Shown one piece after another: positions 1-64,000 of a DNA stretch of 64,000 nucleotides. How positions within the stretch are numbered: the stretch's first letter is position 1; each line of letters begins with the position of its first letter. A program made the translations under genes and the position numbers. Origin of the DNA: Parvibaculum lavamentivorans DS-1 (GTDB lineage Bacteria > Pseudomonadota > Alphaproteobacteria > Parvibaculales > Parvibaculaceae); NCBI RefSeq assembly GCF_000017565.1, contig NC_009719.1, positions 3,145,001 through 3,209,000 on the forward strand, in the 5' to 3' direction. Under the pieces are notes generated by a model. That model did not search any database. It was not told where the DNA came from and saw only the letters and a list, made by a program, of their open reading frames with translations.

Positions 1-55
1 AGACGTGGCGGGCACGCCGCAGGTCGTGAGGATCGAGGACGGCGAGCTTCGCTGA
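1..55 (+). CDS. 3' end of an upstream gene (possibly homoserine dehydrogenase)
   Basis: An open frame enters from the left edge and ends at a TGA at 53-55, giving a tail that reads ...TPQVVRIEDGELR. It lies 26 bp before glpX on the same strand. In many alphaproteobacteria hom precedes glpX and recJ, and homoserine dehydrogenases often end in a similar VxRIE-type tail. The identity is therefore a neighbourhood inference; only about 17 residues are visible. Confidence 0.4.
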   Translation, partial: DVAGTPQVVRIEDGELR

Positions 56-81
56 GACGGGCGGAGGCGAGGGGGAAACCG

Positions 82-1056
82 ATGGCGCCGAAGACTGCAG
101 GCCTCAACCGGATGCTGGCGCTCGAAATGGGGCGGGTGACCGAACGGGCGGCGGTCTGTTCGTCCCACTGGATCGGGCGTGGCGACGAGATGTCTGCCGA
201 CCAGGCGGCCGTGGACGCCATGCGCCGGGAACTCAATGTGCTCGATATCGACGGCACGGTGGTGATCGGCGAGGGCGAGCGCGACCAGGCGCCGATGCTG
301 TTCATCGGCGAGAGTGTGGGCACCGGCAAGGGGCCGAAAGTCGACATTGCCCTCGACCCGCTTGAAGGCGCAACGCTGACGGCGAAGGCGATGCCGAACG
401 CGATGGCGGTTCTTGCGGCGGCGCAGGGCGGCACGCTGCTGAATGCGCCCGACACATACATGAACAAGATCGCCATTGGCGGCGGCCTTCCCGAAGGGCT
501 GATCGATCTCGATTCGAGCCCGGAGGAAAACCTGAAGGCGCTGGCGAAGGCGAAGAAGGTGGAGATTGCCGAAATCACGGCCTGCATTCTCGACCGGCCG
601 CGCCATGCCGACCTCATCCGCGCGGTGCGGGAGACGGGTGCATCGGTCACACTCATCTCGGATGGCGACATCGCGGGCGTGATCGCGACGACCGACCCGA
701 GAACGGGCATCGACATCTATATGGGGATCGGCGGGGCGCCGGAAGGCGTGCTCGCGGCGGCGGCGCTTCGCTGCATCGGCGGGCAGATGCAGGGCCGGCT
801 GGTGACGAGCGTCGAAGAGCAGAAGGTGCGGGCCGAGAAAATGGGCGTGAAGGACTTCAACAAGAAGTTCGATCATACCGAGATGGCGTCGGGCGATGTT
901 ATTTTCGCCGCGACGGGCGTAACCGATGGCTGGCTGCTCAACGGGGTTCATCAGGTGCGCGGCGGCGTGACGACGCATACGATCGTGATGCGCTCGGCGA
1001 CGGGCACTGTGCGGCGGGTGGAATCCTTCCACTCGTCCATCGACAAGTTCGAATAG
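82..1056 (+). CDS. glpX: Fructose-1,6-bisphosphatase class II (GlpX)
   Basis: A 324-residue protein, the usual GlpX length. It would hydrolyse fructose 1,6-bisphosphate to fructose 6-phosphate in gluconeogenesis; some homologues also act on sedoheptulose bisphosphate. Family features seen are the N-terminal IGRGDEMSADQAAVDAMR block (about 31-48), VIGEGERDQAPML (61-73), the metal/phosphate segment around DPLEG (92-96), and GIGGAPEGVLAAAALRCIGG in the C-terminal half. The ATG follows a purine-rich GAGGGGGAAA stretch. It is followed after 27 bp by recJ on the same strand, so co-transcription is likely. The DPLEG variant, rather than DPIDG, is to my knowledge common in alphaproteobacterial members. 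Confidence 0.93.
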   Translation: MAPKTAGLNRMLALEMGRVTERAAVCSSHWIGRGDEMSADQAAVDAMRRELNVLDIDGTVVIGEGERDQAPMLFIGESVGTGKGPKVDIALDPLEGATLTAKAMPNAMAVLAAAQGGTLLNAPDTYMNKIAIGGGLPEGLIDLDSSPEENLKALAKAKKVEIAEITACILDRPRHADLIRAVRETGASVTLISDGDIAGVIATTDPRTGIDIYMGIGGAPEGVLAAAALRCIGGQMQGRLVTSVEEQKVRAEKMGVKDFNKKFDHTEMASGDVIFAATGVTDGWLLNGVHQVRGGVTTHTIVMRSATGTVRRVESFHSSIDKFE

Positions 1057-1083
1057 GCCGCGAGGTCTTTTTCAGGAGGCGAA

Positions 1084-2895
1084 TTGCTGGCGGCACCGAC
1101 AAGAGCATTTCTGGGCGTCGAACGGTCGGCGACGGGGCGCGCATGGCTGAGCCGCCTTGCCGACGACAGGCTGGCGCTGGCCATTGCACAGCGCGAGGGG
1201 CTGCCGGAAATCGTGGCGCGGGTGCTGGCGGGGCGCGGCGTGGCGCCGGAAGACTGCGCCGCCTATCTGGCGCCGTCGCTGAAGACGCTGATGCCGGACC
1301 CGCGCGTCGTCACTGACATGGAAAAGGCGGCGACACGTGTGGCGCAGGCCATCATGGCGGGCGAGAAGATTGCCGTGTTCGGCGATTATGACGTAGACGG
1401 AGCAACATCGAGCGCGCTGCTGCAACGGTTTTTCCGCGCGGCTGGGAGCGAACTCAGGATCTATATTCCGGACCGTATCCGCGAGGGCTATGGCCCGAAT
1501 GCGCCGGCGCTGCTGCGGCTGAAGGATGAGGGCATCGACCTCGTCATCACGGTCGATTGCGGGACGATGGCGCACAAGGCGCTTGGACTTGCCGCGGATG
1601 CGGGGCTTCCCTCCATCGTGGTCGATCACCACCAGGCGGAACCGGCGCTGCCGCCGGCCTATGCGCTGGTGAACCCGAACCGGCTGGACGACGAGAGCGG
1701 GCTTGGCCAGCTTGCCGCAGTGGGCGTTGCGTTCCTGTTCGTCGTCGCCACCAACCGGGCGTTGCGCGAGGCGGGCTGGTATGCGACGCGGCCGGAGCCC
1801 GACCTGATGCAATGGCTCGACCTTGTTGCGCTTGGCACGATATGCGACGTGGTGCCGCTTCTCGGGCTCAACCGCGCTTTCGTGGCGCAAGGGCTGCGCG
1901 TGATGGCGCGGCGGCAGAATATCGGCCTTGCGGCGCTTGGCGATGTGGCGCGGCTGAACGGTGCGCCGGTGCCCTATCATTGCGGCTTTCTGCTGGGGCC
2001 GCGCGTCAATGCGGGCGGACGCGTGGGGAAGGCCGATCTCGGCGCGCGGCTGCTCACGACCGAGGATGTGGAGGAAGCGCGCGCGATTGCCGAGGAACTC
2101 AACGTCATGAACGGGGAGCGGCAGGCTATCGAGGCGCAGGTGCTGGAAGAGGCGCTGACACAGGTAGACGAGCGGCTGAGCGCGGCGCGGGCAAATACGC
2201 TGCCGCCGATTATCATCGCCAGCGGGCATGGCTGGCATCCGGGCGTCATCGGCATTGTCGCCAGCCGGCTGAAGGACAAATACGAGCGGCCAAGCCTTGT
2301 GCTTGCCTTTGACGGGAAGGGCGAGGGAAAGGGCTCGGGACGCTCGCTGACGGGCGTCGATCTCGGCCGGGCGGTGACGGCGGCGCTGGAGGCGGGGCTG
2401 CTCGTCAATGGCGGCGGCCACGCCATGGCGGCGGGGCTGACGCTCAGGGAAGACAACCTGGAGGCGCTGGAGGCGTTTCTGGCGAAGCGGCTGGCGGACG
2501 ATGTTTCGGCGGCATCGGAAGCGCGGGCGCTGAAACTCGACGGGGCGCTTTCGGCGCGGGGCGCGACGCGCGAACTATACGAGCTGCTGCAGCAGGCGGG
2601 GCCCTATGGCGCGGGGAATGCGGAACCGCGATTCGCCGTGCCGTCGGTGCGCGTCGTGAAGGCGGATATTGTGGGGAAAGACCATGTGCGGGTTATCCTC
2701 AGCGGCGAGGACGGGGGGCGGATAAAGGCCATCGCCTTCCGGGCCGCGACGACGCCGCTGGGCGCCGTTCTGATGGACAAGGGGAGCGGGCTTCTGCATG
2801 TGGCGGGGCGGCTCAGCGCCGATGACTGGCAGGGACGGCGCGCCGTTCAGCTCACCATCGAGGACGCGGTTCCGACGCGCGATGCCGCGCCCTGA
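1084..2895 (+). CDS. recJ: Single-stranded-DNA-specific exonuclease RecJ
   Basis: 603 residues. RecJ degrades ssDNA 5'-3' in recombinational repair (RecF pathway) and in mismatch and base-excision repair. The DHH phosphoesterase signature is complete: DYDVDG at 101-106 and DHH at 181-183, preceded by VDCG. The C-terminal DHHA1 part carries NGGGHAMAAG, followed by an OB-like domain. The start is an unusual TTG at 1084, chosen because AGGAGG (1074-1079) lies just upstream, although its spacing of 4 nt is short. It follows glpX by 27 bp. Long reverse-strand open frames across this gene are compositional shadows. Confidence 0.95.
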   Translation: MLAAPTRAFLGVERSATGRAWLSRLADDRLALAIAQREGLPEIVARVLAGRGVAPEDCAAYLAPSLKTLMPDPRVVTDMEKAATRVAQAIMAGEKIAVFGDYDVDGATSSALLQRFFRAAGSELRIYIPDRIREGYGPNAPALLRLKDEGIDLVITVDCGTMAHKALGLAADAGLPSIVVDHHQAEPALPPAYALVNPNRLDDESGLGQLAAVGVAFLFVVATNRALREAGWYATRPEPDLMQWLDLVALGTICDVVPLLGLNRAFVAQGLRVMARRQNIGLAALGDVARLNGAPVPYHCGFLLGPRVNAGGRVGKADLGARLLTTEDVEEARAIAEELNVMNGERQAIEAQVLEEALTQVDERLSAARANTLPPIIIASGHGWHPGVIGIVASRLKDKYERPSLVLAFDGKGEGKGSGRSLTGVDLGRAVTAALEAGLLVNGGGHAMAAGLTLREDNLEALEAFLAKRLADDVSAASEARALKLDGALSARGATRELYELLQQAGPYGAGNAEPRFAVPSVRVVKADIVGKDHVRVILSGEDGGRIKAIAFRAATTPLGAVLMDKGSGLLHVAGRLSADDWQGRRAVQLTIEDAVPTRDAAP

Positions 2896-2946
2896 GGCAA
2901 AGGGGAAACCCGCCGGATTTAGCGCCTTTCCCTCGCAAGTCAGGGG

Positions 2947-2975
2947 TTGCCAGAGACGTTTTGGCACCTTATAAG
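2947..2975 (+). promoter_or_regulatory. Sigma-70-type promoter of tRNA-Glu
   Basis: TTGCCA (2947-2952) and TATAAG (2970-2975) are separated by exactly 17 bp, followed by a GC-rich discriminator (GCGCGC). This layout is typical of stable-RNA promoters under stringent control. The mature tRNA begins at 3021, leaving a leader of roughly 40 nt. It sits 51 bp after the recJ stop. Confidence 0.7.
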
Positions 2976-3020
2976 GCGCGCTCATGCTTGGTCTTCGGAC
3001 CGGCCGCGCCGGTCTCCCGT

Positions 3021-3095
3021 GCGCCCTTCGTCTATCGGTTAGGACGCCAGATTTTCATTCTGGAAAGAGGGGTTCGACTCCCCTAGGGCGTACCA
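3021..3095 (+). tRNA. tRNA-Glu (anticodon TTC), CCA encoded
   Basis: A full cloverleaf can be folded. The acceptor stem GCGCCCT pairs with AGGGCGT (with a G-U at 1-72). The anticodon stem CCAGA/TCTGG encloses loop TTTTCAT, giving anticodon TTC. The T arm contains GGTTCGACTCCC. Discriminator A is followed by an encoded CCA at 3093-3095. The 3' part is repeated in degenerate form about 780 bp downstream (3863-3888). Confidence 0.95.
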
Positions 3096-3108
3096 CAGTT
3101 TTCCGTCA
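3080..3108. repeat. Direct repeat copy 1: tRNA-Glu 3' end (attachment-site-like)
   Basis: The last part of tRNA-Glu plus 13 downstream bases (CCCC-T-AGGGCGTACCAC-AG-TTTTCCGTCA) recurs at 3863-3888 with one 1-nt and one 2-nt gap. A direct repeat starting inside a tRNA 3' end and extending past it is the usual mark of integrase-mediated insertion. The enclosed segment has only one gene and no visible integrase, so this could equally be a duplication remnant. Confidence 0.5.
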
Positions 3109-3334
3109 GGTTTGACACTCGCCGGGCGCGAGGTTTGACAATCCGGCGTTCACGCGCTCCTTCCGCGAAATCCCTTTCCCGATTTTTCGAGTGTCACGAC
3201 GGCATCCTCATCATTTCTTTCTGCATGAGCTCTTTGGCGATCTCGTTACATGCGCTCATGCCGTCCCCTACTCGGCATCTTGAGCAAGCGGGAAAGCCGC
3301 AGTAGTTTCCGCAGCAAAATGAGACGAGGGGACC
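3096..3334. other. Non-coding gap with short repeats
   Basis: I see no convincing gene here. The stretch holds a 10-bp direct repeat AGGTTTGACA at 3108-3117 and 3131-3140, and an 8-bp inverted pair GACACTCG (3114-3121) / CGAGTGTC (3188-3195). These may be remnants of a mobile element or operator-like sites for the downstream small gene; nothing distinguishes the two. Confidence 0.35.
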
Positions 3335-3718
3335 ATGAAATTCGAAGTAATATTGGCGGCTGCAATCATGGCATCCGGCTCGCTCTGTGCAGCGCGCGCC
3401 GAGGCTCGCGATTTGTCCAATGGGGAGAGGACGGTGATTGCTGAAGCGGTAAAGCAGTATCTGCTCGATCCGGAGTCGGCAATGTTTCGCTGGGGGCCGT
3501 TGGGGCCAGGCGACAAATATTGCGCGGAAGTCAAGTCGAACACTTTTCTGGGTGAGGAAGGGGTGTATCAGCCTTTCATCGTCGCCGTGGAAGACAAGGC
3601 CGGCCGAGTGGCCCGCGCCGAAGTGCTGATGATGGAAAGCGCAGAGACGATGGGCACAGTGAAGGACATCTGCGAGTTGAATGGGTATGACGCCGCCTAT
3701 TTCCGCAGCTTGAAATAG
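3335..3718 (+). CDS. Small exported protein of unknown function
   Basis: 127 residues starting with a Sec-type signal peptide (MKFEVILAAAIMASGSLCAARAEA; cleavage probably after ARA or AEA). The mature part of about 100 residues begins LSNGERTVIAEAVKQYLLDPESAMFRW. This recalls small alphaproteobacterial periplasmic proteins with a 'DPxSAxFR' segment, but I do not recognise a function. Two cysteines (in KYCAEV and DICELN) could form a disulphide in the periplasm. GAGGGGACC precedes the ATG as a plausible ribosome-binding site. It is the only gene between the tRNA-Glu 3' end and its degenerate copy, so it may be horizontally acquired cargo. Confidence 0.7.
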   Translation: MKFEVILAAAIMASGSLCAARAEARDLSNGERTVIAEAVKQYLLDPESAMFRWGPLGPGDKYCAEVKSNTFLGEEGVYQPFIVAVEDKAGRVARAEVLMMESAETMGTVKDICELNGYDAAYFRSLK

Positions 3719-3803
3719 CCGACGCGGTTTGGCGCCGTCGACGGGTGCGGCTCATTCGAGCATGGTTCTCGCGAGGTGGCGCATTCCGGTTCCCGAGCGC
3801 GGT

Positions 3804-3841
3804 AAAAAAGCCCCACCGGGCGAACCCGGCAGGGCGATTTT
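3804..3841 (-). terminator. Rho-independent terminator, strongest on the minus strand
   Basis: A hairpin with arms GCCC-CA-CCGGG / CCCGG-CA-GGGC around loop CGAA occupies 3810-3835. On the minus strand it is followed by six T's (3804-3809 read in reverse), a canonical terminator for the PAS-protein gene that stops at 3923. On the plus strand only GATTTT follows, so it would be weaker for the small exported-protein gene. Confidence 0.75.
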
Positions 3842-3862
3842 CGGATCCAGATTTTAGGCCCG

Positions 3863-3888
3863 CCCCAGGGCGTACCACTTTTCCGTCA
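3863..3888. repeat. Direct repeat copy 2: degenerate tRNA-Glu 3' end
   Basis: CCCCAGGGCGTACCAC followed by TTTTCCGTCA repeats the tRNA-Glu 3' end and flank at 3080-3108. Just upstream (3848-3856) CCAGATTTT also matches the tRNA anticodon arm, so this copy looks like a partly deleted tRNA rather than a chance match. It sits between the terminator and the stop codon of the PAS-protein gene. Confidence 0.5.
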
Positions 3889-3922
3889 AAGCGATTGATC
3901 CCCCGTGCCGTCATGGCGGCGG

Positions 3923-4765
3923 TCAGGCGGGGTTGTCCGGTACTTCGTGAAACCAGCCGATTGCCGCGATGACCTTGCCTTTGGGCGACAAGACGGGCGT
4001 GGCCGAGGCGCGGAGGCGGATGGAGCGGCCGGTGAGCTGATTACGGATGACCATGGGCTCGTCTATGACCGTTTGCCCCTGCAGTGCGCGCGGGAAGATG
4101 CGACGGGAGCCCGACAGCGGGGTGACGCCGTCTTCGCAAAAGAAGCCGGCGACCGAGGGCCATTCGGAAATGTCCACGCCTTGCAGCAGGTCGCCGATAT
4201 GGCGGCGCGTGAAAGCATTCATGAAACGGATTGTGCCGGCGTGGTCGACGATGATGACGCTGCCTTCTATGCCATTCATGGCGCGGATGAGAACACCGGA
4301 ATGCCGCTCAAGCTGCTTCAGGCGGTATTCGCGGCTTAGTTCCCTTGTGACGGCGCGGAGCGAGACGATCCAGGCGCCGGTGCCGCGATGCACAGAGAGA
4401 TGAAATACATCCTCGCCAATCGAAATATCCCTGCCTTCGAGCGCACCGTTGCCGTGGATCGTCAATGCCACGAGTTCGCAGAAATAGGTCCGGTCCGGGC
4501 CGCAGAATTCGGCAAGGTTGACCGGTTTCGCGGCGCGCGGCCAGGCACCGAAGAGCCGGCCGGCTGCCTGGTTCGCATGAAGCAATTCGAGACCTGAACC
4601 GACCACAAGGACGGGATCCGGATTGCTGTCGAGCACATCCTGAAACAGGCTGGCGCTTTCATGAGCGGGAGTGTCTGCCCAGCCGGCGAGATGTATTGGC
4701 ACAGAATATCCTGACATATTCCAATTATACTTACGCTTTACTGCCGCTTCATGTAGTTCCGGCAT
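3923..4765 (-). CDS. PAS-domain protein with two PAS modules and no output domain
   Basis: 280 residues from the first ATG; a start at codon 17 (MSGYSVPIH, 4717) is equally possible, as neither has a strong ribosome-binding site. The N-terminal PAS-like module (about 35-140) has the typical FQDVLDSNPDPVLVVGSGLELLHANQAAGRLFG pattern. The second (about 155-278) has IEGSVIIVDHAGTIRFMNAFTRRHIG and ends in a VLSPKGKVIAAIGWFHEV strand. No histidine kinase, GGDEF/EAL or HTH domain follows, and no membrane segment is visible. It may sense through a partner protein. A 27-nt palindrome lies just upstream (4784-4810), and a terminator follows at 3804-3841. Confidence 0.75.
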   Translation of the reverse strand: MPELHEAAVKRKYNWNMSGYSVPIHLAGWADTPAHESASLFQDVLDSNPDPVLVVGSGLELLHANQAAGRLFGAWPRAAKPVNLAEFCGPDRTYFCELVALTIHGNGALEGRDISIGEDVFHLSVHRGTGAWIVSLRAVTRELSREYRLKQLERHSGVLIRAMNGIEGSVIIVDHAGTIRFMNAFTRRHIGDLLQGVDISEWPSVAGFFCEDGVTPLSGSRRIFPRALQGQTVIDEPMVIRNQLTGRSIRLRASATPVLSPKGKVIAAIGWFHEVPDNPA

Positions 4766-4783
4766 TGGCGCAAGAGGAATAAG

Positions 4784-4810
4784 GCATAACGGGTTAATAA
4801 CCCGCTATGC
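4784..4810. promoter_or_regulatory. 27-nt near-perfect palindrome upstream of the PAS-protein gene
   Basis: Arms of 13 nt (GCATAACGGGTTA and its partner TAACCCGCTATGC) match except for one position around a single central A. No T-tract follows on either strand, so a protein-binding operator seems likelier than a terminator. It lies 19 bp before the PAS-protein start and 59 bp after the glyoxalase stop, both read leftward. Confidence 0.5.
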
Positions 4811-4868
4811 GGATAAGCATTTCGTCCCGTGAAGAGGAAAAGTCCGTAACTCAACTCATACGAGGCGG

Positions 4869-5288
4869 CTACCAGTTGCCGATGTTTTCCATCGAAGCCC
4901 AGGGCTCCTTCGGCGGCAGGGGCGTGCCGGCCTGCAGCAGCTCAATCGAGATATTGTCCGGCGAGCGGACGAAGGCCATGCGGCCATCGCGCGGGGGCCG
5001 GTTGATGGTGACGCCCTTCTTCAGCAGGCGGTCGCAGGTTTCGTAGATGTCGTCGACCTCATAGGCGAGGTGGCCGAAATTGCGGCCTTCGCCAAGCGTC
5101 TCCGGATCCCAGTTCCAGGTGAGTTCGACCTGCGCTTCCTTCTGGCCGGGGGCGGCGAGGAAAACGAGGCTGAAGCGGCCCGCTTCGATGTCGAAGCGGC
5201 CGAGATTTTCGAGACCGAGCTTGTCGCAATAAAAATCGAGCGACTTGTCGAGATCGCTGACGCGCACCATGGTGTGGAGATATTTCAT
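4869..5288 (-). CDS. gloA: Lactoylglutathione lyase (glyoxalase I), VOC family
   Basis: 139 residues, a single-module glyoxalase I. It isomerises the hemithioacetal of methylglyoxal and glutathione to S-lactoylglutathione. The four metal ligands known from E. coli GloA have counterparts: H5 (MKYLH), E55 (VELTWN), H73 (NFGHLAYEV) and E116 (NISIELLQ). The segment LDKSLDFYCDKLG is typical of the family. Length matches bacterial GloA. It is divergent from the sirtuin gene, whose preferred start is 70 bp away, so both promoters must lie in that short gap. Confidence 0.93.
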   Translation of the reverse strand: MKYLHTMVRVSDLDKSLDFYCDKLGLENLGRFDIEAGRFSLVFLAAPGQKEAQVELTWNWDPETLGEGRNFGHLAYEVDDIYETCDRLLKKGVTINRPPRDGRMAFVRSPDNISIELLQAGTPLPPKEPWASMENIGNW

Positions 5289-5358
5289 CCTGGGTCCTTG
5301 ATCGATGCCGGAATTGCCGCATGATTCAACATCACGGGGGCAAGGTCAAAGGTTGCGC

Positions 5359-6099
5359 ATGTCGAAAGAGCTGAAACGGGCCATAGAGGACGCTTATCGC
5401 GTGGTGATATTCACCGGGGCGGGGATCAGCACGGAATCGGGCATTCCCGATTTTCGCAGTCCGGGCGGCTTGTGGACGAAGATGGCGCCCATCGACTTTC
5501 AGGATTTTCTACGCTCGCCGGAAATTCGCGCGGAAGCATGGCGGCGGAAATTCGAGATCGACAAGACGATCGTGAGCGCCGAGCCGAACAAGGGGCACAT
5601 GGCGATCGCGAAGCTGATCGACGAGGGCAAGGCGAGCCATGTCATCACGCAGAACATCGACAATCTGCATCAGAACTCCGGCATACCGGCGGAGAAGGTG
5701 ATCGAGCTGCATGGCAACGGCACTTATGCGAAGTGCCTCGACTGCGGCGAGCGGCACGAGCTTTCATGGGTGCGCGAGATTTATGACGCATCGGGCGCGG
5801 CGCCGGATTGCCGGAGCTGCGGGGGCATCGTGAAATCGGCGACGATCTCCTTCGGGCAGGCGATGCCGGAAGAGCAAATGAACAGGGCGCATGAGGCGAC
5901 GCTCGGCTGCGATCTCTTCATCGCCATCGGCTCTTCGCTGCAGGTCTATCCGGCGGCGGGATTTCCGGTTCTCGCGAAACGGAACGGCGCGATGCTGGCG
6001 ATCCTCAACCGCGAGCCGACTGAACTCGACCAGATTGCCGATCTCGTGATCCATGACGAAATCGGGCCGACGCTGGCGCCGATTGCGATGTTGAATTGA
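5359..6099 (+). CDS. cobB: NAD-dependent protein deacylase, SIR2 (sirtuin) family
   Basis: 246 residues from the ATG at 5359, preferred over the ATG at 5305 because AAGG-type purines precede it and homologues begin near this point. Sirtuins remove acyl groups from lysines using NAD+. Visible motifs are GAGIS (20-24) for NAD binding, IPDFRSPGGLW (29-39), TQNIDNLH (97-104), catalytic H118 in ELHGN, and a Zn finger with C126, C129, C151 and C154. GSSLQVYPAAGFP completes the NAD pocket. It converges with the halohydrin dehalogenase-like gene (stops 10 bp apart). CobB is used as the general bacterial sirtuin name. Confidence 0.92.
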   Translation: MSKELKRAIEDAYRVVIFTGAGISTESGIPDFRSPGGLWTKMAPIDFQDFLRSPEIRAEAWRRKFEIDKTIVSAEPNKGHMAIAKLIDEGKASHVITQNIDNLHQNSGIPAEKVIELHGNGTYAKCLDCGERHELSWVREIYDASGAAPDCRSCGGIVKSATISFGQAMPEEQMNRAHEATLGCDLFIAIGSSLQVYPAAGFPVLAKRNGAMLAILNREPTELDQIADLVIHDEIGPTLAPIAMLN

Positions 6100-6109
6100 C
6101 GGGGTTGAA

Positions 6110-6844
6110 CTAGCGCGCGGTGGCCCAACCGCCGGCGACCGGGATCAACTGGCCGGTGATGAAATCCGATGTCGGGCCGGCGAGGAAGGCGACGATGGCG
6201 GCGGCTTCTTCCGGCTTGCCGAGGCGGCCGAGCGGAATGTTCGACAATATCTTGTCGCGCGATTTCGGATTTTCAAGGAGCGATGCGGGGAAGTAGTCCG
6301 GGCTTTCGATGAAGTTGAAGGCGAGGGCGTTCACCTGGATGTTGGAGGGGGCGAGTTCCTTTGCCAGCGTCAGCGCGAGCGAATTGGCGGCGCCGCGCGC
6401 GGCGGCATAGATGCTGTAGTTGGGGATGCCGTTCAGCGGTGCGGCGGAGGAGAGGAAGAGAATTTTTCCCGCGCGCTGCTTTTTCATCTGCGGTACGGCG
6501 GCGCGCGTCATGGCGAAGGATTTGAAGACCAGCGCCTCGAAGGTTTCGTGGAGGTCCTTGTCGGTTGCTTCGTCCACGGGACCGCGCATAGCGGGCCAGG
6601 CATCATTGTTGATGAGGACGTCGAGGCGGCCCTCGGCTTCCAGCACCGCGGCGACGGCTTCCCGCGGGTCTTGCGCGGAGAGTGCTTTCACGCCGGGTAT
6701 CTTCGTCTCGAAGGCGGCGCGGGCGGCGGCATCCGCGAAGCTTGCATCGACGCCATAGATGCGGGCGCCTTCGGCGAGGAGGGCGCGGGCGGACGGGCCG
6801 CCGACGAAATGCGCTATGTCGGTGATGAGAATGCTGCGCGCCAT
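6110..6844 (-). CDS. Halohydrin dehalogenase-like SDR-fold enzyme
   Basis: 244 residues from the ATG at 6844; the frame's longer 5' extension has no family similarity. The fold is short-chain dehydrogenase/reductase, but the cofactor and catalytic signatures are altered as in halohydrin dehalogenases. The Gly-rich loop is replaced by T8-X4-F13-X-G15 (TDIAHFVG). The catalytic triad is S133-X12-Y146-X3-R150, with Arg in place of the SDR Lys. Numbering is almost the same as HheC (S132, Y145, R149). Such enzymes, described in Hhe families A-G, convert vicinal haloalcohols to epoxides and open epoxides with anions. NNAG is also altered to NND. The natural substrate is unknown. It converges with the sirtuin gene and is divergent from the GH13 gene. 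Confidence 0.8.
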   Translation of the reverse strand: MARSILITDIAHFVGGPSARALLAEGARIYGVDASFADAAARAAFETKIPGVKALSAQDPREAVAAVLEAEGRLDVLINNDAWPAMRGPVDEATDKDLHETFEALVFKSFAMTRAAVPQMKKQRAGKILFLSSAAPLNGIPNYSIYAAARGAANSLALTLAKELAPSNIQVNALAFNFIESPDYFPASLLENPKSRDKILSNIPLGRLGKPEEAAAIVAFLAGPTSDFITGQLIPVAGGWATAR

Positions 6845-6942
6845 GAATGCCCCCGATGAAGTGAAAACCCGATTGTCAGCCCTGTTGCCGCCGTGAGACT
6901 GTGTCGGCGGGACGGCAAGGTCAAGAACAAGAGGAAGCGGAC

Positions 6943-8550
6943 GTGGCGGGAGAGAAGAGCGAATGGTGGAAGGGCGCGGTGGTCTATCAGATCTATCCGC
7001 GCAGTTTTCACGATACAAATGGCGACGGCATCGGCGACCTGAAAGGCATCGAGGAAAAGCTCGACCATGTGGCGGGGCTGGGGGCGGACGCGATCTGGCT
7101 GTCGCCGATCTATCCCTCGCCCAATCGCGATTTCGGCTACGACGTTTCCGACTATTGCGCGATTGCGCCCGAGATGGGCTCGATGGCGGATTTCGACCGG
7201 CTGGTCGAGGCGGTGCATGGGCGGGGCATGAAGCTCATTCTCGACCAGGTGCTTGCGCATACATCCGAGCAGCATCAGTGGTTTCAGGAGAGCCAGCTCT
7301 CCGCCGACAACCCGAAATCGGACTGGTATGTCTGGGCGGATGCGAAGGAAGACGGGACGGTGCCGAACAACTGGCTGTCGGCATTCGGCGGTCCGGCCTG
7401 GTCGTGGAATCCGGTCAGGCGGAAGTACTACCATCACAAGTTTCTGAAGAGCCAGCCAAAACTCAACTTCCACAATGAGCAGGTGGTGGATGCTTGCATG
7501 GATGTGCTGCGCTTCTGGCTCGACCGGGGCGTGGACGGGTTCCGGCTCGATGTGGCGAATGCCTATCTGCACGATGCGGCGCTGACCGACAATCCGCCGC
7601 TGCCGATGGACAAGCGCACATTCATGGACTGGGCGCATGCACCGCGGCTGCAGCAGCATATCCATGACGCGAACATGCCCGAGAACGAATGGGCGATGAA
7701 GCGCGTGCGGAAGGTGATGGACGAGTATGAGGAGCGGCTGGCCTTTGGCGAGTTTTCCGAGCGGCCCGAGATGTTCGGGCGTTATGCGGGCGGTGTCGAA
7801 CGGTTGCATACGGGGTATACGTTCGATTTTCTGGAGGACTGGAGTTTCGAGCCGCCGGTGTTCCGCGCCTATTACGAGAAGCTGCTGGCGCCGCTCAGCG
7901 ATCTTTTTCCCTGCGTGACGTTTTCGAACCACGACATCGTGCGGCCGGTGACGCGGTGGGGCGGCGGACAAGGCGATGACGGGCTTGCGAAGCTGGCGCT
8001 GACGCTGCTCGTGGCGTTGCGCGGCACGGTGCTGATGTTCCAGGGCGAGGAGCTGGGACTGCCGGAGGTGGACCTTGAGCGGAAATACATCAAGGACCCG
8101 GTGGGCGATCTCTATTTCCCGTGGGTGAAGGGGCGTGACGGCTGCCGGACGCCGATGCCGTGGGAGAGCGGCGGGGCGGAGGCAGGCTTCACCATCGGTA
8201 CGCCCTGGCTGCCGATACCGGATTATCACCGAATGCGGGCGGTGGATGTTCAGCAGGCGGATGAAGGCTCCGTACTGGCGCATGCGAAGAAGGTTATCGC
8301 GCTGAGGAAGGCGCATCCGGCGCTGAAGACGGGCGCGATGTCGTGTCTCGACGCTGAGGGGAAGGTGCTCGCCTTCACACGCGAGGGAGAAGGCGAGCGG
8401 CTGCTCTGCGTGTTCAATCTCGGCAAGGAGGCGGCGAGCTTCGATTTGCCGGAGAGTGCGGGCGCGGCGGTGTTCGAGGTTGGGGGCGTGACACGGGATG
8501 CTGCGGCGCTGGCGCTTCAGCCGAGGAGCGGGGCGATCTTCAAGGTTTGA
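6943..8550 (+). CDS. Alpha-glucosidase, glycoside hydrolase family 13
   Basis: 535 residues from a GTG at 6943, preferred over the in-frame GTG at 6901 because AGGAAG lies at suitable distance and homologues start close to WWKGAVVYQIYPRSF. The GH13 regions are all present: YPRSFHDTNGDGIGDLKGI at the N-terminus, nucleophile D203 (GFRLDVAN), acid/base E270 (AFGEFSE) and D331 (FSNHDI). The protein resembles oligo-1,6-glucosidase/alpha-glucosidases hydrolysing terminal alpha-glucosyl units. There is no signal peptide, so it is cytoplasmic. No sugar transporter is adjacent, so the physiological substrate (maltose, sucrose or trehalose-type) cannot be read from context. Confidence 0.88.
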   Translation: MAGEKSEWWKGAVVYQIYPRSFHDTNGDGIGDLKGIEEKLDHVAGLGADAIWLSPIYPSPNRDFGYDVSDYCAIAPEMGSMADFDRLVEAVHGRGMKLILDQVLAHTSEQHQWFQESQLSADNPKSDWYVWADAKEDGTVPNNWLSAFGGPAWSWNPVRRKYYHHKFLKSQPKLNFHNEQVVDACMDVLRFWLDRGVDGFRLDVANAYLHDAALTDNPPLPMDKRTFMDWAHAPRLQQHIHDANMPENEWAMKRVRKVMDEYEERLAFGEFSERPEMFGRYAGGVERLHTGYTFDFLEDWSFEPPVFRAYYEKLLAPLSDLFPCVTFSNHDIVRPVTRWGGGQGDDGLAKLALTLLVALRGTVLMFQGEELGLPEVDLERKYIKDPVGDLYFPWVKGRDGCRTPMPWESGGAEAGFTIGTPWLPIPDYHRMRAVDVQQADEGSVLAHAKKVIALRKAHPALKTGAMSCLDAEGKVLAFTREGEGERLLCVFNLGKEAASFDLPESAGAAVFEVGGVTRDAAALALQPRSGAIFKV

Positions 8551-8552
8551 GA

Positions 8553-10172
8553 CTAATCGCTGCGCCGGGATTCCATCTCGGCTTGCGTGTCGATGTCGGT
8601 AAGCGGCGCGTCATCCGGCATGGGGACTTCGCAGAGGGCGTCGGGGTTTTCGCCGATGAGGTGTTTGGCGCCGGTGTCGCCCTTGGTTTCCATCATGGCC
8701 TCGAACCATTCGCGGCCCCAGAGGACGGGGTTGCCGCGTTTGCTGGCGACGGTGGGCACGCAGATGGTGCGGTTTTCTTCCGGGTCGAAGGCGGCGATGA
8801 GGCGGTCGAGGTGGGACGCCTTGATGTCCGGCATGTCGCCGAGGCAGACGAGGGCGCCATCCGCGTCGTCGGGCAGTGCGGCGAGGCCGGTGCGGAGCGA
8901 GGTCGAGAGGCCGTCCGCATAGTCCGGGTTGTGAACGAAGGTGACGTCCTGGCCGGCGAGGGCGGCGCGGACTTCATTGTCTGCATTGCCGGTGACGACG
9001 ATGACCGGGCGGGCGGCACTGGCAAGGGCGGCTTCCACGATATGGGCGATCATGGGCCTGCCGCCGAGCGGCATCAGCAGCTTGTTCTGCGGTCCGGCCA
9101 TGCGCGTCGAGCGACCGGCCGCGAGGATGATGGCGGCGATACGGGGCTGCGACCCGGCGGCGGGGGCGCGGCCCTCGCGGGGCTGGGGCCGCGAGGGGAT
9201 TTCCTTCAGGAGGCCGCCCAGGCCCATTCCCATGATGTCTTTCGGCGTGACTTCCAGTCCCGCGATGAGGCGGGCAAGCACCCAGTCGCAGCCGTTGAGC
9301 TTTGGCGAGCGGGCGCAGCCGGGGAGGCCGATGACGGGCGTCTCGCCGAGGCGGGCGAGGAGCATGAGATTGCCGGGGTCGACCGGCATGCCGAAATGGA
9401 GGATGTCGCCGCCTGCCATGACGATGCCCGCGGGTACGACATCGCGCCGGTCGACCGTGGCGGAGGCGCCGAAGACGAGGATGGGGGAGAGGCCGTCCGC
9501 CGCAAGCGCGCGCACGGCATCCGCAATGGCGCCGGTGTCGTGGGGCGCGCGGATTTCGCGGGCGATTGTGCTTCCCATGGTGGCGAGGCGGGCGTCGAGG
9601 ACGGCGCGGCTTTTCGTGAGAACGCTTTCCTTCGTTCCGGGGAGTTGGGTGGCGACGAGGCCGATGCGGTGCGGCTCGAAGCGGCTGAGCGCAATGGGAG
9701 CGGGGCCGGAGCGGGCGATATCGAGCGCCTTGTCGAGTTCGGCGCGGGGAACGGCGAAGGGGATCACCTTCACGGTGGCGAGCATCTGCCGGTCCGCCAC
9801 GGTCTCGAAGGGGGCGAGGGTGGCGACGGTGAGCGCCTCGCCGATGGCGTTGATGGCGTGGATGCGGGCGGCGTCGATTTCGAGGACGCCGTTTCCCGTG
9901 GCGTAGAGATTGGCGCGGCCGGTGAAGGGCGCGGCGACGCGGATGGACTTGCCGGCGAGCGCATCCGCCAGCGCGGCGGCGGCTTCGTCCTCGGGGACGT
10001 CCGTGACTTCGAGGCGGGCGGCGACGACGCTCGTGACGCCAGCCTCCTTCAGGGCGGCAATGTCCGCGCGGCTGAGGATGCGGCCTTTCTTGAAGGTTCC
10101 GGTTCCGGCTTTTTGCGAATGGGCGAGGATCGCGCCCTCGGCATCGTCGGGCGGCATGTGGCCGAAGATCAT
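8553..10172 (-). CDS. Fusion of a molybdopterin-binding (MoeA-like) domain and a MobA/MocA-like nucleotidyltransferase
   Basis: 539 residues. The N-terminal two thirds (to about 340) resemble the molybdopterin-binding fold, with LSRADIAALKEAGV and DGLSPILVFGASATVDRRDVVPAG. The C-terminal part (about 345-535) is a nucleotidyltransferase with IAAIILAAGRSTRMAG and CLGDMPDI, as in MocA, which makes molybdopterin cytosine dinucleotide for xanthine-oxidase-family enzymes. Being last in the cox operon, it probably supplies the Mo-MCD cofactor for CoxL. Its ATG overlaps the stop of the XdhC C-terminal gene (10169-10172), so translation is coupled. CTP versus GTP specificity is inferred from context. 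Confidence 0.82.
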   Translation of the reverse strand: MIFGHMPPDDAEGAILAHSQKAGTGTFKKGRILSRADIAALKEAGVTSVVAARLEVTDVPEDEAAAALADALAGKSIRVAAPFTGRANLYATGNGVLEIDAARIHAINAIGEALTVATLAPFETVADRQMLATVKVIPFAVPRAELDKALDIARSGPAPIALSRFEPHRIGLVATQLPGTKESVLTKSRAVLDARLATMGSTIAREIRAPHDTGAIADAVRALAADGLSPILVFGASATVDRRDVVPAGIVMAGGDILHFGMPVDPGNLMLLARLGETPVIGLPGCARSPKLNGCDWVLARLIAGLEVTPKDIMGMGLGGLLKEIPSRPQPREGRAPAAGSQPRIAAIILAAGRSTRMAGPQNKLLMPLGGRPMIAHIVEAALASAARPVIVVTGNADNEVRAALAGQDVTFVHNPDYADGLSTSLRTGLAALPDDADGALVCLGDMPDIKASHLDRLIAAFDPEENRTICVPTVASKRGNPVLWGREWFEAMMETKGDTGAKHLIGENPDALCEVPMPDDAPLTDIDTQAEMESRRSD

Positions 10173-10846
10173 TTGCGGAGCGTCTCCGTTATCTGGGCCA
10201 TGATGGAGATGGCGATTTCGGCGGGGCTTTTCGCGCCGATGGCGAGGCCGACGGGGCCGTGGATGCGGGCGATTTCCTCTTCCGTGAAGCCTGCTTCCGT
10301 GAGGCGGGCGACGCGGGCGGCATGGGTCTTCTTCGAGCCCAGCGCGCCGATATAGAAGGCGGGGCTGCGGAGAGCGGCGACCAGCGCGGGATCGTCGAGC
10401 TTCGGATCATGGGTGAGGGTGACGATGGCGGTGCGCGCATCCGGCGCGAGGGCGGCCATAGCTTCGTCGGGCCAGTCGGTGACCAGCGCCATGTCCGGGA
10501 AGCGGGCTTCGGAAGCGAAGGAGGTGCGGGGATCGACCACCGTCACGTCGTAGCCGGCGAGCGCGCCCATGCGGGCCAGCGGCTGGGCGATATGGACGGC
10601 GCCGACGAGGATGAGGCGCAGCGGCGGGTTGAAGGGGTTGAGGAACCAGTCGCCGTCCGGGCCGGCAACAACCGCCGCCTTGTCGCTCGACTGCACTTCA
10701 GAAACAGCTTTAATTAACCAAGTTTCTTCTGATTTATCAGATGGATAAACAAGTTTCTGGATTCCATCCGTTAACCTTGTCGCGAGCGTTACGGCGCGCT
10801 TTTCGAGGCGGTCGCGGACGAGCTGTTCGAGAACTTCTCTTTCCAT
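10169..10846 (-). CDS. XdhC/CoxI family protein, C-terminal (Rossmann) half
   Basis: 225 residues from the ATG at 10846 (MEREVLEQLV). The C-terminal half is the XdhC Rossmann domain: LRLILVGAVHIAQPLARMGALAGYDVTVVDPR, then TLTHDPKLDDPAL and YIGALGSKKTHAAR. XdhC-family proteins bind Mo cofactor, help its sulfuration and insert it into xanthine-oxidase-family enzymes. The start lies 1 bp after the TGA of the 111-residue XdhC N-terminal gene, so the usual single XdhC chain is encoded as two cistrons here. The first 80 or so residues (ATRLTDGIQKLV...) are less conserved. Confidence 0.85.
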   Translation of the reverse strand: MEREVLEQLVRDRLEKRAVTLATRLTDGIQKLVYPSDKSEETWLIKAVSEVQSSDKAAVVAGPDGDWFLNPFNPPLRLILVGAVHIAQPLARMGALAGYDVTVVDPRTSFASEARFPDMALVTDWPDEAMAALAPDARTAIVTLTHDPKLDDPALVAALRSPAFYIGALGSKKTHAARVARLTEAGFTEEEIARIHGPVGLAIGAKSPAEIAISIMAQITETLRK

Positions 10847-10847
10847 T

Positions 10848-11183
10848 TCAGCCCGATACCGGTTCGACCATGACGCGGATGCGGCCGCCGCAGGCGAGGC
10901 CGACTTCCCAGGCCATGGCGTCGCTGACGCCATATTCGACGATTTCGGGCTTGCCGGTGGCGAGCGCGTCGAGGGCGCGGGTGACGACATCGCCTTCGAT
11001 GCAGCCGCCGGAGACGGAGCCGACGAATTCGCTGTCGTCGCGGATGGCGAGCTGGCTGCCGACCGGACGCGGGGCCGAACCCCAGGTTTCAATGACAGTG
11101 GCGAGGGCGACCTTGTGGCCCTCCGCGCGCCAGCGGGCGGCCTCCTCCAGCACCTGATCGTGGTTTGCGGCGGGTTCGGTCAT
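10848..11183 (-). CDS. XdhC/CoxI family protein, N-terminal domain as a separate chain
   Basis: 111 residues carrying only the N-terminal XdhC domain: GHKVALATVIETWGSAPRPVGSQLAI, followed by GSVSGGCIEGDVV, the Cys-bearing motif known to bind Mo cofactor, and VGLACGGRIRVMVEPV. It overlaps the end of coxE by 4 bp and is followed after 1 bp by the C-terminal half. The arrangement suggests a two-subunit CoxI/XdhC. The intact reading frames and precise spacing argue against a frameshifted pseudogene. Confidence 0.87.
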   Translation of the reverse strand: MTEPAANHDQVLEEAARWRAEGHKVALATVIETWGSAPRPVGSQLAIRDDSEFVGSVSGGCIEGDVVTRALDALATGKPEIVEYGVSDAMAWEVGLACGGRIRVMVEPVSG

Positions 11184-12391
11184 GCGGCTTCCTTCCTTCC
11201 CGGCCTTTCCGGCTTCCTGCCGATATGGGCATCGGAGAGGGCTTCGACCAGAGAGGCAAGCGAGGCGAGATTATGGACCGGGCGGAACTCGTCCACATGG
11301 GGGAGGAGCGCGCGGATGCCGAGGGATTTCGGCTCGAAACGCTCATAGCGCAGAAGCGGGTTCAGCCAGATGAGGCGGCGGGCCTGGCGGTGGAGGCGGG
11401 CGATTTCCGGGCCGACGCCTTCGCCGGCATCCCGATCCAGACCGTCAGTCACGAGGAGGACCGTGGCGCCCTGACCGAGAACACGGCGGGCCCAATCGAC
11501 ATTGAAGCGGTGGAGCGTCTCGCCTATGCGTGTGCCGCCATCCCAATCCTCGACACGGGCGGCGACGCGGGCCAGCGCCTCGTCTATGTCGCGGTGTTTC
11601 AGCTCCCGGGTGACATGGGTGAGGCGGGTGCCGAAGAGGAAGATGTGGACCCGGTCGCGGCCGTTCGCCAGCACATGCAGGAAGTGGAGGAAGACGCGCG
11701 CGTAGACCGACATGGAGCCGGAGATGTCGCAGAGGATGACGAGCGGCGGGCGGCGGCGGCGAAAGGTACGGCGTTTCAGAGGAATGACGCCGCCAGAGCG
11801 GAGCGTCGCACGCAAGGTCGCTCGCATGTCGATCATCTGGCCGCGCGAGGAGGGGCGCGTGCGGCGGGTGCGGATATCGTCATGCGAGAGGTGGAGACGG
11901 GAGATCGCGGCTTTGGCTTCCGCCAGTTCCGCGGCGGACATCTGCTCGAAATCCTTTGTCCGGAGCAACTCCTCGGCCGAGAAGGTTTCACTGCGGTCGA
12001 TTTCGATATCCGGCTCTTCCGGCGCCTGCGGACGGGTTTCGCCGAACAGGGCCTCGGCGAGGCGGCGGCTTTTTTCTTCGTCCGTTGCACCTGGCGGCGT
12101 TTCGATCTCGGGAAGCATCAGCGACATCATCTTGTCGAGGAGCTTCGGGTCGCGCCAGAAGACGTGAAACGCCTGATCGAAAATCTCGCGTTCCTCGTGG
12201 CGCTTCACGAGTGTCGCATGGAGGGTCCAGTAGAAGTCGGCGCGGGGGCCGATGCCTGCCGCCTCGACGGCTTCGACAGCATCGAGCACCTGGCGCGGAC
12301 CGACGCGGAGACCGGCGCGGCGCAGCACGCGGGCGAAATGGACGATGTTTTCCGCCAGGCGGCCATGATTCTCCGCAGGGCGAGCGGGCAT
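11180..12391 (-). CDS. coxE: CoxE-like protein with von Willebrand factor A domain
   Basis: 403 residues. The VWA part (about 215-390) contains the metal-ion-dependent adhesion motif DISGSMS and later TDGLDRD. The N-terminal region (ENIVHFARVLRRAGLRVGPRQVLDAVEAV) is the conserved CoxE/DUF58-like front. In the Oligotropha carboxidovorans cox system, CoxD (AAA+) and CoxE work together in assembling the [CuSMoO2] centre of CO dehydrogenase; here they would mature the related Mo enzyme. The start overlaps the coxD stop by 1 nt, and the 3' end overlaps the XdhC-N gene by 4 bp. Confidence 0.88.
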   Translation of the reverse strand: MPARPAENHGRLAENIVHFARVLRRAGLRVGPRQVLDAVEAVEAAGIGPRADFYWTLHATLVKRHEEREIFDQAFHVFWRDPKLLDKMMSLMLPEIETPPGATDEEKSRRLAEALFGETRPQAPEEPDIEIDRSETFSAEELLRTKDFEQMSAAELAEAKAAISRLHLSHDDIRTRRTRPSSRGQMIDMRATLRATLRSGGVIPLKRRTFRRRRPPLVILCDISGSMSVYARVFLHFLHVLANGRDRVHIFLFGTRLTHVTRELKHRDIDEALARVAARVEDWDGGTRIGETLHRFNVDWARRVLGQGATVLLVTDGLDRDAGEGVGPEIARLHRQARRLIWLNPLLRYERFEPKSLGIRALLPHVDEFRPVHNLASLASLVEALSDAHIGRKPERPGRKEAA

Positions 12392-13302
12392 CAGTCGGCC
12401 GCCCGCGCGGCCATCCTGATTTCTTCCAGGATGCGGGCAGCCTCGCTGCCGGAAACGCGGGCGATGTCGTCCTGATATTTCAGGAGCGCGCCGAGCGTGT
12501 CGTTGACGGATTGCCGGTCGAGGGCGACGGCGTCGAGCGCGGTCAGCGCCTGCGCCCAGTCGATCGTCTCGGCGATGCCGGGGTTCTTGTAGAGGTCCAT
12601 GGCCCGCAGCTTCTGCACGAAGGCGACAATATCGCGGGAGAGTTTTTCCGGCGTCGCGGGCGCCTTGAGCTTCAGGATCGCCAATTCGCGCTCCGCGTCC
12701 GGGTAGTCGACCCAGTGATAGAGGCAGCGGCGCTTCAGCGCGTCGTGGATTTCGCGCGTGCGGTTCGACGTCACGATGACGATGGGCGGGTGCCCGGCCT
12801 TGATGGTGCCGATCTCGGGAACGCTGACCTGAAAATCGGAGAGGACTTCGAGGAGATAGGCCTCGAAGGGCTCGTCGGTGCGGTCCAGTTCGTCGATCAG
12901 CAGGACGGGCGGGCCTTCGATGGCGGGTTCGAGCGCCTGCAGGATCGGGCGGCGGATGAGGAAGCGTTCGGAGAAGACGTCCTTGCCGAGCTCAGTCCGA
13001 TCCTCGACGCCTTCGGCTTCCGCGAGGCGGATCTCGATCATCTGGGCCTGATAATTCCATTCATAGACGGCGGCGCCGGTGTCGAGGCCCTCATAGCATT
13101 GCAGGCGAATGAGGCGGCGGCCGAGCGCATCCGCCAGTACCTTGGCGATCTCCGTCTTGCCGACGCCGGCTTCTCCCTCAAGCAGGAGCGGGCGGCCCAT
13201 TTTGAGCGCGAGGAAGATTACGGTCGCGAGTGAACGGTCGGCGACGTAATTGCCACGCGCGAGAAGGTCGACGGTTTCGTCGATGCTGGAAGGTATCGTC
13301 AT
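12391..13302 (-). CDS. coxD: CoxD-like MoxR-family AAA+ ATPase
   Basis: 303 residues with Walker A GEAGVGKTE, Walker B LLIDELDR, sensor-1 IVTSNRTREI and a lid with RRCLYHWVDYPD. MoxR ATPases pair with VWA proteins as metalloenzyme chaperones. With CoxE directly downstream and coxM upstream, it fits maturation of the Mo hydroxylase. The gene lies 37 bp after coxM on the same strand. Confidence 0.9.
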   Translation of the reverse strand: MTIPSSIDETVDLLARGNYVADRSLATVIFLALKMGRPLLLEGEAGVGKTEIAKVLADALGRRLIRLQCYEGLDTGAAVYEWNYQAQMIEIRLAEAEGVEDRTELGKDVFSERFLIRRPILQALEPAIEGPPVLLIDELDRTDEPFEAYLLEVLSDFQVSVPEIGTIKAGHPPIVIVTSNRTREIHDALKRRCLYHWVDYPDAERELAILKLKAPATPEKLSRDIVAFVQKLRAMDLYKNPGIAETIDWAQALTALDAVALDRQSVNDTLGALLKYQDDIARVSGSEAARILEEIRMAARAAD

Positions 13303-13339
13303 AAGCTCAATCTATGCGGTAGCGCCCGCAAGCGCAAAG

Positions 13340-14137
13340 TCAGCCCGCCGCCGCGACGGCGCGCTTTGCCATGACGGTCACGAGATGGGCGCGGTATTCG
13401 GCGCTGCCATGCAGGTCGGCGTTCATGCCTTTTGCCGGGAGCTTGATGTTCGCGACCGCATCGGGCGACCAGTTCTTTGTCAGCGCCTCCTCCATCTCCT
13501 TCACGCGGAAGACGCCATTCTGGCCGGCGCCGGTGACGGCGACGCGGACGCCCCATGGGCCCTTCGAGACGAAGACGCCGACCATGGCATAGCGGGAGGC
13601 GGGATTGCGGAATTTCATGTAGGCGGCTTTTTCCGGATGCGGGAAGGTGACTTCCTTGATGATCTCACCGTCCTGCAATGCCGTTTCGAACATGCCTTTG
13701 AAGAATTCATCGGCTTCGATGAGGCGCTTGGTGGTGTGGATCTTGGCATCGAGCGCGAGACAGGCGGCGGGGTAGTCGGCGGCGGGATCATTGTTCGCCA
13801 GAGAGCCGCCCAGCGTTCCCATATGACGGACGGCGGGGTCGCCTATGCCGCCGGCGAGGGCGGCGAGGGCCGGGTTGTGTTTCTTCACATCGGCGGAGTT
13901 CGCCACGGTCGCGTGCTTCGTCGCGGCGCCGATCATGACAGCGTCGCCTTCCGCACGGATGAAATCGAGTTCCTTCAGGCCGCCGATGTCGATCACGTCG
14001 CTCGGCATGGCGAGACGTTGCTTCAGCGTCGGGATCAGGGTTTGTCCGCCCGCCAGCAGTTTCGGATCGTCGGCCTTCGCGAGCAGGGCTTCAGCGTCGG
14101 CAAGCGATTTCGGGCGTTCGTAGTTGAACTGGTACAT
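13340..14137 (-). CDS. coxM: Mo hydroxylase medium subunit, FAD-binding (CoxM-like)
   Basis: 265 residues, slightly under the roughly 285-290 of O. carboxidovorans CoxM. The two FAD-contact motifs are LLAGGQTLIPTLKQRLAMP (about 30-48) and GTLGGSLANNDPAADYPAA (about 107-125). The subunit passes electrons from the [2Fe-2S] protein to FAD and on to an acceptor such as quinone. It lies 11 bp after coxL on the same strand. Confidence 0.9.
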   Translation of the reverse strand: MYQFNYERPKSLADAEALLAKADDPKLLAGGQTLIPTLKQRLAMPSDVIDIGGLKELDFIRAEGDAVMIGAATKHATVANSADVKKHNPALAALAGGIGDPAVRHMGTLGGSLANNDPAADYPAACLALDAKIHTTKRLIEADEFFKGMFETALQDGEIIKEVTFPHPEKAAYMKFRNPASRYAMVGVFVSKGPWGVRVAVTGAGQNGVFRVKEMEEALTKNWSPDAVANIKLPAKGMNADLHGSAEYRAHLVTVMAKRAVAAAG

Positions 14138-14148
14138 GACGGCTCTCC

Positions 14149-16530
14149 TTATTCGGCGGCGGCGCGCGGGGTGGCGGCCTGGATAGCGGACCAGACACGC
14201 GCGGGCGTTGCCGGCATTTCGATGTCGCGGATGCCGAGCGCATCCGTAATAGCATTCACAATGGCCGGAGGCGAGGCGATGGCGCCCGCTTCGCCGCAGC
14301 CTTTCATGCCCAACGGATTGGACGGAGAGACCGTTTTCGTGAAACCGAGGGTGAAGCTCGGCAGGTCATCCGCGCGGGGCATGCAGTAATCCATGTAGGA
14401 GCCGGTGACGAGCTGGCCGGATTCGGCGTCGTAGATGCCGTGTTCGAGCAACGCCTGGCCGATGCCCTGGGCGATGCCGCCATGAACCTGTCCCTCGACG
14501 ATCATCGGATTGACGATTGTACCGAAGTCGTCCACGGCGACGAATTTTTCGATCCGGGTGATGCCGGTATCGGGATCTATCTCGACCTCGCAGATGTGGC
14601 AGCCGGCGGGGAAGGTGAAATTTGTGGGATCGTAAAAGGCGCCTTCCTTGAGGCCGGGTTCGATGTCGGCGGAGGGGAAGCCATGCGCGGTATAGGCCGA
14701 GAGCGCAAGCTGCGCCCAGGGCAGGGACTTGTCGGTGCCCTGCACGGTGAAGGTGCCGTTCTCGAAGACGATGTCCTCGACCGCAGCTTCCATCAGATGG
14801 GCGGCGATCTTTTTTGCCTTGGTCTCCACCTTGTCGAGCGCCTTCACGATGGCGCTCATGCCGACGGCGCCGGAACGCGAGCCGTAGGTGCCCATGCCGA
14901 ACTGCACCTTGTCGGTGTCGCCATGGACGATCTCCACCTGTTCCATCGGGATGCCGAGGCGTGAGGCGACGAGTTGGGCGAAGGTGGTTTCGTGGCCCTG
15001 GCCGTGGCTGTGCGAGCCGGTGAGGACTTCGACATTGCCGGTCGGGTTCACGCGAACTTCGGCACTTTCCCAGAGACCGACACCCGCGCCGAGTGAGCCG
15101 ACGGCGGCGGAAGGCGCGAGGCCGCAGGCTTCGATATAGGAGGACATGCCTATGCCGCGAAGTTTGCCGCGTCTTGCGGCTTCCGACTTGCGGGCGGGGA
15201 AGCCTGCATAGTCGATCGCCTTCATCGCGGCGTCGAGCGAGGCTTCGTAGTCGCCGGCGTCGTAATTCATGATGACGGGCGTCTGATGCGGGAAAGTCCG
15301 AATGTAGTTGCGGCGGCGGATTTCGGCGGGGTTGATGCCGGTTTCGCGGGCGGCCGTTTCGACCATGCGCTCCACAAGATAGGTCGCTTCCGGGCGGCCT
15401 GCACCGCGATAGGCATCGACGGGTGCTGTGTGGGTGTAGACGCCATCGACTTCGACATAGATGGCCGGGATGTCGTACTGGCCGGAAAGCAGCGTGCCGT
15501 AAAGATAGGTCGGGACGGAAGCCGAGAAGGTCGAGAGGTAGGCGCCGAGATTGGCGATCGTCTTGACGCGAAGGGCGAGGAATTTGCCGTTGTCGTCGAG
15601 CGCCAGTTCCGCGTGGCTCAGATGGTCGCGGCCATGGGCGTCCGACAGGAAGGCTTCGGAGCGGTCGCTTGTCCATTTGATCGGGCGGCCGACTTTTGCC
15701 GCCGCCCAGACGCAGGCGGTTTCCTCCGCATAGATGAAAATCTTGGAGCCGAAGCCGCCGCCGACATCTGGCGCGATGACGCGGAGCTTGTGCTCGGGTG
15801 CGACGCCGACAAAGGCGGAGAGGACGAGACGGGCGACATGCGGGTTCTGGCTTGTGGTGTGGAGCGTGTAGATGCCGGAGCCTTTGTCATATTCGCCGAG
15901 CGCGGCGCGCGGCTCCATCGCGTTCGGGATCAGGCGGTTGTTCTTCAGGTCGAGCTTGACGATCCGCGCGGCTTTCGCGAATGCGGCTTCCGTCTCCGGC
16001 TTGTTGCCAAGCTCCCATTCGAAGCAGGTATTGCGCGGCGCTTCCGGGTGGACCTGCTCTGCGTTGCCGCTCTGGCAGGTGTCGAGCGAAACCGTGGCGG
16101 GGAGCGGTTCGTAGTTGACTTCGATCAATTCGGATGCGGCGCGAGCGTCTGCCAGCGTTTCGGCGACGACCATGGCGACGTGATCGCCGACATAGCGGAC
16201 GGTATCGAGCGCGAGAATGGGATGAGGACCGACTTTCATCGGTGTGCCGTCCTTGGAGCTGACGGTCCAGCCGCAGATCAGGCCGCCAAGCTTGTCGGCG
16301 GCGACATGTTTCCCGGTGAAGATGGCGACGACGCCTGGCGCCTGTTCGGCTTGCGCAGTATCGATGGCGCGGATGCGCGCATGGGCATGTGGCGAGCGAA
16401 GGAAATAGGCCCAGGTTTGACGCGGGCGGCTGATGTCGTCCGTATAATGGCCGTTACCCGTGATGAAGCGGAAATCTTCCTTGCGGCGGACCGGCTGGCC
16501 GATCCCTTCTCCTGAAGCTTGGTCCGACAT
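14149..16530 (-). CDS. Form II CoxL-type molybdenum hydroxylase large subunit
   Basis: 793 residues, the size of CO dehydrogenase-type large subunits. The N-terminal [33 protein letters not shown] and [16 protein letters not shown] segments bind the Mo cofactor, and the base-catalysis Glu lies in [11 protein letters not shown]. The active-site loop at 373-379 reads AYRGAGR, the form II signature; true CO dehydrogenases (form I) have AYxCSFR with the Cu-binding Cys. The substrate is therefore unlikely to be CO and is probably an aldehyde, heterocycle or other small molecule. It sits between coxS and coxM genes. Confidence 0.9.
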
Positions 16531-16567
16531 GGGTGGCCTCCTCCCGTGAGGTTCGTCCTGTCTTCGC

Positions 16568-17032
<465 letters not shown>

Positions 17033-17131
17033 GCACTAACCTCCCTGATTGGCTTGGTCTCTGGCGGAATAATGGACTTCCGCAGCGTTTTTCCGAGTCT
17101 CGGCTCTCGGCTCGCCGCCGTCAAGCGCGGG

Positions 17132-17782
17132 CTAAAAGCCGACGAGCCAGACGATTGCAATGAGAGCGATTATCACCAGTGGACCCCAGAGCCAGGGCGA
17201 GAAGCTCATGCCCGCTTCCTCGTCCGGAACAAGGGGGACGCCGGTCGGCGAGATGGCATCGCGGTCCGGCGATTTCGTCGGAATACCATGTTCCATTTCG
17301 TCGATGAGTTCGGGTTTTTCGTCCATCGGCTGAACCTTGCTGCCGCCGGCGAGGCGGGAGAAATTGTCGAAAAATTCCTCCGACATGCGGGCGGCTGTGG
17401 AATCGATGAAGCGCTGGCCGATCTGGGCGAGCTTGCCGCCGACCTGGGCCGTGACGGAATAGGAAAGGAGGGTGCCGCCACCTTCCGCGTCGGTGAGCGA
17501 TACCTTGGCCGAACCCTTGGCGAAGCCCGCCGCGCCGCCATTGCCTTCGCCGGAAATGGTGTAGCCGTTCGGCGGGTCGATGTCGGTGAGCTTGACCTTG
17601 CCCTTGAAGCGGGCGCTGACGGGGCCGACCTTGGCCTTGGCGACAGCTTCGAATTCATCGTCAGCGGTCTTGTTTACGGATTCCGCGCCGGGGATGGACT
17701 TGCGCAGAACTTCAGGATCGTTGAGCGCGGCCCAGACTTCCTCTCGCGGCGCCGGAATCTTGTATTCACCGGACATTTCCAT
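17132..17782 (-). CDS. coxG: CoxG-like SRPBCC protein with C-terminal membrane anchor
   Basis: 216 residues. The first 150 are the CoxG/SRPBCC fold (MSGEYKIPAPREEVWAALNDPEVLRKSIPGAESV ... ARFKGKVKLTDIDPPNGYTISGEG). An acidic linker follows, then one transmembrane helix (WLWGPLVIIALIAIVWLVGF) at the C-terminus. CoxG is reported to help recruit CO dehydrogenase to the cytoplasmic membrane, so it may tether this Mo enzyme to the quinone pool. AAGGAG precedes the ATG. It is the first gene of the cox operon and starts only 45 bp after the last Mrp-like gene. Confidence 0.88.
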   Translation of the reverse strand: MEMSGEYKIPAPREEVWAALNDPEVLRKSIPGAESVNKTADDEFEAVAKAKVGPVSARFKGKVKLTDIDPPNGYTISGEGNGGAAGFAKGSAKVSLTDAEGGGTLLSYSVTAQVGGKLAQIGQRFIDSTAARMSEEFFDNFSRLAGGSKVQPMDEKPELIDEMEHGIPTKSPDRDAISPTGVPLVPDEEAGMSFSPWLWGPLVIIALIAIVWLVGF

Positions 17783-17827
17783 CGGGGCGTCTCCTTTGTC
17801 TTTCTGCAGGCTGCGCGAGCGCGTGCC

Positions 17828-19522
17828 TTAAATATAGGTCAGCATCAGTGTGACACCGAGCAGAACCGCGATCCACAATACCATGGAGCCTGTGGGCCAT
17901 GTGCGCGCCAATGCGCCTTGCGGGCCGTGCGCGCGGTAGACACCGCTCAACAGGCGCTCGAGACGGACATCCGTGACACGGACAGAGAAGCGCCAGGCGG
18001 CTTGCACGGCACGCGTAAGCCCGCCCGCAATCACGGGCAGGAGACGCCGGTAGATCCAGTCGGAATCCAGATTGATCGATCCCGCACTGGTGGGGAAGAG
18101 CCGGAAGCGCAAGAGGACCGCAAAGGCGAGGGCGGTGAAGAACAGAAGCTGCAACTGGGTTATGACGTGCGCTGTCGTGTAGGATTCGTAGATAACGTCA
18201 TAGGGAAGCAGAGGCCGCAAGACTGCGGGATAAATACCGATACCGATACAAATCAGAGCCGTAGCGCCCATTGCCACAAGCATGTGGCGAGGCGCTTCCG
18301 AGGGGCGCTTGCCGCTGTCGGTACCGAAAAAGGCAAAATAGGAAACCTTCAAACTGGAATGGACGAACGCACCGGCGGAGGCGAGGAGCAGGACGAGCCA
18401 TACGTAATAGTACCCTTCCTTGCCGCTGGCGCTGAGGATGAGAGATTTGGAGACAAAGCCCGAGAAGAGCGGGAAGGCCGCAATGGATGCGCCGCCGACG
18501 AGGCAGAAGAGCATCGTCCAGGGCATGGTCCTGTAGAGGCCGCCAAGCTCTGAAGCCTTGGATGTACCGGTACGGAAGAGAACGGCGCCGACGCTCATGA
18601 ACAAGAGGGCCTGATAGAACACGCTGCTCAAGGCATGGGCGACCGTGCCGTTCAGCGCCAGTGGGGTGCCGATGCCGACGCCAACCACCATGATGCCGAG
18701 CTGACTGTTGAGCGAATAGGACAAGACGCGGCGCAGATCGTTTTCAATCAATGCAAAGAAAATGGGGAAGAGTGCCATCGTCGCACCGATATAGATCAAC
18801 AGTTCCGTACCGGGGAAACCGCGCGCAAGCGCGTAGACGGCGAGCTTGGTCGTGAAGACCGACAGAAGCACTGTGCCGGTCACCGTTGCAGCCGGATAGG
18901 CGTCGTGCATCCAGTTATGCAGCAGAGGGAACGCACATTTGATGCCGAAGGCCAAGAAGACCAGCCATGTGGCCAGGCTGCCAAGTTCCATGGAGCCGAA
19001 ACCTATTGAGCCGGTTTCGAGGTAGAGGAGAATTACGCCGGCGAGCAGCAGCAGACCCGAGCTGATCTGAACGGTCAGGTAGCGCATGCCCGCGGCATAG
19101 GCGCCCTCGGTGCGGCGGGCCCAGACGAGGAAGACCGAGGCGATGGCTGTGCCTTCCCAGAAGACAAACAGGGTTACGAAGTCGGCGGCGAAGACCGCGC
19201 CGATGGCGGAACCCGCATAGAGCAAGGCGGCAACCTGCTGGACCATATCGCGAAGGTGCCATGCATAGATCGCGGCGAGGAAAGCGGCGAGCGAGAAGAC
19301 CAGCCCGAACGCGACCGAAAGCGTGTCCACACGCATCAGGCCGACATGCATCCCCATGAGATTGAGGGTGTTGTAGGTGCCGTCGGGAAGGCCCCAGAAA
19401 ATTGCCACACCGGCGAGCGGCGTCGCAAGCAGGAGCAGCTTCCGGCCGATGCCGTGGGGAATGAACGGCAAGATGACAGCAGCCGCAACATAGACGAGAG
19501 CGGGGCTCAAAAACTCAGGCAT
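17828..19522 (-). CDS. Third MnhD/NuoN-like proton-translocating antiporter subunit
   Basis: 564 residues, about 14 predicted membrane helices plus a longer hydrophilic C-terminal region ending in one more helix. The proton-translocating motif appears as VFLAFGIKCAFPLLHNWMHDAYPAATVTGT, and LVFWEGT carries the conserved helix-5 Glu. It belongs to the family shared by Mrp subunits A/D and complex I subunits L/M/N. It is the last gene of the leftward cluster and overlaps the preceding 115-residue gene by 8 bp. Confidence 0.85.
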   Translation of the reverse strand: MPEFLSPALVYVAAAVILPFIPHGIGRKLLLLATPLAGVAIFWGLPDGTYNTLNLMGMHVGLMRVDTLSVAFGLVFSLAAFLAAIYAWHLRDMVQQVAALLYAGSAIGAVFAADFVTLFVFWEGTAIASVFLVWARRTEGAYAAGMRYLTVQISSGLLLLAGVILLYLETGSIGFGSMELGSLATWLVFLAFGIKCAFPLLHNWMHDAYPAATVTGTVLLSVFTTKLAVYALARGFPGTELLIYIGATMALFPIFFALIENDLRRVLSYSLNSQLGIMVVGVGIGTPLALNGTVAHALSSVFYQALLFMSVGAVLFRTGTSKASELGGLYRTMPWTMLFCLVGGASIAAFPLFSGFVSKSLILSASGKEGYYYVWLVLLLASAGAFVHSSLKVSYFAFFGTDSGKRPSEAPRHMLVAMGATALICIGIGIYPAVLRPLLPYDVIYESYTTAHVITQLQLLFFTALAFAVLLRFRLFPTSAGSINLDSDWIYRRLLPVIAGGLTRAVQAAWRFSVRVTDVRLERLLSGVYRAHGPQGALARTWPTGSMVLWIAVLLGVTLMLTYI

Positions 19523-19862
19523 CGAACGTCTTCCGCTTCAGGTCAAAGTCGGGATGAGGCTCGGCATCCACCGACTTGGACGCGTAATAATTTTCCGGCC
19601 GTCTGAGCAGCACCTGCAGGCCCTTTGATGCGACGACGAGGACGAAGACGCCGATGAGAGCGAAGAGGCCATAGAAGGCAGGAAACTCCTCGACCGGGAA
19701 TTCCACATGCTTGTGATAGGCAAAGTCCGCGAGGCCGAGGACAAGGCAGAGGATGACGAGCAGCCAAAGGAAATACGAAGCCAAGCGACTTGTGCCGACG
19801 CGCTGGATCAGCCGGCTCAAAAAGGGAAGGGGTCTGGCGCCGTTTTCGGAACGACTGGTCAT
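19515..19862 (-). CDS. Small two-helix membrane protein within the Mrp-like cluster
   Basis: 115 residues from the ATG at 19862; the upstream extension of the frame is shadow sequence. Two hydrophobic helices are visible (SYFLWLLVILCLVLGLADFAYH and FYGLFALIGVFVLVVASKGL), followed by a charged tail (RRPENYYASKSVDAEPHPDFDLKRKTFDA). Its ATG overlaps the stop of the upstream subunit (ATGA type), and its 3' end overlaps the next subunit by 8 bp, so it is translated with the cluster. I do not recognise it as a standard Mrp subunit; it may be an accessory subunit of this variant complex. Confidence 0.75.
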   Translation of the reverse strand: MTSRSENGARPLPFLSRLIQRVGTSRLASYFLWLLVILCLVLGLADFAYHKHVEFPVEEFPAFYGLFALIGVFVLVVASKGLQVLLRRPENYYASKSVDAEPHPDFDLKRKTFDA

Positions 19863-21367
19863 GGCGCACTCTCCGGCAAAATCGGGACGTGAAGCAGGAA
19901 CTCGTACAATCCGTTCACGGTGAAGAAGAGAAAGATGCAGCCTATCGCCGTTATGCAGAGGGGTACGACACACAAGGCAGGTGCTTCCGCGAGGCCCCCC
20001 TGCGGAGAAGCGGCTGCGCCAAGTGAATGAGCGACACCACCTTTTGGTGGAGCGAAGAAGGCACGGGCGGCTACCGGCAAAAGATAGGCGACATTCAGCA
20101 GCGAACTCACCATCAGCACGCCGATGATAATGAGATGCTCTGCCTCAGCGGCGGAAAGCATGAGATACCACTTGCTCCAGGCGCCGCCGAATGGTGGCAG
20201 GCCGATGATACTCAGGGATGCGAGTGTGAAGGCGATGAAGGTGAAAGGCATCTTGCGGCCGAGACCGTCGAGCTCGCTGACCTTCGTCTTGTGAGCTGCG
20301 ACGTAGATGGCACCGGCGCACATGAAAAGTGTGATCTTGCCCATAGCATGCATGACGATATGCATACCGCCACCCACGACGCCCATCTGATTTGCGAGCG
20401 CCATGCCGAGGGTGATGTAGGAGAGCTGGCTGACGGTCGAGTAGGCGAGACGCTCCTTCAAATCGTCCTTGGTGAGGGCGATGATGGAGGCAATGAGGAT
20501 CGACGCCGCGGCAAGCCAGACAAGCCATTCAGCCGCGCCGGTGCGAGAGAGAAAACCGACCCCGAAAATATAGGTGCCCACCTTGAGCATCGTGAAGACG
20601 CCGGCCTTCACGACCGCCACCGCGTGCAGCAAGGCGCTGACGGGCGTGGGCGCGACCATGGCGGCAGGAAGCCAGCGATGGAACGGCATCAGAGCTGCCT
20701 TGCCGATGCCGAAGGCGAAGAGTGCGAGCAGCAGCGGCACGTAGGCCGGATCGATCCGGCCTTCCAGAATTCCGCCGGGGCGGAAATCCATCGTGCCCGC
20801 CAGATTCCATGTCCAGATGACGGCGACCAGCAGGAATAGGATCGACGTGGTCATCAGGATCGCCAGGTATATACGCGCGCCTCGCCGCGCTTCCGGCGTT
20901 TCCTTGTGGGCGACCAGCGGATAGGTCGAGATGGTCAGCACTTCGTAGAAAATGAAGAGCGTGAAAAGGTTGCCGGAGAAGGCGATGCCGAGTGCGGCCG
21001 AGATCGCTATGGCGAAGCAGATATAGAAGCGCGTCTGCTTCTTTTCGCCGGCGCCGCGCATATAGCCGATCGAATAAATGGCCGTCACGATCCAGAGGCC
21101 GGAGGCAACCGTCGCGAAGAGCATCCCTAACGGCTCTATCGCGAAATTCACGACCAGTCCCGGCATGACCTCGAAAAGAGTGATCGAAGGACGCGCTCCG
21201 TCGAGAAAGCCATTCAGCAGGTAGAGGACGACGGCGAAAGTCAGGAGGGACGCGATGACGCTGGTGGCGTCGCGCAGATTGGGACGGCTGCCGAGAGCGG
21301 CGATCATAAAGGTCGCCGCAGCCGGCAGGCCGAGAGCGATCAGGAGGGCGGTCGTATCGGTCATCAT
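19859..21367 (-). CDS. Second MnhD-like cation/proton antiporter subunit
   Basis: 502 residues with about 14 helices. The signature AFGIGKAALMPFHRWLPAAMVAPTPVSALLHAVAVVKAGVF matches the NuoL/MrpA/MrpD core with its key Lys and His residues; LFIFYEVLTISTYPLV has the conserved Glu. It lies 7 bp after the first mnhD-like gene. It resembles proteins annotated as 'monovalent cation/H+ antiporter subunit D family'. Whether this subunit moves Na+ or only H+ cannot be judged. Confidence 0.88.
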   Translation of the reverse strand: MMTDTTALLIALGLPAAATFMIAALGSRPNLRDATSVIASLLTFAVVLYLLNGFLDGARPSITLFEVMPGLVVNFAIEPLGMLFATVASGLWIVTAIYSIGYMRGAGEKKQTRFYICFAIAISAALGIAFSGNLFTLFIFYEVLTISTYPLVAHKETPEARRGARIYLAILMTTSILFLLVAVIWTWNLAGTMDFRPGGILEGRIDPAYVPLLLALFAFGIGKAALMPFHRWLPAAMVAPTPVSALLHAVAVVKAGVFTMLKVGTYIFGVGFLSRTGAAEWLVWLAAASILIASIIALTKDDLKERLAYSTVSQLSYITLGMALANQMGVVGGGMHIVMHAMGKITLFMCAGAIYVAAHKTKVSELDGLGRKMPFTFIAFTLASLSIIGLPPFGGAWSKWYLMLSAAEAEHLIIIGVLMVSSLLNVAYLLPVAARAFFAPPKGGVAHSLGAAASPQGGLAEAPALCVVPLCITAIGCIFLFFTVNGLYEFLLHVPILPESAP

Positions 21368-21374
21368 GCTCTCC

Positions 21375-22880
21375 TCACTGCCACATTATATGAGAGGAAC
21401 TGATGAGCGAGTTGGCCGCCCGGCTGGCAGCACCCGTTGTCATGGTCGCCGTTATTCCAAACCACACTGTGAGGGCGACGAGAAACCATGTTGGTACCAA
21501 CATGGAGAGCGGCGCTTCTCTCCTGGACACACCTTCCGGCGCGGGTTGGAGATAGGCCTGTTCGACGACGCGCCAGACATAAATAATGGCCAACAATGAC
21601 GAGCCCATGATGAGAAGAGCAACCGGCCACCATCCCAGTTCTATGGCCGCCTGCACCAGGTACCATTTGCTGATGAAGCCAACGGTCAGCGGGAGGCCTA
21701 TCAGGCTGAGGCCGGCGATTACGAAGGCGGCAGTCGTCCATGGCATGTCGCGGCCGACGCCGCGAAGTGACTTGATAGAGCTGCTGCCGGTCGCAAAGAT
21801 GAAGCAGCCGGCGACCATAAAGAGGGCTCCCTTTGTGATCGCGTGATTGAAGAGATGAATAATGGATGCTGTAAGCCCCGTATGCGTGAGAAAGGCGAGG
21901 CCGAGCAGAATGTAGCCGATTTGTGCGATGCTCGAGTAAGCGAGCATGCGCTTCAGGTCATCCTGGAAAATGGCGACGAGGGAAGCCGCAAACATCGCAA
22001 CGATAGCGAGCGGCAAGACAACATTTTTCAGGGTGGCCGCCTGGAAGGCGTAGTCGAAGCCAAAGACCGTGAACATGAAGCGCAGCAGCACGTAGACGGC
22101 AACTTTTGTGGCGGTCGCAGCGAGGAAAGCCGTCACCGCCGAAGGCGCGAAGCTGTAAGCGTTAGGTAGCCACAGATGCAGCGGGAACATCGCAAGCTTC
22201 AGCCCCATGCCGATGAGGATAAAGACGAAGCCTGTGCGCAGGGTTCGACTATCGCCATGCGCCGCTATTCTCTCTCCTAGGTCGGCCATGTTGAGCGTGC
22301 CCGTGACCATATAGAGCATGCCGATGCCGATGACGAAGAAGGTTGCTCCGATGGTGCCCATGATCAAGTAATTGTAGGAGGCGGTAAGGGCGCGCTTGTT
22401 GCGCCACGCACCTGCGGCGACGAGGGCATAAGTCGAGAGCGAAGAAATTTCGAGAAATACGAATACGTTGAACGCATCGCCGGTGATTGTGACGCCGAGA
22501 AGGCCGGTCAGGCAAAGAAGGAAGGCGGTATAGAAGAGAACCTGGCGCTCGGCAGGTATTTCGTAATCGACGCTTTTTCGCGCATAGGGCAACACCAGCG
22601 CAGCGAGGCCCGACACGATCACGAGCACGAATGCGTTGAGCGTATCGACGCGATATTCAATGCCTGCCGGAGGAGCCCAACCACCCATCTCATAAGAAAT
22701 GATGGTGCCTCCGGAAGTGGCAATGAAAAGCGATATGGAAATCGCGAATGTGAAAAAGGAAATGAGCGTTGCAAAGGCCCAGGCCCGGGTGCCCGAACCG
22801 AGCATCGCGCAGACCGGCGCCGCGACAAGCGGCAGGACGACCTGAAGAGCCGGGAGATTTGCCTCTATCATGGCGAGCAT
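21375..22880 (-). CDS. mnhD: Na+/H+ antiporter subunit D (MnhD/MrpD-like)
   Basis: 501 residues, the standard MrpD length, with about 14 helices. Motifs are VFVFLEISSLSTYALVA (helix-5 Glu), GMGLKLAMFPLHLWLPNAYSFAPSAVTAFLAATATKVAVYVLLR (Lys and PLHLWLP core) and ITKGALFMVAG. The ATG at 22880 overlaps the last base of the mnhC stop codon. Of the three D-type subunits here, this is closest to canonical MrpD and directly follows mnhC, as in Mrp operons. Confidence 0.92.
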   Translation of the reverse strand: MLAMIEANLPALQVVLPLVAAPVCAMLGSGTRAWAFATLISFFTFAISISLFIATSGGTIISYEMGGWAPPAGIEYRVDTLNAFVLVIVSGLAALVLPYARKSVDYEIPAERQVLFYTAFLLCLTGLLGVTITGDAFNVFVFLEISSLSTYALVAAGAWRNKRALTASYNYLIMGTIGATFFVIGIGMLYMVTGTLNMADLGERIAAHGDSRTLRTGFVFILIGMGLKLAMFPLHLWLPNAYSFAPSAVTAFLAATATKVAVYVLLRFMFTVFGFDYAFQAATLKNVVLPLAIVAMFAASLVAIFQDDLKRMLAYSSIAQIGYILLGLAFLTHTGLTASIIHLFNHAITKGALFMVAGCFIFATGSSSIKSLRGVGRDMPWTTAAFVIAGLSLIGLPLTVGFISKWYLVQAAIELGWWPVALLIMGSSLLAIIYVWRVVEQAYLQPAPEGVSRREAPLSMLVPTWFLVALTVWFGITATMTTGAASRAANSLISSSHIMWQ

Positions 22881-23299
22881 CAGCGGGATACCTCACCCTG
22901 AAGAACGCCTTCGGCGAATTCCATCTCATGCTCCATGACGAGAAGTTCGTCCTCCTCGATGGTGCCATAGGTTTCCCGGATGCGAACGACCAGAGCGAGC
23001 GCAAGCGCCGTTGTTGCAATGCCGACCACGATGGCGGTGAGGATCAGGACGTGGGGCAGGGGATTTGAATAGACCGCATCCGGATCGTCGATAAGCACGG
23101 GGGGCGTGCCGCCGATGACCTTGCCCATCGAGATGTAGAGCATGAAGACGGATGATTGAAAGATGTTCAGGCCGACGATCTTTTTTACGAGATTGCCACG
23201 GCTGACGGTCACGTACATTCCGGTCATCATCAGAATGACGAACATCCAGTAATTGTAATGACCGACGACAAATTCCAGATCGAGAATAATCTCAGACAT
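22880..23299 (-). CDS. mnhC: Na+/H+ antiporter subunit C (MnhC/NuoK-like)
   Basis: 139 residues from the ATG at 23299, which overlaps the mnhB-like stop as TAATG; the frame's 26-residue extension is shadow. Three helices typical of MrpC/NuoK are visible, with GMYVTVSRGNLVKKIVGLNIFQSSVFMLYISMG and DPLPHVLILTAIVVGIA-type sequence (here SNPLPHVLILTAIVVGIATTALALAL). The acidic C-terminal tail (EEDELLVMEHEMEFAEG) is longer than usual. Confidence 0.9.
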   Translation of the reverse strand: MSEIILDLEFVVGHYNYWMFVILMMTGMYVTVSRGNLVKKIVGLNIFQSSVFMLYISMGKVIGGTPPVLIDDPDAVYSNPLPHVLILTAIVVGIATTALALALVVRIRETYGTIEEDELLVMEHEMEFAEGVLQGEVSR

Positions 23300-23736
23300 T
23301 ACCAATCCTCGTCCTTGAGCGGCGGATTGTGCCGCGCGAAGGCGACGAAAAGGGCGATCATGACCGATGCGACGCATACACCAACGCCGAACTCAACCGC
23401 GATGATGCCCCATACCTGCGCATCGGCGGGATTGTCGGCGAGCACGTTGTAGCCCAGGAATGCATCGCCCAGCAGCATGGTGAGGACGCCCGTCCCCGCA
23501 TAGATGAGGACACCTATGCCCGCGAAGATATGGCAGACACGGGGAGGGAGAACCTTCATCATCGCATCGATGCCAAACACCAATGCATAGAGGATGAAGG
23601 CGACGGCGAAGAGGACGCCGGCCTGAAAGCCGCCGCCAGGGCTGTAGTCGCCATGCCATTGCACATAGAGCGCGTAAAGGATGATCGGCGGGATAAGAAG
23701 CTTCGAGACGACGCGGAGTACGGAATGATGTTCCAT
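23299..23736 (-). CDS. mnhB: Na+/H+ antiporter subunit B (MnhB-like)
   Basis: 145 residues with four helices. The N-terminal HHSVLRVVSKLLIPPIILYALYVQWHGDYSPGGGFQAGVLFA is the clear MnhB signature (HGxxSPGGGFQAG). It sits 2 bp after the DUF4040-type gene and overlaps mnhC by 1 nt. Confidence 0.93.
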   Translation of the reverse strand: MEHHSVLRVVSKLLIPPIILYALYVQWHGDYSPGGGFQAGVLFAVAFILYALVFGIDAMMKVLPPRVCHIFAGIGVLIYAGTGVLTMLLGDAFLGYNVLADNPADAQVWGIIAVEFGVGVCVASVMIALFVAFARHNPPLKDEDW

Positions 23737-23738
23737 GG

Positions 23739-24311
23739 CTATTCGTCCTTCCGGCCGTTCGACGCGGGACGCTTGCTGGAGGCGCCCAGCAACAGCAGCA
23801 CGGCGACCGCAGCCGTAAACACCACCAGTACCTCGCCCAGAGTATCGAAACCTCGATAGCTTGCCAGAATGGCGGTCACCACGTTTGGAATCCCGGTTTC
23901 CACCGGTGTTCTCTCGAGATATTCACGAGCGAGATGCTCTTGTGATGGATTGTCGGCCGCTCCGAATGTCGGCATATCCAGCGTGCCGTAGATGAGCGCC
24001 GCTCCGGTAACGAGACAGACAAGAAGAGGAAGGAATGGCGAATGCACCGGCTTCTTTTCTTCGCGTCCGGTCAGGGCGAGCGTGCCAAGTAAAAGTACCG
24101 TGGAAATGCCGGCACCTACAGCCGCTTCGGTGAAGGCCACGTCCATCGCGTCGAGCGTGGCAAAAAGGGCAGCGGAGAGAAGGCTGAAAACACCCGCCAG
24201 CATGACCACCGCGAAAAGATTGCGCAGGCGCGTGATCGCTATGGCGGTGATGACGAGAAACGTGAAGAGGAGGATGTCGATTACGGCGATGCCGATCAGG
24301 TTGGCACTCAT
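23739..24311 (-). CDS. MbhD/MbhE-type antiporter subunit (detached MnhA C-terminal region)
   Basis: 190 residues, about six helices. The first half (IDILLFTFLVITAIAITRLRNLFAVVMLAGVFSLLSAALFATLDAMDVAFTEAAVGAGISTVLL) is the DUF4040/MbhD module. The second half (PNVVTAILASYRGFDTLGEVLVVFTAAVAVLLLL) is the MbhE-like module. In canonical Mrp systems these modules form the C-terminus of MrpA; here they stand as their own gene, as in archaeal Mbh/Mrp-type complexes. The ends overlap mnhG by 4 bp. Confidence 0.87.
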   Translation of the reverse strand: MSANLIGIAVIDILLFTFLVITAIAITRLRNLFAVVMLAGVFSLLSAALFATLDAMDVAFTEAAVGAGISTVLLLGTLALTGREEKKPVHSPFLPLLVCLVTGAALIYGTLDMPTFGAADNPSQEHLAREYLERTPVETGIPNVVTAILASYRGFDTLGEVLVVFTAAVAVLLLLGASSKRPASNGRKDE

Positions 24312-24685
24312 GACCCCGTCTCCGTTTTGACTTTTTTGCCCACAACGTCCGCCGTTTCGTTGCGACGCAGCCGCATGGGACGAATGCCCGCGATGAACGA
24401 CGCGTTCGCCACCGCATGTGTTGCAGTGGGGCTCGTCACGAAGAGAAAGAGGCCGATAAGGGCGAGTTTCAGTGTGGCCTGTGTGAAGCCCGCCTGAATG
24501 ATCATGCCGAGGAGGATGAGTTCGGCACCTACCGTGTCGACGACACCGGCGGCGTGAAGGCGCGACCAGACGTCCGGCAGGCGGACGAGCCCAAAAGCAC
24601 CGATCAGCAAGAAGACGCTGCCAACCGCGAAGGAAATGCCGCTCGCAATGTCACGCAGGAGATCGAGTGAAAAAGCATCCATCAC
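24308..24685 (-). CDS. mnhG: Na+/H+ antiporter subunit G (MnhG-like)
   Basis: 125 residues, three helices. FAVGSVFLLIGAFGLVRLPDVWSRLHAAGVVDTVGAELILLGMI is the typical MnhG signature (RLPDxxxRxHAA). It overlaps mnhF by 4 bp upstream and the DUF4040-type gene by 4 bp downstream. The C-terminal 30 residues are basic and acidic, unlike the membrane part, and presumably cytoplasmic. Confidence 0.92.
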   Translation of the reverse strand: MMDAFSLDLLRDIASGISFAVGSVFLLIGAFGLVRLPDVWSRLHAAGVVDTVGAELILLGMIIQAGFTQATLKLALIGLFLFVTSPTATHAVANASFIAGIRPMRLRRNETADVVGKKVKTETGS

Positions 24686-24969
24686 GAATCCTCGGTATTG
24701 AGCGTCGCTTGGCCAAGGGCCCGATAGCGGAAGAATTTGAGAATTGCGATTGTGCTGACGAAATTGATGAGTGCGTACAGGATGGCTATATCGAGGAAAT
24801 CCGGACGTTCACCGATGAATCCGAGAAGGCTGAGGAAGAGCACGGTCAGCGTTCCGAAAGTGTTGACCGCCAGTACGCGATCGTAAACCGTCGGCCCGGC
24901 AAAAAGCCTTATCAGGACGAGCAGGATCGCGACAAAAAGTGCCGCTGCAACCGCGAGAAACATGACCAT
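24682..24969 (-). CDS. mnhF: Na+/H+ antiporter subunit F (MnhF-like)
   Basis: 95 residues from the ATG at 24969, 1 bp after the mnhE stop; the extra 15 residues of the longer frame overlap mnhE and look unrelated. Three helices are seen, with RLFAGPTVYDRVLAVNTFGTLTVLFLSLLGF, the MnhF signature (GPTxxDRVxAxN). It overlaps mnhG by 4 bp. Confidence 0.92.
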   Translation of the reverse strand: MVMFLAVAAALFVAILLVLIRLFAGPTVYDRVLAVNTFGTLTVLFLSLLGFIGERPDFLDIAILYALINFVSTIAILKFFRYRALGQATLNTEDS

Positions 24970-24970
24970 A

Positions 24971-25444
24971 TCAACGTCCCTCGATATGGGCGACACGGCG
25001 ACCCATCTCGGCAAACCCCTCGGGACGGGCGCCTTCGTCGGTCAGGGACTGGACCAGAAACTTGCCGTTCCCGGCTTCGACGGTGATTGTGCCGGGCGTC
25101 AGCGTGATCGAATTGGCGAAAATGACGTGACCCATTTCCGTTTTAGGAGGACAGTCGACAGCAACGAGATTTTGGCTGACCGGCATGTCGCGGGAAAGAA
25201 TGATCCGGCATACGGCAACCGCCGATTTGAAGATTTCGCCCCCAAGCCATCCCCAATAGAGCAGCAGCGACGGGCGCAGCTGAATCGGCACCGCCTCGTC
25301 GTCGAGCAACTTCATCCGGAATGCGAGGAAGACGGTAAACAGGCAGGAAAGTACGCCGAGAGTCAGCAGTAATGGCTTGAAGTATCCCGATAAAGCCAGC
25401 CAGAGGGCGAAGAGCGCTACCAGTAGTCCAACCGCTTTTGCCAT
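24971..25444 (-). CDS. mnhE: Na+/H+ antiporter subunit E (MnhE-like)
   Basis: 157 residues from the ATG at 25444 (MAKAVGLLVALFALWLALSG); the upstream 47 residues of the frame are non-family sequence. Two N-terminal helices are followed by the cytoplasmic domain with VIFANSITLTPGTITVEAGNGKFLVQSLTDEG, diagnostic for MnhE (NSITLTPGT). It is the first gene of the leftward E-F-G-(MbhD/E)-B-C-D-D-small-D cluster, so the cluster promoter should lie at about 25445-25680. Confidence 0.93.
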   Translation of the reverse strand: MAKAVGLLVALFALWLALSGYFKPLLLTLGVLSCLFTVFLAFRMKLLDDEAVPIQLRPSLLLYWGWLGGEIFKSAVAVCRIILSRDMPVSQNLVAVDCPPKTEMGHVIFANSITLTPGTITVEAGNGKFLVQSLTDEGARPEGFAEMGRRVAHIEGR

Positions 25445-25778
25445 GCTCTCCCTGCAACACGTATAGCCATGAAACGACACCGTCTGCCGGTCCCGTTCGG
25501 CCAGAACCACACATCGTGGCTGGCCATTGTGAGGGCCGCCATTCGCCGAGTGCGTCGGAATCCCTTGATGGGCGCCAATATGCAATGCGCTTGTGGGCAG
25601 GGCAAGAAAGACCGGAACGCCTCATGTCGATTTCCGGATATTCTCGCCGCTTTCAATGCTTAACCAACACTGTTATAGTTGTCATAACCTAATGGGGGGT
25701 CTGGGGGAGGAGCCACGGACCAGTAAGGAAATTCCGGTGCGGCCAATATTTGAGGCCAAACCTTTGTTGACTGACCGG
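25445..25778. other. Divergent intergenic region with an inverted repeat
   Basis: No supported gene in this stretch of about 334 bp between the Mrp-like cluster (leftward) and the cold-shock gene (rightward), although the cold-shock frame stays open back to 25593. Around 25665-25695 the sequence becomes AT-rich, with the inverted repeat GTTAT-N7-ATAAC at 25672-25688. That is a candidate regulator site or promoter region. An ATG at 25692 is an alternative cold-shock gene start. Confidence 0.4.
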
Positions 25779-26336
25779 ATGTCTATCGTGGTGGGGATGG
25801 AAGAGCGTTTAGAAAGTGCGACGGATCCCGTCGACGTGTCTTTCGAGATCACAGGCGTCGTTAAATGGTTTGATGCGGTCAAGGGGTACGGCTTCATCAT
25901 TCCGGAAAACGGCGGGGACGATGTACTTGTACATTTGTCCTGCCTGAAGCAGGCCGGGCTCGAAGCGCTGGACGAGGGAACGACCGTTACCTGTGAGGCC
26001 GTACGACGGCCCAAGGGCGCCCAGGCTATTCGTGTCGTCGATGTCGATGATACGACCGCAATCAAACCAACATCTGGAAGCGCGCGTGCGGCGAGCCGCT
26101 CGCCAGTCGCAGGCGTCGTACCCATCGGCGATTTCGAGGTCGCGATCGTGAAGTGGTTCAACCGCGCGCGTGGCTATGGTTTCGTAACGCGGGGTGAGGG
26201 CACGCCGGATATTTTCATTCATATGGAGACGTTGCGCCGCTACGGCATTCGCGACTTGTTGCCCGGCCAGCAGATAAATGTGCGGTTCGGCGAGGGCCCA
26301 AAAGGGCTCATGGTGGCGGAAATCGCGCCGGAATAA
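25779..26336 (+). CDS. Protein with two cold-shock domains
   Basis: 186 residues from the ATG at 25779; starts at 25692 or 25797 are also possible, since no strong ribosome-binding site decides. The first cold-shock domain carries [32 protein letters not shown]. The second has [33 protein letters not shown]. Both keep the RNP1/RNP2-type KGYGFI and VLVH/IFIH strands that bind single-stranded nucleic acid. Two-domain CSPs of this size are common in alphaproteobacteria. It likely acts as an RNA chaperone or regulator. Confidence 0.85.
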
Positions 26337-26426
26337 GGCGCGGTAAACGGGTTCGCCGAATTTCCCGTCCGTGCTATAGGACCGCAATCGACATTGCGGA
26401 CTCCGCACAACAATATCCAAGCTCTC

Positions 26427-26855
26427 ATGGACAATGACGACGACAATCCGCCGGAAGGCTTCGTGCCTTCCACAAGCCGTGGCCCCTACACCAGCCACAA
26501 CGGTCCGTTTTTTCATAAGGTTACGGCAGATGGCTTTGTGCATGGTGTGCGGGTCAAGAAACGGCACTGCAACTCGCGCGGCATCACACATGGCGGGATG
26601 CTGATGGCATTTGCCGATGGGCTTCTTGGAACAGCCGTCTGGCGGGAAACGCAGACCGTGGCGTTGACGGTCCGCATGAATTCGGACTTTCTGTCCTCCG
26701 CGCGGCCAGGCGAATGGCTCGAAGGCACCGCCCGGGTGACGAAGGCGACGAAGTCTGTGGCGTTCTGCGAGGCCGAGCTTTACGTCGGCGGGCGCGCCGT
26801 GTTGAAGGCCAGCGGCGTTTTCAAGCTGATGCAACGCCACAAGGACGTGAACTGA
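26427..26855 (+). CDS. PaaI-type hotdog thioesterase
   Basis: 142 residues from the ATG at 26427, preferred over an in-frame TTG at 26394; homologues begin near DNPPEGFVP. The hotdog fold is indicated by NSRGITHGGMLMAFADGLLG, which carries the PaaI-family HGG...D catalytic pattern, and by RMNSDFLSSARPGEWLEGTARV. It probably hydrolyses an acyl-CoA; the substrate is not deducible. It lies 90 bp after the cold-shock gene. Confidence 0.85.
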   Translation: MDNDDDNPPEGFVPSTSRGPYTSHNGPFFHKVTADGFVHGVRVKKRHCNSRGITHGGMLMAFADGLLGTAVWRETQTVALTVRMNSDFLSSARPGEWLEGTARVTKATKSVAFCEAELYVGGRAVLKASGVFKLMQRHKDVN

Positions 26856-26868
26856 CCGCGTCAAGCAG

Positions 26869-26898
26869 TTGCGGCACCAACCATATCGGGTGTATTGC
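26869..26898 (+). promoter_or_regulatory. Possible promoter of tRNA-Pro
   Basis: TTGCGG (26869-26874) and TATTGC (26893-26898) are separated by 18 bp. This would start transcription about 20 bp before the tRNA. The -10 match is weak, so this is tentative. Confidence 0.35.
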
Positions 26899-26923
26899 AG
26901 GGCCAGCCATAGTCGGCGGATGT

Positions 26924-27000
<77 letters not shown>

Positions 27001-27022
27001 TTGTTTAGTATAAGTCCTATAC

Positions 27023-27055
27023 AAAAAAGGGAGCCCGGCCACGGACTCCCTTTTT
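27023..27055. terminator. Bidirectional Rho-independent terminator
   Basis: Hairpin arms GGGAG (27029-27033) and CTCCC (27046-27050), with inner CCG/CGG pairs, are flanked by six A's on the left and five T's on the right. It therefore works on both strands, serving tRNA-Pro (+) and the convergent 72-residue gene (-) that stops at 27078. Confidence 0.85.
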
Positions 27056-27077
27056 GCGTCATGGGTGCATTCAGGTT

Positions 27078-27296
27078 TCAGGCCGCTTGGGCGGCTTGGC
27101 CGATGTCTGTCTTGTCGAGCCACCAAGCGCGGGAAGCGAGGCGTTCGATGCCATGGGTGGACCAGCATGCTGTGCCGCCGCGCCGGGCGGGGCCTGTCAG
27201 GTCCAGGATGCATTCGATGTCCAGGCTGTTGAAGCCTTGGGCGGCGAGAAGGCGGGTAGCGGTGTCTCGGTCGAGATAACGGGGCGGAATACTCAT
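27078..27296 (-). CDS. Small protein of unknown function (72 residues)
   Basis: 72 residues from the ATG at 27296 (MSIPPRYLDRDTATRLLAAQGFNSLDIECILDLTG...). GAAGGAG lies 8 bp upstream as a near-ideal ribosome-binding site, and a terminator follows 23 bp after the stop; both support a real gene. The frame is open further upstream, but that part is basic and low-complexity. The protein is soluble, with a predicted helical first half and Trp-rich WSTHGIERLASRAWWLDK in the second half. I do not recognise the family. Confidence 0.6.
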   Translation of the reverse strand: MSIPPRYLDRDTATRLLAAQGFNSLDIECILDLTGPARRGGTACWSTHGIERLASRAWWLDKTDIGQAAQAA

Positions 27297-27500
27297 GGGG
27301 GGACTCCTTCGACCTTGAGCGGTTTTTCTTTCGGCAGTCGCAGACGGGGGGTTGGCCTCTTGGGAAGCTGTTTTCAGCTTCGCGCCCGCCGTTGCGATGG
27401 TCTTGTTGTCGCTTGCAAATTCGGCTCTTTTAGGGCGATAAGAATAAAGTTTCACGACGATCATCCCCGCATCCGGGGATCAGGCTTCGAGGGTGTGAAT

Positions 27501-27809
27501 TTGGCACGCGCGCGCATCTACAAACCCGCCAAAACGGCCATGCAGTCGGGCCAGGCGAAGACCAGGAAATGGGTTCTCGAGTTCGAGCCCGGCAGTGCGC
27601 GCGATGTGGAGCCATTGATGGGCTGGACGAGTTCCCGGGATACCAACGCCCAGGTGCTGCTCCGTTTCGACAGCAAGGAAGAGGCTGTCGCCTACGCGGA
27701 AAAGCACGGCGTCGAATATCAGTTGTTTGAGCCGAAGCCGCGGCGCCGGACGATCAAGGCCTATGCCGATAATTTCAAGTTCGGCCGGCAAGGCCTCTGG
27801 ACCCACTAA
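27501..27809 (+). CDS. NDUFS4-like NADH:ubiquinone oxidoreductase accessory subunit
   Basis: 102 residues from a TTG at 27501 (LARARIYKPAKTAMQSG), with GAGGG at suitable distance; a GTG two codons earlier is possible. The family is 'ETC complex I subunit conserved region', the bacterial counterpart of the 18-kDa AQDQ/NDUFS4 subunit found in alphaproteobacteria and mitochondria. Characteristic segments are ARIYKPAKTAMQSG, W-LEFEP and PLMGWTSSRDTNAQV, then EEAVAYAEKHGVEYQL and the end KPRRRTIKAYADNF. It is encoded away from the nuo operon, with tRNA-Arg 11 bp downstream, probably on the same transcript. Confidence 0.88.
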   Translation: MARARIYKPAKTAMQSGQAKTRKWVLEFEPGSARDVEPLMGWTSSRDTNAQVLLRFDSKEEAVAYAEKHGVEYQLFEPKPRRRTIKAYADNFKFGRQGLWTH

Positions 27810-27820
27810 GGCCGCTTCCC

Positions 27821-27897
27821 GGTCCCGTAGCTCAACCGGATAGAGCAACAGATTTCTAATCTGTCGGTTGCAGGTTCGAGTCCTGCCGGGATCACCA
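27821..27897 (+). tRNA. tRNA-Arg (anticodon TCT), CCA encoded
   Basis: Acceptor stem GGTCCCG pairs with CGGGATC (one G-U). Anticodon stem ACAGA/TCTGT with loop TTTCTAA gives anticodon TCT, reading AGA/AGG codons, which are rare in this GC-rich sequence. The T arm has CAGGTTCGAGTCCTG. Encoded CCA is at 27895-27897. It lies 11 bp after the NDUFS4-like gene and 3 bp before the convergent ligD stop. Confidence 0.95.
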
Positions 27898-27900
27898 GCA

Positions 27901-30438
27901 TCAGGCGTCGACATCGAGTGCACGCAAGGCCGATGCCTTGAGTGACTGTCGAAGGGAGCCATAACCCTTCCATGGATCGGTGCGGCGCTTGGCAAAGGCA
28001 GTTTCTATCGTCACGTCGCCCCCGGAGTTCGCCTCGTCGAGTTCCTCCCAGGTTACCGGCCATGCGACCGGCGCTCCTTTTCGTGCGCGGGGCGAGTAGG
28101 GCGCGATGGCGGTAGATGAGCGGTCATTTCGCAGGTAGTCGATGAATATGCGGCCGGTGCGCTTTGATTTGGTCATTTTCGCGACATAACGCTCCGGGGC
28201 GTCTGCCTCCAGCCGCTCAGCGAGCGCACGCGTGAAAGCCTTCACGACCGGCCATTCATGGCGGCGCACCAAAGGCGCGACGACGTGGACGCCCTTGCCA
28301 CCGGTAAGCATGGGATAACTCTGCAGCTCCAGAGCTTCCAGCACATTGCGCATTCGCCGCGCGGCTTCGATCACCGTGTCGAAAGGGAGATCGGGGTCCG
28401 GATCGAGATCGAAAACAATCCTGTCAGGGCGTTCGACATCGTCGATATGAGAGCCCCACAGATGGAGCTCCAGCACACCCATTTGTGCGGCGGCGACAAG
28501 GCCCTTGGCATCCGTCAGATAGAGATAGTCCTGCCGTTCTTTCGATCCCTTTACCGGCAGTTCCTTGAAGCCTTCGGGAAGGCTCGAGCCGGCATGTCGC
28601 TGGAAGAAACATTTTTTCTGCGGTCCCTGCGGGCAACGCACGAGACTGAGCAGGCGGTTTGCCAGGTGCGGCAGCATAAGCGGTGCGGCTTTTTGCATGT
28701 ATCGCGCGAGCGCGAGTTTGGTGACGCCTTGCTCTGGAAAAAGAATGCGGTCCGGATGAGTGATACGGACACCTTCAATGACTGCGTCGTCGTCGGCATC
28801 TTTCGAGGTTTTGTCGGTTGCTGTCATTTTTTCGATCTTCTCCACCGGAACGGCGCTCTCGCGCGTGACGGCACTTGCGGGCTTGTCCTCGCGCAAGCCC
28901 AAGTAGCGCGCCTGCCGCACGGCGCCGTCATGGGTAAACTCGGCAAATCCGATCTGGGCCACGAGTTCGGGCCGCAGCCAACGCACGTTGCGCCTGATCT
29001 CGGCGGGCACATCGCCCTTGAGCGGTGAGGTGCGCCGCGCCAAAGAGGCGAAACGCTTTGAAAGTGCATTCAGGTCGGCCTCGGAAAAGCCTGTGCCGAC
29101 CCTGCCTGCATAGCGTAGCTCGCCATCCTCCCGAAGAGCCAGCAGGAGCGAGGAGAATGCCCGGCCGCGCTCCGAGGGAGACCAACCGACAATGACGAAC
29201 TCCTGTTCATGCTGGCATTTGATCTTCAGCCAGGACTTTCCACGTCCGGAGCGATACGGCCGGTCGGCGCGTTTGGCGATCACCCCTTCGAAGCCGCGCG
29301 TGCAGAGCGCTTCGAGCATCATCTCTCCCTCACCTTCCACATGGTCGGTGTAATAGACGGGGCCTTTCTTCCCGGCCGCACCGAGCAGTGCTTTCAGCTG
29401 CTTCTTGCGTTCGATCAACGGTCTTTTGCGCAGATCTTCGCCTTCGGAATGGAGGAGATCGAAGGCGAAAAAAGACAAGCGTCCCTTTTTCTCACCTTTC
29501 AATGTGCGTTGCAGATCGCTGAAGCTCGAGCGGCCTTTCGCGTCGGTGACGACGATCTCACCATCGATCAGCGCGCCATCAAGACCAAGGTCAGAAAACG
29601 CAGAACCAAGTGCGCCGTAGCGTTCAGTCCAATCGAGGCCGCTTCGGGTGAAAATGCGGACCTCTTCTCCCGTTACAGAGGCGAGAGCGCGGTATCCGTC
29701 GTATTTCATTTCGAACAGCCAATCATCTCCTGACGGTGGCTCATCCACGAGCGTTGCCAGGGCTGGTTCGACAAAGCCGGGCAAAGGATGTTTCGGGCCC
29801 TTCGATGTAACCCGCTTCGACTTGGCCTTCTTCGCCTTGCCGTCTTCCCAGACACGATCGGGTGCGTCCGAGACTTCCTTTTTGCCGCGACCAGAAGAGA
29901 CGCTTGTCTTGTATTCTTCGACAGGGTCTTTGCTGCTGCTTGCGACATCGTCGCGCTCCTTTATGAGGAGCCAATTTTCCCGCTTCGGGTCGCGTTCGCC
30001 CTTGAAACGGATGAGTGCCCATCGTCCTTTCAGTCGCTCGCCATGAATTTCAAAAGCGAGCTTGCCTTTCTTCAGGCCTTCATGCGGATCGCCGATCGGT
30101 TGCCATTCGCCGCGATCCCATAGAAGCACCGTCCCGGCGCCGTAGTGACCTTCCGGGATGTTTCCCTCAAAGGCGATGTAGTCGACCGGGTGATCCTCTG
30201 TGCGGACGGCGAGGCGCTTAACAGAAGGATCGAGGCTCGGACCTTTCGTGATGGCCCAGCTCTTCAGAACGCCATCGAGTTCCAGGCGAAGGTCGTAGTG
30301 CAGCCGACGGGTATGATGCATCTGGATCGAATAGCGATGGCCCTTGCGCCGCGCTTTCTTGCCGCGAGGTTCAGGTGTTTCGTCAAAATGACGCTTCGCC
30401 CAATAGGTTTCGAGGCTGGACGTACTCTTGCGCGACAT
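27901..30438 (-). CDS. ligD: Multifunctional DNA ligase D (phosphoesterase-ligase-polymerase)
   Basis: 845 residues with all three LigD modules in the Pseudomonas order. The N-terminal 3'-phosphoesterase has H41, H47, D49 (in HHTRRLHYDLRLELDG) and H83. The ATP-dependent ligase has nucleotidylated K245 in FEMKYDGYR, followed by DGEIV and WLKIKC. The C-terminal primase-polymerase has VFDLDPDPDLPFD as its acidic metal site and FIDYLRNDRSSTAIAPYSPRA. It carries out end processing, gap filling and sealing in bacterial non-homologous end joining with Ku, whose gene is 6 bp upstream on the same strand. Confidence 0.96.
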   Translation of the reverse strand: MSRKSTSSLETYWAKRHFDETPEPRGKKARRKGHRYSIQMHHTRRLHYDLRLELDGVLKSWAITKGPSLDPSVKRLAVRTEDHPVDYIAFEGNIPEGHYGAGTVLLWDRGEWQPIGDPHEGLKKGKLAFEIHGERLKGRWALIRFKGERDPKRENWLLIKERDDVASSSKDPVEEYKTSVSSGRGKKEVSDAPDRVWEDGKAKKAKSKRVTSKGPKHPLPGFVEPALATLVDEPPSGDDWLFEMKYDGYRALASVTGEEVRIFTRSGLDWTERYGALGSAFSDLGLDGALIDGEIVVTDAKGRSSFSDLQRTLKGEKKGRLSFFAFDLLHSEGEDLRKRPLIERKKQLKALLGAAGKKGPVYYTDHVEGEGEMMLEALCTRGFEGVIAKRADRPYRSGRGKSWLKIKCQHEQEFVIVGWSPSERGRAFSSLLLALREDGELRYAGRVGTGFSEADLNALSKRFASLARRTSPLKGDVPAEIRRNVRWLRPELVAQIGFAEFTHDGAVRQARYLGLREDKPASAVTRESAVPVEKIEKMTATDKTSKDADDDAVIEGVRITHPDRILFPEQGVTKLALARYMQKAAPLMLPHLANRLLSLVRCPQGPQKKCFFQRHAGSSLPEGFKELPVKGSKERQDYLYLTDAKGLVAAAQMGVLELHLWGSHIDDVERPDRIVFDLDPDPDLPFDTVIEAARRMRNVLEALELQSYPMLTGGKGVHVVAPLVRRHEWPVVKAFTRALAERLEADAPERYVAKMTKSKRTGRIFIDYLRNDRSSTAIAPYSPRARKGAPVAWPVTWEELDEANSGGDVTIETAFAKRRTDPWKGYGSLRQSLKASALRALDVDA

Positions 30439-30444
30439 CGGTCG

Positions 30445-31368
30445 CTAACCTGCCTTGCGCTTCGCTGGCGCGCGCTTCGCCGATCCCGTCTTGCTGCCGC
30501 CTTTGACAGACCGCTTCAACGCTTCGACAAGATCGATAACTTCGGCGCCGCCTGGTGCTTCTTCTTCTGCCACTGCAACTGGTTTCTTTTTCTTTGCCTT
30601 GGCATCTATCAATTCACGGACGGCTTCAGTGTACTGATCCTTGAACTCCCGCGGCTCGAAAGGCGCGGTCTTGCGCTCAATGAGCTCTTCGGCAAGAGAC
30701 AGCAGCTCTTTCTCAGGCTCTTCGTCGTCCGATGCCGTGAAGTAGGGGGTGGCGCTTCGGACTTCGTCGGAAAAGCGCAGTGTCTCGAGCAGGAGACCAT
30801 TTCCGCAGGGTTTCAATGTGGCGATATGCTCGCGACCCCGCATGACGAACTGTCCGATGCCTACCTTGCCGGAGGCGCGCAATGCATCGCGGAGAACGCG
30901 GTAGCCTTCTTCCGCCAGATTGTCGTCGGGCACGACGTAGTAAGGACGGTCGAACCACAAAGGCTCAATTTCGCCCTGTTTAACAAACTGGACGAGATCG
31001 AGGGTTCTCTTGGTTTCGAGTTTCAGGTTTTCGATCTCGTCTTGTTCCAGCAGGACATAATGGCCTTTTTCCAACTCGAAGCCCTTGACGATTTCGTCCA
31101 TGTCGACAGGGCCTATGCCGGGCACGACCTTCTGATAACGGATACGTTTGCCCGAGGGCTCGTGGATCTGATGAAATTCAATGCGCGCACCGGTCTTTGT
31201 AGCGGGAAAAATTTTCACCGGCAGCGAGACGAGCGCCAGCCGTATGTTCCCGCTCCATGCGGCGCGAGCCGACGTGATAGCCGCCGCGGGCGACTTCTTT
31301 CGAGCCTTGCTTCTGGGTGTCGTTTTTTTTTCCGCGGCGCTGCGGGTGGATGTGCTGCGTTTTGCCAT
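30445..31368 (-). CDS. ku: Ku-family DNA end-binding protein
   Basis: 307 residues, usual for bacterial Ku homodimers. The core has SWSGNIRLALVSLPVKIFPATKT-like sequence (here AAWSGNIRLALVSLPVKI), FHQIHEPSGKRIRYQKVVPG, and LDLVQFVKQGEIEPLWFDRPYYVVPD. A Lys/Ala-rich C-terminal tail (KRSVKGGSKTGSAKRAPAKRKAG) resembles tails that bind DNA and LigD. The N-terminus is also Lys/Arg/Ser-rich. It forms an operon with ligD (6-bp gap). Double-strand-break repair in non-dividing cells is the expected role. Confidence 0.95.
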   Translation of the reverse strand: MAKRSTSTRSAAEKKTTPRSKARKKSPAAAITSARAAWSGNIRLALVSLPVKIFPATKTGARIEFHQIHEPSGKRIRYQKVVPGIGPVDMDEIVKGFELEKGHYVLLEQDEIENLKLETKRTLDLVQFVKQGEIEPLWFDRPYYVVPDDNLAEEGYRVLRDALRASGKVGIGQFVMRGREHIATLKPCGNGLLLETLRFSDEVRSATPYFTASDDEEPEKELLSLAEELIERKTAPFEPREFKDQYTEAVRELIDAKAKKKKPVAVAEEEAPGGAEVIDLVEALKRSVKGGSKTGSAKRAPAKRKAG

Positions 31369-31532
31369 GCGGACATAGGCTCCATGCGGATAAGACCGCT
31401 GTGATGAAGCTTTAAAAACGCGCCGGAGGAGGCGGAAGTTCCATTTCGGCGGCTGAGGAAAGGAGGAACTTGGAATGGCGCCGGAGAGTTCTAGTTTTTC
31501 AGGTGAGCTGGCGGGCCGATCCGGAGGCGGAA

Positions 31533-31892
31533 GTGGGTAAAGAGAAAGAAAACTACAATCCCGATAAAGAGAGACCCGGCTACGGCATCTCCAACACCGA
31601 CTATGAGTCCGTTCATGGCGAAGAAGATGGCGGGCTGCCTAATCCAAAAGAGCCTGCTTCTGCCGGGACGGTCCAGCATGAAGTGGAAAAGCGGTTGATT
31701 GATGCCGCAGGGCTCGATTCATCGGGAATCGCTGTCGCCGTTTCAGGCGGAAATGTGAGGATCAGCGGCGTTGTGCAGACCGACGCTGAACGCAAACTCG
31801 CCGAGGAGGCTGCTTCAAGCACCCCCAATGTCGTCAGGGTTGAGAATGACCTGACAATTGAGCCTGAAAATGACGGTTCTGGCGAAAAATAA
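31533..31892 (+). CDS. BON-domain protein
   Basis: 119 residues from a GTG at 31533, chosen because GGAGG (31523-31527) precedes it at good spacing; a TTG at 31470 would add 21 residues. The N-terminal half is polar and acidic (KENYNPDKERPGYGISNTDYES). The C-terminal half is a single BON domain (VEKRLIDAAGLDSSGIAVAVSGGNVRISGVVQTDAERKLAEEAASSTPNVVRVENDL). BON domains often bind membranes or phospholipids. No signal peptide or lipobox is visible, unlike OsmY. It follows ku divergently (start-to-start about 165 bp). Confidence 0.78.
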   Translation: MGKEKENYNPDKERPGYGISNTDYESVHGEEDGGLPNPKEPASAGTVQHEVEKRLIDAAGLDSSGIAVAVSGGNVRISGVVQTDAERKLAEEAASSTPNVVRVENDLTIEPENDGSGEK

Positions 31893-32022
31893 TTACCATA
31901 ATGATCTGTCTGACCAAGCTTTAACTTGTGGATATACGATGGCTTCACGATCATGGAGGGAAAGATAAGGTCGACGAACACGCCGAAAATGGCGGAGCGT
32001 GGCCGACCGGTGGGAGGAAGAG

Positions 32023-32787
32023 ATGCGTGATATAGGAGACCGATCTGCGGCCGCAATGGTGCCCGGACAGCGTTTTGACACTCGTCTGTTCGGTGGGCTG
32101 TTTCTGCTGACGATATTCATCATTGCATTCAGTGCGGGCGCCTGGGCGGCCGACAAAGTTTTGGCGGATCCGACCAAGCCCGACCCGTCCATCGAGGGGG
32201 CGCCCAACGAGGAATCCGGTCAGGATCTCTATACGCGCGGCTTTTACCCGCAAGCGCTGGCCGAGTGGAAACGAGCCGTCGAACAGAACAAGGATCCGGG
32301 GGCGGCGTTTCGGCTGGGTGAAGAGCATTTCGACGCGAAAGTCGTCGAGCGAGACGTAGAGACCGCCATCAAATATTACTTCATAGGCGCTCTTGGCGGT
32401 GACAAGAGGGCGCAGATGGACCTTGCCTCCATGTATGACAAGGGCTGGGGCGTACCGCAGGATTTGCAGAAGGCTGCCCAATGGTATGAGGCGGCGGCGA
32501 AGCAGGGACTTGAGAGTTCCCAGTATAATATCGCCACGATGTACGAAGAGGGTGTGGGGGTCGAGGCCGACAAGGTCAAGGCATACCAATATTATCAACT
32601 CGCCATCCAAGGCGGTTTCCCCAAGTTTGCGACAGAGGCAATCGAAAATCTCGCGGAAAACATGACGCCTGCCGAAATCAAGAAGGCAAGCATCATGGCT
32701 CGCGATTTCCAACCGTTGACGCGCGAGCAAAGCGCGGCGGAAGTTCAAAGCTTTGCTGAAGTCGAAAAAGCCGGTCGCGCCGAGTAA
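32023..32787 (+). CDS. Sel1-repeat protein with N-terminal signal anchor
   Basis: 254 residues from the ATG at 32023, preceded by GGAGGAAGAG; an upstream GTG at 31999 is less likely. A hydrophobic segment at about 25-42 (FGGLFLLTIFIIAFSAGAWA) would export or anchor the protein. Then come Sel1/TPR-like repeats: GAAFRLGEEHFDAKVVERD, AQMDLASMYDKGWGVPQDLQKAAQWYEAAAKQG and SQYNIATMYEEGVGVEADKVKAYQYYQLAIQGG. Such proteins mediate protein-protein contacts in the envelope. The partner is unknown. Confidence 0.82.
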   Translation: MRDIGDRSAAAMVPGQRFDTRLFGGLFLLTIFIIAFSAGAWAADKVLADPTKPDPSIEGAPNEESGQDLYTRGFYPQALAEWKRAVEQNKDPGAAFRLGEEHFDAKVVERDVETAIKYYFIGALGGDKRAQMDLASMYDKGWGVPQDLQKAAQWYEAAAKQGLESSQYNIATMYEEGVGVEADKVKAYQYYQLAIQGGFPKFATEAIENLAENMTPAEIKKASIMARDFQPLTREQSAAEVQSFAEVEKAGRAE

Positions 32788-32868
32788 GCAGGCCGCTCCG
32801 TTCCGTTTTCCCGCGCCTTGACGTCTGGGCTCCGTTATCATCGCCTCCGTTATACGAACGGAGGCGAT

Positions 32869-34191
32869 ATGACGGACGTCTGGTCGAACTGGTCTGGTTG
32901 GGTGAAAGCATGGCCGAGAGCGCTCGCCGCGCCTTCGACCGAGGAAGAGGTGGCCGAGCTGCTGCGGAGTGCCGTATCGCCCATCAGGGTTGCCGGCAGG
33001 GGACACTCATTCACGCCACTTGTCGAGAGCAGCGGGACAATTCTGACGTTATGGGGCTTGCGAGGTGTCGTGGACCATGACGAGACAGGGCAGACAGCAC
33101 GGATCAAGGCTGGCACGACGATTCAGGATCTCGGGCCGGAGCTTTTCGAACGGGGGCTGGCGCTCATCAATCAGGGCGACATCGACAGGCAGGCTCTGGC
33201 GGGCGCTGTCGGGACCGGCACCCACGGAACGGGCGGCGGTCTGGGCTCCATTTCGGCGGCCGTTCGTGGCTTTCGTCTTGCGACGGCGAGCGGCGATATC
33301 CTCACCTGCAATGCCACCGAGAACCCGGATGTCTTCGACGCCGGGCGTGTGAGCTTCGGCAGTCTCGGCGTTATGACCGAGATCACCATGCAATGCCGGC
33401 CTATCTATGCTCTGGAGGAGACGGGCGGCCGGATGCCGATTGCCGAAGCCTTGTCCCGCGCGCCCGAATTGCGCGATGCGAACCGGCATTTCGAGTTCTT
33501 CTGGTTTCCGTTTGCCGATCATGCCTTGGTGAAAATACTGAAGGAGACGGACAAGGAAGCACGGCCTCGCCGCCGCAGGCCCGATGGCGAGATGGCGCGT
33601 GACGACAAGACGATGATGTGGGCTTGCGAAGCTTCGCGCCTGCTGCCTTTCCTGCGGGGACCGATTCAGAAATTCATGACCTCGGCAAGCGGGTCACGCT
33701 ATTCCGGCGGTGAAACGGTAAACGGGGAACAGAAGACGAAAGTCCGATGGTCGCATGATGCGTTTCCAAGCGACCGGAATGTGCGGTTCAATGAAATGGA
33801 ATATGCCGTTCCTGCGGAAAAAGGACCGGAATGTATTCGCGAGGTGGGCGAGTACATGCGGAAATGCGGAATCAATTTTCTGTTTCCGCTCGAGTTCCGC
33901 TACGTGGCGGCGGATGACGCCTGGCTTAGCCCTTTCTACAAACGCGACAGTGTCACGATTTCGGTGCACCAATACCACCGGCAGACCTACAAGGAGCTCT
34001 TCGCCGGCGTTGAAGAGATATTCCGCCGCTACGAGGGCCGTCCGCATTGGGGAAAGCTGCACACGCTCGGCGCATCCGATTTCGCAGCACTTTATCCGAA
34101 GTGGGACGATTTTTGCGCGTTGAGAAGGCGGCTCGATCCAACCGGCAAGTTTCTCAACGCTCATCTCAAACGCATTTTCGGCGAGGAGTGA
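32869..34191 (+). CDS. FAD-linked aldonolactone oxidase-like protein
   Basis: 440 residues from the ATG at 32869, preceded by GGAGG. The VAO-type FAD domain shows PIRVAGRGHSFTPLVESSG, where the GRGHS His is the covalent flavin site in several relatives, then GTHGTGGGLGSISAAVRGF. The C-terminal D-arabinono-1,4-lactone oxidase-type domain ends with RPHWGKLHTL, the HWxK motif of aldonolactone oxidoreductases, and DPTGKFLNAHLKRIFG. It probably oxidises a sugar lactone or alditol using FAD. It converges with the biotinyl protein gene (3-bp gap). Confidence 0.87.
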   Translation: MTDVWSNWSGWVKAWPRALAAPSTEEEVAELLRSAVSPIRVAGRGHSFTPLVESSGTILTLWGLRGVVDHDETGQTARIKAGTTIQDLGPELFERGLALINQGDIDRQALAGAVGTGTHGTGGGLGSISAAVRGFRLATASGDILTCNATENPDVFDAGRVSFGSLGVMTEITMQCRPIYALEETGGRMPIAEALSRAPELRDANRHFEFFWFPFADHALVKILKETDKEARPRRRRPDGEMARDDKTMMWACEASRLLPFLRGPIQKFMTSASGSRYSGGETVNGEQKTKVRWSHDAFPSDRNVRFNEMEYAVPAEKGPECIREVGEYMRKCGINFLFPLEFRYVAADDAWLSPFYKRDSVTISVHQYHRQTYKELFAGVEEIFRRYEGRPHWGKLHTLGASDFAALYPKWDDFCALRRRLDPTGKFLNAHLKRIFGEE

Positions 34192-34194
34192 ACG

Positions 34195-34419
34195 TTACAC
34201 CTCCTCGACGATTGCGACGATCTGGCCTTCGGCGACGGACTCTTCCTCGGCAACCAGGATTTCGACCAGCTTGCAATCCGCGGGCGCGCAAACCGGAATC
34301 TCCATCTTCATCGACTCGAGGATGAGGATGGGGTCTTCTTCTTCCAGCGTGTCTCCGGATTTCGTTTCGATCTTCCAGACCTTGCCGGCGATCTCACTCT
34401 TTACTTCGACCGTTGCCAT
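34195..34419 (-). CDS. Small stand-alone biotinyl (biotin/lipoyl attachment) protein
   Basis: 74 residues, essentially one biotin-attachment domain. ESMKMEIPV contains the acceptor K38; EIAGKVWKI and EGQIVAIVEE form the ends of the flattened barrel. Such short BCCP-like proteins are often annotated as the biotin carrier of an acyl-CoA or acetyl-CoA carboxylase. No carboxylase subunit is encoded next to it, so its partner must be elsewhere on the chromosome. It is far shorter than AccB and lacks the Ala/Pro-rich N-terminus. Confidence 0.85.
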   Translation of the reverse strand: MATVEVKSEIAGKVWKIETKSGDTLEEEDPILILESMKMEIPVCAPADCKLVEILVAEEESVAEGQIVAIVEEV

Positions 34420-34476
34420 TCTCTTCTTCCTGTTTCAGTTCGCCAGCGGATGTTCACCGATGCATCTTGCTGGCTT

Positions 34477-35634
34477 TCATGCGGTGTGAAAGCGTTCAAA
34501 GCCTGCTTCCAAATCGGCAATCAGGTCGTCCGCGTCTTCCAGCCCGGCATGAAGGCGTAGTATTTGGCCGGTACCGTTCCACTTCGTCGCGGTGCGGATT
34601 TTCGCCGGATATTGCGGAATGATCAGGCTCTCGAAGCCACCCCATGAATAACCCATGCCGAACAGTTCAAGACCGTCGAGGAATGCCGCGAGCGCCGCTT
34701 CGGAACATGGGATGAGTTCAATGGAAAAAAGGCCGCTGGCGCCCGTGAAATCGCGCTTCCAGATTGCGTGGTCGGGATGATCGGGCAGAGCAGGGTGAAT
34801 GACCCGCGTGACTTCCGGCCGTGCGGCAAGCCAGCGGGCCAGTTTGAGGCCTGTTTCCATGTGCCGTTCGAGGCGGACCGACAATGTGCGTATGCCGCGC
34901 AGCACGAGATAGATGTCATCAGGGCCCGTGCAAACACCGAGCGCGCCATGCGTCGCAAGCGTTTCGTTCCAGGCTGCTTCGGTGGTGGTGATAGCGCCCA
35001 TCATCACGTCGGAGTGACCGCAGAGATACTTCGTCACCGCCTGGATCGAGACATCGACGCCATGCTCGAACGGCTTGAAATAAAGCGGTGAGGCCCAGGT
35101 ATTGTCCATCATCAGCAGGGCATCCGCCCCATGAGCCGCAGCTGCGATGGCGGGAATATCCTGCACCTCGAATGTGACGGAGCCGGGGGCTTCCGTGAAT
35201 ATCACTTTCGTCTCGGGGCGGATAAGCGCGGCGATGCCGGCGCCGATGCGGGGATCGTAATATTCGACATCTATGCCATAGCGCGTCAGCACCTTGTCGC
35301 AGAACTGGCGGGAGGGTTCATACACGCTGTCGGTCATCAACAGGTGATCGCCGCTCTTCAGATGAGCCAGCAAGGCGGTGGTGACGGCGGCGAGGCCGGA
35401 GGGCGTGAGCAGCGAGCGATAGCCGCCTTCAAGTTCGGCTATGGCGTCCTGAAGCGCAAAGGTCGTAGGCGTGCCGCGCCGCCCATAGGTGACTGGCTGC
35501 GCGCGCGTCTTCACAGCTTCGAGAGTCGGATAAAGCACAGTTGAAGCGTGATAAACCGGCGGATTGACGATACCGAAGTTCGCTTCGGGATCGCGGCCTG
35601 CGGTCACGATCAGCGTGTCCTGCTTTTTCTTCAT
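34477..35634 (-). CDS. metC: Cystathionine beta-lyase (PLP-dependent)
   Basis: 385 residues, the size of Cys/Met metabolism PLP enzymes. Signatures are TYGRRGTPTTFALQDAIAELEGG, LTPSGLAAV, MDNTWASPLYFKPFEHG (cofactor Asp) and the PLP-binding K202 in QAVTKYLCGHSD. The end, YSWGGFESLI and LRLHAGLEDADDLIADLE, is typical of MetC. It cleaves cystathionine to homocysteine, pyruvate and ammonia. AAGGCGG precedes the ATG. I saw no SAM-II riboswitch signature upstream. It is divergent from aapJ, starts 199 bp apart. Confidence 0.92.
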   Translation of the reverse strand: MKKKQDTLIVTAGRDPEANFGIVNPPVYHASTVLYPTLEAVKTRAQPVTYGRRGTPTTFALQDAIAELEGGYRSLLTPSGLAAVTTALLAHLKSGDHLLMTDSVYEPSRQFCDKVLTRYGIDVEYYDPRIGAGIAALIRPETKVIFTEAPGSVTFEVQDIPAIAAAAHGADALLMMDNTWASPLYFKPFEHGVDVSIQAVTKYLCGHSDVMMGAITTTEAAWNETLATHGALGVCTGPDDIYLVLRGIRTLSVRLERHMETGLKLARWLAARPEVTRVIHPALPDHPDHAIWKRDFTGASGLFSIELIPCSEAALAAFLDGLELFGMGYSWGGFESLIIPQYPAKIRTATKWNGTGQILRLHAGLEDADDLIADLEAGFERFHTA

Positions 35635-35833
35635 CCGCCTTGATCCCCTTGCGGCCGCATGCCTGCGCGCGCGTATTTATCTCAAGCGCATTTAACGGTA
35701 AAACGGCGCATAAAGTAAAATTCCACCGAAGATGCCCGATGGCAGCCAAGGGTTTGCGTCGTGGGCGCCGCCGGGTAGTCTCGGGAGAATCGAAACCGGC
35801 GTCCTGCCGTTCTGATCCTTCAAAGGGAGATCC

Positions 35834-36937
35834 ATGAAGAATCCCGTGGTCGCGCTCATCGTGGGCATCCTGATCGGTGTCGGCGGCCTGTATTTCTTTT
35901 TGCCTTACGACCCGCTGACGCTGGGCAGGGGGTCTGCCGGTGCGGATGCTTCGCTCCAGGCCGAGGATGGCGAACGCATCGCGGCCGGGGACACGCTGCG
36001 GCGGGTGCGGCAGCGCGGTTTCATTCAGTGCGGCGTGAGCCAGGGGCTGCCCGGCTTTTCAAACCCTGATGAGCGTGGGCGCTGGTCCGGTATCGATGTG
36101 GATTTCTGCCGGGCCATCGCGGCGGCGATTTTCGGCAACCCCGACCAGGTTCGCTTCCGGCCGCTTTCTGCGAAGGACCGTTTCACGGCGCTGCAGTCGG
36201 GCGAGATCGATATTCTGTCGCGCAACACGACATGGACCATGTCGCGCGATACGCAGCTCGGCTTTAACTTCGTCGGCGTGACCTACTACGACGGTCAATC
36301 CTTCATGGTGCGCAAGGCTGCCGGGATAAAGACGACGGCAGATCTCGCCGGGGCGACGATCTGCACGGAAACGGGCACGACGACGGAACTCAATCTTGCC
36401 GATTATTTTCGCAGCCGCGGGCTCAGCTACCGGGTTCTTTCTTTCGAGAAGAACGACGAGGCGATCGTTGCCTATGATCGGGGGCGGTGCGACGCCTATA
36501 CGACCGATGCTTCCGGCCTTTATGCCACACGGCTGAAGCTCGCCGACCCCGACGCCAACACAATCCTTTCGGAGATTATCTCGAAGGAACCTCTTGGCCC
36601 CGCAGTGCGGCAGGGCGATCCGCAATGGGAAGATATTGCGCGCTGGACACTGAATGCGCTGCTTGAGGCGGAAGAATTCGGCATCACGTCCGCGAATATC
36701 AACGAAATGCTCGAGAGCGACAATCCGCGCGTGAAGCGGCTGCTTGGCCGGGAAGGGGCTTATGGCGGCTCGGTCGGGCTCGATGCCAACTGGGCAGCAA
36801 ATGCAATCCGGGCAGTCGGGAACTACGGCGAGATGTTTGAGCGCAATGTGGGCAAGAATACGCCGCTTGGCATTGAACGCGGACTGAATGCGCAATGGAC
36901 GGATGGCGGGCTGCAATATGCGCCGCCGGTGCGATAA
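35834..36937 (+). CDS. aapJ: General L-amino-acid ABC transporter, substrate-binding protein (AapJ/BztA)
   Basis: 367 residues, longer than most family 3 binding proteins as expected for AapJ. An N-terminal hydrophobic segment (VVALIVGILIGVGGLYFFL) serves as signal or anchor. The SBP core starts at DTLRRVRQRGFIQCGVSQGLPGFSNPDERGRWSGIDVDFCRAIAAA. It contains TICTETGTTTELNLADYF, and the two cysteines (CGVS and FCRA) are typical of this subfamily. AAAGGGAG precedes the ATG. It heads the aapJQMP operon for uptake of a broad set of L-amino acids. Confidence 0.94.
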   Translation: MKNPVVALIVGILIGVGGLYFFLPYDPLTLGRGSAGADASLQAEDGERIAAGDTLRRVRQRGFIQCGVSQGLPGFSNPDERGRWSGIDVDFCRAIAAAIFGNPDQVRFRPLSAKDRFTALQSGEIDILSRNTTWTMSRDTQLGFNFVGVTYYDGQSFMVRKAAGIKTTADLAGATICTETGTTTELNLADYFRSRGLSYRVLSFEKNDEAIVAYDRGRCDAYTTDASGLYATRLKLADPDANTILSEIISKEPLGPAVRQGDPQWEDIARWTLNALLEAEEFGITSANINEMLESDNPRVKRLLGREGAYGGSVGLDANWAANAIRAVGNYGEMFERNVGKNTPLGIERGLNAQWTDGGLQYAPPVR

Positions 36938-36940
36938 GCG

Positions 36941-38143
36941 ATGAGCATGGGGGCGGAACGGACCAAGCGGCGTGGACAGGGGGGCAAGGTGCCCTTCGGC
37001 TGGAACAATCCGCGTGTGCGTTCCTTCGTCTATCAAGCCGCCGTGCTCGGCTCGGTCATTGCGATCGTTTGGTTCTTCACAACGACGGCGCAGGAAAACC
37101 TCGCGCGGCTCAACATTTCTTCCGGCCTCGGCTTTCTCGACACCACGGCGGGGTTTGGCATCATCCAGACGCTGATCCCCTATACCGAACAGTCAAGCTA
37201 TGGCCGGGCTTTCCTCGTCGGTCTGTTGAATACGTTGGTCGTGGCCGTGATCGGCATTGTGCTGTCTGTAATGCTCGGCTTCTTTATCGGCGTGATGCGG
37301 CTGTCACGGAACTGGCTGATCGCGAAGATAGCGGCCGGCTATGTCGAGATCATGCGGAACATTCCGCTGCTGCTGCATCTCTTCTTCTGGTATTTCGCGG
37401 TGCTCCGCCCCTTGCCCGGCCCAGCAGAGAGCATTTCGCCCTTGCCAGGCGTCTTCATCAATAATCGCGGGCTCATTCTGCCGGAGCCAATTTTTGGTGC
37501 GACGGCGAGCGCCTTCTTTATTGCCATTGCGGTGGCGCTTGCTGCGGGTTTCCTTCTCATTCGATGGGCGCGAAAGCGGCAAGTTGCGACCGGGCAGTTG
37601 TTTCCCGCATGGCGAACCGCAGTGGCGCTGCTCGTTGTTCTGCCGGGCCTTGTCTGGCTCGTTGCGGGCGCACCATTCGAACTCGCATTCGCCAGGCATG
37701 CAGGTTTCGATTTCGACGGGGGAATGCGGCTGCTGCCGGAATTCGTGGCGCTGGTCCTCGGCCTCACGCTTTATACGGCGGGTTTTATCGCGGAGATTGT
37801 AAGGGCAGGCATTCTTTCAGTCAGCAAAGGTCAGAGAGAAGCGGCGGCGGCGCTCGGTCTGAAAGACAGCACGACGTTGCGTCTCGTCGTTATTCCGCAG
37901 GCACTTCGGCTCATCATTCCGCCGCTGACGAGCCAGATCCTGAATCTCACAAAAAACTCCTCACTTGCTGTCGCAATCGCCTATCCCGATCTCGTGGCGG
38001 TATTCGCGGGCACAGTGCTGAACCAGACGGGGCAGGCGATCGAAGTGATCGCACTCACCATGGCCGTTTATCTCACGCTCAGTCTCATCACCTCCTTGTT
38101 GATGAACTGGTACAATGCGCATATTGCGCTGAAAGAGCGGTGA
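36941..38143 (+). CDS. aapQ: General L-amino-acid ABC transporter permease AapQ
   Basis: 400 residues with about eight membrane helices, starting 3 bp after the aapJ stop. The N-terminal part (VRSFVYQAAVLGSVIAIVWFF) and the GFGIIQTLIPYTEQSSYGRAFLVGLLNTLVVAVIGI segment are typical of AapQ/BztB. The C-terminal EAA loop reads GQREAAAALGLKDSTTLRLVVIPQALRLIIPPLTSQ and contacts AapP. It forms the membrane pore with AapM. Confidence 0.94.
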   Translation: MSMGAERTKRRGQGGKVPFGWNNPRVRSFVYQAAVLGSVIAIVWFFTTTAQENLARLNISSGLGFLDTTAGFGIIQTLIPYTEQSSYGRAFLVGLLNTLVVAVIGIVLSVMLGFFIGVMRLSRNWLIAKIAAGYVEIMRNIPLLLHLFFWYFAVLRPLPGPAESISPLPGVFINNRGLILPEPIFGATASAFFIAIAVALAAGFLLIRWARKRQVATGQLFPAWRTAVALLVVLPGLVWLVAGAPFELAFARHAGFDFDGGMRLLPEFVALVLGLTLYTAGFIAEIVRAGILSVSKGQREAAAALGLKDSTTLRLVVIPQALRLIIPPLTSQILNLTKNSSLAVAIAYPDLVAVFAGTVLNQTGQAIEVIALTMAVYLTLSLITSLLMNWYNAHIALKER

Positions 38144-38147
38144 GCTC

Positions 38148-39257
38148 ATGGGGATGGAAGATGTCACCGGCCGGCCGGCGCCACGAAGCAAGAGCCTGAC
38201 GCCTCTCGCGTGGGCCCAGCGCAATCTGTTTTCGAGCGTGGGAAATACGATCCTGACGCTCGCCTCGTTTTATCTGCTCTGGCTGACGATCCCACCGGCT
38301 CTCGACTTCACGATCTTCAGCGCTGTGTGGACGGGGACCACACGCGAGGCCTGCCTTGAACCAGGGGCGGGCGCCTGCTGGCCCTTCGTATGGGCAAATA
38401 TCGATCAGTTCATCTATGGCCGCTATCCGCCGTCGGAAATCTGGCGCGTCAATCTTACCTTCGCGCTTGGTGTGGCCGTCATCGTGCCGATGCTCATTCC
38501 GGGGTTGCCTGCGCGGCGGCTCAATCTTGTTCTTCTGCTGATCGTCTATCCGCTTGTGGCGATCGTGCTGCTGGCGGGCGACCGACCCGGTCTGCCGCCG
38601 GTCCCGACGAGCGAATGGGGCGGGCTGCTGGTCACGCTCGTAGTCGCCGTGACCGGTATCGTTGCGTCGTTGCCGCTCGGCGTACTGCTGGCGCTCGGGC
38701 GGCGCTCGGACATGCCGGCGATCCGGATGCTCTGCATTATCTTCATAGAGTTTTGGCGCGGGGTGCCGCTCATCACCGTACTCTTCATGGCGAGCGTGAT
38801 GCTGCCGCTCTTTCTGCCGGAAGGGGTTAACCCGGACAACCTGCTGCGTTGTCTCGTAGGCGTGGCGCTTTTTTCGTCTGCCTATATGGCGGAAGTGGTG
38901 CGAGGCGGTTTGCAGGCGATCCCGGCCGGACAATATGAAGCCGCACGAGCAGTCGGGCTCACTTATTGGCAGGCGATGGGGCAGGTGGTGTTGCCGCAGG
39001 CGCTGCGCCATGTCATTCCCGGCATCGTCAACACTTTCATCGGCCTCTTCAAGGATACGACGCTGGTGCTGATTGTCGGCATTTTCGATTTGCTCGGTCA
39101 GGTGCGCGCGCAGCTCAGCGATCCGAACTGGACGATCCCGCAAGGCGCACTGACAGGCTATATCTTCGCGGCCCTGGTCTTCTGGGTCTTCTGCTTCGGG
39201 ATGTCGCAATATTCGAACTTCATGGAACGGCGCCTCGATACGACGCGCGAGCGCTAG
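38148..39257 (+). CDS. aapM: General L-amino-acid ABC transporter permease AapM
   Basis: 369 residues, multi-helix permease, 4 bp after aapQ. The EAA loop is GQYEAARAVGLTYWQAMGQVVLPQALRHVIPGIVNTFIGLFKDTTL, and IEFWRGVPLITVLFMASVMLPLF is a strongly conserved permease segment. A large N-terminal insertion with two cysteines (REACLEPGAGACWPFVWANIDQFIYG) is characteristic of AapM/BztC. It pairs with AapQ. Confidence 0.94.
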   Translation: MGMEDVTGRPAPRSKSLTPLAWAQRNLFSSVGNTILTLASFYLLWLTIPPALDFTIFSAVWTGTTREACLEPGAGACWPFVWANIDQFIYGRYPPSEIWRVNLTFALGVAVIVPMLIPGLPARRLNLVLLLIVYPLVAIVLLAGDRPGLPPVPTSEWGGLLVTLVVAVTGIVASLPLGVLLALGRRSDMPAIRMLCIIFIEFWRGVPLITVLFMASVMLPLFLPEGVNPDNLLRCLVGVALFSSAYMAEVVRGGLQAIPAGQYEAARAVGLTYWQAMGQVVLPQALRHVIPGIVNTFIGLFKDTTLVLIVGIFDLLGQVRAQLSDPNWTIPQGALTGYIFAALVFWVFCFGMSQYSNFMERRLDTTRER

Positions 39258-39266
39258 GAGAAGCCC

Positions 39267-40040
39267 ATGTCAGACGCTGACGGAAAACGCCTCAAGGTCT
39301 CGGACAAGATGATGATCGAGATAAAGGGCGTGAACAAATGGTTCGGCGACTTTCACGTGCTGAAGGATGTCGACCTCACGGTGAAGGAGGGCGAGCGTAT
39401 CGTTATTGCGGGGCCATCGGGTTCGGGCAAGTCGACGTTGATCCGCTGCATCAACCATCTGGAGCCGCATGACGAGGGAAGCATCATTATCGACGGAGTG
39501 GAGCTGACCGAGGATCTGAAACGCATCGACGAGGTTCGGCGCGAGGTTGGCATGGTTTTCCAGCAATTCAATCTGTTTCCCCACATGACGGTGTTGGAGA
39601 ATTGCACGCTGGCGCCACTCTGGGTGCGCAAGATGCCGGAGAAGGACGCTCGCGATCTTGCCATGAAATTTCTGGAGCGTGTCCGCATTCCCGAACAGGC
39701 GAACAAATATCCGGGGCAGCTCTCGGGCGGTCAGCAGCAGCGCGTGGCGATTGCCCGGGCGCTCTGCATGAACCCAAAGATCATGCTGTTCGACGAACCG
39801 ACCTCCGCGCTCGATCCTGAAATGATCAAGGAAGTGCTCGATGTGATGGTCGAGCTCGCGCAGGAGGGCATGACCATGCTCTGCGTGACGCATGAGATGG
39901 GTTTCGCACGGGAGGTGGCGAATCGGGTCGTCTTCATGGACGAGGGAGAGATCATCGAGGAAGCGCCGCCGGAGGAATTCTTCAGGGCCCCGAAAAATGC
40001 GCGGACAAAGGAATTTCTCGCTCAGATACTGGCGCACTGA
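39267..40040 (+). CDS. aapP: General L-amino-acid ABC transporter ATP-binding protein AapP
   Basis: 257 residues. Walker [11 protein letters not shown]-loop [16 protein letters not shown], signature [15 protein letters not shown], Walker [15 protein letters not shown] and switch His in CVTHEMGFA are all intact. The ATG follows AGGAG. It is the last gene of aapJQMP and converges with the GNAT gene, with 2 bp between stops. Confidence 0.96.
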
Positions 40041-40042
40041 CG

Positions 40043-40561
40043 TCAGTCCAGCTCCTCCAGTTCGACTTCCTCCTGTCCGCAGGGCGAGAAGCCGAAACGC
40101 TGGTAGAGGGGCAGGGCGCGCGGGTGGTCGAGTGTGCAGGTCTGCACGATCAGACGGTTGGGATGGCGGCCCCAAGCGAGCGCGATTGCTTCGCCGAGGA
40201 GAAACCGGCCAAGACCTTTACCGATATGCTCCGGCATCACGCCCAGAAACGAGAGTTCGACGCGCGGCATGGCGCGGAAGTCGAGCTCGAAATATCCAGC
40301 AGGCACGCCACCGCAATAGAGCACGTAAATCTCGACTTCCTCATGCTGGATGATGATGGCGAGCGCCGCATCGGAGAGACGCTTGCGGTTCACCCAGACG
40401 TGGTTCCGGCCGATCGTATCGTAGAGGTAGCGGTAGAAGTGCACCGGCGGCTTGTCTGCACGCATCAATGCATATTTTCCGCGAGGCCGCGGCACTGGCG
40501 GCAAGCGCGGCTCGGCCGTCATTTCGAGGTGAGTGACGGTCGTTTTGTGCTTCTTCCCCAT
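40043..40561 (-). CDS. GNAT-family N-acetyltransferase
   Basis: 172 residues from the ATG at 40561 (MGKKHKTTVTHLEM); the frame's 47-residue extension overlaps sseA and is shadow. The GNAT core is clear: VYVLYCGGVPAGYFELDF-like strand, then VELSFLGVMPEHIGKGLGRFLLGEAIALAW with the acetyl-CoA-binding motif (here HIGKGLG), and PRALPLYQRFGFSPC. The substrate is unknown. It is the third gene of a cysK-sseA-GNAT string (13-bp gap after sseA), which hints at a sulfur or amino-acid-related substrate, but only by position. Confidence 0.85.
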   Translation of the reverse strand: MGKKHKTTVTHLEMTAEPRLPPVPRPRGKYALMRADKPPVHFYRYLYDTIGRNHVWVNRKRLSDAALAIIIQHEEVEIYVLYCGGVPAGYFELDFRAMPRVELSFLGVMPEHIGKGLGRFLLGEAIALAWGRHPNRLIVQTCTLDHPRALPLYQRFGFSPCGQEEVELEELD

Positions 40562-40574
40562 GTGTCCCACCGGC

Positions 40575-41420
40575 TCAGACTTCGACGGGCATCTCCGTGA
40601 CGGCGCCCCATTCGGCCCACGAACCATCATAGACCGGGACCTGCGGCTTGCCGAGTACCGCGAGGCCGAGCGCAAGGATCGAGGCGGTGACGCCGGAGCC
40701 ACAGGTGGTGACGACCGGACGGCTGAGATCGATCCCGGCCTTTTCGAAAAGCGCCCGCAGTTCGTCTGGCTTCTTCAGCGTGCCGTCAGCCGCGACGAGC
40801 ATGCCGGCGGGCAGGTTGAGGCTGCCGGGAATGTGCCCGCCGCGCAGGCCCTGCCGGGGCTCAGGCTCGGTGGCGTTGAAGCGCCCCGCGCTCCGCGCAT
40901 CGAGCACCTGTTCGTTGCAGGTATCGATGTTCTGCAGCATTGCCGCTCGATCGCGGATGAGCCCTGTGTTTCGCCGCGCGGCGAAATGGCGAGCGGAAGC
41001 GCGCGGTTTCATGTCGTCGGTCGGACGGCCCTCGGCCTTCCACTTCTTCATGCCGCCATCCAGCACCACGACATCGTCATGCCCCATTACGCGGAACATC
41101 CACCAGACGCGCGCGGCGCTGAATAGTCCGGCGCCGTCATAGACGACGATACGGTTGCCATCGCCGAGGCCCATGGCGCGGACGCGCGACGAAAACTTTT
41201 CAGGCGCGGGCAGCATGTGTGGGTAGGGGCTCGCGAGATCGCAAATTTCATCGATACCGAAGAAGGCGGCACCGGGAATATGTTCGCGCTCATATTCGGC
41301 ACGCGCGTCCCGCTGCATCTGTGGCAGGTACCACGAAGCATCGACGACGCGAACATCCGGTGCATCCAGATGCTCCTCCAGCCATTCGGTCGTAACGAGC
41401 GGTGAGGTGGCCTCAAACAT
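40575..41420 (-). CDS. sseA: 3-mercaptopyruvate sulfurtransferase (tandem rhodanese)
   Basis: 281 residues from the ATG at 41420, the usual SseA length; the 37 extra residues in the longer frame overlap the cysK side and lack family similarity. There are two rhodanese domains: the N-terminal inactive one (VVDASWYLP, REHIPGAAFFGIDEICD) and the C-terminal catalytic one with C240 in TTCGSGVTAS. The CGSGVTA loop is the mercaptopyruvate type, not the thiosulfate (CRxGxT) type. It moves sulfur from 3-mercaptopyruvate to thiol acceptors. It lies 23 bp after cysK on the same strand. Confidence 0.92.
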   Translation of the reverse strand: MFEATSPLVTTEWLEEHLDAPDVRVVDASWYLPQMQRDARAEYEREHIPGAAFFGIDEICDLASPYPHMLPAPEKFSSRVRAMGLGDGNRIVVYDGAGLFSAARVWWMFRVMGHDDVVVLDGGMKKWKAEGRPTDDMKPRASARHFAARRNTGLIRDRAAMLQNIDTCNEQVLDARSAGRFNATEPEPRQGLRGGHIPGSLNLPAGMLVAADGTLKKPDELRALFEKAGIDLSRPVVTTCGSGVTASILALGLAVLGKPQVPVYDGSWAEWGAVTEMPVEV

Positions 41421-41443
41421 GGTCTTTGTACGACCCCTTCTTC

Positions 41444-42442
41444 TTAAAGCCAGTCCGGCGCGGGCAATCCCTTTTCCTTCAGGAAGGCAGGGTTGAAGAG
41501 CTTGCTCTGATAACGCGTGCCGTAGTCGCAAAGCACGGTGACGATTGTATGGCCGGGGCCCATCTCGCGCGCGAGGCGAATGGCCCCCGCGACATTGATG
41601 CCGCTTGAGCCGCCGAGGCAGAGGCCCTCCTCCTTGAGAAGATCGAAAACGATGGGCAGCGCTTCCTCGTCGGGAATCTGGAAGGCCTGGTCGATAGGCG
41701 CATCTTCCAGATTGGCGGTGATCCGGCCCTGGCCGATGCCTTCGGTGATTGAGGTGCCTTCGGCTTTCAGCTCGCCATGCTTGTAGAAATGGTAGAGCGC
41801 AGCGCCCATCGGATCGGCAATGCCGATCTGCACATTCCTGTTGCGCTCTTTCAGCGCCATGCCGGTGCCGGCGAGCGTACCGCCCGTGCCGACGGCGCAG
41901 ATGAAGCCGTCCACCTTGCCATCTGTCTGCGTCCAGATTTCCGGTCCCGTCGTCTCGATATGGGCGAGGCGGTTCGCGACATTGTCGAACTGGTTCGCCC
42001 AGATGGCCCCGTTCGGTTCCTTCGCCGCCAGTTCTTCCGCAAGGCGGCCGGAATATTTCACGTAGTTGTTCGGGTCCTTGTAGGGCACAGCCGGCACTTC
42101 AATCAGCTGCGCACCACAGAGCCGCAGCATGTCCTTCTTCTCCTGCGATTGCGTCTCCGGGATCACGATCACGCTGCGAAAACCGAGCGCATTGCCGACA
42201 AGCGCAAGGCCGATGCCGGTGTTCCCGGCCGTGCCTTCAACGATGACGCCGCCGGGTTTCAGCGTACCGCGCTTCACGGCATCTTGAATGATGTAGAGCG
42301 CCGCGCGGTCCTTCACGGACTGGCCGGGGTTCAGAAATTCAGCCTTGCCGAGAATCTCGCAGCCGGTTTCTTCCGACGCGCGCTTCAGGCGAAGCAGGGG
42401 TGTGTTGCCGATCGAGTCGACGAGGCCGTTCTTGATGTCCAT
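41444..42442 (-). CDS. cysK: Cysteine synthase A (O-acetylserine sulfhydrylase)
   Basis: 332 residues. The PLP lysine is K44 in NPGQSVKDRA. The phosphate-binding loop is CAVGTGGTLAGTG, the substrate loop EGTAGNTGIGLAL, and GGSSGINVAGAI lies near the end. It makes cysteine from O-acetylserine and sulfide. The TAGNTG/SGIN variants are usual for the cystathionine-beta-synthase-like CysK clade of alphaproteobacteria. It leads the cysK-sseA-GNAT operon. Confidence 0.93.
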   Translation of the reverse strand: MDIKNGLVDSIGNTPLLRLKRASEETGCEILGKAEFLNPGQSVKDRAALYIIQDAVKRGTLKPGGVIVEGTAGNTGIGLALVGNALGFRSVIVIPETQSQEKKDMLRLCGAQLIEVPAVPYKDPNNYVKYSGRLAEELAAKEPNGAIWANQFDNVANRLAHIETTGPEIWTQTDGKVDGFICAVGTGGTLAGTGMALKERNRNVQIGIADPMGAALYHFYKHGELKAEGTSITEGIGQGRITANLEDAPIDQAFQIPDEEALPIVFDLLKEEGLCLGGSSGINVAGAIRLAREMGPGHTIVTVLCDYGTRYQSKLFNPAFLKEKGLPAPDWL

Positions 42443-42559
42443 GAGTTGGGCTTCGTTATCTGTTCTTGAAAAGGTGGGGCGGCCCGGACGAGCCCGATGT
42501 GAATTGGAACATACGGATGGGGGCCCTCGGGTTCAAGCCGAACTGGTCGAAACCCGCTT

Positions 42560-43174
42560 TCAACCGATGCTGGACTTGTTCAGCACAAGCCATTGAATCA
42601 TAAGGATAGTTTTTGCGTCCTGAATGCGTCCGTCGGCAATCGCCGCTTGAGCCTCATCAAGTCCGACGACGACAGCCCGTATATCCTCATGTTCGTCGGC
42701 GAGGCCGTGAATGCCGCCAATGCCGGCGAGGTCGGTCTTCGCCGTATAGAGCCAGCTCCGCTCGCCATAGCCGCCAGGCGAGGACCAGACGGTCGAGATA
42801 GGAACGGGTTCGCCGATCCGGCAACCGGCCTCCTCCCAGGCTTCGCGTGCGGCCACCTCGGGCGGTGTCTCTCCCTCGTCCACGATGCCCGCCACCGCCT
42901 CGAAGAGCCAGGTCGCCTCGCCCCAGACGAGGCCGCAGGTGCGGAACTGCTCGATCAGCAATACCGCGTCCAGCGCCGGATCGTAGGGAAGGACCATCGC
43001 CACCCGCCCGATGGTGTAGATGTCGCGGGTGACCTCGTCCGACCAGCCGCCATCGAAGCGGCGATGCCGGAACACGAAACGCTCCAGCTTGCCCCAACCG
43101 CGGCCGACGATGTCGCGCGAGCGGATTTCGATGTCGGCAAGCGTCCGCGGCGTGGGAACAAGAGGCGATTTCAT
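42560..43174 (-). CDS. Nudix hydrolase, ADP-ribose pyrophosphatase type
   Basis: 204 residues. The Nudix box is complete: G-IVDEG-E-TPPEVAA-REAWEEAG (about 117-139). The preceding EQFRTCGLVWGEATWLFEAVAGIVD and the N-terminal FRHRRFDGGWSDEVTRDIY are typical of ADP-ribose diphosphatase (NudF-like). It cleaves ADP-ribose to AMP and ribose 5-phosphate. A link to the sirtuin at 5.4 kb, whose O-acetyl-ADP-ribose product such enzymes can hydrolyse, is speculative. It lies 43 bp after cfa on the same strand. Confidence 0.9.
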   Translation of the reverse strand: MKSPLVPTPRTLADIEIRSRDIVGRGWGKLERFVFRHRRFDGGWSDEVTRDIYTIGRVAMVLPYDPALDAVLLIEQFRTCGLVWGEATWLFEAVAGIVDEGETPPEVAAREAWEEAGCRIGEPVPISTVWSSPGGYGERSWLYTAKTDLAGIGGIHGLADEHEDIRAVVVGLDEAQAAIADGRIQDAKTILMIQWLVLNKSSIG

Positions 43175-43217
43175 GAAGGGCTCCGAAGCAGGTGGGAGCC
43201 CAGTCTAGCAGGGTGAT

Positions 43218-44483
43218 TCAAGGCCGCGCGAGCGTCACCTGTGTCACATCGATATTGCCTGCACGGAAGCCTGCCTCGCAGTAAGAAAGATAATATTCCC
43301 ACATGCGGCGAAAGCGTTCGTCAAAGCCTTGATGCTGGATTTCCGGCCAGGCGGCGCGGAAGCGGGTTCGCCACTGGTTGAGCGTTTCGGCATAGTCGAG
43401 CCCGAAATCCAGATTGCCAACCCAGGTCAGGCCCGCACTCGAGACTTGCTGCTTCAGGATGGAAGGCGAGGGCAGCATGCCGCCCGGGAAAATATAGCGC
43501 TGAATGAAATCCGCGCGCTTGCGATAGGCGGCGAAGGAGCGGTCGGCGATGGTGATGATCTGGAGGCCGGCCTTGCCGCCCGGCTTCAGGCAGTTTCTCA
43601 CCTTCTCGAAATAAGTCGGCCAATATTCCTCGCCCACTGCCTCGAACATCTCGATGGAGGCAATCCGGTCGAAGCGTTCGTCGATGTCGCGGTAGTCCTG
43701 ATAGCGGATGTCGACCTTGTCGCTCAGGCCCTTTTTCTCCATCCGCTCGCGCGCAAAGGCGAGCTGTTCCTTGCTGATCGTGACGCCGGTAACACGACAG
43801 CCGATTTCACTCGCGGCATATTCCGCGAAGCCGCCCCATCCGCTGCCGATTTCGAGCAGGTGATGCTCCGGCTTGAGATCGATGCTTTCTGCGAGCGACC
43901 GGTATTTGTTGATCTGCGCGGCTGAAAGGTCCTGCCCGGCATGCGCGAAGCGCGCGGAGGAATAGGTCATCGTCGGGTCGAGCCAGCGCCGGTAGAAATT
44001 ATTGCCGAGGTCGTAGTGATACTCGATGTTGCGCTTCGAGCCGCGTTTCGAGTTGCGCCGCATCATGTGTCCAAGGCGTGAGACGAAGCGAGCGATCGGC
44101 ATCCCCTTCAGCTTGTCCTGCAATGCCTCGCTATTGCGGAGGAAGAACTGCAGGAAGGCCGTCACGTTCGGGCTATCCCACATGCCGTCGAGAAAGGCTT
44201 CGGCCGCGCCGAGATCGCCATTGGCGAAGAAGCGCCGCGCCAGACCGAAATCGCGAATGACCATGACGGCGTGCTCGCCGGGCTCCTCACCTTGAAAACG
44301 GAGCTGCCTGCCATCGGGCAATATCATGAGGATCGACCCGTGGCGCACTTTCAGCAGCGCCCGGAATGCAAGCCGCGCAAGAGGGGGAATACCGGTGATC
44401 GAGCCCAAATTCGCGGGCGTCACATCGATGCTCATGGGAGCGGTCGCTCCGTCGCGCCGTCCGTCAACGGGGATCTGGGTCAT
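43218..44483 (-). CDS. cfa: Cyclopropane-fatty-acyl-phospholipid synthase
   Basis: 421 residues. The SAM-binding motif is LLEIGSGWGGFAEYAA, and RYQDYRDIDERFDRIASIEMFEAVGEEYW is the conserved CFA synthase stretch including the active-site Glu. YHYDLGNNFYRRWLDPTMTYSSA and QRYIFPGGMLPS are also diagnostic. It transfers a methylene from SAM to cis double bonds of membrane phospholipids. The N-terminal 80 residues (LLKVRHGSILMILPDG) form the extra domain seen in alphaproteobacterial members. It is divergent from recQ. Confidence 0.93.
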   Translation of the reverse strand: MTQIPVDGRRDGATAPMSIDVTPANLGSITGIPPLARLAFRALLKVRHGSILMILPDGRQLRFQGEEPGEHAVMVIRDFGLARRFFANGDLGAAEAFLDGMWDSPNVTAFLQFFLRNSEALQDKLKGMPIARFVSRLGHMMRRNSKRGSKRNIEYHYDLGNNFYRRWLDPTMTYSSARFAHAGQDLSAAQINKYRSLAESIDLKPEHHLLEIGSGWGGFAEYAASEIGCRVTGVTISKEQLAFARERMEKKGLSDKVDIRYQDYRDIDERFDRIASIEMFEAVGEEYWPTYFEKVRNCLKPGGKAGLQIITIADRSFAAYRKRADFIQRYIFPGGMLPSPSILKQQVSSAGLTWVGNLDFGLDYAETLNQWRTRFRAAWPEIQHQGFDERFRRMWEYYLSYCEAGFRAGNIDVTQVTLARP

Positions 44484-44658
44484 GTGTCGCCTCCCTCCGT
44501 CAGTCCCCCGACTATAGCGGCTGCATCCCGCAACTCCTAGCCGGTACCATTATGTCAAATACGCTCGAGGCCCCCGGGTGGTTCAATCTATGCGGGTTCA
44601 TTCCAGGGCCACAGATGGTAGTTTCGCGGCGCGAGATGTTTCCTCTACCGAGTCGCCA

Positions 44659-46491
44659 ATGCCCAGCCCCATAAATACCGCGGATAAGCCGCTGCCTCAC
44701 CCGGAGGAGGTGCTGAAGTCGATATTCGGCCTTCCCTCGTTTCGCGGCGAGCAGGCCGAGATCATCCGCCATGTGGTCGATGGCGGTGACGCCGTGGTCC
44801 TGTTACCGACAGGGGCCGGCAAATCATTGTGCTACCAGATACCGGCGCTCTGTCGCGAGGGGGTGGCGGTTGTGGTGTCGCCGCTCATAGCGTTGATGCG
44901 CGATCAGGTGGAGGCGCTCCGTCAGTCCGGCGTCCGAGCGGCGGCGCTCAACTCCACATTGACGCAGGAAGAAGCGCGCGACATTCGCGAGGCGCTGACG
45001 GCAGGCGAACTCGACCTTCTCTATGTAACGCCGGAGCGGCTTGCAAGCGACGGTTTCATAAGCTTCCTCGCGCGCGTGCCCCTGGCGCTCTTCGCCATCG
45101 ACGAAGCACATTGCATCAGCCAGTGGGGGCATGACTTCCGTCCAGAATATCTGCAGTTGGGACGGCTCAAGGAGCGTTTCCCCGATGTGCCGCGCCTTGC
45201 GCTTACGGCAACGGCCGATCCGCAAACGCGCGACGATCTGGTTCACCGCTTGCAGCTTGATGATGCCCGGATTTTTTCAGCGAGCTTCGACCGCCCGAAT
45301 ATCCGCTACACGATCGTCCGCAAGGACAACGCAAAAAGCCAGTTGCGCGATTTTCTGAAGGCACATGAAGGCGCGAGCGGCATCGTCTATTGCCTCAGCC
45401 GCAAGAAAGTCGAGGAAACCGCCGATTGGCTGACTGCGCAGGGCATTCTTGCGCTGCCTTATCACGCGGGGCTCGATCGCAGCATTCGTGACAAGCATCA
45501 GGATGCCTTTCTAAAGGATGAGGGGCCTGTACTCGTCGCCACCATCGCGTTCGGTATGGGCATCGATAAACCCGATGTACGCTTCGTCGCGCATCTCGAC
45601 CTGCCGTCAAGCATCGAGGCCTATTATCAGGAAACGGGCCGGGCAGGGCGCGATGGATTGCCATCGGATGCGTGGATGGCATGGGGCATGAGCGACGTCT
45701 CGCTCAGGCGCCGCATGATCGACGAAGGCGCATCGCCGGAATTGGTGAAACAGGTAGAACGCACCAAACTCGACGCCCTGCTTCATGTCTGCGAGACGGC
45801 CACATGCCGGCGCCAGGCGCTGCTCGCCCATTTCGGTGAGAGCCATGCAGGCGCTTGCGGCAATTGCGACGCATGTCTTACGCCCGCCGAAATGTGGGAT
45901 GGAACCGAAGCGGCGCGCAAGGCTCTTTCCGCGATCTACCGGACAGGCCAGCGTTTCGGCGCAGGGCATCTCATCGACATTTTGCGTGGCAACAAGACGG
46001 AGAAGGTCGAACGCAGCCAGCATGATGATCTGCCGACTTTCGGGGTTGGAAAAGACCTCGATCAGAAGAGCTGGCAATCCGTCTTCAGGCAGCTCGCCGC
46101 GCGCGGCATCATTTCAATCGACCACACCGCCTATGGCGCGCTGAAGCTTGAGGAAAGTGCGCGGCCGGTATTGCAGGGTCAGCAGCCGGTTGAGCTTCGC
46201 CGCGACCCGGTCTCGAAGCGGCGGCAAAGAGCTGCTGCGGCGGCGTCGACCGACCCCTTGGCCTACCCCGAGGAGGAAGCGCTTTTCCAGGCGCTGCGCG
46301 CGGAGCGTTTGCGGCTCGCCCGCGAGCAGGGCGTCCCGCCCTACGTGATCTTCCACGACACTTCGCTTCGGGAAATGGCACGGCGTCGGCCTGCCAGTGT
46401 CGAGGACATGACAGACATCCCCGGCGTCGGCGGCGCCAAGATCGCCCGCTATGGCGAAGCCTTCCTCGCGGTGGTGGCGGAGGTGGCTTAG
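44659..46491 (+). CDS. recQ: ATP-dependent DNA helicase RecQ
   Basis: 610 residues from the ATG at 44659, preferred over an in-frame GTG at 44578. Helicase motifs are [17 protein letters not shown] (Walker A), [19 protein letters not shown] (DEAH plus aromatic loop), [16 protein letters not shown] and [13 protein letters not shown] (motif VI). The zinc site includes [12 protein letters not shown] and CGNCDAC. An RQC winged helix and a C-terminal HRDC domain ([36 protein letters not shown]) complete the standard RecQ architecture. It unwinds 3'-5' in recombination and replication-fork repair. Confidence 0.95.
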
Positions 46492-46501
46492 ATAAGCCTG
46501 A

Positions 46502-46540
46502 AAAAGAAGAACCCGGCCGCTTGCGCAACCGGGTTCTCGA
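46502..46540. terminator. Terminator between recQ and tRNA-Asn
   Basis: An 8-bp stem GAACCCGG (46509-46516) / CCGGGTTC (46529-46536) lies between the two convergent genes. On the minus strand it is followed by TTCTTTTT, fitting termination of tRNA-Asn. On the plus strand the downstream T content is poor, so recQ may be served less well. Confidence 0.7.
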
Positions 46541-46544
46541 AAAC

Positions 46545-46619
46545 TGGCTCCCCGGGCCGGATTCGAACCAGCGACCGATCGGTTAACAGCCGATTGCTCT
46601 ACCACTGAGCTACCGAGGA
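46545..46619 (-). tRNA. tRNA-Asn (anticodon GTT), CCA encoded
   Basis: Read on the minus strand, acceptor TCCTCGG pairs with CCGGGGA. The anticodon loop CTGTTAA gives GTT. The T arm has GGTTCGAATCC, discriminator is G, and CCA is encoded at 46545-46547. A terminator follows at 46502-46540. Confidence 0.95.
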
Positions 46620-46786
46620 TCAATCGGCGAATCTTCAAAAAGACCACACCGATGAGGGCTGCATATAGCAAAGACGTTTGGCCCGTGCCAGCGCAAATGT
46701 CTTGTTGTTGCCACCTTTTGTGCCTATCTGCCGTTTCCTGTTCGGGCGCAGATGCGCATTACATAATCGTTGGGAGACGGTCCTGC

Positions 46787-47032
46787 ATGGCGGCGGTTCG
46801 CTTCGGCGGCAAAAGGGTTCACGTCCCCGGCCCACCTCTACTCAGGATCGTTGTCGGGATCCTGCTCATCCTTGGCGGAACGGTTGGCTTTCTTCCCATC
46901 CTCGGGTTCTGGATGTTGCCGCTTGGCGTGCTGGTCCTGTCGGTGGATCTGCACCCGGTCCGGCGGATGCGCCGCCGTATTGAGGTGTGGTGGGGCAGGC
47001 GGCGCCAGCGCAAGCGTCGGGAGCGCCGCTAG
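46787..47032 (+). CDS. Small conserved membrane protein
   Basis: 81 residues from the ATG at 46787; the frame is open from 46652 but the extra part is Cys-rich shadow over tRNA flank. One hydrophobic hairpin is visible (LLRIVVGILLILGGTVGFLPILGFWMLPLGVLVLSVDL), followed by a very basic tail (RRMRRRIEVWWGRRRQRKRRERR). I recall many alphaproteobacterial proteins with the same LGFWMLPLGLLVLS...WWGRR pattern, but none with a known function. It converges with the polysaccharide deacetylase gene, overlapping by 4 bp. Confidence 0.72.
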   Translation: MAAVRFGGKRVHVPGPPLLRIVVGILLILGGTVGFLPILGFWMLPLGVLVLSVDLHPVRRMRRRIEVWWGRRRQRKRRERR

Positions 47033-48117
47033 TCGATGCCGAGGGCGCGTATCCGGCGGCCCAGCGCGAAGGGCAGTCCGCTCAACAAGACCTCCAGCAT
47101 CCTGCGGTCCTGATACTCTCCATTCAGGGACAGCCGGGGCAGGCTGTGAAGCCTTCCGGCATGGGAGGCATGAATGAGGCCCTTGCGCGTCGTGGTGGCA
47201 GAGCGGAAGCCGAGTGCCCGCGCAAGTTCAAAGTCGCGCTCCCCGGCCGAACCGTGATCTCCATAAGGATATGAAAAATGCGTGGGGCGGCGGCCGAGTT
47301 CGGCTTCCATTCTCGCCACACCACGTTCGATGTCCTGCTTTGCAGCGGCCGACGAAAGTCCCGACTGTGCGAAGTGGTTGGCGGTATGGGCTTCGATGCT
47401 TGCAAGAGGATGAGCGGCGAGCGTTCTCACCTCGTCCCAGTTCATTGCCAGTTCCCGCGTCAGCGCCGCCATGTCGATGCCGTGTTCGGCGGCGAGACGG
47501 CGTATCTCCGCGCGCAGCAGCTCTTCCGGCAGAGCGCGCAGCGCCCAATAAAGTTTGCCCCAGGCTTCCGTCTTTTCGCCGGCGTCGCGCGTGAACATCG
47601 CGATCTCGCCGTCCGGCAGCTTTACATGCACGGCGATGGCGGAGGAGATGACCCGTTCGAGCGCCACCCACCAGATCTCAGCATCGCCATCCGGCAGGCC
47701 TGTGGTCAGGTAAACCGTGAAGGGAACGTCGTGCCGCTCGAAAACGGGCAGGGCGTCGGTCAGGTTGTCCCGGTAGCCATCATCCAGCGTGAAAACGGCG
47801 AAGCGTTCGGTGCTTTCGCCTGCATCGAGCCTCGACACGGCGTCGTCGAGCGACAGGCAGCTATAGCCCAGTGCCCGGACGGTCGCGATTGTCTCTTCCA
47901 GAAAATCCGGCGTGACTTCCAGCAGGCGGTTCGGCGCGAAGTCGGCGCCGTCATCGGGCCGCACCCGGTGCAGCATGAAGATGACCCCCGTGCCTGCCAG
48001 CGATTTCGGGGCGAGGCGGTGGGCTCCGGCCGCATGCAGGGCAAGCAGAGCCCTGCCCATAAGCGAGGGTTTCGGAGCGCCTGTGCGCCTGCCGGCAATG
48101 GAGCTTGAGTGGTTCAT
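47029..48117 (-). CDS. Polysaccharide deacetylase (NodB homology domain)
   Basis: 362 residues from the ATG at 48117; a TTG at 48138 would add seven residues, and neither has a good ribosome-binding site. The NodB motifs are TLDDGYRDN (catalytic Asp pair), EAHTANHF (metal-binding HxxxH) and HFSYPYGD. No signal peptide is visible, so it may be cytoplasmic, as for many deacetylases of exopolysaccharide clusters. It would remove N- or O-acetyl groups from a sugar polymer or precursor. It is divergent from the first CelD-like gene, at the left end of the exopolysaccharide locus. Confidence 0.85.
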   Translation of the reverse strand: MNHSSSIAGRRTGAPKPSLMGRALLALHAAGAHRLAPKSLAGTGVIFMLHRVRPDDGADFAPNRLLEVTPDFLEETIATVRALGYSCLSLDDAVSRLDAGESTERFAVFTLDDGYRDNLTDALPVFERHDVPFTVYLTTGLPDGDAEIWWVALERVISSAIAVHVKLPDGEIAMFTRDAGEKTEAWGKLYWALRALPEELLRAEIRRLAAEHGIDMAALTRELAMNWDEVRTLAAHPLASIEAHTANHFAQSGLSSAAAKQDIERGVARMEAELGRRPTHFSYPYGDHGSAGERDFELARALGFRSATTTRKGLIHASHAGRLHSLPRLSLNGEYQDRRMLEVLLSGLPFALGRRIRALGID

Positions 48118-48175
48118 CGAGGCGATTTTGACCGACAAAGGTTAACGCGAAGCGACTTGCACGGGCCTTGCAGCC

Positions 48176-49549
48176 ATGAGGTCAGAAGAGGAAGCGGCGT
48201 CCAGAATCGGGAACCGGTCGGTCGTGCGCCCTCAGATGAGAACCCCTGTGCAAGGCGAGGCCGCCGTGACATCTCCCGTGACCCAACTGACAAGCAAATT
48301 CCAGGATATTGCCGGTTTTCCGGCTTTCCAGCCTTCTGAAAAGCGGCGGAATACTGCCAAATTCGGCAAGGTGGAGGCGCCGAAGCCGCAGGTGCTGGTA
48401 TCCGTTCATGAAGAGCTTGAGCCGCTCAAGGCGGTCTGGCAGGCGCTGGAACGATCCGGTGACTGCACCGCTTTCCAGACCTTTGCCTGGGTCTCGGCAT
48501 GGCAGCGCCATATCGGGACGAAGCAGGGCGTGACGCCGGCCATTGTCGTGGGATGGGACAGCGAGGGCAGTGCGCTCTTCATCATGCCGCTGGGGCTCGA
48601 ATCCGGCCTTCTCTGCAACAAGCTGGTCTGGCTCGGCGGCGATCTCTGCGATTATCAGGGGCCGCTTCTCTCCAAAGCCTTCTCCCGCACCGTTTCGGCG
48701 GCGCAGTTTCCCGCGCTCTGGGCGGATATCCGCGAAATCCTGCCAACCCACCACATGGTGGCGCTGAGCCGTATGGCTGAACGCGTCGGCGACCAGGCCA
48801 ATCCCTTCATGACGCTGGACGGCCTCCGCCGCCATGCGTCCTCGGCCCATATGACGCGGCTCAAAGGCGATTGGGCCTCTTACTATGCCGAAAAGCGGTC
48901 TTCCGGCAGCAAGAAGCGCGACAAGCAGAAGCGCCGCAAGCTCGAGGAGCTTGGCGATGTTGCTTTCGTCACCGCTCAGACCGACGAGGAGAAACTCCGC
49001 ACGCTGGATGCGCTGATGGCACAGAAGTCTGTCAGCTTCGCGCGGATGGGTATCTCCAACCTGTTTGACCGGCCCGGCTACCGCGACTTCTATCGCGACC
49101 TGGCGACGGACCCGGATGCCAATGGTTTGATCCATGTCGGCCATCTCGCGGTCGGCGATACGATTGCCGCGGCGAACTGGGGCGTGAGCTTCGGCGGGCG
49201 CTATTGCTATGTGCTCGCAAGCTACGATGAAGGTGCCGAAGCCTCCCGTTTTGGTCCGGGCATGGCCCAGCTCATGGAGCTGATGGCCCATGCGGCCGGC
49301 ACCGGCCACACCGAGTTCGATTTCACCATCGGCGACGAGACCTACAAGGACCAGTGGTGCGAGGTCGAAATCCCGCTTTTCGACCTTGTGGAGCCCAACA
49401 ACCTTATCGGCTGGATGGAGCTCGGGCCCCGGATCGCCTATCTCCAGGCTAAACGATTCATCAAGCAGACGCCGGTACTCTGGCACTGGTTTACCCGGTT
49501 GCGCGCGGCCAAGGCCGGTCTCTCCATCGCGCGCTTTCACCGGGCCTGA
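48176..49549 (+). CDS. FemAB/CelD-like acyltransferase (first of two)
   Basis: 457 residues; later starts (for example the ATG at 48236) are possible because the first 60 residues are low in family similarity. The GNAT_6/CelD-like body begins at VLVSVHEELEPLKAVWQAL. It contains FQTFAWVSAWQRHIG and LVWLGGDLCDYQGPLLS, the basic block KRSSGSKKRDKQKRRKLEELGDVAF, then GRYCYVLASYDEGAEASRFGPGMAQLMELMAHAAGTGHTEFDFTIGDETYKDQW. These proteins (BcsL/CelD family) are linked to cellulose and other exopolysaccharides and presumably acylate a sugar. It starts the rightward group of flippase, second acyltransferase and cupin genes. Confidence 0.83.
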   Translation: MRSEEEAASRIGNRSVVRPQMRTPVQGEAAVTSPVTQLTSKFQDIAGFPAFQPSEKRRNTAKFGKVEAPKPQVLVSVHEELEPLKAVWQALERSGDCTAFQTFAWVSAWQRHIGTKQGVTPAIVVGWDSEGSALFIMPLGLESGLLCNKLVWLGGDLCDYQGPLLSKAFSRTVSAAQFPALWADIREILPTHHMVALSRMAERVGDQANPFMTLDGLRRHASSAHMTRLKGDWASYYAEKRSSGSKKRDKQKRRKLEELGDVAFVTAQTDEEKLRTLDALMAQKSVSFARMGISNLFDRPGYRDFYRDLATDPDANGLIHVGHLAVGDTIAAANWGVSFGGRYCYVLASYDEGAEASRFGPGMAQLMELMAHAAGTGHTEFDFTIGDETYKDQWCEVEIPLFDLVEPNNLIGWMELGPRIAYLQAKRFIKQTPVLWHWFTRLRAAKAGLSIARFHRA

Positions 49550-49560
49550 GGGCGCTTGCT

Positions 49561-50940
49561 ATGAAACCTGACACCCTGCCGCTACCGCTGAGGCGGATCG
49601 GCGAGGCGATCTCCTCGCGGCTCGCCGATGCTCACCTTGCGGGCGTCGTGCGCGGGGCCGCGTTCGTCATGGGCATCCGCGTTGCGGGCGCCGGTATTGC
49701 GCTTCTCAGTCAGGTTCTGCTCGCCCGCTGGATGGGTGCTTTCGAATACGGCATCTTCGCCTATGTCTGGGTCTGGGTCGTCATCCTCGGCATCGTCGTG
49801 CCGATGGGTTTCGGCACCTCGGTTTTGCGTTTCGTGCCCGAGTACCGGACGAAGGAACGGTGGCGGCGTCTCGCGGGCGTTCTCCGCGCTTCGACCTTCG
49901 TCGTGCTCGCGCTCGGGCTCGTCACGGCGCTGCTCGGCGTCGCCTTGCTCTGGGCTGTGCGCGATCACGTCGAGAGTTATTATTTCCTGCCTCTGGTGGT
50001 GGCGCTTCTCTGCGTTCCCGCCTTCGCGCTCACCGATTGGCAGGAGGGCGCCGCGCGCGCCTTTGGGTGGGTCAACCTCGCCTATATCCCGTCCTACATC
50101 ATTCGTCCGCTCGGCATCGTGCTGATCGCCGGCGGCATCGTGCTTTTCACCGGTCAGGCGACGGGCCTGCAGGTCACGCTCGGCGCGCTCGGCGCCACGC
50201 TTCTCACCCTTGTGGCGCAGCGCCTTTTCCTTTCGCGCCGGGTGGCGCGCACAGTGCCGCCTGCGCGGCCGGTCTATCATCTCCGTCACTGGGTCGCGAT
50301 TTCGGCGCCGCTGGTGCTGGTGGAAGGTCTCTTCCTCATCCTCGTCAACACGGACATCGTTTTGCTCGGCTATTTCGTCGAGCCAGACCAGATCGCCGTT
50401 TATTTTGCGGCCACGCGCATCGCAAACCTGATGGCGTTTATCTGCTTCTCGCTCTCGGCGCTCGCAGTGCCGAAATTCGCCGAGCTGCATGGGGCGGGCA
50501 AGCGCGAGGAGTTGCAGACCTTCATGCAGGGCGTCATCCAGTGGATCTTCTGGCCGACGCTTGCCGCTGGTGTTTTCCTGTTGCTGATCGGTCCTTTTGC
50601 GCTCGGCCTTTTTGGCGAAGGCTTCGAGGCGGGCTATCCGCTGCTCTGGCTTCTGACGCTCGGCTTTCTTGCGCGTGCCTCGACCGGGCCGACTGAGTAT
50701 CTGCTCAACATGACCGGCCACCAGAATGCGGTTGCCTGGGTCTATGGTGCTGCCGCTGTCGGAAACATTGTTCTCAACATCGCGCTCGTTCCCTCGTTCG
50801 GGCTTATGGGCGCCGCCGCCGCCACCGCCATCACGATCGTCGGCTCGACGGTTTGTCTGGCGGTCATCGTGCGCCGCCGTCTCGGTATCACCGCTTTTGT
50901 TCTTGCCGGCGTGCCGCGCCGCTTGCTGGCGGCTGCGTAA
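49561..50940 (+). CDS. Wzx-like polysaccharide flippase
   Basis: 459 residues with about 12-14 membrane helices (for example GAAFVMGIRVAGAGIALLSQVLLARWMGAFEYGIFAYVWVWVVILGIVV). The N-terminal segment and GLMGAAAATAITIVGSTVCLAVIVRRRLG near the end are typical of the PST/MOP superfamily of lipid-linked oligosaccharide flippases. It moves undecaprenyl-linked repeat units across the inner membrane. It lies 11 bp after the first CelD-like gene and 10 bp before the second. Confidence 0.88.
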   Translation: MKPDTLPLPLRRIGEAISSRLADAHLAGVVRGAAFVMGIRVAGAGIALLSQVLLARWMGAFEYGIFAYVWVWVVILGIVVPMGFGTSVLRFVPEYRTKERWRRLAGVLRASTFVVLALGLVTALLGVALLWAVRDHVESYYFLPLVVALLCVPAFALTDWQEGAARAFGWVNLAYIPSYIIRPLGIVLIAGGIVLFTGQATGLQVTLGALGATLLTLVAQRLFLSRRVARTVPPARPVYHLRHWVAISAPLVLVEGLFLILVNTDIVLLGYFVEPDQIAVYFAATRIANLMAFICFSLSALAVPKFAELHGAGKREELQTFMQGVIQWIFWPTLAAGVFLLLIGPFALGLFGEGFEAGYPLLWLLTLGFLARASTGPTEYLLNMTGHQNAVAWVYGAAAVGNIVLNIALVPSFGLMGAAAATAITIVGSTVCLAVIVRRRLGITAFVLAGVPRRLLAAA

Positions 50941-50950
50941 AAGGAACCTC

Positions 50951-52243
50951 ATGACAGATCTTCGACATCATTCGTTCCTGCCGGGCTTCCTGCGGACCTC
51001 CGCCGCCGACGATGAGGCGCTCTCCGTTGTGAGGCTGAGCCACGCGGCGCGCTACATGTATGGGCACCCGCCAAGCGCGGATGTGATCGTACTCGAAAGC
51101 GCGGATGCGCTTGCGCCATATCGCAAGGAGATCGATGCGCTTGCGGCGACCTCCACAGACACCAATACGCAGTTCGAAAGCGTGACGCTCGCGGCGGCGA
51201 TGGAAAATCTGCAAGGGGGCAGCTCCGTCCGCGTTGCATTGCTGTGGAGCGATGCGGCGGGCGACGGTATGCGCGTCCTGATCGGCCTTGTTCCCTACGT
51301 TGCGCCGCGCGGATATTTCGGCCTTCCCGTTCCGGTCATACGCGTCTGGGAACATATCCACAGCTTCATCTCCACGCCGCTCCTCCGTATGGGGTACGAG
51401 CAGCTCGCTATTCGCCGTTTTCTTTCTTTCGCCGACCGTTCGGGCGCGGCACTCATCCAGTTTCCGAATTTCGAGGCGGATGGCGCCTTTGCCCGCGCGC
51501 TTCGGGATGTCGTCGAACTGCAGCACCGCGTCTGCCGCGAGACGGACCGGCACGAGCGGGCTTTCCTTCAGTCGGACCTCGGCGAAGAGGAATATCTCGC
51601 CACGCATATGCGCAAGAAGAAGCGCAAGGAGTTCAATCGTCTCTGGAACCGGCTTGCGGAGCTCGGCGATCTCGATTTCACGACGCATGATGGCGGCGCG
51701 GATGTCGGCGGCTGGGTGAAGGCGTTCCTCCAGCTCGAAGCCAGCGGATGGAAAGGCAAGCGCGGCACCGCCTTGAAGGCTCGCCCCGACGAGCGGAAAT
51801 ATTTCGAGCAAATCTGTATCGGCGCTGCCGCGGAAGGCAAACTTCATTGCACTGAAATTACGCTCGACGGCAAGCCGCTGGCGATGCTGGCGAGTTTCCG
51901 CGCCGGTGCCGGTGTCTATACGTTCAAGATAGCCTTTGATGAGAGCTATGCGAAATACTCGCCCGGCGCGCTTCTCATGATGAAGCTGATCGGCACTTTT
52001 CTTCGCGATGAACGCACGGCATGGGTGGATTCCTGCGCCATCCCCAATCACCCGATGATCGACCACATCTGGGCGCAGCGCCGTCCGATGCGCAGTGTGC
52101 TCGTGTCATCCGGTAATCGTTTCAGCAAACCGCTTGTTTCCTATGTCGCCGCCATGATGCGCATCGCCGATCTGGCGCGCGCCAGGCTGCGTGTCGTCTA
52201 CGCCCGGATCCGCAAGGAGATAGAGCATGACCAGGCTCATTGA
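50951..52243 (+). CDS. FemAB/CelD-like acyltransferase (second of two)
   Basis: 430 residues from the ATG at 50951 with AAAGGAACC upstream; the longer frame overlaps the flippase gene. The GNAT_6 fold shows in AALIQFPNFEADGAFARALRD, MRKKKRKEFNRLWNRLAELGDLDF (the same basic helix as in the first copy), and AGVYTFKIAFDESYAKYSPGALLMMKLIGTFLRDERTAWVDSCAIPNHPMIDHIW. It resembles the first copy only distantly, suggesting a different acyl donor or acceptor. Its last 17 bp overlap the start of the cupin gene. Confidence 0.84.
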   Translation: MTDLRHHSFLPGFLRTSAADDEALSVVRLSHAARYMYGHPPSADVIVLESADALAPYRKEIDALAATSTDTNTQFESVTLAAAMENLQGGSSVRVALLWSDAAGDGMRVLIGLVPYVAPRGYFGLPVPVIRVWEHIHSFISTPLLRMGYEQLAIRRFLSFADRSGAALIQFPNFEADGAFARALRDVVELQHRVCRETDRHERAFLQSDLGEEEYLATHMRKKKRKEFNRLWNRLAELGDLDFTTHDGGADVGGWVKAFLQLEASGWKGKRGTALKARPDERKYFEQICIGAAAEGKLHCTEITLDGKPLAMLASFRAGAGVYTFKIAFDESYAKYSPGALLMMKLIGTFLRDERTAWVDSCAIPNHPMIDHIWAQRRPMRSVLVSSGNRFSKPLVSYVAAMMRIADLARARLRVVYARIRKEIEHDQAH

Positions 52244-53138
52244 GATCGAACAAGGCAGCGTCACAACGCCGATGCCGCTCAAAACCTTTCGCGTTGGGCA
52301 TCACCTTGCCGATCATCCGCTTTTCTCTCTCGACCGGCTTGCCCGCCTCGCCGGGTCGCTGCCGGCCGATCAGGTTGAATTCAACGGACCGGTCATGCCG
52401 AACCAGGATCCGAACCTCACGCCGTCGAACGGCCTGACGCCGGAAGAGACCGTGCGGCGCATCGAGGAGACGAAATCCTGGATGGTCATCAAGAATGTCG
52501 AAGCCGATCCCGAATACAAGGCGCTGCTCGATGCCTGTCTCGATCAGGTCGCGGAGCAGACGGGTGGTTTGATGGGCGGCGCGCGCCAGCGGCAGGCATT
52601 TATTTTCGTCACGTCGCCAGGCAATGTGACGCCTTATCATTCGGACCCTGAACTCAACTTTCTTCTTCAGGTGCGCGGCTCGAAGCGCATGTCGATTTTC
52701 GACCATCGCGACAGGGAGGTCGTCAGCGCGGAGAACACCGAGCTCTTCCCGGGCAAGCACCGCAATCTGCCATATGAAGACGGTTTCGAGGCGAAAGCGA
52801 CGCATCAGCATATCGCGCCGGGCGAAGGCATCTTCGTGCCGATCTTCGACCCGCATTGGGTGAAGAATGGCGATGCCGTATCGATTTCATTTTCGATTAC
52901 CTGGCAGACGGAAGAGACAGAGCGCCTCGTCAAGCTCGCCTATGTCAATGCCGTCCTGCGAAAGCTCGGCTGGCCGCAGCAGGATGCGGGCACGCATGAA
53001 ACATGGGACGATGTAAAGGTTGCTGCCTACAACACGCTTCGCCCGGTCTATGACGCCGTGAAGAAACTGGTCGGCGACAAACGAAAGGCGCTCGCGCTTT
53101 TCTTCGGCCGCAAGGCGGCGGCGCCCGCGACGGTCTGA
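52227..53138 (+). CDS. Cupin/JmjC-like (2-oxoglutarate-Fe(II) type) protein
   Basis: 303 residues. A jelly-roll core carries H138-x-D140 in TPYHSDPELNFLLQVRGSKRM and a distal H210 in FDPHWVKNGD, consistent with a 2-His-1-carboxylate iron site of cupin_8/JmjC-type hydroxylases. VPIFDPHWVKNGDAVSISFSITWQTEE is typical of small-molecule or protein hydroxylases of this group. The substrate is unknown. It overlaps the second CelD-like gene by 17 bp, so the two are probably translationally coupled and may act on the same polymer or lipid. It converges with the tyrosine-kinase gene (7-bp gap). Confidence 0.8.
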   Translation: MTRLIEIEQGSVTTPMPLKTFRVGHHLADHPLFSLDRLARLAGSLPADQVEFNGPVMPNQDPNLTPSNGLTPEETVRRIEETKSWMVIKNVEADPEYKALLDACLDQVAEQTGGLMGGARQRQAFIFVTSPGNVTPYHSDPELNFLLQVRGSKRMSIFDHRDREVVSAENTELFPGKHRNLPYEDGFEAKATHQHIAPGEGIFVPIFDPHWVKNGDAVSISFSITWQTEETERLVKLAYVNAVLRKLGWPQQDAGTHETWDDVKVAAYNTLRPVYDAVKKLVGDKRKALALFFGRKAAAPATV

Positions 53139-53145
53139 CCCCCGT

Positions 53146-55362
53146 TTAGCGGGCGGCGATTGCCGGCCGCGAGGTATGAGGCGGATATTCGTTGAGACCG
53201 TCGGTGGCGTAGCGGCGATACCGCTTGAGATTGACCCGTGTCAGCAGAAGGCCGACGCGGCGGCTGCTCGCTGCCGACAGCAGCTTCAGCGCGCGGGCCA
53301 CGATGCGCCGGTTGGTCGACGACCACTTCACCACCAACACCGTCACGTCGGTAATCTTCGCCAGCACCTGCGCGTCGGCGGTCGCCATCGCGGCGGGTGA
53401 GTCGATGATGATGTAGTCATAGGTCTGCTGAAGCGCGTTCAATACCCAGAGCATCTGCGATGAGGCAAGGGCCGCCGTCGGGTTCGGCACCGGCGTGCCC
53501 GCCTGGATGACATGCGCATAGCTTGCATTGTCCTGCCGGATCACGTGCTGGAAGGCAGCGCGGCCGACAAGGAGGTCCGCAAGGCCAGGCTGCCGCCGAG
53601 CGCCGAGTGCTTCATGAAGCGAGGGATCGCGAAGATCGGCATCTATGATGACGGTGCGATAGCCCCCCATCGCAAAGACGCGGGCAAGACTTGCCGCCGT
53701 CGCCGTCTTGCCTTCGCCTGCGATGGCGGATGTGACGAGAACGGTGCGCGCGCGGCGGTCGCCGACGCGAGCCAGCAGCACGTGTCCTTGCAGGGCACGG
53801 ATGGCTTCGGCATAGAGCCCGGCCGGATCGCGCACGATGTCGAGAGCCGGATAGACGCTGCCTTTCTGCGTTTCAAGTTCCGGCACGAGTCCGAGGAAAG
53901 GCATGCCGGTCGCCCGCTCGATCTGGTCGCCGGCGCGGAAGCCGCGTGAGAAGGCTTCAAGGAGGAAGGCAACGAGGAACGAGAAGATGAGCCCGGCGAT
54001 GGTGGCGAGTGTCAGCGCGGCGCCCGTGCGCGGAAATGTCGGCTCGCTCGGCTGCTGTGCGCGGGAAACGATGCGTGCATTCGCTGCCTTGCTGTCCGCT
54101 TCGGCGCGGGCATTGGCCTCTTCGTAGCGGCGGAGAAAGGACTCGAGAAGTGACCGGTTGGTGTCGGCGTCGCGCTGCAGGGCGCGCAGCTTCACTTCAT
54201 CCTGGTTCACCTCGCCCATTCGGCGCTGAAGGCGATTAAGGCTGTCGCGCAACGAATTGACGCGCGCCCCGGCCACGCGGGCCTCGTTTTCCAGCGCGTC
54301 GATGACCTTGTGGACTTCCTTTTCGATCTGCCTGCCGAGGTCGTCCAGGTTTGCCTGGCTTTCCTGCATGCGCGGATGCGTCGGCAGCAACGTCTCGGAC
54401 ATCTGGGCGATCTGCGCCCGCAGCGCGACTTCCTGCTGGCGCAGGTTCTGGATCAGCGGCGACTGCAATACTTCCGCGGCGGAGTTGACCGCATTCCCGG
54501 AGGCGAGAAGGGAGCGCGCATTGGAGAGCTTGGCCTGTGCGGCGGCGCGGTCTGCCTCGGCGACCGAGAGCTGGCTGTTGAGGTCGGTCAACTGCTGTTG
54601 CGGCAAGGTCGAGCCGTTTGTCAGGAAGAGGCCGGACTTGGCCCGGAACGCTTCCACGGCCGCTTCCGAGGCTTGCACCTTGACGCGCAGTTCCGCGATC
54701 TGGCTGGCGAGCCACCTGGCGGCCTCGCTGTTGACGCCGGCTTTCTGTTCCACTTGTTGCGCGATGTAAAGCTCCGCCAGACGGTTCGGTACGATGGCGG
54801 CCATGCGCGGATCGGCGGAGGTGAAGACGATCGCGATCACGCGTGAATTGATCTTCTGGAAGACCTCGAGCCGCGAGAGCACGACATCCGTGATTTCCTC
54901 GATGTCGGTGGGCTGCTGCCGGTCCCGGAGGCCGAAGGCCACCGCAATACGGCCGAGGAAGCCCGGCGCCCGCAAGGCCGGATTGAACTCGGGATGAGCT
55001 GCCAGTCCGAGATCGGTAATCAGCCGCGCTGCCAGAGGCCGCGACGTCAGTACCTGAATTTCGCTTTGAAGGGTCTCGTTGTCGGGCAGCGATGGCGTGC
55101 TGTCCGCGTCGAATGTCGAGATTTCGCCAGCGCGTGGCGACAGCATGATGCGTGTCTCGACTGTGTAGGTCGGCACGACCGTCATCAGCCAGAAGATCGC
55201 GACGGCCATGAAAGCCACGAAGGTACAGGCGATGATCTCCTTGCGGGCCCAGACGCCGCGCAGCACTTCCCATGGCGAAATGTCGCCCACGGCGTTTTCA
55301 TCCGGCGCCGCTCTGCGCCGGTCGCCGAATGAGACTACGGGACTGATAGGAGTATCGGTCAT
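53146..55362 (-). CDS. Wzc/ExoP-like polysaccharide co-polymerase with BY-kinase domain
   Basis: 738 residues from the ATG at 55362 (MTDTPISPVVSFGDRRR). An inner-membrane helix after EVLRGVWARKEI (IACTFVAFMAVAIFWLMTVVP), a long periplasmic coiled coil, and a second helix (GAALTLATIAGLIFSFLVAFLLEAF) form the Wzz part. The C-terminal BY-kinase has SAIAGEGKTATAASLAR (Walker A), VIIDADLRDPSL (A') and YDYIIIDSPA (B). Only two or three Tyr occur in the tail (YRRYATDGLNEYPP), fewer than in E. coli Wzc. It controls chain length and export together with the Wza-like protein, encoded divergently 267 bp away. Confidence 0.92.
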   Translation of the reverse strand: MTDTPISPVVSFGDRRRAAPDENAVGDISPWEVLRGVWARKEIIACTFVAFMAVAIFWLMTVVPTYTVETRIMLSPRAGEISTFDADSTPSLPDNETLQSEIQVLTSRPLAARLITDLGLAAHPEFNPALRAPGFLGRIAVAFGLRDRQQPTDIEEITDVVLSRLEVFQKINSRVIAIVFTSADPRMAAIVPNRLAELYIAQQVEQKAGVNSEAARWLASQIAELRVKVQASEAAVEAFRAKSGLFLTNGSTLPQQQLTDLNSQLSVAEADRAAAQAKLSNARSLLASGNAVNSAAEVLQSPLIQNLRQQEVALRAQIAQMSETLLPTHPRMQESQANLDDLGRQIEKEVHKVIDALENEARVAGARVNSLRDSLNRLQRRMGEVNQDEVKLRALQRDADTNRSLLESFLRRYEEANARAEADSKAANARIVSRAQQPSEPTFPRTGAALTLATIAGLIFSFLVAFLLEAFSRGFRAGDQIERATGMPFLGLVPELETQKGSVYPALDIVRDPAGLYAEAIRALQGHVLLARVGDRRARTVLVTSAIAGEGKTATAASLARVFAMGGYRTVIIDADLRDPSLHEALGARRQPGLADLLVGRAAFQHVIRQDNASYAHVIQAGTPVPNPTAALASSQMLWVLNALQQTYDYIIIDSPAAMATADAQVLAKITDVTVLVVKWSSTNRRIVARALKLLSAASSRRVGLLLTRVNLKRYRRYATDGLNEYPPHTSRPAIAAR

Positions 55363-55472
55363 ACGTTCCGCTCGCAGGCGCCGTTCCCGTCCGCGCGACA
55401 GGGTTGCGAAAACGGTCGTGGCGCCACGTTCAAATCCAGCCCGTAGTAGACGGGTTTTTGGTAACGGAAGAC

Positions 55473-55575
55473 TTAACGGTAGAGGCCGGATAATGGCGGA
55501 AGCCAAGGGAGAGCCCGGCGATTTCGCCATCCGGGGGTGAGGGAGCAGTCCCGAATTGCCAAAAAATTAACCGTT
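55473..55575. promoter_or_regulatory. Inverted AACGGT boxes in the wzc/wza divergent region
   Basis: The 267-bp gap between the divergent kinase and export genes is unusually AT-rich for this window. It carries TTAACGGT (55473-55480) and, inverted, TTAACCGTT (55567-55575). Paired inverted boxes in a shared promoter region could bind one regulator controlling both genes. This is a visual observation only. Confidence 0.3.
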
Positions 55576-55629
55576 CCGGCATTAGCGTCTGTTCCGGAAT
55601 TCCCGGTACCCGGTAAGAGAGTCTGCCCC

Positions 55630-56190
55630 ATGAACGCCCGTCTCGCACTCGTCTTGATGGTCATCGGCGCCTTTGCCGCCGGCTGCGCGGAGCGCGGCCT
55701 GATCGCGGAGCGCCCGATCGTCCCGGAAAGCGAAATCTACCGGCTGGACACGGGCGACCAGCTTCGCGTTGTGGTGTTCGGACAGAGCGACCTCAGCGGC
55801 GATTTCACGGTCGACGGTACGGGCGCGATCTCGATGCCCTTGCTGCCGCCGCTTGTTGCGCGGGGAATGACGACGGATGAGTTCGAGCGTGCCGTTGCGG
55901 ACGAACTAGGCGCAAAACTGCTGCGCAACCCGAATGTCAGCGTCCAGGTCACGCAGTTCCGGCCCTTCTTCATTCTCGGCGAGGTTCAGCGCGCCGGGCA
56001 ATATCCCTTTGTAAACGGCATGACGGTGCAGAGCGCCGCGGCCATTGCCGGCGGCTTCACCTATCGGGCGGATGCCGACCGGGTGAAGATCACCCGCAAC
56101 CGGGGCGACCGTATCGTCGAACTCGGCGTCGACAGCAATGCGCCGGTAATGCCGGGAGATACGATCCTTGTGAAGGAGCGCTATTTCTGA
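55630..56190 (+). CDS. Wza-like polysaccharide export lipoprotein
   Basis: 186 residues from the ATG at 55630; upstream residues of the longer frame lack similarity. The lipoprotein signal is MNARLALVLMVIGAFAAGC, with AAGC as lipobox. Next comes the Poly_export domain (YRLDTGDQLRVVVFGQSDLSGDFTVDGTGAISMPLLPPLVARGMT) and a SLBB-like segment (PFFILGEVQRAGQYPF). It is much shorter than E. coli Wza, which is common in alphaproteobacteria. Its stop overlaps the next start as TGATG. Confidence 0.9.
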   Translation: MNARLALVLMVIGAFAAGCAERGLIAERPIVPESEIYRLDTGDQLRVVVFGQSDLSGDFTVDGTGAISMPLLPPLVARGMTTDEFERAVADELGAKLLRNPNVSVQVTQFRPFFILGEVQRAGQYPFVNGMTVQSAAAIAGGFTYRADADRVKITRNRGDRIVELGVDSNAPVMPGDTILVKERYF

Positions 56191-57410
56191 TGGCGTCTCC
56201 CGCGCATAGCGAAAATCCGCACGCCGTGCGCAAGGTGCTGCATGTGATGCGCCTGCCGATGGGCGGGCTCTTCCGTCATGTGCGGGATCTGGTGGCCGGA
56301 CAGCAGGCCGCGGGCATCGCGGCGGGCGTCATCTGCGCGGAACCGCCGGCGGATGATGGCGTCTCCGCGAGGCGGCTTGCCGAGCTTGCGCCGAAATGCG
56401 GCCTCGGTCTCCATGTCATACCGATGGGGCGGCTGCCGGGCGTCGGCGATGCCGTCAATATTCGTGAAGTTCGGGCGCTGGCCGATTGGCTGAAGCCCGA
56501 TGTTCTTCATGGCCACGGCGCCAAGGGCGGTATGCTTGCGCGCCTTGCGCCGCGCGACGGCGCCCGCGTCGTCCGTGTCTATACGCCTCATGGCGGTTCG
56601 CTGCACTACAATGCATTGAGCCCGCAGGGCTTCGTCTATCACACGGCCGAACGCCTGATGCGCCGCCGCACGGATGGTCTCATCTTCGAATCCGAATTCA
56701 GCCGCGCCGCCTATCTCGCCAAGATCGGCCGTCCGGGTGCGCCTACCGCCGTCATTCACAACGGGCTGACGGAAGACGAATTCCTGCCGGTGCCTCATGG
56801 CGACATGGCTGCCGACTTTCTCTTCATCGGCGAACTTCGGATGCTGAAGGGCGTCTCCACACTGATCGAAGCTGCTTCGACATTTTCGCGCCCGGTGCAT
56901 ATCCGTATCGTGGGCGCGGGGCCGGACCGCGCGCGTTTCGAGGAATTGGCGAAGACCGCCGGCTCCGCCGCCCGGTTCGAGTTCATGGGCGCGATGCCGG
57001 CGCGCGAAGCTTTCAGGCTCGGCCGCATTGCGGTCATGCCGTCCTGGAATGAATCGCTTCCCTATGTCGCGCTCGAAACCGCCGCTGCCGGTATCCCGCT
57101 CATCGCGACGCGTGTCGGCGGCATGGCGGAAATCTTCGGCCCGGATGCGACACGTCTCGTACCTGCGCAAAACGCTTCGGCGCTTGCCGCCGCCATGATG
57201 GCTGCCCTTGCCGATCCCGAAGCGGCTGCAGCTTCCGCCGCTCGTCTGCGCGCACGCGTCATGACGCATTTTTCGGCGAGCCAGATGGTCGAGGGTGTGA
57301 ACGGATTTTACGACCGCCTGCTCGAAGCGCGGAAGGCGCGGCTTCTCGCGCATACCGGGCGTTTGGCAGCAGCGCCTGTCGCGCCGGGCCTCACGGGTGC
57401 GGGGCAATAG
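56190..57410 (+). CDS. Glycosyltransferase family 4
   Basis: 406 residues, GT-B fold. RKVLHVMRLPMGGLFRHVRDLVAGQQAAGI is the N-terminal donor-loop pattern, VLHGHGAKGGMLARL follows, and the C-terminal EX7E-type stretch reads MPSWNESLPYVALETAAAGIPLIATRVGGMAEIFG. It transfers a sugar from a nucleotide donor to a growing lipid-linked unit. Its ATG overlaps the TGA of the export gene. The linkage formed cannot be predicted. Confidence 0.88.
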   Translation: MASPAHSENPHAVRKVLHVMRLPMGGLFRHVRDLVAGQQAAGIAAGVICAEPPADDGVSARRLAELAPKCGLGLHVIPMGRLPGVGDAVNIREVRALADWLKPDVLHGHGAKGGMLARLAPRDGARVVRVYTPHGGSLHYNALSPQGFVYHTAERLMRRRTDGLIFESEFSRAAYLAKIGRPGAPTAVIHNGLTEDEFLPVPHGDMAADFLFIGELRMLKGVSTLIEAASTFSRPVHIRIVGAGPDRARFEELAKTAGSAARFEFMGAMPAREAFRLGRIAVMPSWNESLPYVALETAAAGIPLIATRVGGMAEIFGPDATRLVPAQNASALAAAMMAALADPEAAAASAARLRARVMTHFSASQMVEGVNGFYDRLLEARKARLLAHTGRLAAAPVAPGLTGAGQ

Positions 57411-57411
57411 C

Positions 57412-58737
57412 GTGGACGGCTGGCAAACCGGCGGCTCCGCCCCCGCGCGGCCCATGCGCGGCCCCTCGCTCGCAATCCGTATCGGCGAAGCTTTCCTTTT
57501 CCTGGTTCTGTTGACCGGCTTCTACGTGAAGTCGCAGCAGGGACAGGATCAGCCGACGCCTTACGACATCCTGATGGTCGGAACCGTCGGGTTGTTCTTT
57601 CTTCTCGGGCTCAGGCTGCCGCGCGGTCTCGGCTGGCCGGCGGCGCTATGGGGTCTCGTCGTTATCGGCTATGGCATCGGCGCGATGGATGCGCTTTTTC
57701 TCGACCGCGTGAAGCCGTCTCTGATGGTGACGGTCTATCTGATCGGTTCATTCCTCTTCTTCGCTTCCTTCGTCTATGCGGATCCGGCGCGGCGTCTCAC
57801 GCAGATGTTCTGGGCCTATACGGCGGCGGCCTGCGTCGCGGCATTTCTAGGTGTCGGCGGATATTTCGGCGTCTTGCCGGGGTCGGAGAGCTTCCTCGTC
57901 TTCGGCCGCGCCACCGGCACCTTCAACGATCCGAACGTCTTCGGCCCTTTCCTTGTCGCGCCGGTCCTCTTTCTGGGATTGAAGCTGAGCGAGGCCCGTT
58001 CGCTCCGCGCGCTCTGGATGGTGGCGCCGCTCGGCCTGCTGGTGCTCGGACTGCTTCTCAGCTTCTCGCGCGGCGCGTGGGGAAATCTGCTGCTTTCCGG
58101 CATTCTCTTTTTCGTGCTGACGCTCGCCACCTCGCGGTCGCCGCGCCAGACCTTCCGTCTCATCGGCTTCGGTGCGCTCGCGGCCTTCATCATGGTGGCG
58201 GTTGTCGGCGTTGCACTGTCGAGCCCGAAAGTCTCGGCGCTCTTCAGCGAGCGTGCGTCGCTCACGCAGAATTACGACACCGATCCGCAGCATGGCCGTT
58301 TCGAGAGCCAGGCTCGCGCCTTCCAGATGGCGCTCGACCGGCCGTTCGGCATCGGCCCGGCGCAATGGGCCATCCTCAACAATCTGGACACCCATAACGT
58401 CTATCTGCATGTCCTGGTGGCCGGCGGTTTCCTGTCGGGCCTTGCCTTCATCGCCTTCCTGCTCATGACGGCGGTCAGGGGCTGGCGGGCAATCTCGATG
58501 GAGAATCAGTTCCAGGGGCTGCTGATCGTCGTCTATGCGGCCTTCATCGGCCATATCGCCGAGGCGATGATCATCGACATCGACAGCTGGCGGCACTTCT
58601 ATCTGCTTCTGGGGATGCTCTGGGGGGCTGTGCTCGCCGCCGAGAGGCGGGGCGTTGCCCGGCGGCAAATGACCGCCCCGCGCGCCGCGCCCGGAATTTC
58701 GGGTGCATCGGCGGCGGTTTCCGGCTTCCGCGTCTAG
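57412..58737 (+). CDS. O-antigen ligase / Wzy-type polymerase
   Basis: 441 residues from the GTG at 57412, one base after the GT4 stop; an in-frame GTG at 57397 inside the GT4 gene is possible. About 10-12 membrane helices. The Wzy_C/WaaL region contains FGRATGTFNDPNVFGPFLVAPVLFLGLKL and, in the large periplasmic loop, GRFESQARAFQMALDRPFGIGPAQWAILNNLDTHNVYLHVLVAGGF, with the catalytic-type His of TxHNxYL. It probably polymerises the exopolysaccharide repeat unit. Followed by tRNA-Cys on the other strand. Confidence 0.87.
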   Translation: MDGWQTGGSAPARPMRGPSLAIRIGEAFLFLVLLTGFYVKSQQGQDQPTPYDILMVGTVGLFFLLGLRLPRGLGWPAALWGLVVIGYGIGAMDALFLDRVKPSLMVTVYLIGSFLFFASFVYADPARRLTQMFWAYTAAACVAAFLGVGGYFGVLPGSESFLVFGRATGTFNDPNVFGPFLVAPVLFLGLKLSEARSLRALWMVAPLGLLVLGLLLSFSRGAWGNLLLSGILFFVLTLATSRSPRQTFRLIGFGALAAFIMVAVVGVALSSPKVSALFSERASLTQNYDTDPQHGRFESQARAFQMALDRPFGIGPAQWAILNNLDTHNVYLHVLVAGGFLSGLAFIAFLLMTAVRGWRAISMENQFQGLLIVVYAAFIGHIAEAMIIDIDSWRHFYLLLGMLWGAVLAAERRGVARRQMTAPRAAPGISGASAAVSGFRV

Positions 58738-58758
58738 CGTCTTTCCGGATCGGGATAG

Positions 58759-58832
58759 TGGAGGCCACGCCCGGAATCGAACCGGGGTGCACGGATTTGC
58801 AGTCCGCTGCGTAACCACTCCGCCACGTGGCC
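58759..58832 (-). tRNA. tRNA-Cys (anticodon GCA), CCA encoded
   Basis: Read on the minus strand, acceptor GGCCACG pairs with CGTGGCC, and the anticodon loop CTGCAAA gives GCA. Discriminator base is U, as required by CysRS. The T arm has GGTTCGATTCC, and CCA is encoded at 58759-58761. A matching promoter lies at 58867-58895. Confidence 0.95.
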
Positions 58833-58866
58833 TTTCCCTCCGGCGCGAGCCGGGTAGGGCGGGCGG

Positions 58867-58895
58867 GGTATAGCAATTCCGCCGCCCGGGTACAA
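58867..58895 (-). promoter_or_regulatory. Sigma-70-type promoter of tRNA-Cys
   Basis: On the minus strand, TTGTAC (58895-58890) and TATACC (58872-58867) are separated by 17 bp and followed by a GC-rich discriminator. Transcription would begin around 58860, about 28 nt before the mature tRNA. Confidence 0.65.
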
Positions 58896-59049
58896 CGATC
58901 ATTAGACCGCGCACATTTCCGGGCCGTTAACGGGCCCTTGCGGGGCTCTTTCGCGCTCCGGCGAATTGAGTTTAGGCGTCCGGGCCAGTATAAAGCGCCG
59001 GGAACCATCCTCTTCGCGCCATTTCCGGGACAGCCCTCTAGGACAGCTC

Positions 59050-59712
59050 ATGACCGACTTTGCCGCCGCCCGTCACAACATGGTCGAAAGCCAGGTGCGC
59101 ATCAATTCGGTGACGGACCGGCGCGTGATCGACGCCCTGTCGGCGATCCCGCGCGAGCGTTTCGTTCCGCAATCGAGCCAGGGCATCGCCTATATGGACG
59201 AGGACGTCCGTATCGCCGGCGGCAAGCCGCCGCGTTTCCTGATGGAACCGCGTGTTTTCGCGAAGATGGTGCAGCTCGCGGAAATCGGCCCGGAAGACCT
59301 GGTGCTCGATGTCGGCTGCGGCACGGGCTATTCGACGGCGGTTCTCGCGCGCCTTGCCGGTACTGTCGTCGCTCTCGAATGCGACGAAAACCTCGCCGCC
59401 AGTGCTGGCGCCACGCTGTCCGATCTCGGTGTCGACAATGCGGCGGTCCTGCCCGGTGCGCTTACGGAAGGTTGCGCGAAGCAGGCGCCCTACGATGTCA
59501 TCTTCATCAACGGCATGATCGGTTCGGTGCCGGATGCATTGCAGAACCAGCTGCGCGACGGGGGCCGTCTCGTTGCCGTTGTCGGCGACGGCATTTCCGG
59601 CCGCGCTCGGCTCTATGTCCGCTCGGGCGAAACCTTCAGCGGACGCGATGCCTTCGACGCCAATATCGGCTTCCTGCCCGGGTTCGAGCCGGTCGAGAGC
59701 TTTGTTTTCTGA
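59050..59712 (+). CDS. Protein-L-isoaspartate O-methyltransferase family protein
   Basis: 220 residues from the ATG at 59050 with AGGA upstream; the earlier part of the frame overlaps tRNA-Cys promoter sequence. The SAM motif is LVLDVGCGTGYSTAVLARL. PCM-family context is MVESQVRINSVTDRRVIDALSAIPRERFVP and AYMDEDVRIAGGKPPRFLMEPRVFAKMVQLAEI. In the true PCM the first segment carries a TxPH-type motif; here it is PPRFLMEP, so the substrate may differ. In alphaproteobacteria this paralogue often sits before tolC, as here. Confidence 0.82.
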   Translation: MTDFAAARHNMVESQVRINSVTDRRVIDALSAIPRERFVPQSSQGIAYMDEDVRIAGGKPPRFLMEPRVFAKMVQLAEIGPEDLVLDVGCGTGYSTAVLARLAGTVVALECDENLAASAGATLSDLGVDNAAVLPGALTEGCAKQAPYDVIFINGMIGSVPDALQNQLRDGGRLVAVVGDGISGRARLYVRSGETFSGRDAFDANIGFLPGFEPVESFVF

Positions 59713-59859
59713 GAAGTGATGGCACTTTGCATCTATTCCAGACAATTCTTCGGCCCTCTGGCAATAGCAATTCTCTCTTCCTACCTTTAGCCTGCCGAAG
59801 ACTGGTTCACTGCGGAAGCGTTGAGGGACGAAGCCGCCTCTTTTGCGAGAGCAACGATA

Positions 59860-61254
59860 ATGAAACGACCCACTAAGTCCCTGAGCCGCCTCCTTTCGCT
59901 CGCCCTCGGCACGACGGCCCTGACAGGCTTTCTTGCCGTTACGCCGGCTTCCGCCGAAAACCTCATCGATGCCTTGACCGCGGCCTATGCCACCAACCCG
60001 ACACTGCAGGCGCAGCGCGCCCAGTTGCGCGCCACCGACGAACTGGTGCCGCAGGCGCTGTCCGGCTGGCGGCCCAACCTGCAGGCGCAGGGCGCATATG
60101 GCGTTACCAGCACCGACACCACGCTCAATAACGGCGCCAGCGCGCGCGACGATCTCCGTCCGCTTTCCGGTTCCGTCACGCTCAGCCAGAACCTCTTTGC
60201 GGGCGGGCGCACGGTCAACGCGACCGATCAGGCCGAGGCCTCGGTGCAGTCCGGCCGCGAGTCGCTGCTGAGCGTCGAGCAGACGACGCTGCTGAATGCC
60301 GTGCAGGCCTATATGAACGTGATCCGCGATCAGAGCGTTCTTGAGCTCAACCGTAACAACGTTGAAGTGCTGAAACGCCAGCTCGATGCGACAACGGACC
60401 GTTTCCGTGTCGGCGAGCTCACGCGCACGGATACCGCCCAGTCGGAAGCCCGTCTCAGCCTTGCCCGCTCCAATCTCATCGCCGCCGAGGCGCAGCTCAC
60501 TGCGAGCCGCGCCTTCTACGAGCGCATCGTCGGCCAGCTTCCGGGCACGCTTGAGAAGCCGAACCGTCTCGAGGGACTGCCGGCCACCGAGGAAGAAGCC
60601 AGGGCACTGGCCGCGCAGAACAACCCGTCACTGCGTGCCGCGCGCTATTCGGAAGAAGCGAGCCGTGAGGCGATCAAGGTTGCCAAAGGTGCGCTGCTGC
60701 CGAGCTTCGACGTTCAGGCCCAATACCAATATGGCCGTGATCCCTCGTCCACGATCCGCGATGTCGAGGAAAGCTCGCTGCTCGGCGTGCTGACCATCCC
60801 GCTCTACCAGAGCGGCGTCGAGTATTCGCGGGTCCGCGAGGCGAAGGAAATCAACAATCAGAGCCGCCTCCAGATCTATGCCGTGCAGCGCCAGGTCGAT
60901 GAAGCGGTGCGGAATGCCTGGGAGCAGCTTCGCGCCAGCCGCGCCAGCATCACTTCCACCTCCGAGCAGGCCAATGCGAGCAATATCGCGCTGGAAGGCG
61001 TGCGGCAGGAATCCGAAGTGGGCGCCCGCACCACGCTCGACGTGCTCGATGCGGAGCAGGAATTCCTGAATGCGCGCGTTGCGCTGGTCAGTGCCGAGCG
61101 CGATCTGGCGGTCGCCGAATATGGGCTTCTCGCCGCGATGGGCCAGTTGACGGCGCGCAATCTTGAATTGCCGGTCGAGTATTACGATCCCGAAGCGAAT
61201 TATGGCGAGGTCCGCAACAAGTGGATCGGCTTCGGTACCGCCAGCGGCGAATAG
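59860..61254 (+). CDS. tolC: TolC-family outer-membrane efflux protein
   Basis: 464 residues from the ATG at 59860. The signal peptide is SLSRLLSLALGTTALTGFLAVTPASA, cleaved before ENLIDALTAAYATNPTLQAQRAQLRATDE. Two tandem OEP domains follow (about 30-220 and 240-440), with heptad-rich helices and YMNVIRDQSVLELNRNNVEVLKRQL. The family end GLLAAMGQLTARNLELPVEYYDPEANYGEVRNKWIGFG is typical of alphaproteobacterial TolC. It forms the trimeric outer-membrane duct for efflux pumps and type I secretion. Confidence 0.94.
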   Translation: MKRPTKSLSRLLSLALGTTALTGFLAVTPASAENLIDALTAAYATNPTLQAQRAQLRATDELVPQALSGWRPNLQAQGAYGVTSTDTTLNNGASARDDLRPLSGSVTLSQNLFAGGRTVNATDQAEASVQSGRESLLSVEQTTLLNAVQAYMNVIRDQSVLELNRNNVEVLKRQLDATTDRFRVGELTRTDTAQSEARLSLARSNLIAAEAQLTASRAFYERIVGQLPGTLEKPNRLEGLPATEEEARALAAQNNPSLRAARYSEEASREAIKVAKGALLPSFDVQAQYQYGRDPSSTIRDVEESSLLGVLTIPLYQSGVEYSRVREAKEINNQSRLQIYAVQRQVDEAVRNAWEQLRASRASITSTSEQANASNIALEGVRQESEVGARTTLDVLDAEQEFLNARVALVSAERDLAVAEYGLLAAMGQLTARNLELPVEYYDPEANYGEVRNKWIGFGTASGE

Positions 61255-61288
61255 GCATACCGTCCACAGATAAATTCCGGGAGAATTA

Positions 61289-61321
61289 AGGGGAAGTTGG
61301 CAAATTTGTTCAACTTCTCCT
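61289..61321. promoter_or_regulatory. Inverted repeat between tolC and popZ
   Basis: Arms AGGGGAAGTTG (61289-61299) and CAACTTCTCCT (61311-61321) match at 10 of 11 positions around an 11-nt AT-rich loop. It lies 34 bp after the tolC stop. Without a T-tract it is a weak terminator; it could be a regulator site or an mRNA 3'-end structure. Confidence 0.45.
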
Positions 61322-61394
61322 AAGGTTCTCTTGTTATTTATGAGGTTGCGGACAAGCGCGGAACCGCTGGACTCGAAGCTGGACGGAACGACGG

Positions 61395-62087
61395 ATGAGT
61401 AATCAAGGCTCGGCACAGGAACCGACGATGGAGGAGATTCTCGCCTCCATCCGGCGGATTATCTCGGAAGACAGCGGGCCCGAGGAGGGTGCGCAGGCGT
61501 CCGAGGTTGCTGCGCCCCCGCCGGCTCCCGAATCCCTCTATGAAGAGCCCGCACCGGAGCCGGAGCCTGTCGAAGACGACATTCTGGAGCTGACCGAGGC
61601 CCTGCCGGAGGAGCCGGCCGCGCCCGCGCCGACCTATATGCCGGAACCCGATTTCAACGACGATGACATCCAGTTCGCCGATCCGGTCCCCCAGCCTCAG
61701 CCGGAGCCCGTGGCGGAGCTGGAACCGGTCTATCAGCCGGAACCGGAGCCCGCCCCGGCGGTTGCCACCGGTATCGCGCCGCAGCCCGAGCCGGTTGCCG
61801 AAGACGAACCTGAAACCGCCTTTGAGGAGCCTGTCATGAGTGCCGATTCGGCCCCGAGCAAAGCTTCCCCGCTGCTGTCGAGCGACACCGAATCCGCCGC
61901 TTCCGCGGCCTTTGGTGCCCTGGCCAATTCCCTCATGACCTCATCCGGCGGCTCACGCACGCTGGAAGAGCTGGTGGGCGACCTGCTTCGCCCCATGCTC
62001 AAGGAATGGCTCGACGAGAACCTGCCCTCGCTGGTCGAGCGGCTCGTCGCCGAGGAAATCGAGCGGGTAGCGCGTCGCAAAGGCTGA
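61395..62087 (+). CDS. popZ: PopZ-type polar organising protein (DUF2497)
   Basis: 230 residues. A short conserved N-terminal helix (EPTMEEILASIRRIISED), a long Pro/Glu-rich acidic linker (about 30-150) and a conserved C-terminal multimerisation region (LEELVGDLLRPMLKEWLDENLPSLVERLVAEEIERVARR) match the PopZ plan of Caulobacter. PopZ forms a polar matrix that anchors ParB-bound origins and recruits cell-cycle regulators. The linker is longer than the roughly 80-residue one of Caulobacter and rich in PEPEP repeats. Position upstream of valS is conserved in many alphaproteobacteria. Confidence 0.92.
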   Translation: MSNQGSAQEPTMEEILASIRRIISEDSGPEEGAQASEVAAPPPAPESLYEEPAPEPEPVEDDILELTEALPEEPAAPAPTYMPEPDFNDDDIQFADPVPQPQPEPVAELEPVYQPEPEPAPAVATGIAPQPEPVAEDEPETAFEEPVMSADSAPSKASPLLSSDTESAASAAFGALANSLMTSSGGSRTLEELVGDLLRPMLKEWLDENLPSLVERLVAEEIERVARRKG

Positions 62088-62113
62088 CGCCCCCTCTCGC
62101 TTCATAGTCTCCA

Positions 62114-62143
62114 ATGCTTGATAGGGTGGCGCGGCCTGTGTAA
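62114..62143 (+). CDS. Possible nine-codon leader peptide before valS
   Basis: ATG at 62114 opens the short frame M-L-D-R-V-A-R-P-V ending at TAA 62141-62143. The last Val codon and the stop fall in the apex of the terminator hairpin at 62124-62168. Two of nine codons are Val (both GTG). No clear ribosome-binding site precedes it. This is only a candidate regulatory ORF for valS attenuation. Confidence 0.25.
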
Positions 62144-62168
62144 CACAGGCGCAGCGCCGCCCTTTTTT
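62124..62168 (+). terminator. Rho-independent terminator (possible attenuator) just before valS
   Basis: The outer stem GGTGGCGC (62125-62132) / GCGCCGCC (62154-62161), with one G-U, and the inner stem CCTGTG/CACAGG around loop TAA are followed by six T's (62163-62168). It ends 25 bp before the valS ATG. It can terminate popZ transcripts. Since almost no room is left for a separate valS promoter, it may instead act as an attenuator. Confidence 0.8.
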
Positions 62169-62193
62169 GCGCGCTTTTCCACGGATAAATCTC

Positions 62194-64000
<1,807 letters not shown>

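Follow-up and report, generated by a model that had tools for sequence, protein, structure and literature searches.

The open reading frame at positions 6110-6844 of the window, by which we mean the whole analysed stretch of 64,000 nucleotides from Parvibaculum lavamentivorans DS-1, encodes a protein that belongs to the halohydrin dehalogenases (HHDHs), as supported by its motifs, its nearest structures and its position in a phylogenetic tree. Since it comes from the same strain and is the only short-chain dehydrogenase (SDR) locus of the genome with both recognition motifs of these enzymes, the gene is almost certainly that of the known halohydrin dehalogenase HheA3 (HHDH-PL) of DS-1. The enzyme is already known and the finding is therefore not new; its pattern of conservation within the family is a modest addition.

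Gene and recognition motifs

The gene is read on the minus strand from an ATG at 6844-6842 to a stop codon at 6112-6110 (Table 1). Over these positions, the plus strand likewise holds one frame free of stops, with a different sequence. A preliminary description of this DNA had placed the gene exactly, without mention of the strand, and had assigned both HHDH motifs to it. According to two papers (PMC4989007, PMC11976700), the motifs by which halohydrin dehalogenases are recognized are T-X4-F/Y-X-G and S-X12-Y-X3-R. Both are indeed present, as T8-D-I-A-H-F13-V-G15 and S133-X12-Y146-A-A-A-R150, and neither of the classical NAD(P)-SDR motifs, T-G-X3-G/A-X-G and S-X10-14-Y-X3-K, occurs in the protein. 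In the alignment S133/Y146/R150 correspond to S132/Y145/R149 of HheC in the numbering of chain 1pwx, the same positions that the preliminary description had named. When the protein's own residues were shuffled 20,000 times, motif 1 appeared in 692 shuffles, motif 2 in 240, and both motifs 100-160 residues apart in two. At that spacing, both motifs were found in one of the 168 open stretches of at least 150 aa in the window. A scan for promoters and terminators gave no site.

Table 1. Coordinates in the window of the gene, its motifs and its conserved neighbours
Feature	Position	Strand	Basis
Halohydrin dehalogenase gene (in all probability HheA3 / HHDH-PL)	6110..6844	-	244 aa; motifs, PDB match, tree, fold, review PMC4989007
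Motif 1, residues 8-15 (TDIAHFVG), replaces Gly-rich NAD(P) motif	6800..6823	-	Sequence and alignment
Motif 2, residues 133-150, with S133, Y146 and R150	6395..6448	-	Sequence
Loop residues 173-183 (ALAFNFIESPD)	6296..6328	-	F176-N177-F178 align with HheC P175-N176-Y177
Sir2 family protein, conserved neighbour, convergent with the HHDH gene	5305..6099	+	Pfam PF02146; synteny
Glyoxalase/VOC family protein, conserved neighbour	4869..5288	-	Pfam PF00903; synteny
GH13 alpha-amylase family protein, conserved neighbour, divergent from the HHDH gene	6943..8550	+	Pfam PF00128; synteny

The DS-1 genome, a single contig of 3,914,745 bp, was searched with the Pfam model adh_short_C2, and the motifs were read in six frames across the 57 SDR loci obtained, each extended by at least about 90 bases on either side (174 open frames of at least 120 aa). 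Both HHDH motifs at a spacing of 100-160 occurred in a single locus, the gene at 6110-6844. The sister model adh_short gave 62 matches: 57 of them coincide with the adh_short_C2 places, to which the motif reading applies, and the other five are weak and partial, at 21-26 bits.

For strain DS-1, the review PMC4989007 describes the halohydrin dehalogenase HheA3 (HHDH-PL) as cloned, characterized and active, citing Wan et al. 2014. It further counts HheA3 among the more thermostable HHDHs, and reports its engineering with a screen of random mutants and its use in the preparative-scale synthesis of ethyl (R)-4-cyano-3-hydroxybutyrate, an atorvastatin precursor. The preliminary description had pointed to an enzyme of this kind from Parvibaculum and had cautioned that the gene may not be new, which the review bears out. 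This review was the sole source found in the open-access literature on a Parvibaculum halohydrin dehalogenase, HheA3 or HHDH-PL; the accessible text of the DS-1T genome paper (PMC3368416) contains no occurrence of 'dehalogen' or 'epoxide'. HheA3 and the protein studied here are linked by strain and uniqueness, and we know of no difference between them.

Relationship to halohydrin dehalogenases and other SDRs

The best match of the protein in the PDB was 6a41, a 'dehalogenase' (E 4e-65); variants of HheC and chains of HheA came next. General SDR models match the protein as well, as they would if it were an ordinary NAD(P)-dependent SDR with drifted motifs, the label that automatic annotation would give it: Pfam adh_short_C2 scored 134 bits (cut-off 27) and NCBIfam PRK07231 142 bits (cut-off 215). 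However, none of the best 25 of 206 matched NCBIfam models reached its curated cut-off, and other residues stand in place of the glycine-rich motif and the lysine, in this gene and its orthologues alike.

The structure of the protein was predicted as a monomer from an alignment in which six of the 18 sequences were general SDRs; this yielded a model with a mean pLDDT of 87 and a pTM of 0.89 that is weak at residues 136-141 and 81-90. In a Foldseek search the closest structure was 6a41 (TM 0.90, 44% identity) and the top 11 rows were all 6a41 or HheC chains; rank 12 was taken by 6qhe, an NAD+-bound alcohol dehydrogenase, just above the HheA chains. The top nine rows of VIA-align were 6a41 (Z 31.7), HheC (30.4-31.1) or HheA (29.1-29.3). 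Since the FabG structure 4nbu, with a Z of 29.1, is level with HheA, the fold of the model alone would separate HHDHs from other SDRs only weakly, and the closeness of FabG is again what an ordinary SDR would show.

The two groups were separated in a phylogenetic tree of 50 rows. These comprised three PDB references, the window protein, 17 homologues, four outside SDRs and 25 of the 56 other genomic SDR loci, chosen as the first 25 in which both classical motifs are present; the references were one HheA, one HheC and 6a41, types B and D-G being absent. A split with a support of 100/100 divides the 21 HHDH-like rows from the 29 NAD(P)-type SDR rows, and the three references join the clade of the window protein (without the more distant relatives L115-L117, see below) at 96/72. 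HheA and HheC, of which one each is present, pair together on long branches; the 'A' in HheA3 is the literature's name for the enzyme (PMC4989007). On the motifs and the tree, which groups the protein with HheA, HheC and 6a41, we reject an ordinary NAD(P)-dependent SDR as an extremely improbable reading. The assignment to the halohydrin dehalogenases made in the preliminary description, for which a phylogeny had been proposed as a check, is thus supported by the two motifs, by the solved structures that come nearest in sequence and in fold, by the tree, and by HheA3 as described in the review.

Among the solved structures, the 'Dehalogenation enzyme' 6a41 is 44% identical to the window protein along its full length and has both motifs and N-N-D at 79-81 in common with it, but has S-N-Y in the loop in place of F-N-F. 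HheA and HheA2 (4z9f, 1zmo) resemble the window protein in motifs, length and fold (Z 29.1-29.3) at 32-33% identity. HheC of Agrobacterium radiobacter AD1 (1pwx) has the Ser-Tyr-Arg triad, motif 1 and the fold (Z 30.7) in common with it; however, identity is 35%, and both Pro175 and Tyr177 of HheC are Phe here. In HheC, the loop with P175-N176-Y177 has a part in the halide pocket. By alignment (the loops of the model being of low confidence), motif 1, Asp81 and Asn177 are common to the window protein, HheA and HheC, and Phe176 takes the place of HheC Pro175. The tree alignment has Ala at position 176 in the P. indicum protein, whereas sequences of the family's other genera retain Pro. HheC also carries a C-terminal extension with Trp249 (PMC4989007), whereas the 244-aa window protein is without such an extension.

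Conservation and gene neighbourhood in the Parvibaculum family

We surveyed 40 genomes of the family, including the window's own, at a match threshold of E <= 1e-40; a search at order level covered the same 40. Matches were obtained in 27 genomes. Orthologues with 57-100% identity occur in 23 of the 40 (own genome included; the copy in G034 is split over two contigs) and span four of the five genera of the family. In G016 only the last 116 residues were matched, and G030, G031 and G035 contain a more distant relative with 37-41% identity. The remaining 13 genomes, some of them complete assemblies (e.g. G002, G013, G023 and G036), gave no match. T8, F13, G15, S133, Y146 and R150 are kept in all homologues with at least 37% identity whose match covers these sites; residue 150 is Lys in all ten general SDR rows of the alignment. 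The median dN/dS according to Nei-Gojobori was 0.11 (range 0.05-0.40, 45 pairs) for ten coding sequences of equal length, i.e., the window gene and its counterparts at nine loci, of which eight belong to MAGs; the others were left out.

Remnants of the gene were found in two Parvibaculum MAGs. One (L022:6001-6348) is without the first 128 residues and the other (L025, about 6000-6222) without most of the middle; in both, the Sir2 and VOC genes follow, and in the former GH13 is missing beside the remnant. Together with the 13 genomes without a match, the two remnants indicate that the gene is dispensable. In sum, it is an old gene under purifying selection that has mostly stayed in place, yet is dispensable in some relatives.

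The distant relatives in G030, G031 and G035 (L115:1492-2226, L116 and L117) form a second HHDH-like branch within the same genus, with both motifs present and Thr-Gly-Gly at 79-81, where the window protein has Asn-Asn-Asp. The PDB chain nearest to the L115 protein is 6a41. By eye, the frames beside the gene in L115 resemble, on the upstream side, a metallo-beta-lactamase-fold hydrolase and, on the downstream side, a VOC protein and an acyl-CoA synthetase. We rejected the idea that L116 and L117 are broken genes, as their apparent internal stops are ordinary terminal stops.

Synteny was determined for 27 loci, of which L021 and L109 seem to be from the same genome; for many, the flank extends to only 1.5 kb. 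GH13 is located 5' of the HHDH gene in 22 loci and Sir2 3' of it in 21; in L014, Sir2 is about 5.6 kb off. Neither was found within the flank, often those 1.5 kb, of L115-L117. In the window, the start codons of the HHDH gene and GH13 are 98 bp apart if GTG 6943 is the start of GH13. The GC3 of the HHDH gene is 0.82, close to that of Sir2 (0.77), VOC (0.83) and coxL (0.78).

These data bear on whether the gene was recently acquired for the degradation of pollutants. The first HHDHs, HheA, HheB and HheC, were obtained from strains that had been enriched on epihalohydrins or haloalcohols (PMC4989007), and the presence of the gene in the family is patchy, as recent acquisition would have it. Nevertheless, orthologues occur in four of five genera and share their position in several of them, with the same neighbours, and GC3 is near that of Sir2, VOC and coxL. 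On synteny and GC3 we reject recent acquisition, which is very improbable. Because 23 of the 40 genomes have an orthologue, mostly with the same neighbours and under purifying selection, the conservation pattern suggests that the gene has long served a native role, rather than having been acquired recently to break down pollutants.

We likewise rejected an operon shared with an epoxide hydrolase: Pfam scans of eight neighbour proteins revealed no such enzyme, and candidates lie elsewhere in the genome, with two EHN-type matches at 1.87 Mb and one limonene-epoxide-hydrolase-type match at 1.25 Mb, compared to 3.15 Mb for the HHDH gene. As a separate observation, positions 8553-16530 of the window hold, on the minus strand, a cluster of MobA-like, XdhC-type, CoxE/CoxD-like and molybdenum hydroxylase genes that resembles those of aerobic CO dehydrogenase or related hydroxylases. 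The XdhC-type part consists of two separate frames, XdhC_CoxI and XdhC_C, which were assigned by Pfam, as was the MobA-like gene; the rest was assigned by eye.

Proposed mechanism and native role

According to the review (PMC4989007), in HHDHs, with HheC as the reference for residue numbers, the Ser binds the substrate hydroxyl, the Tyr takes the proton and the Arg lowers the pKa of the Tyr; the anion is held in a pocket that stands in for the nicotinamide site, and epoxides are opened when the reaction runs in reverse. From the conserved residues and this HheC mechanism, we infer that the window enzyme would interconvert vicinal haloalcohols and epoxides with no need for NAD(P). Ser133 would hold the substrate hydroxyl, and Tyr146, its pKa lowered by Arg150, would accept the proton, upon which the substrate oxygen would displace the neighbouring halide to form the epoxide. 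The halide would exit into a pocket built around motif 1, which in other SDRs is the binding site of the nicotinamide cofactor. The reaction is predicted to be reversible, so that epoxides may be opened with other anions, e.g. azide or cyanide. HHDHs serve in making chiral building blocks.

The enzyme may be an HHDH by descent whose native job is a different one, for instance to let another anion react with an epoxide or a reactive metabolite; the activity on haloalcohols seen in the laboratory would then be secondary. This would be compatible with its identity as HheA3, and we hold it as a tentative possibility. Its occurrence in 23 of the 40 genomes, conserved neighbourhood and median dN/dS of 0.11 speak for an old native role, and the review itself leaves room for other physiological functions (PMC4989007). 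The family conservation fits that remark, without pointing to a substrate. On the other hand, the Sir2, VOC and GH13 neighbours have no evident link to such a job, no partner gene suggests a substrate, and the gene is dispensable, as several of the genomes without a match are complete.

We tentatively propose that the HHDH of the Parvibaculum family is possibly an old, vertically inherited enzyme with a natural, non-pollutant substrate, whose laboratory activity on haloalcohols would only reflect that chemistry; the L115-L117 branch may perform a related but different chemistry. With a chromosomal HHDH gene that often holds its position and has been lost in some members, the family lends itself well to testing the natural role of these enzymes.
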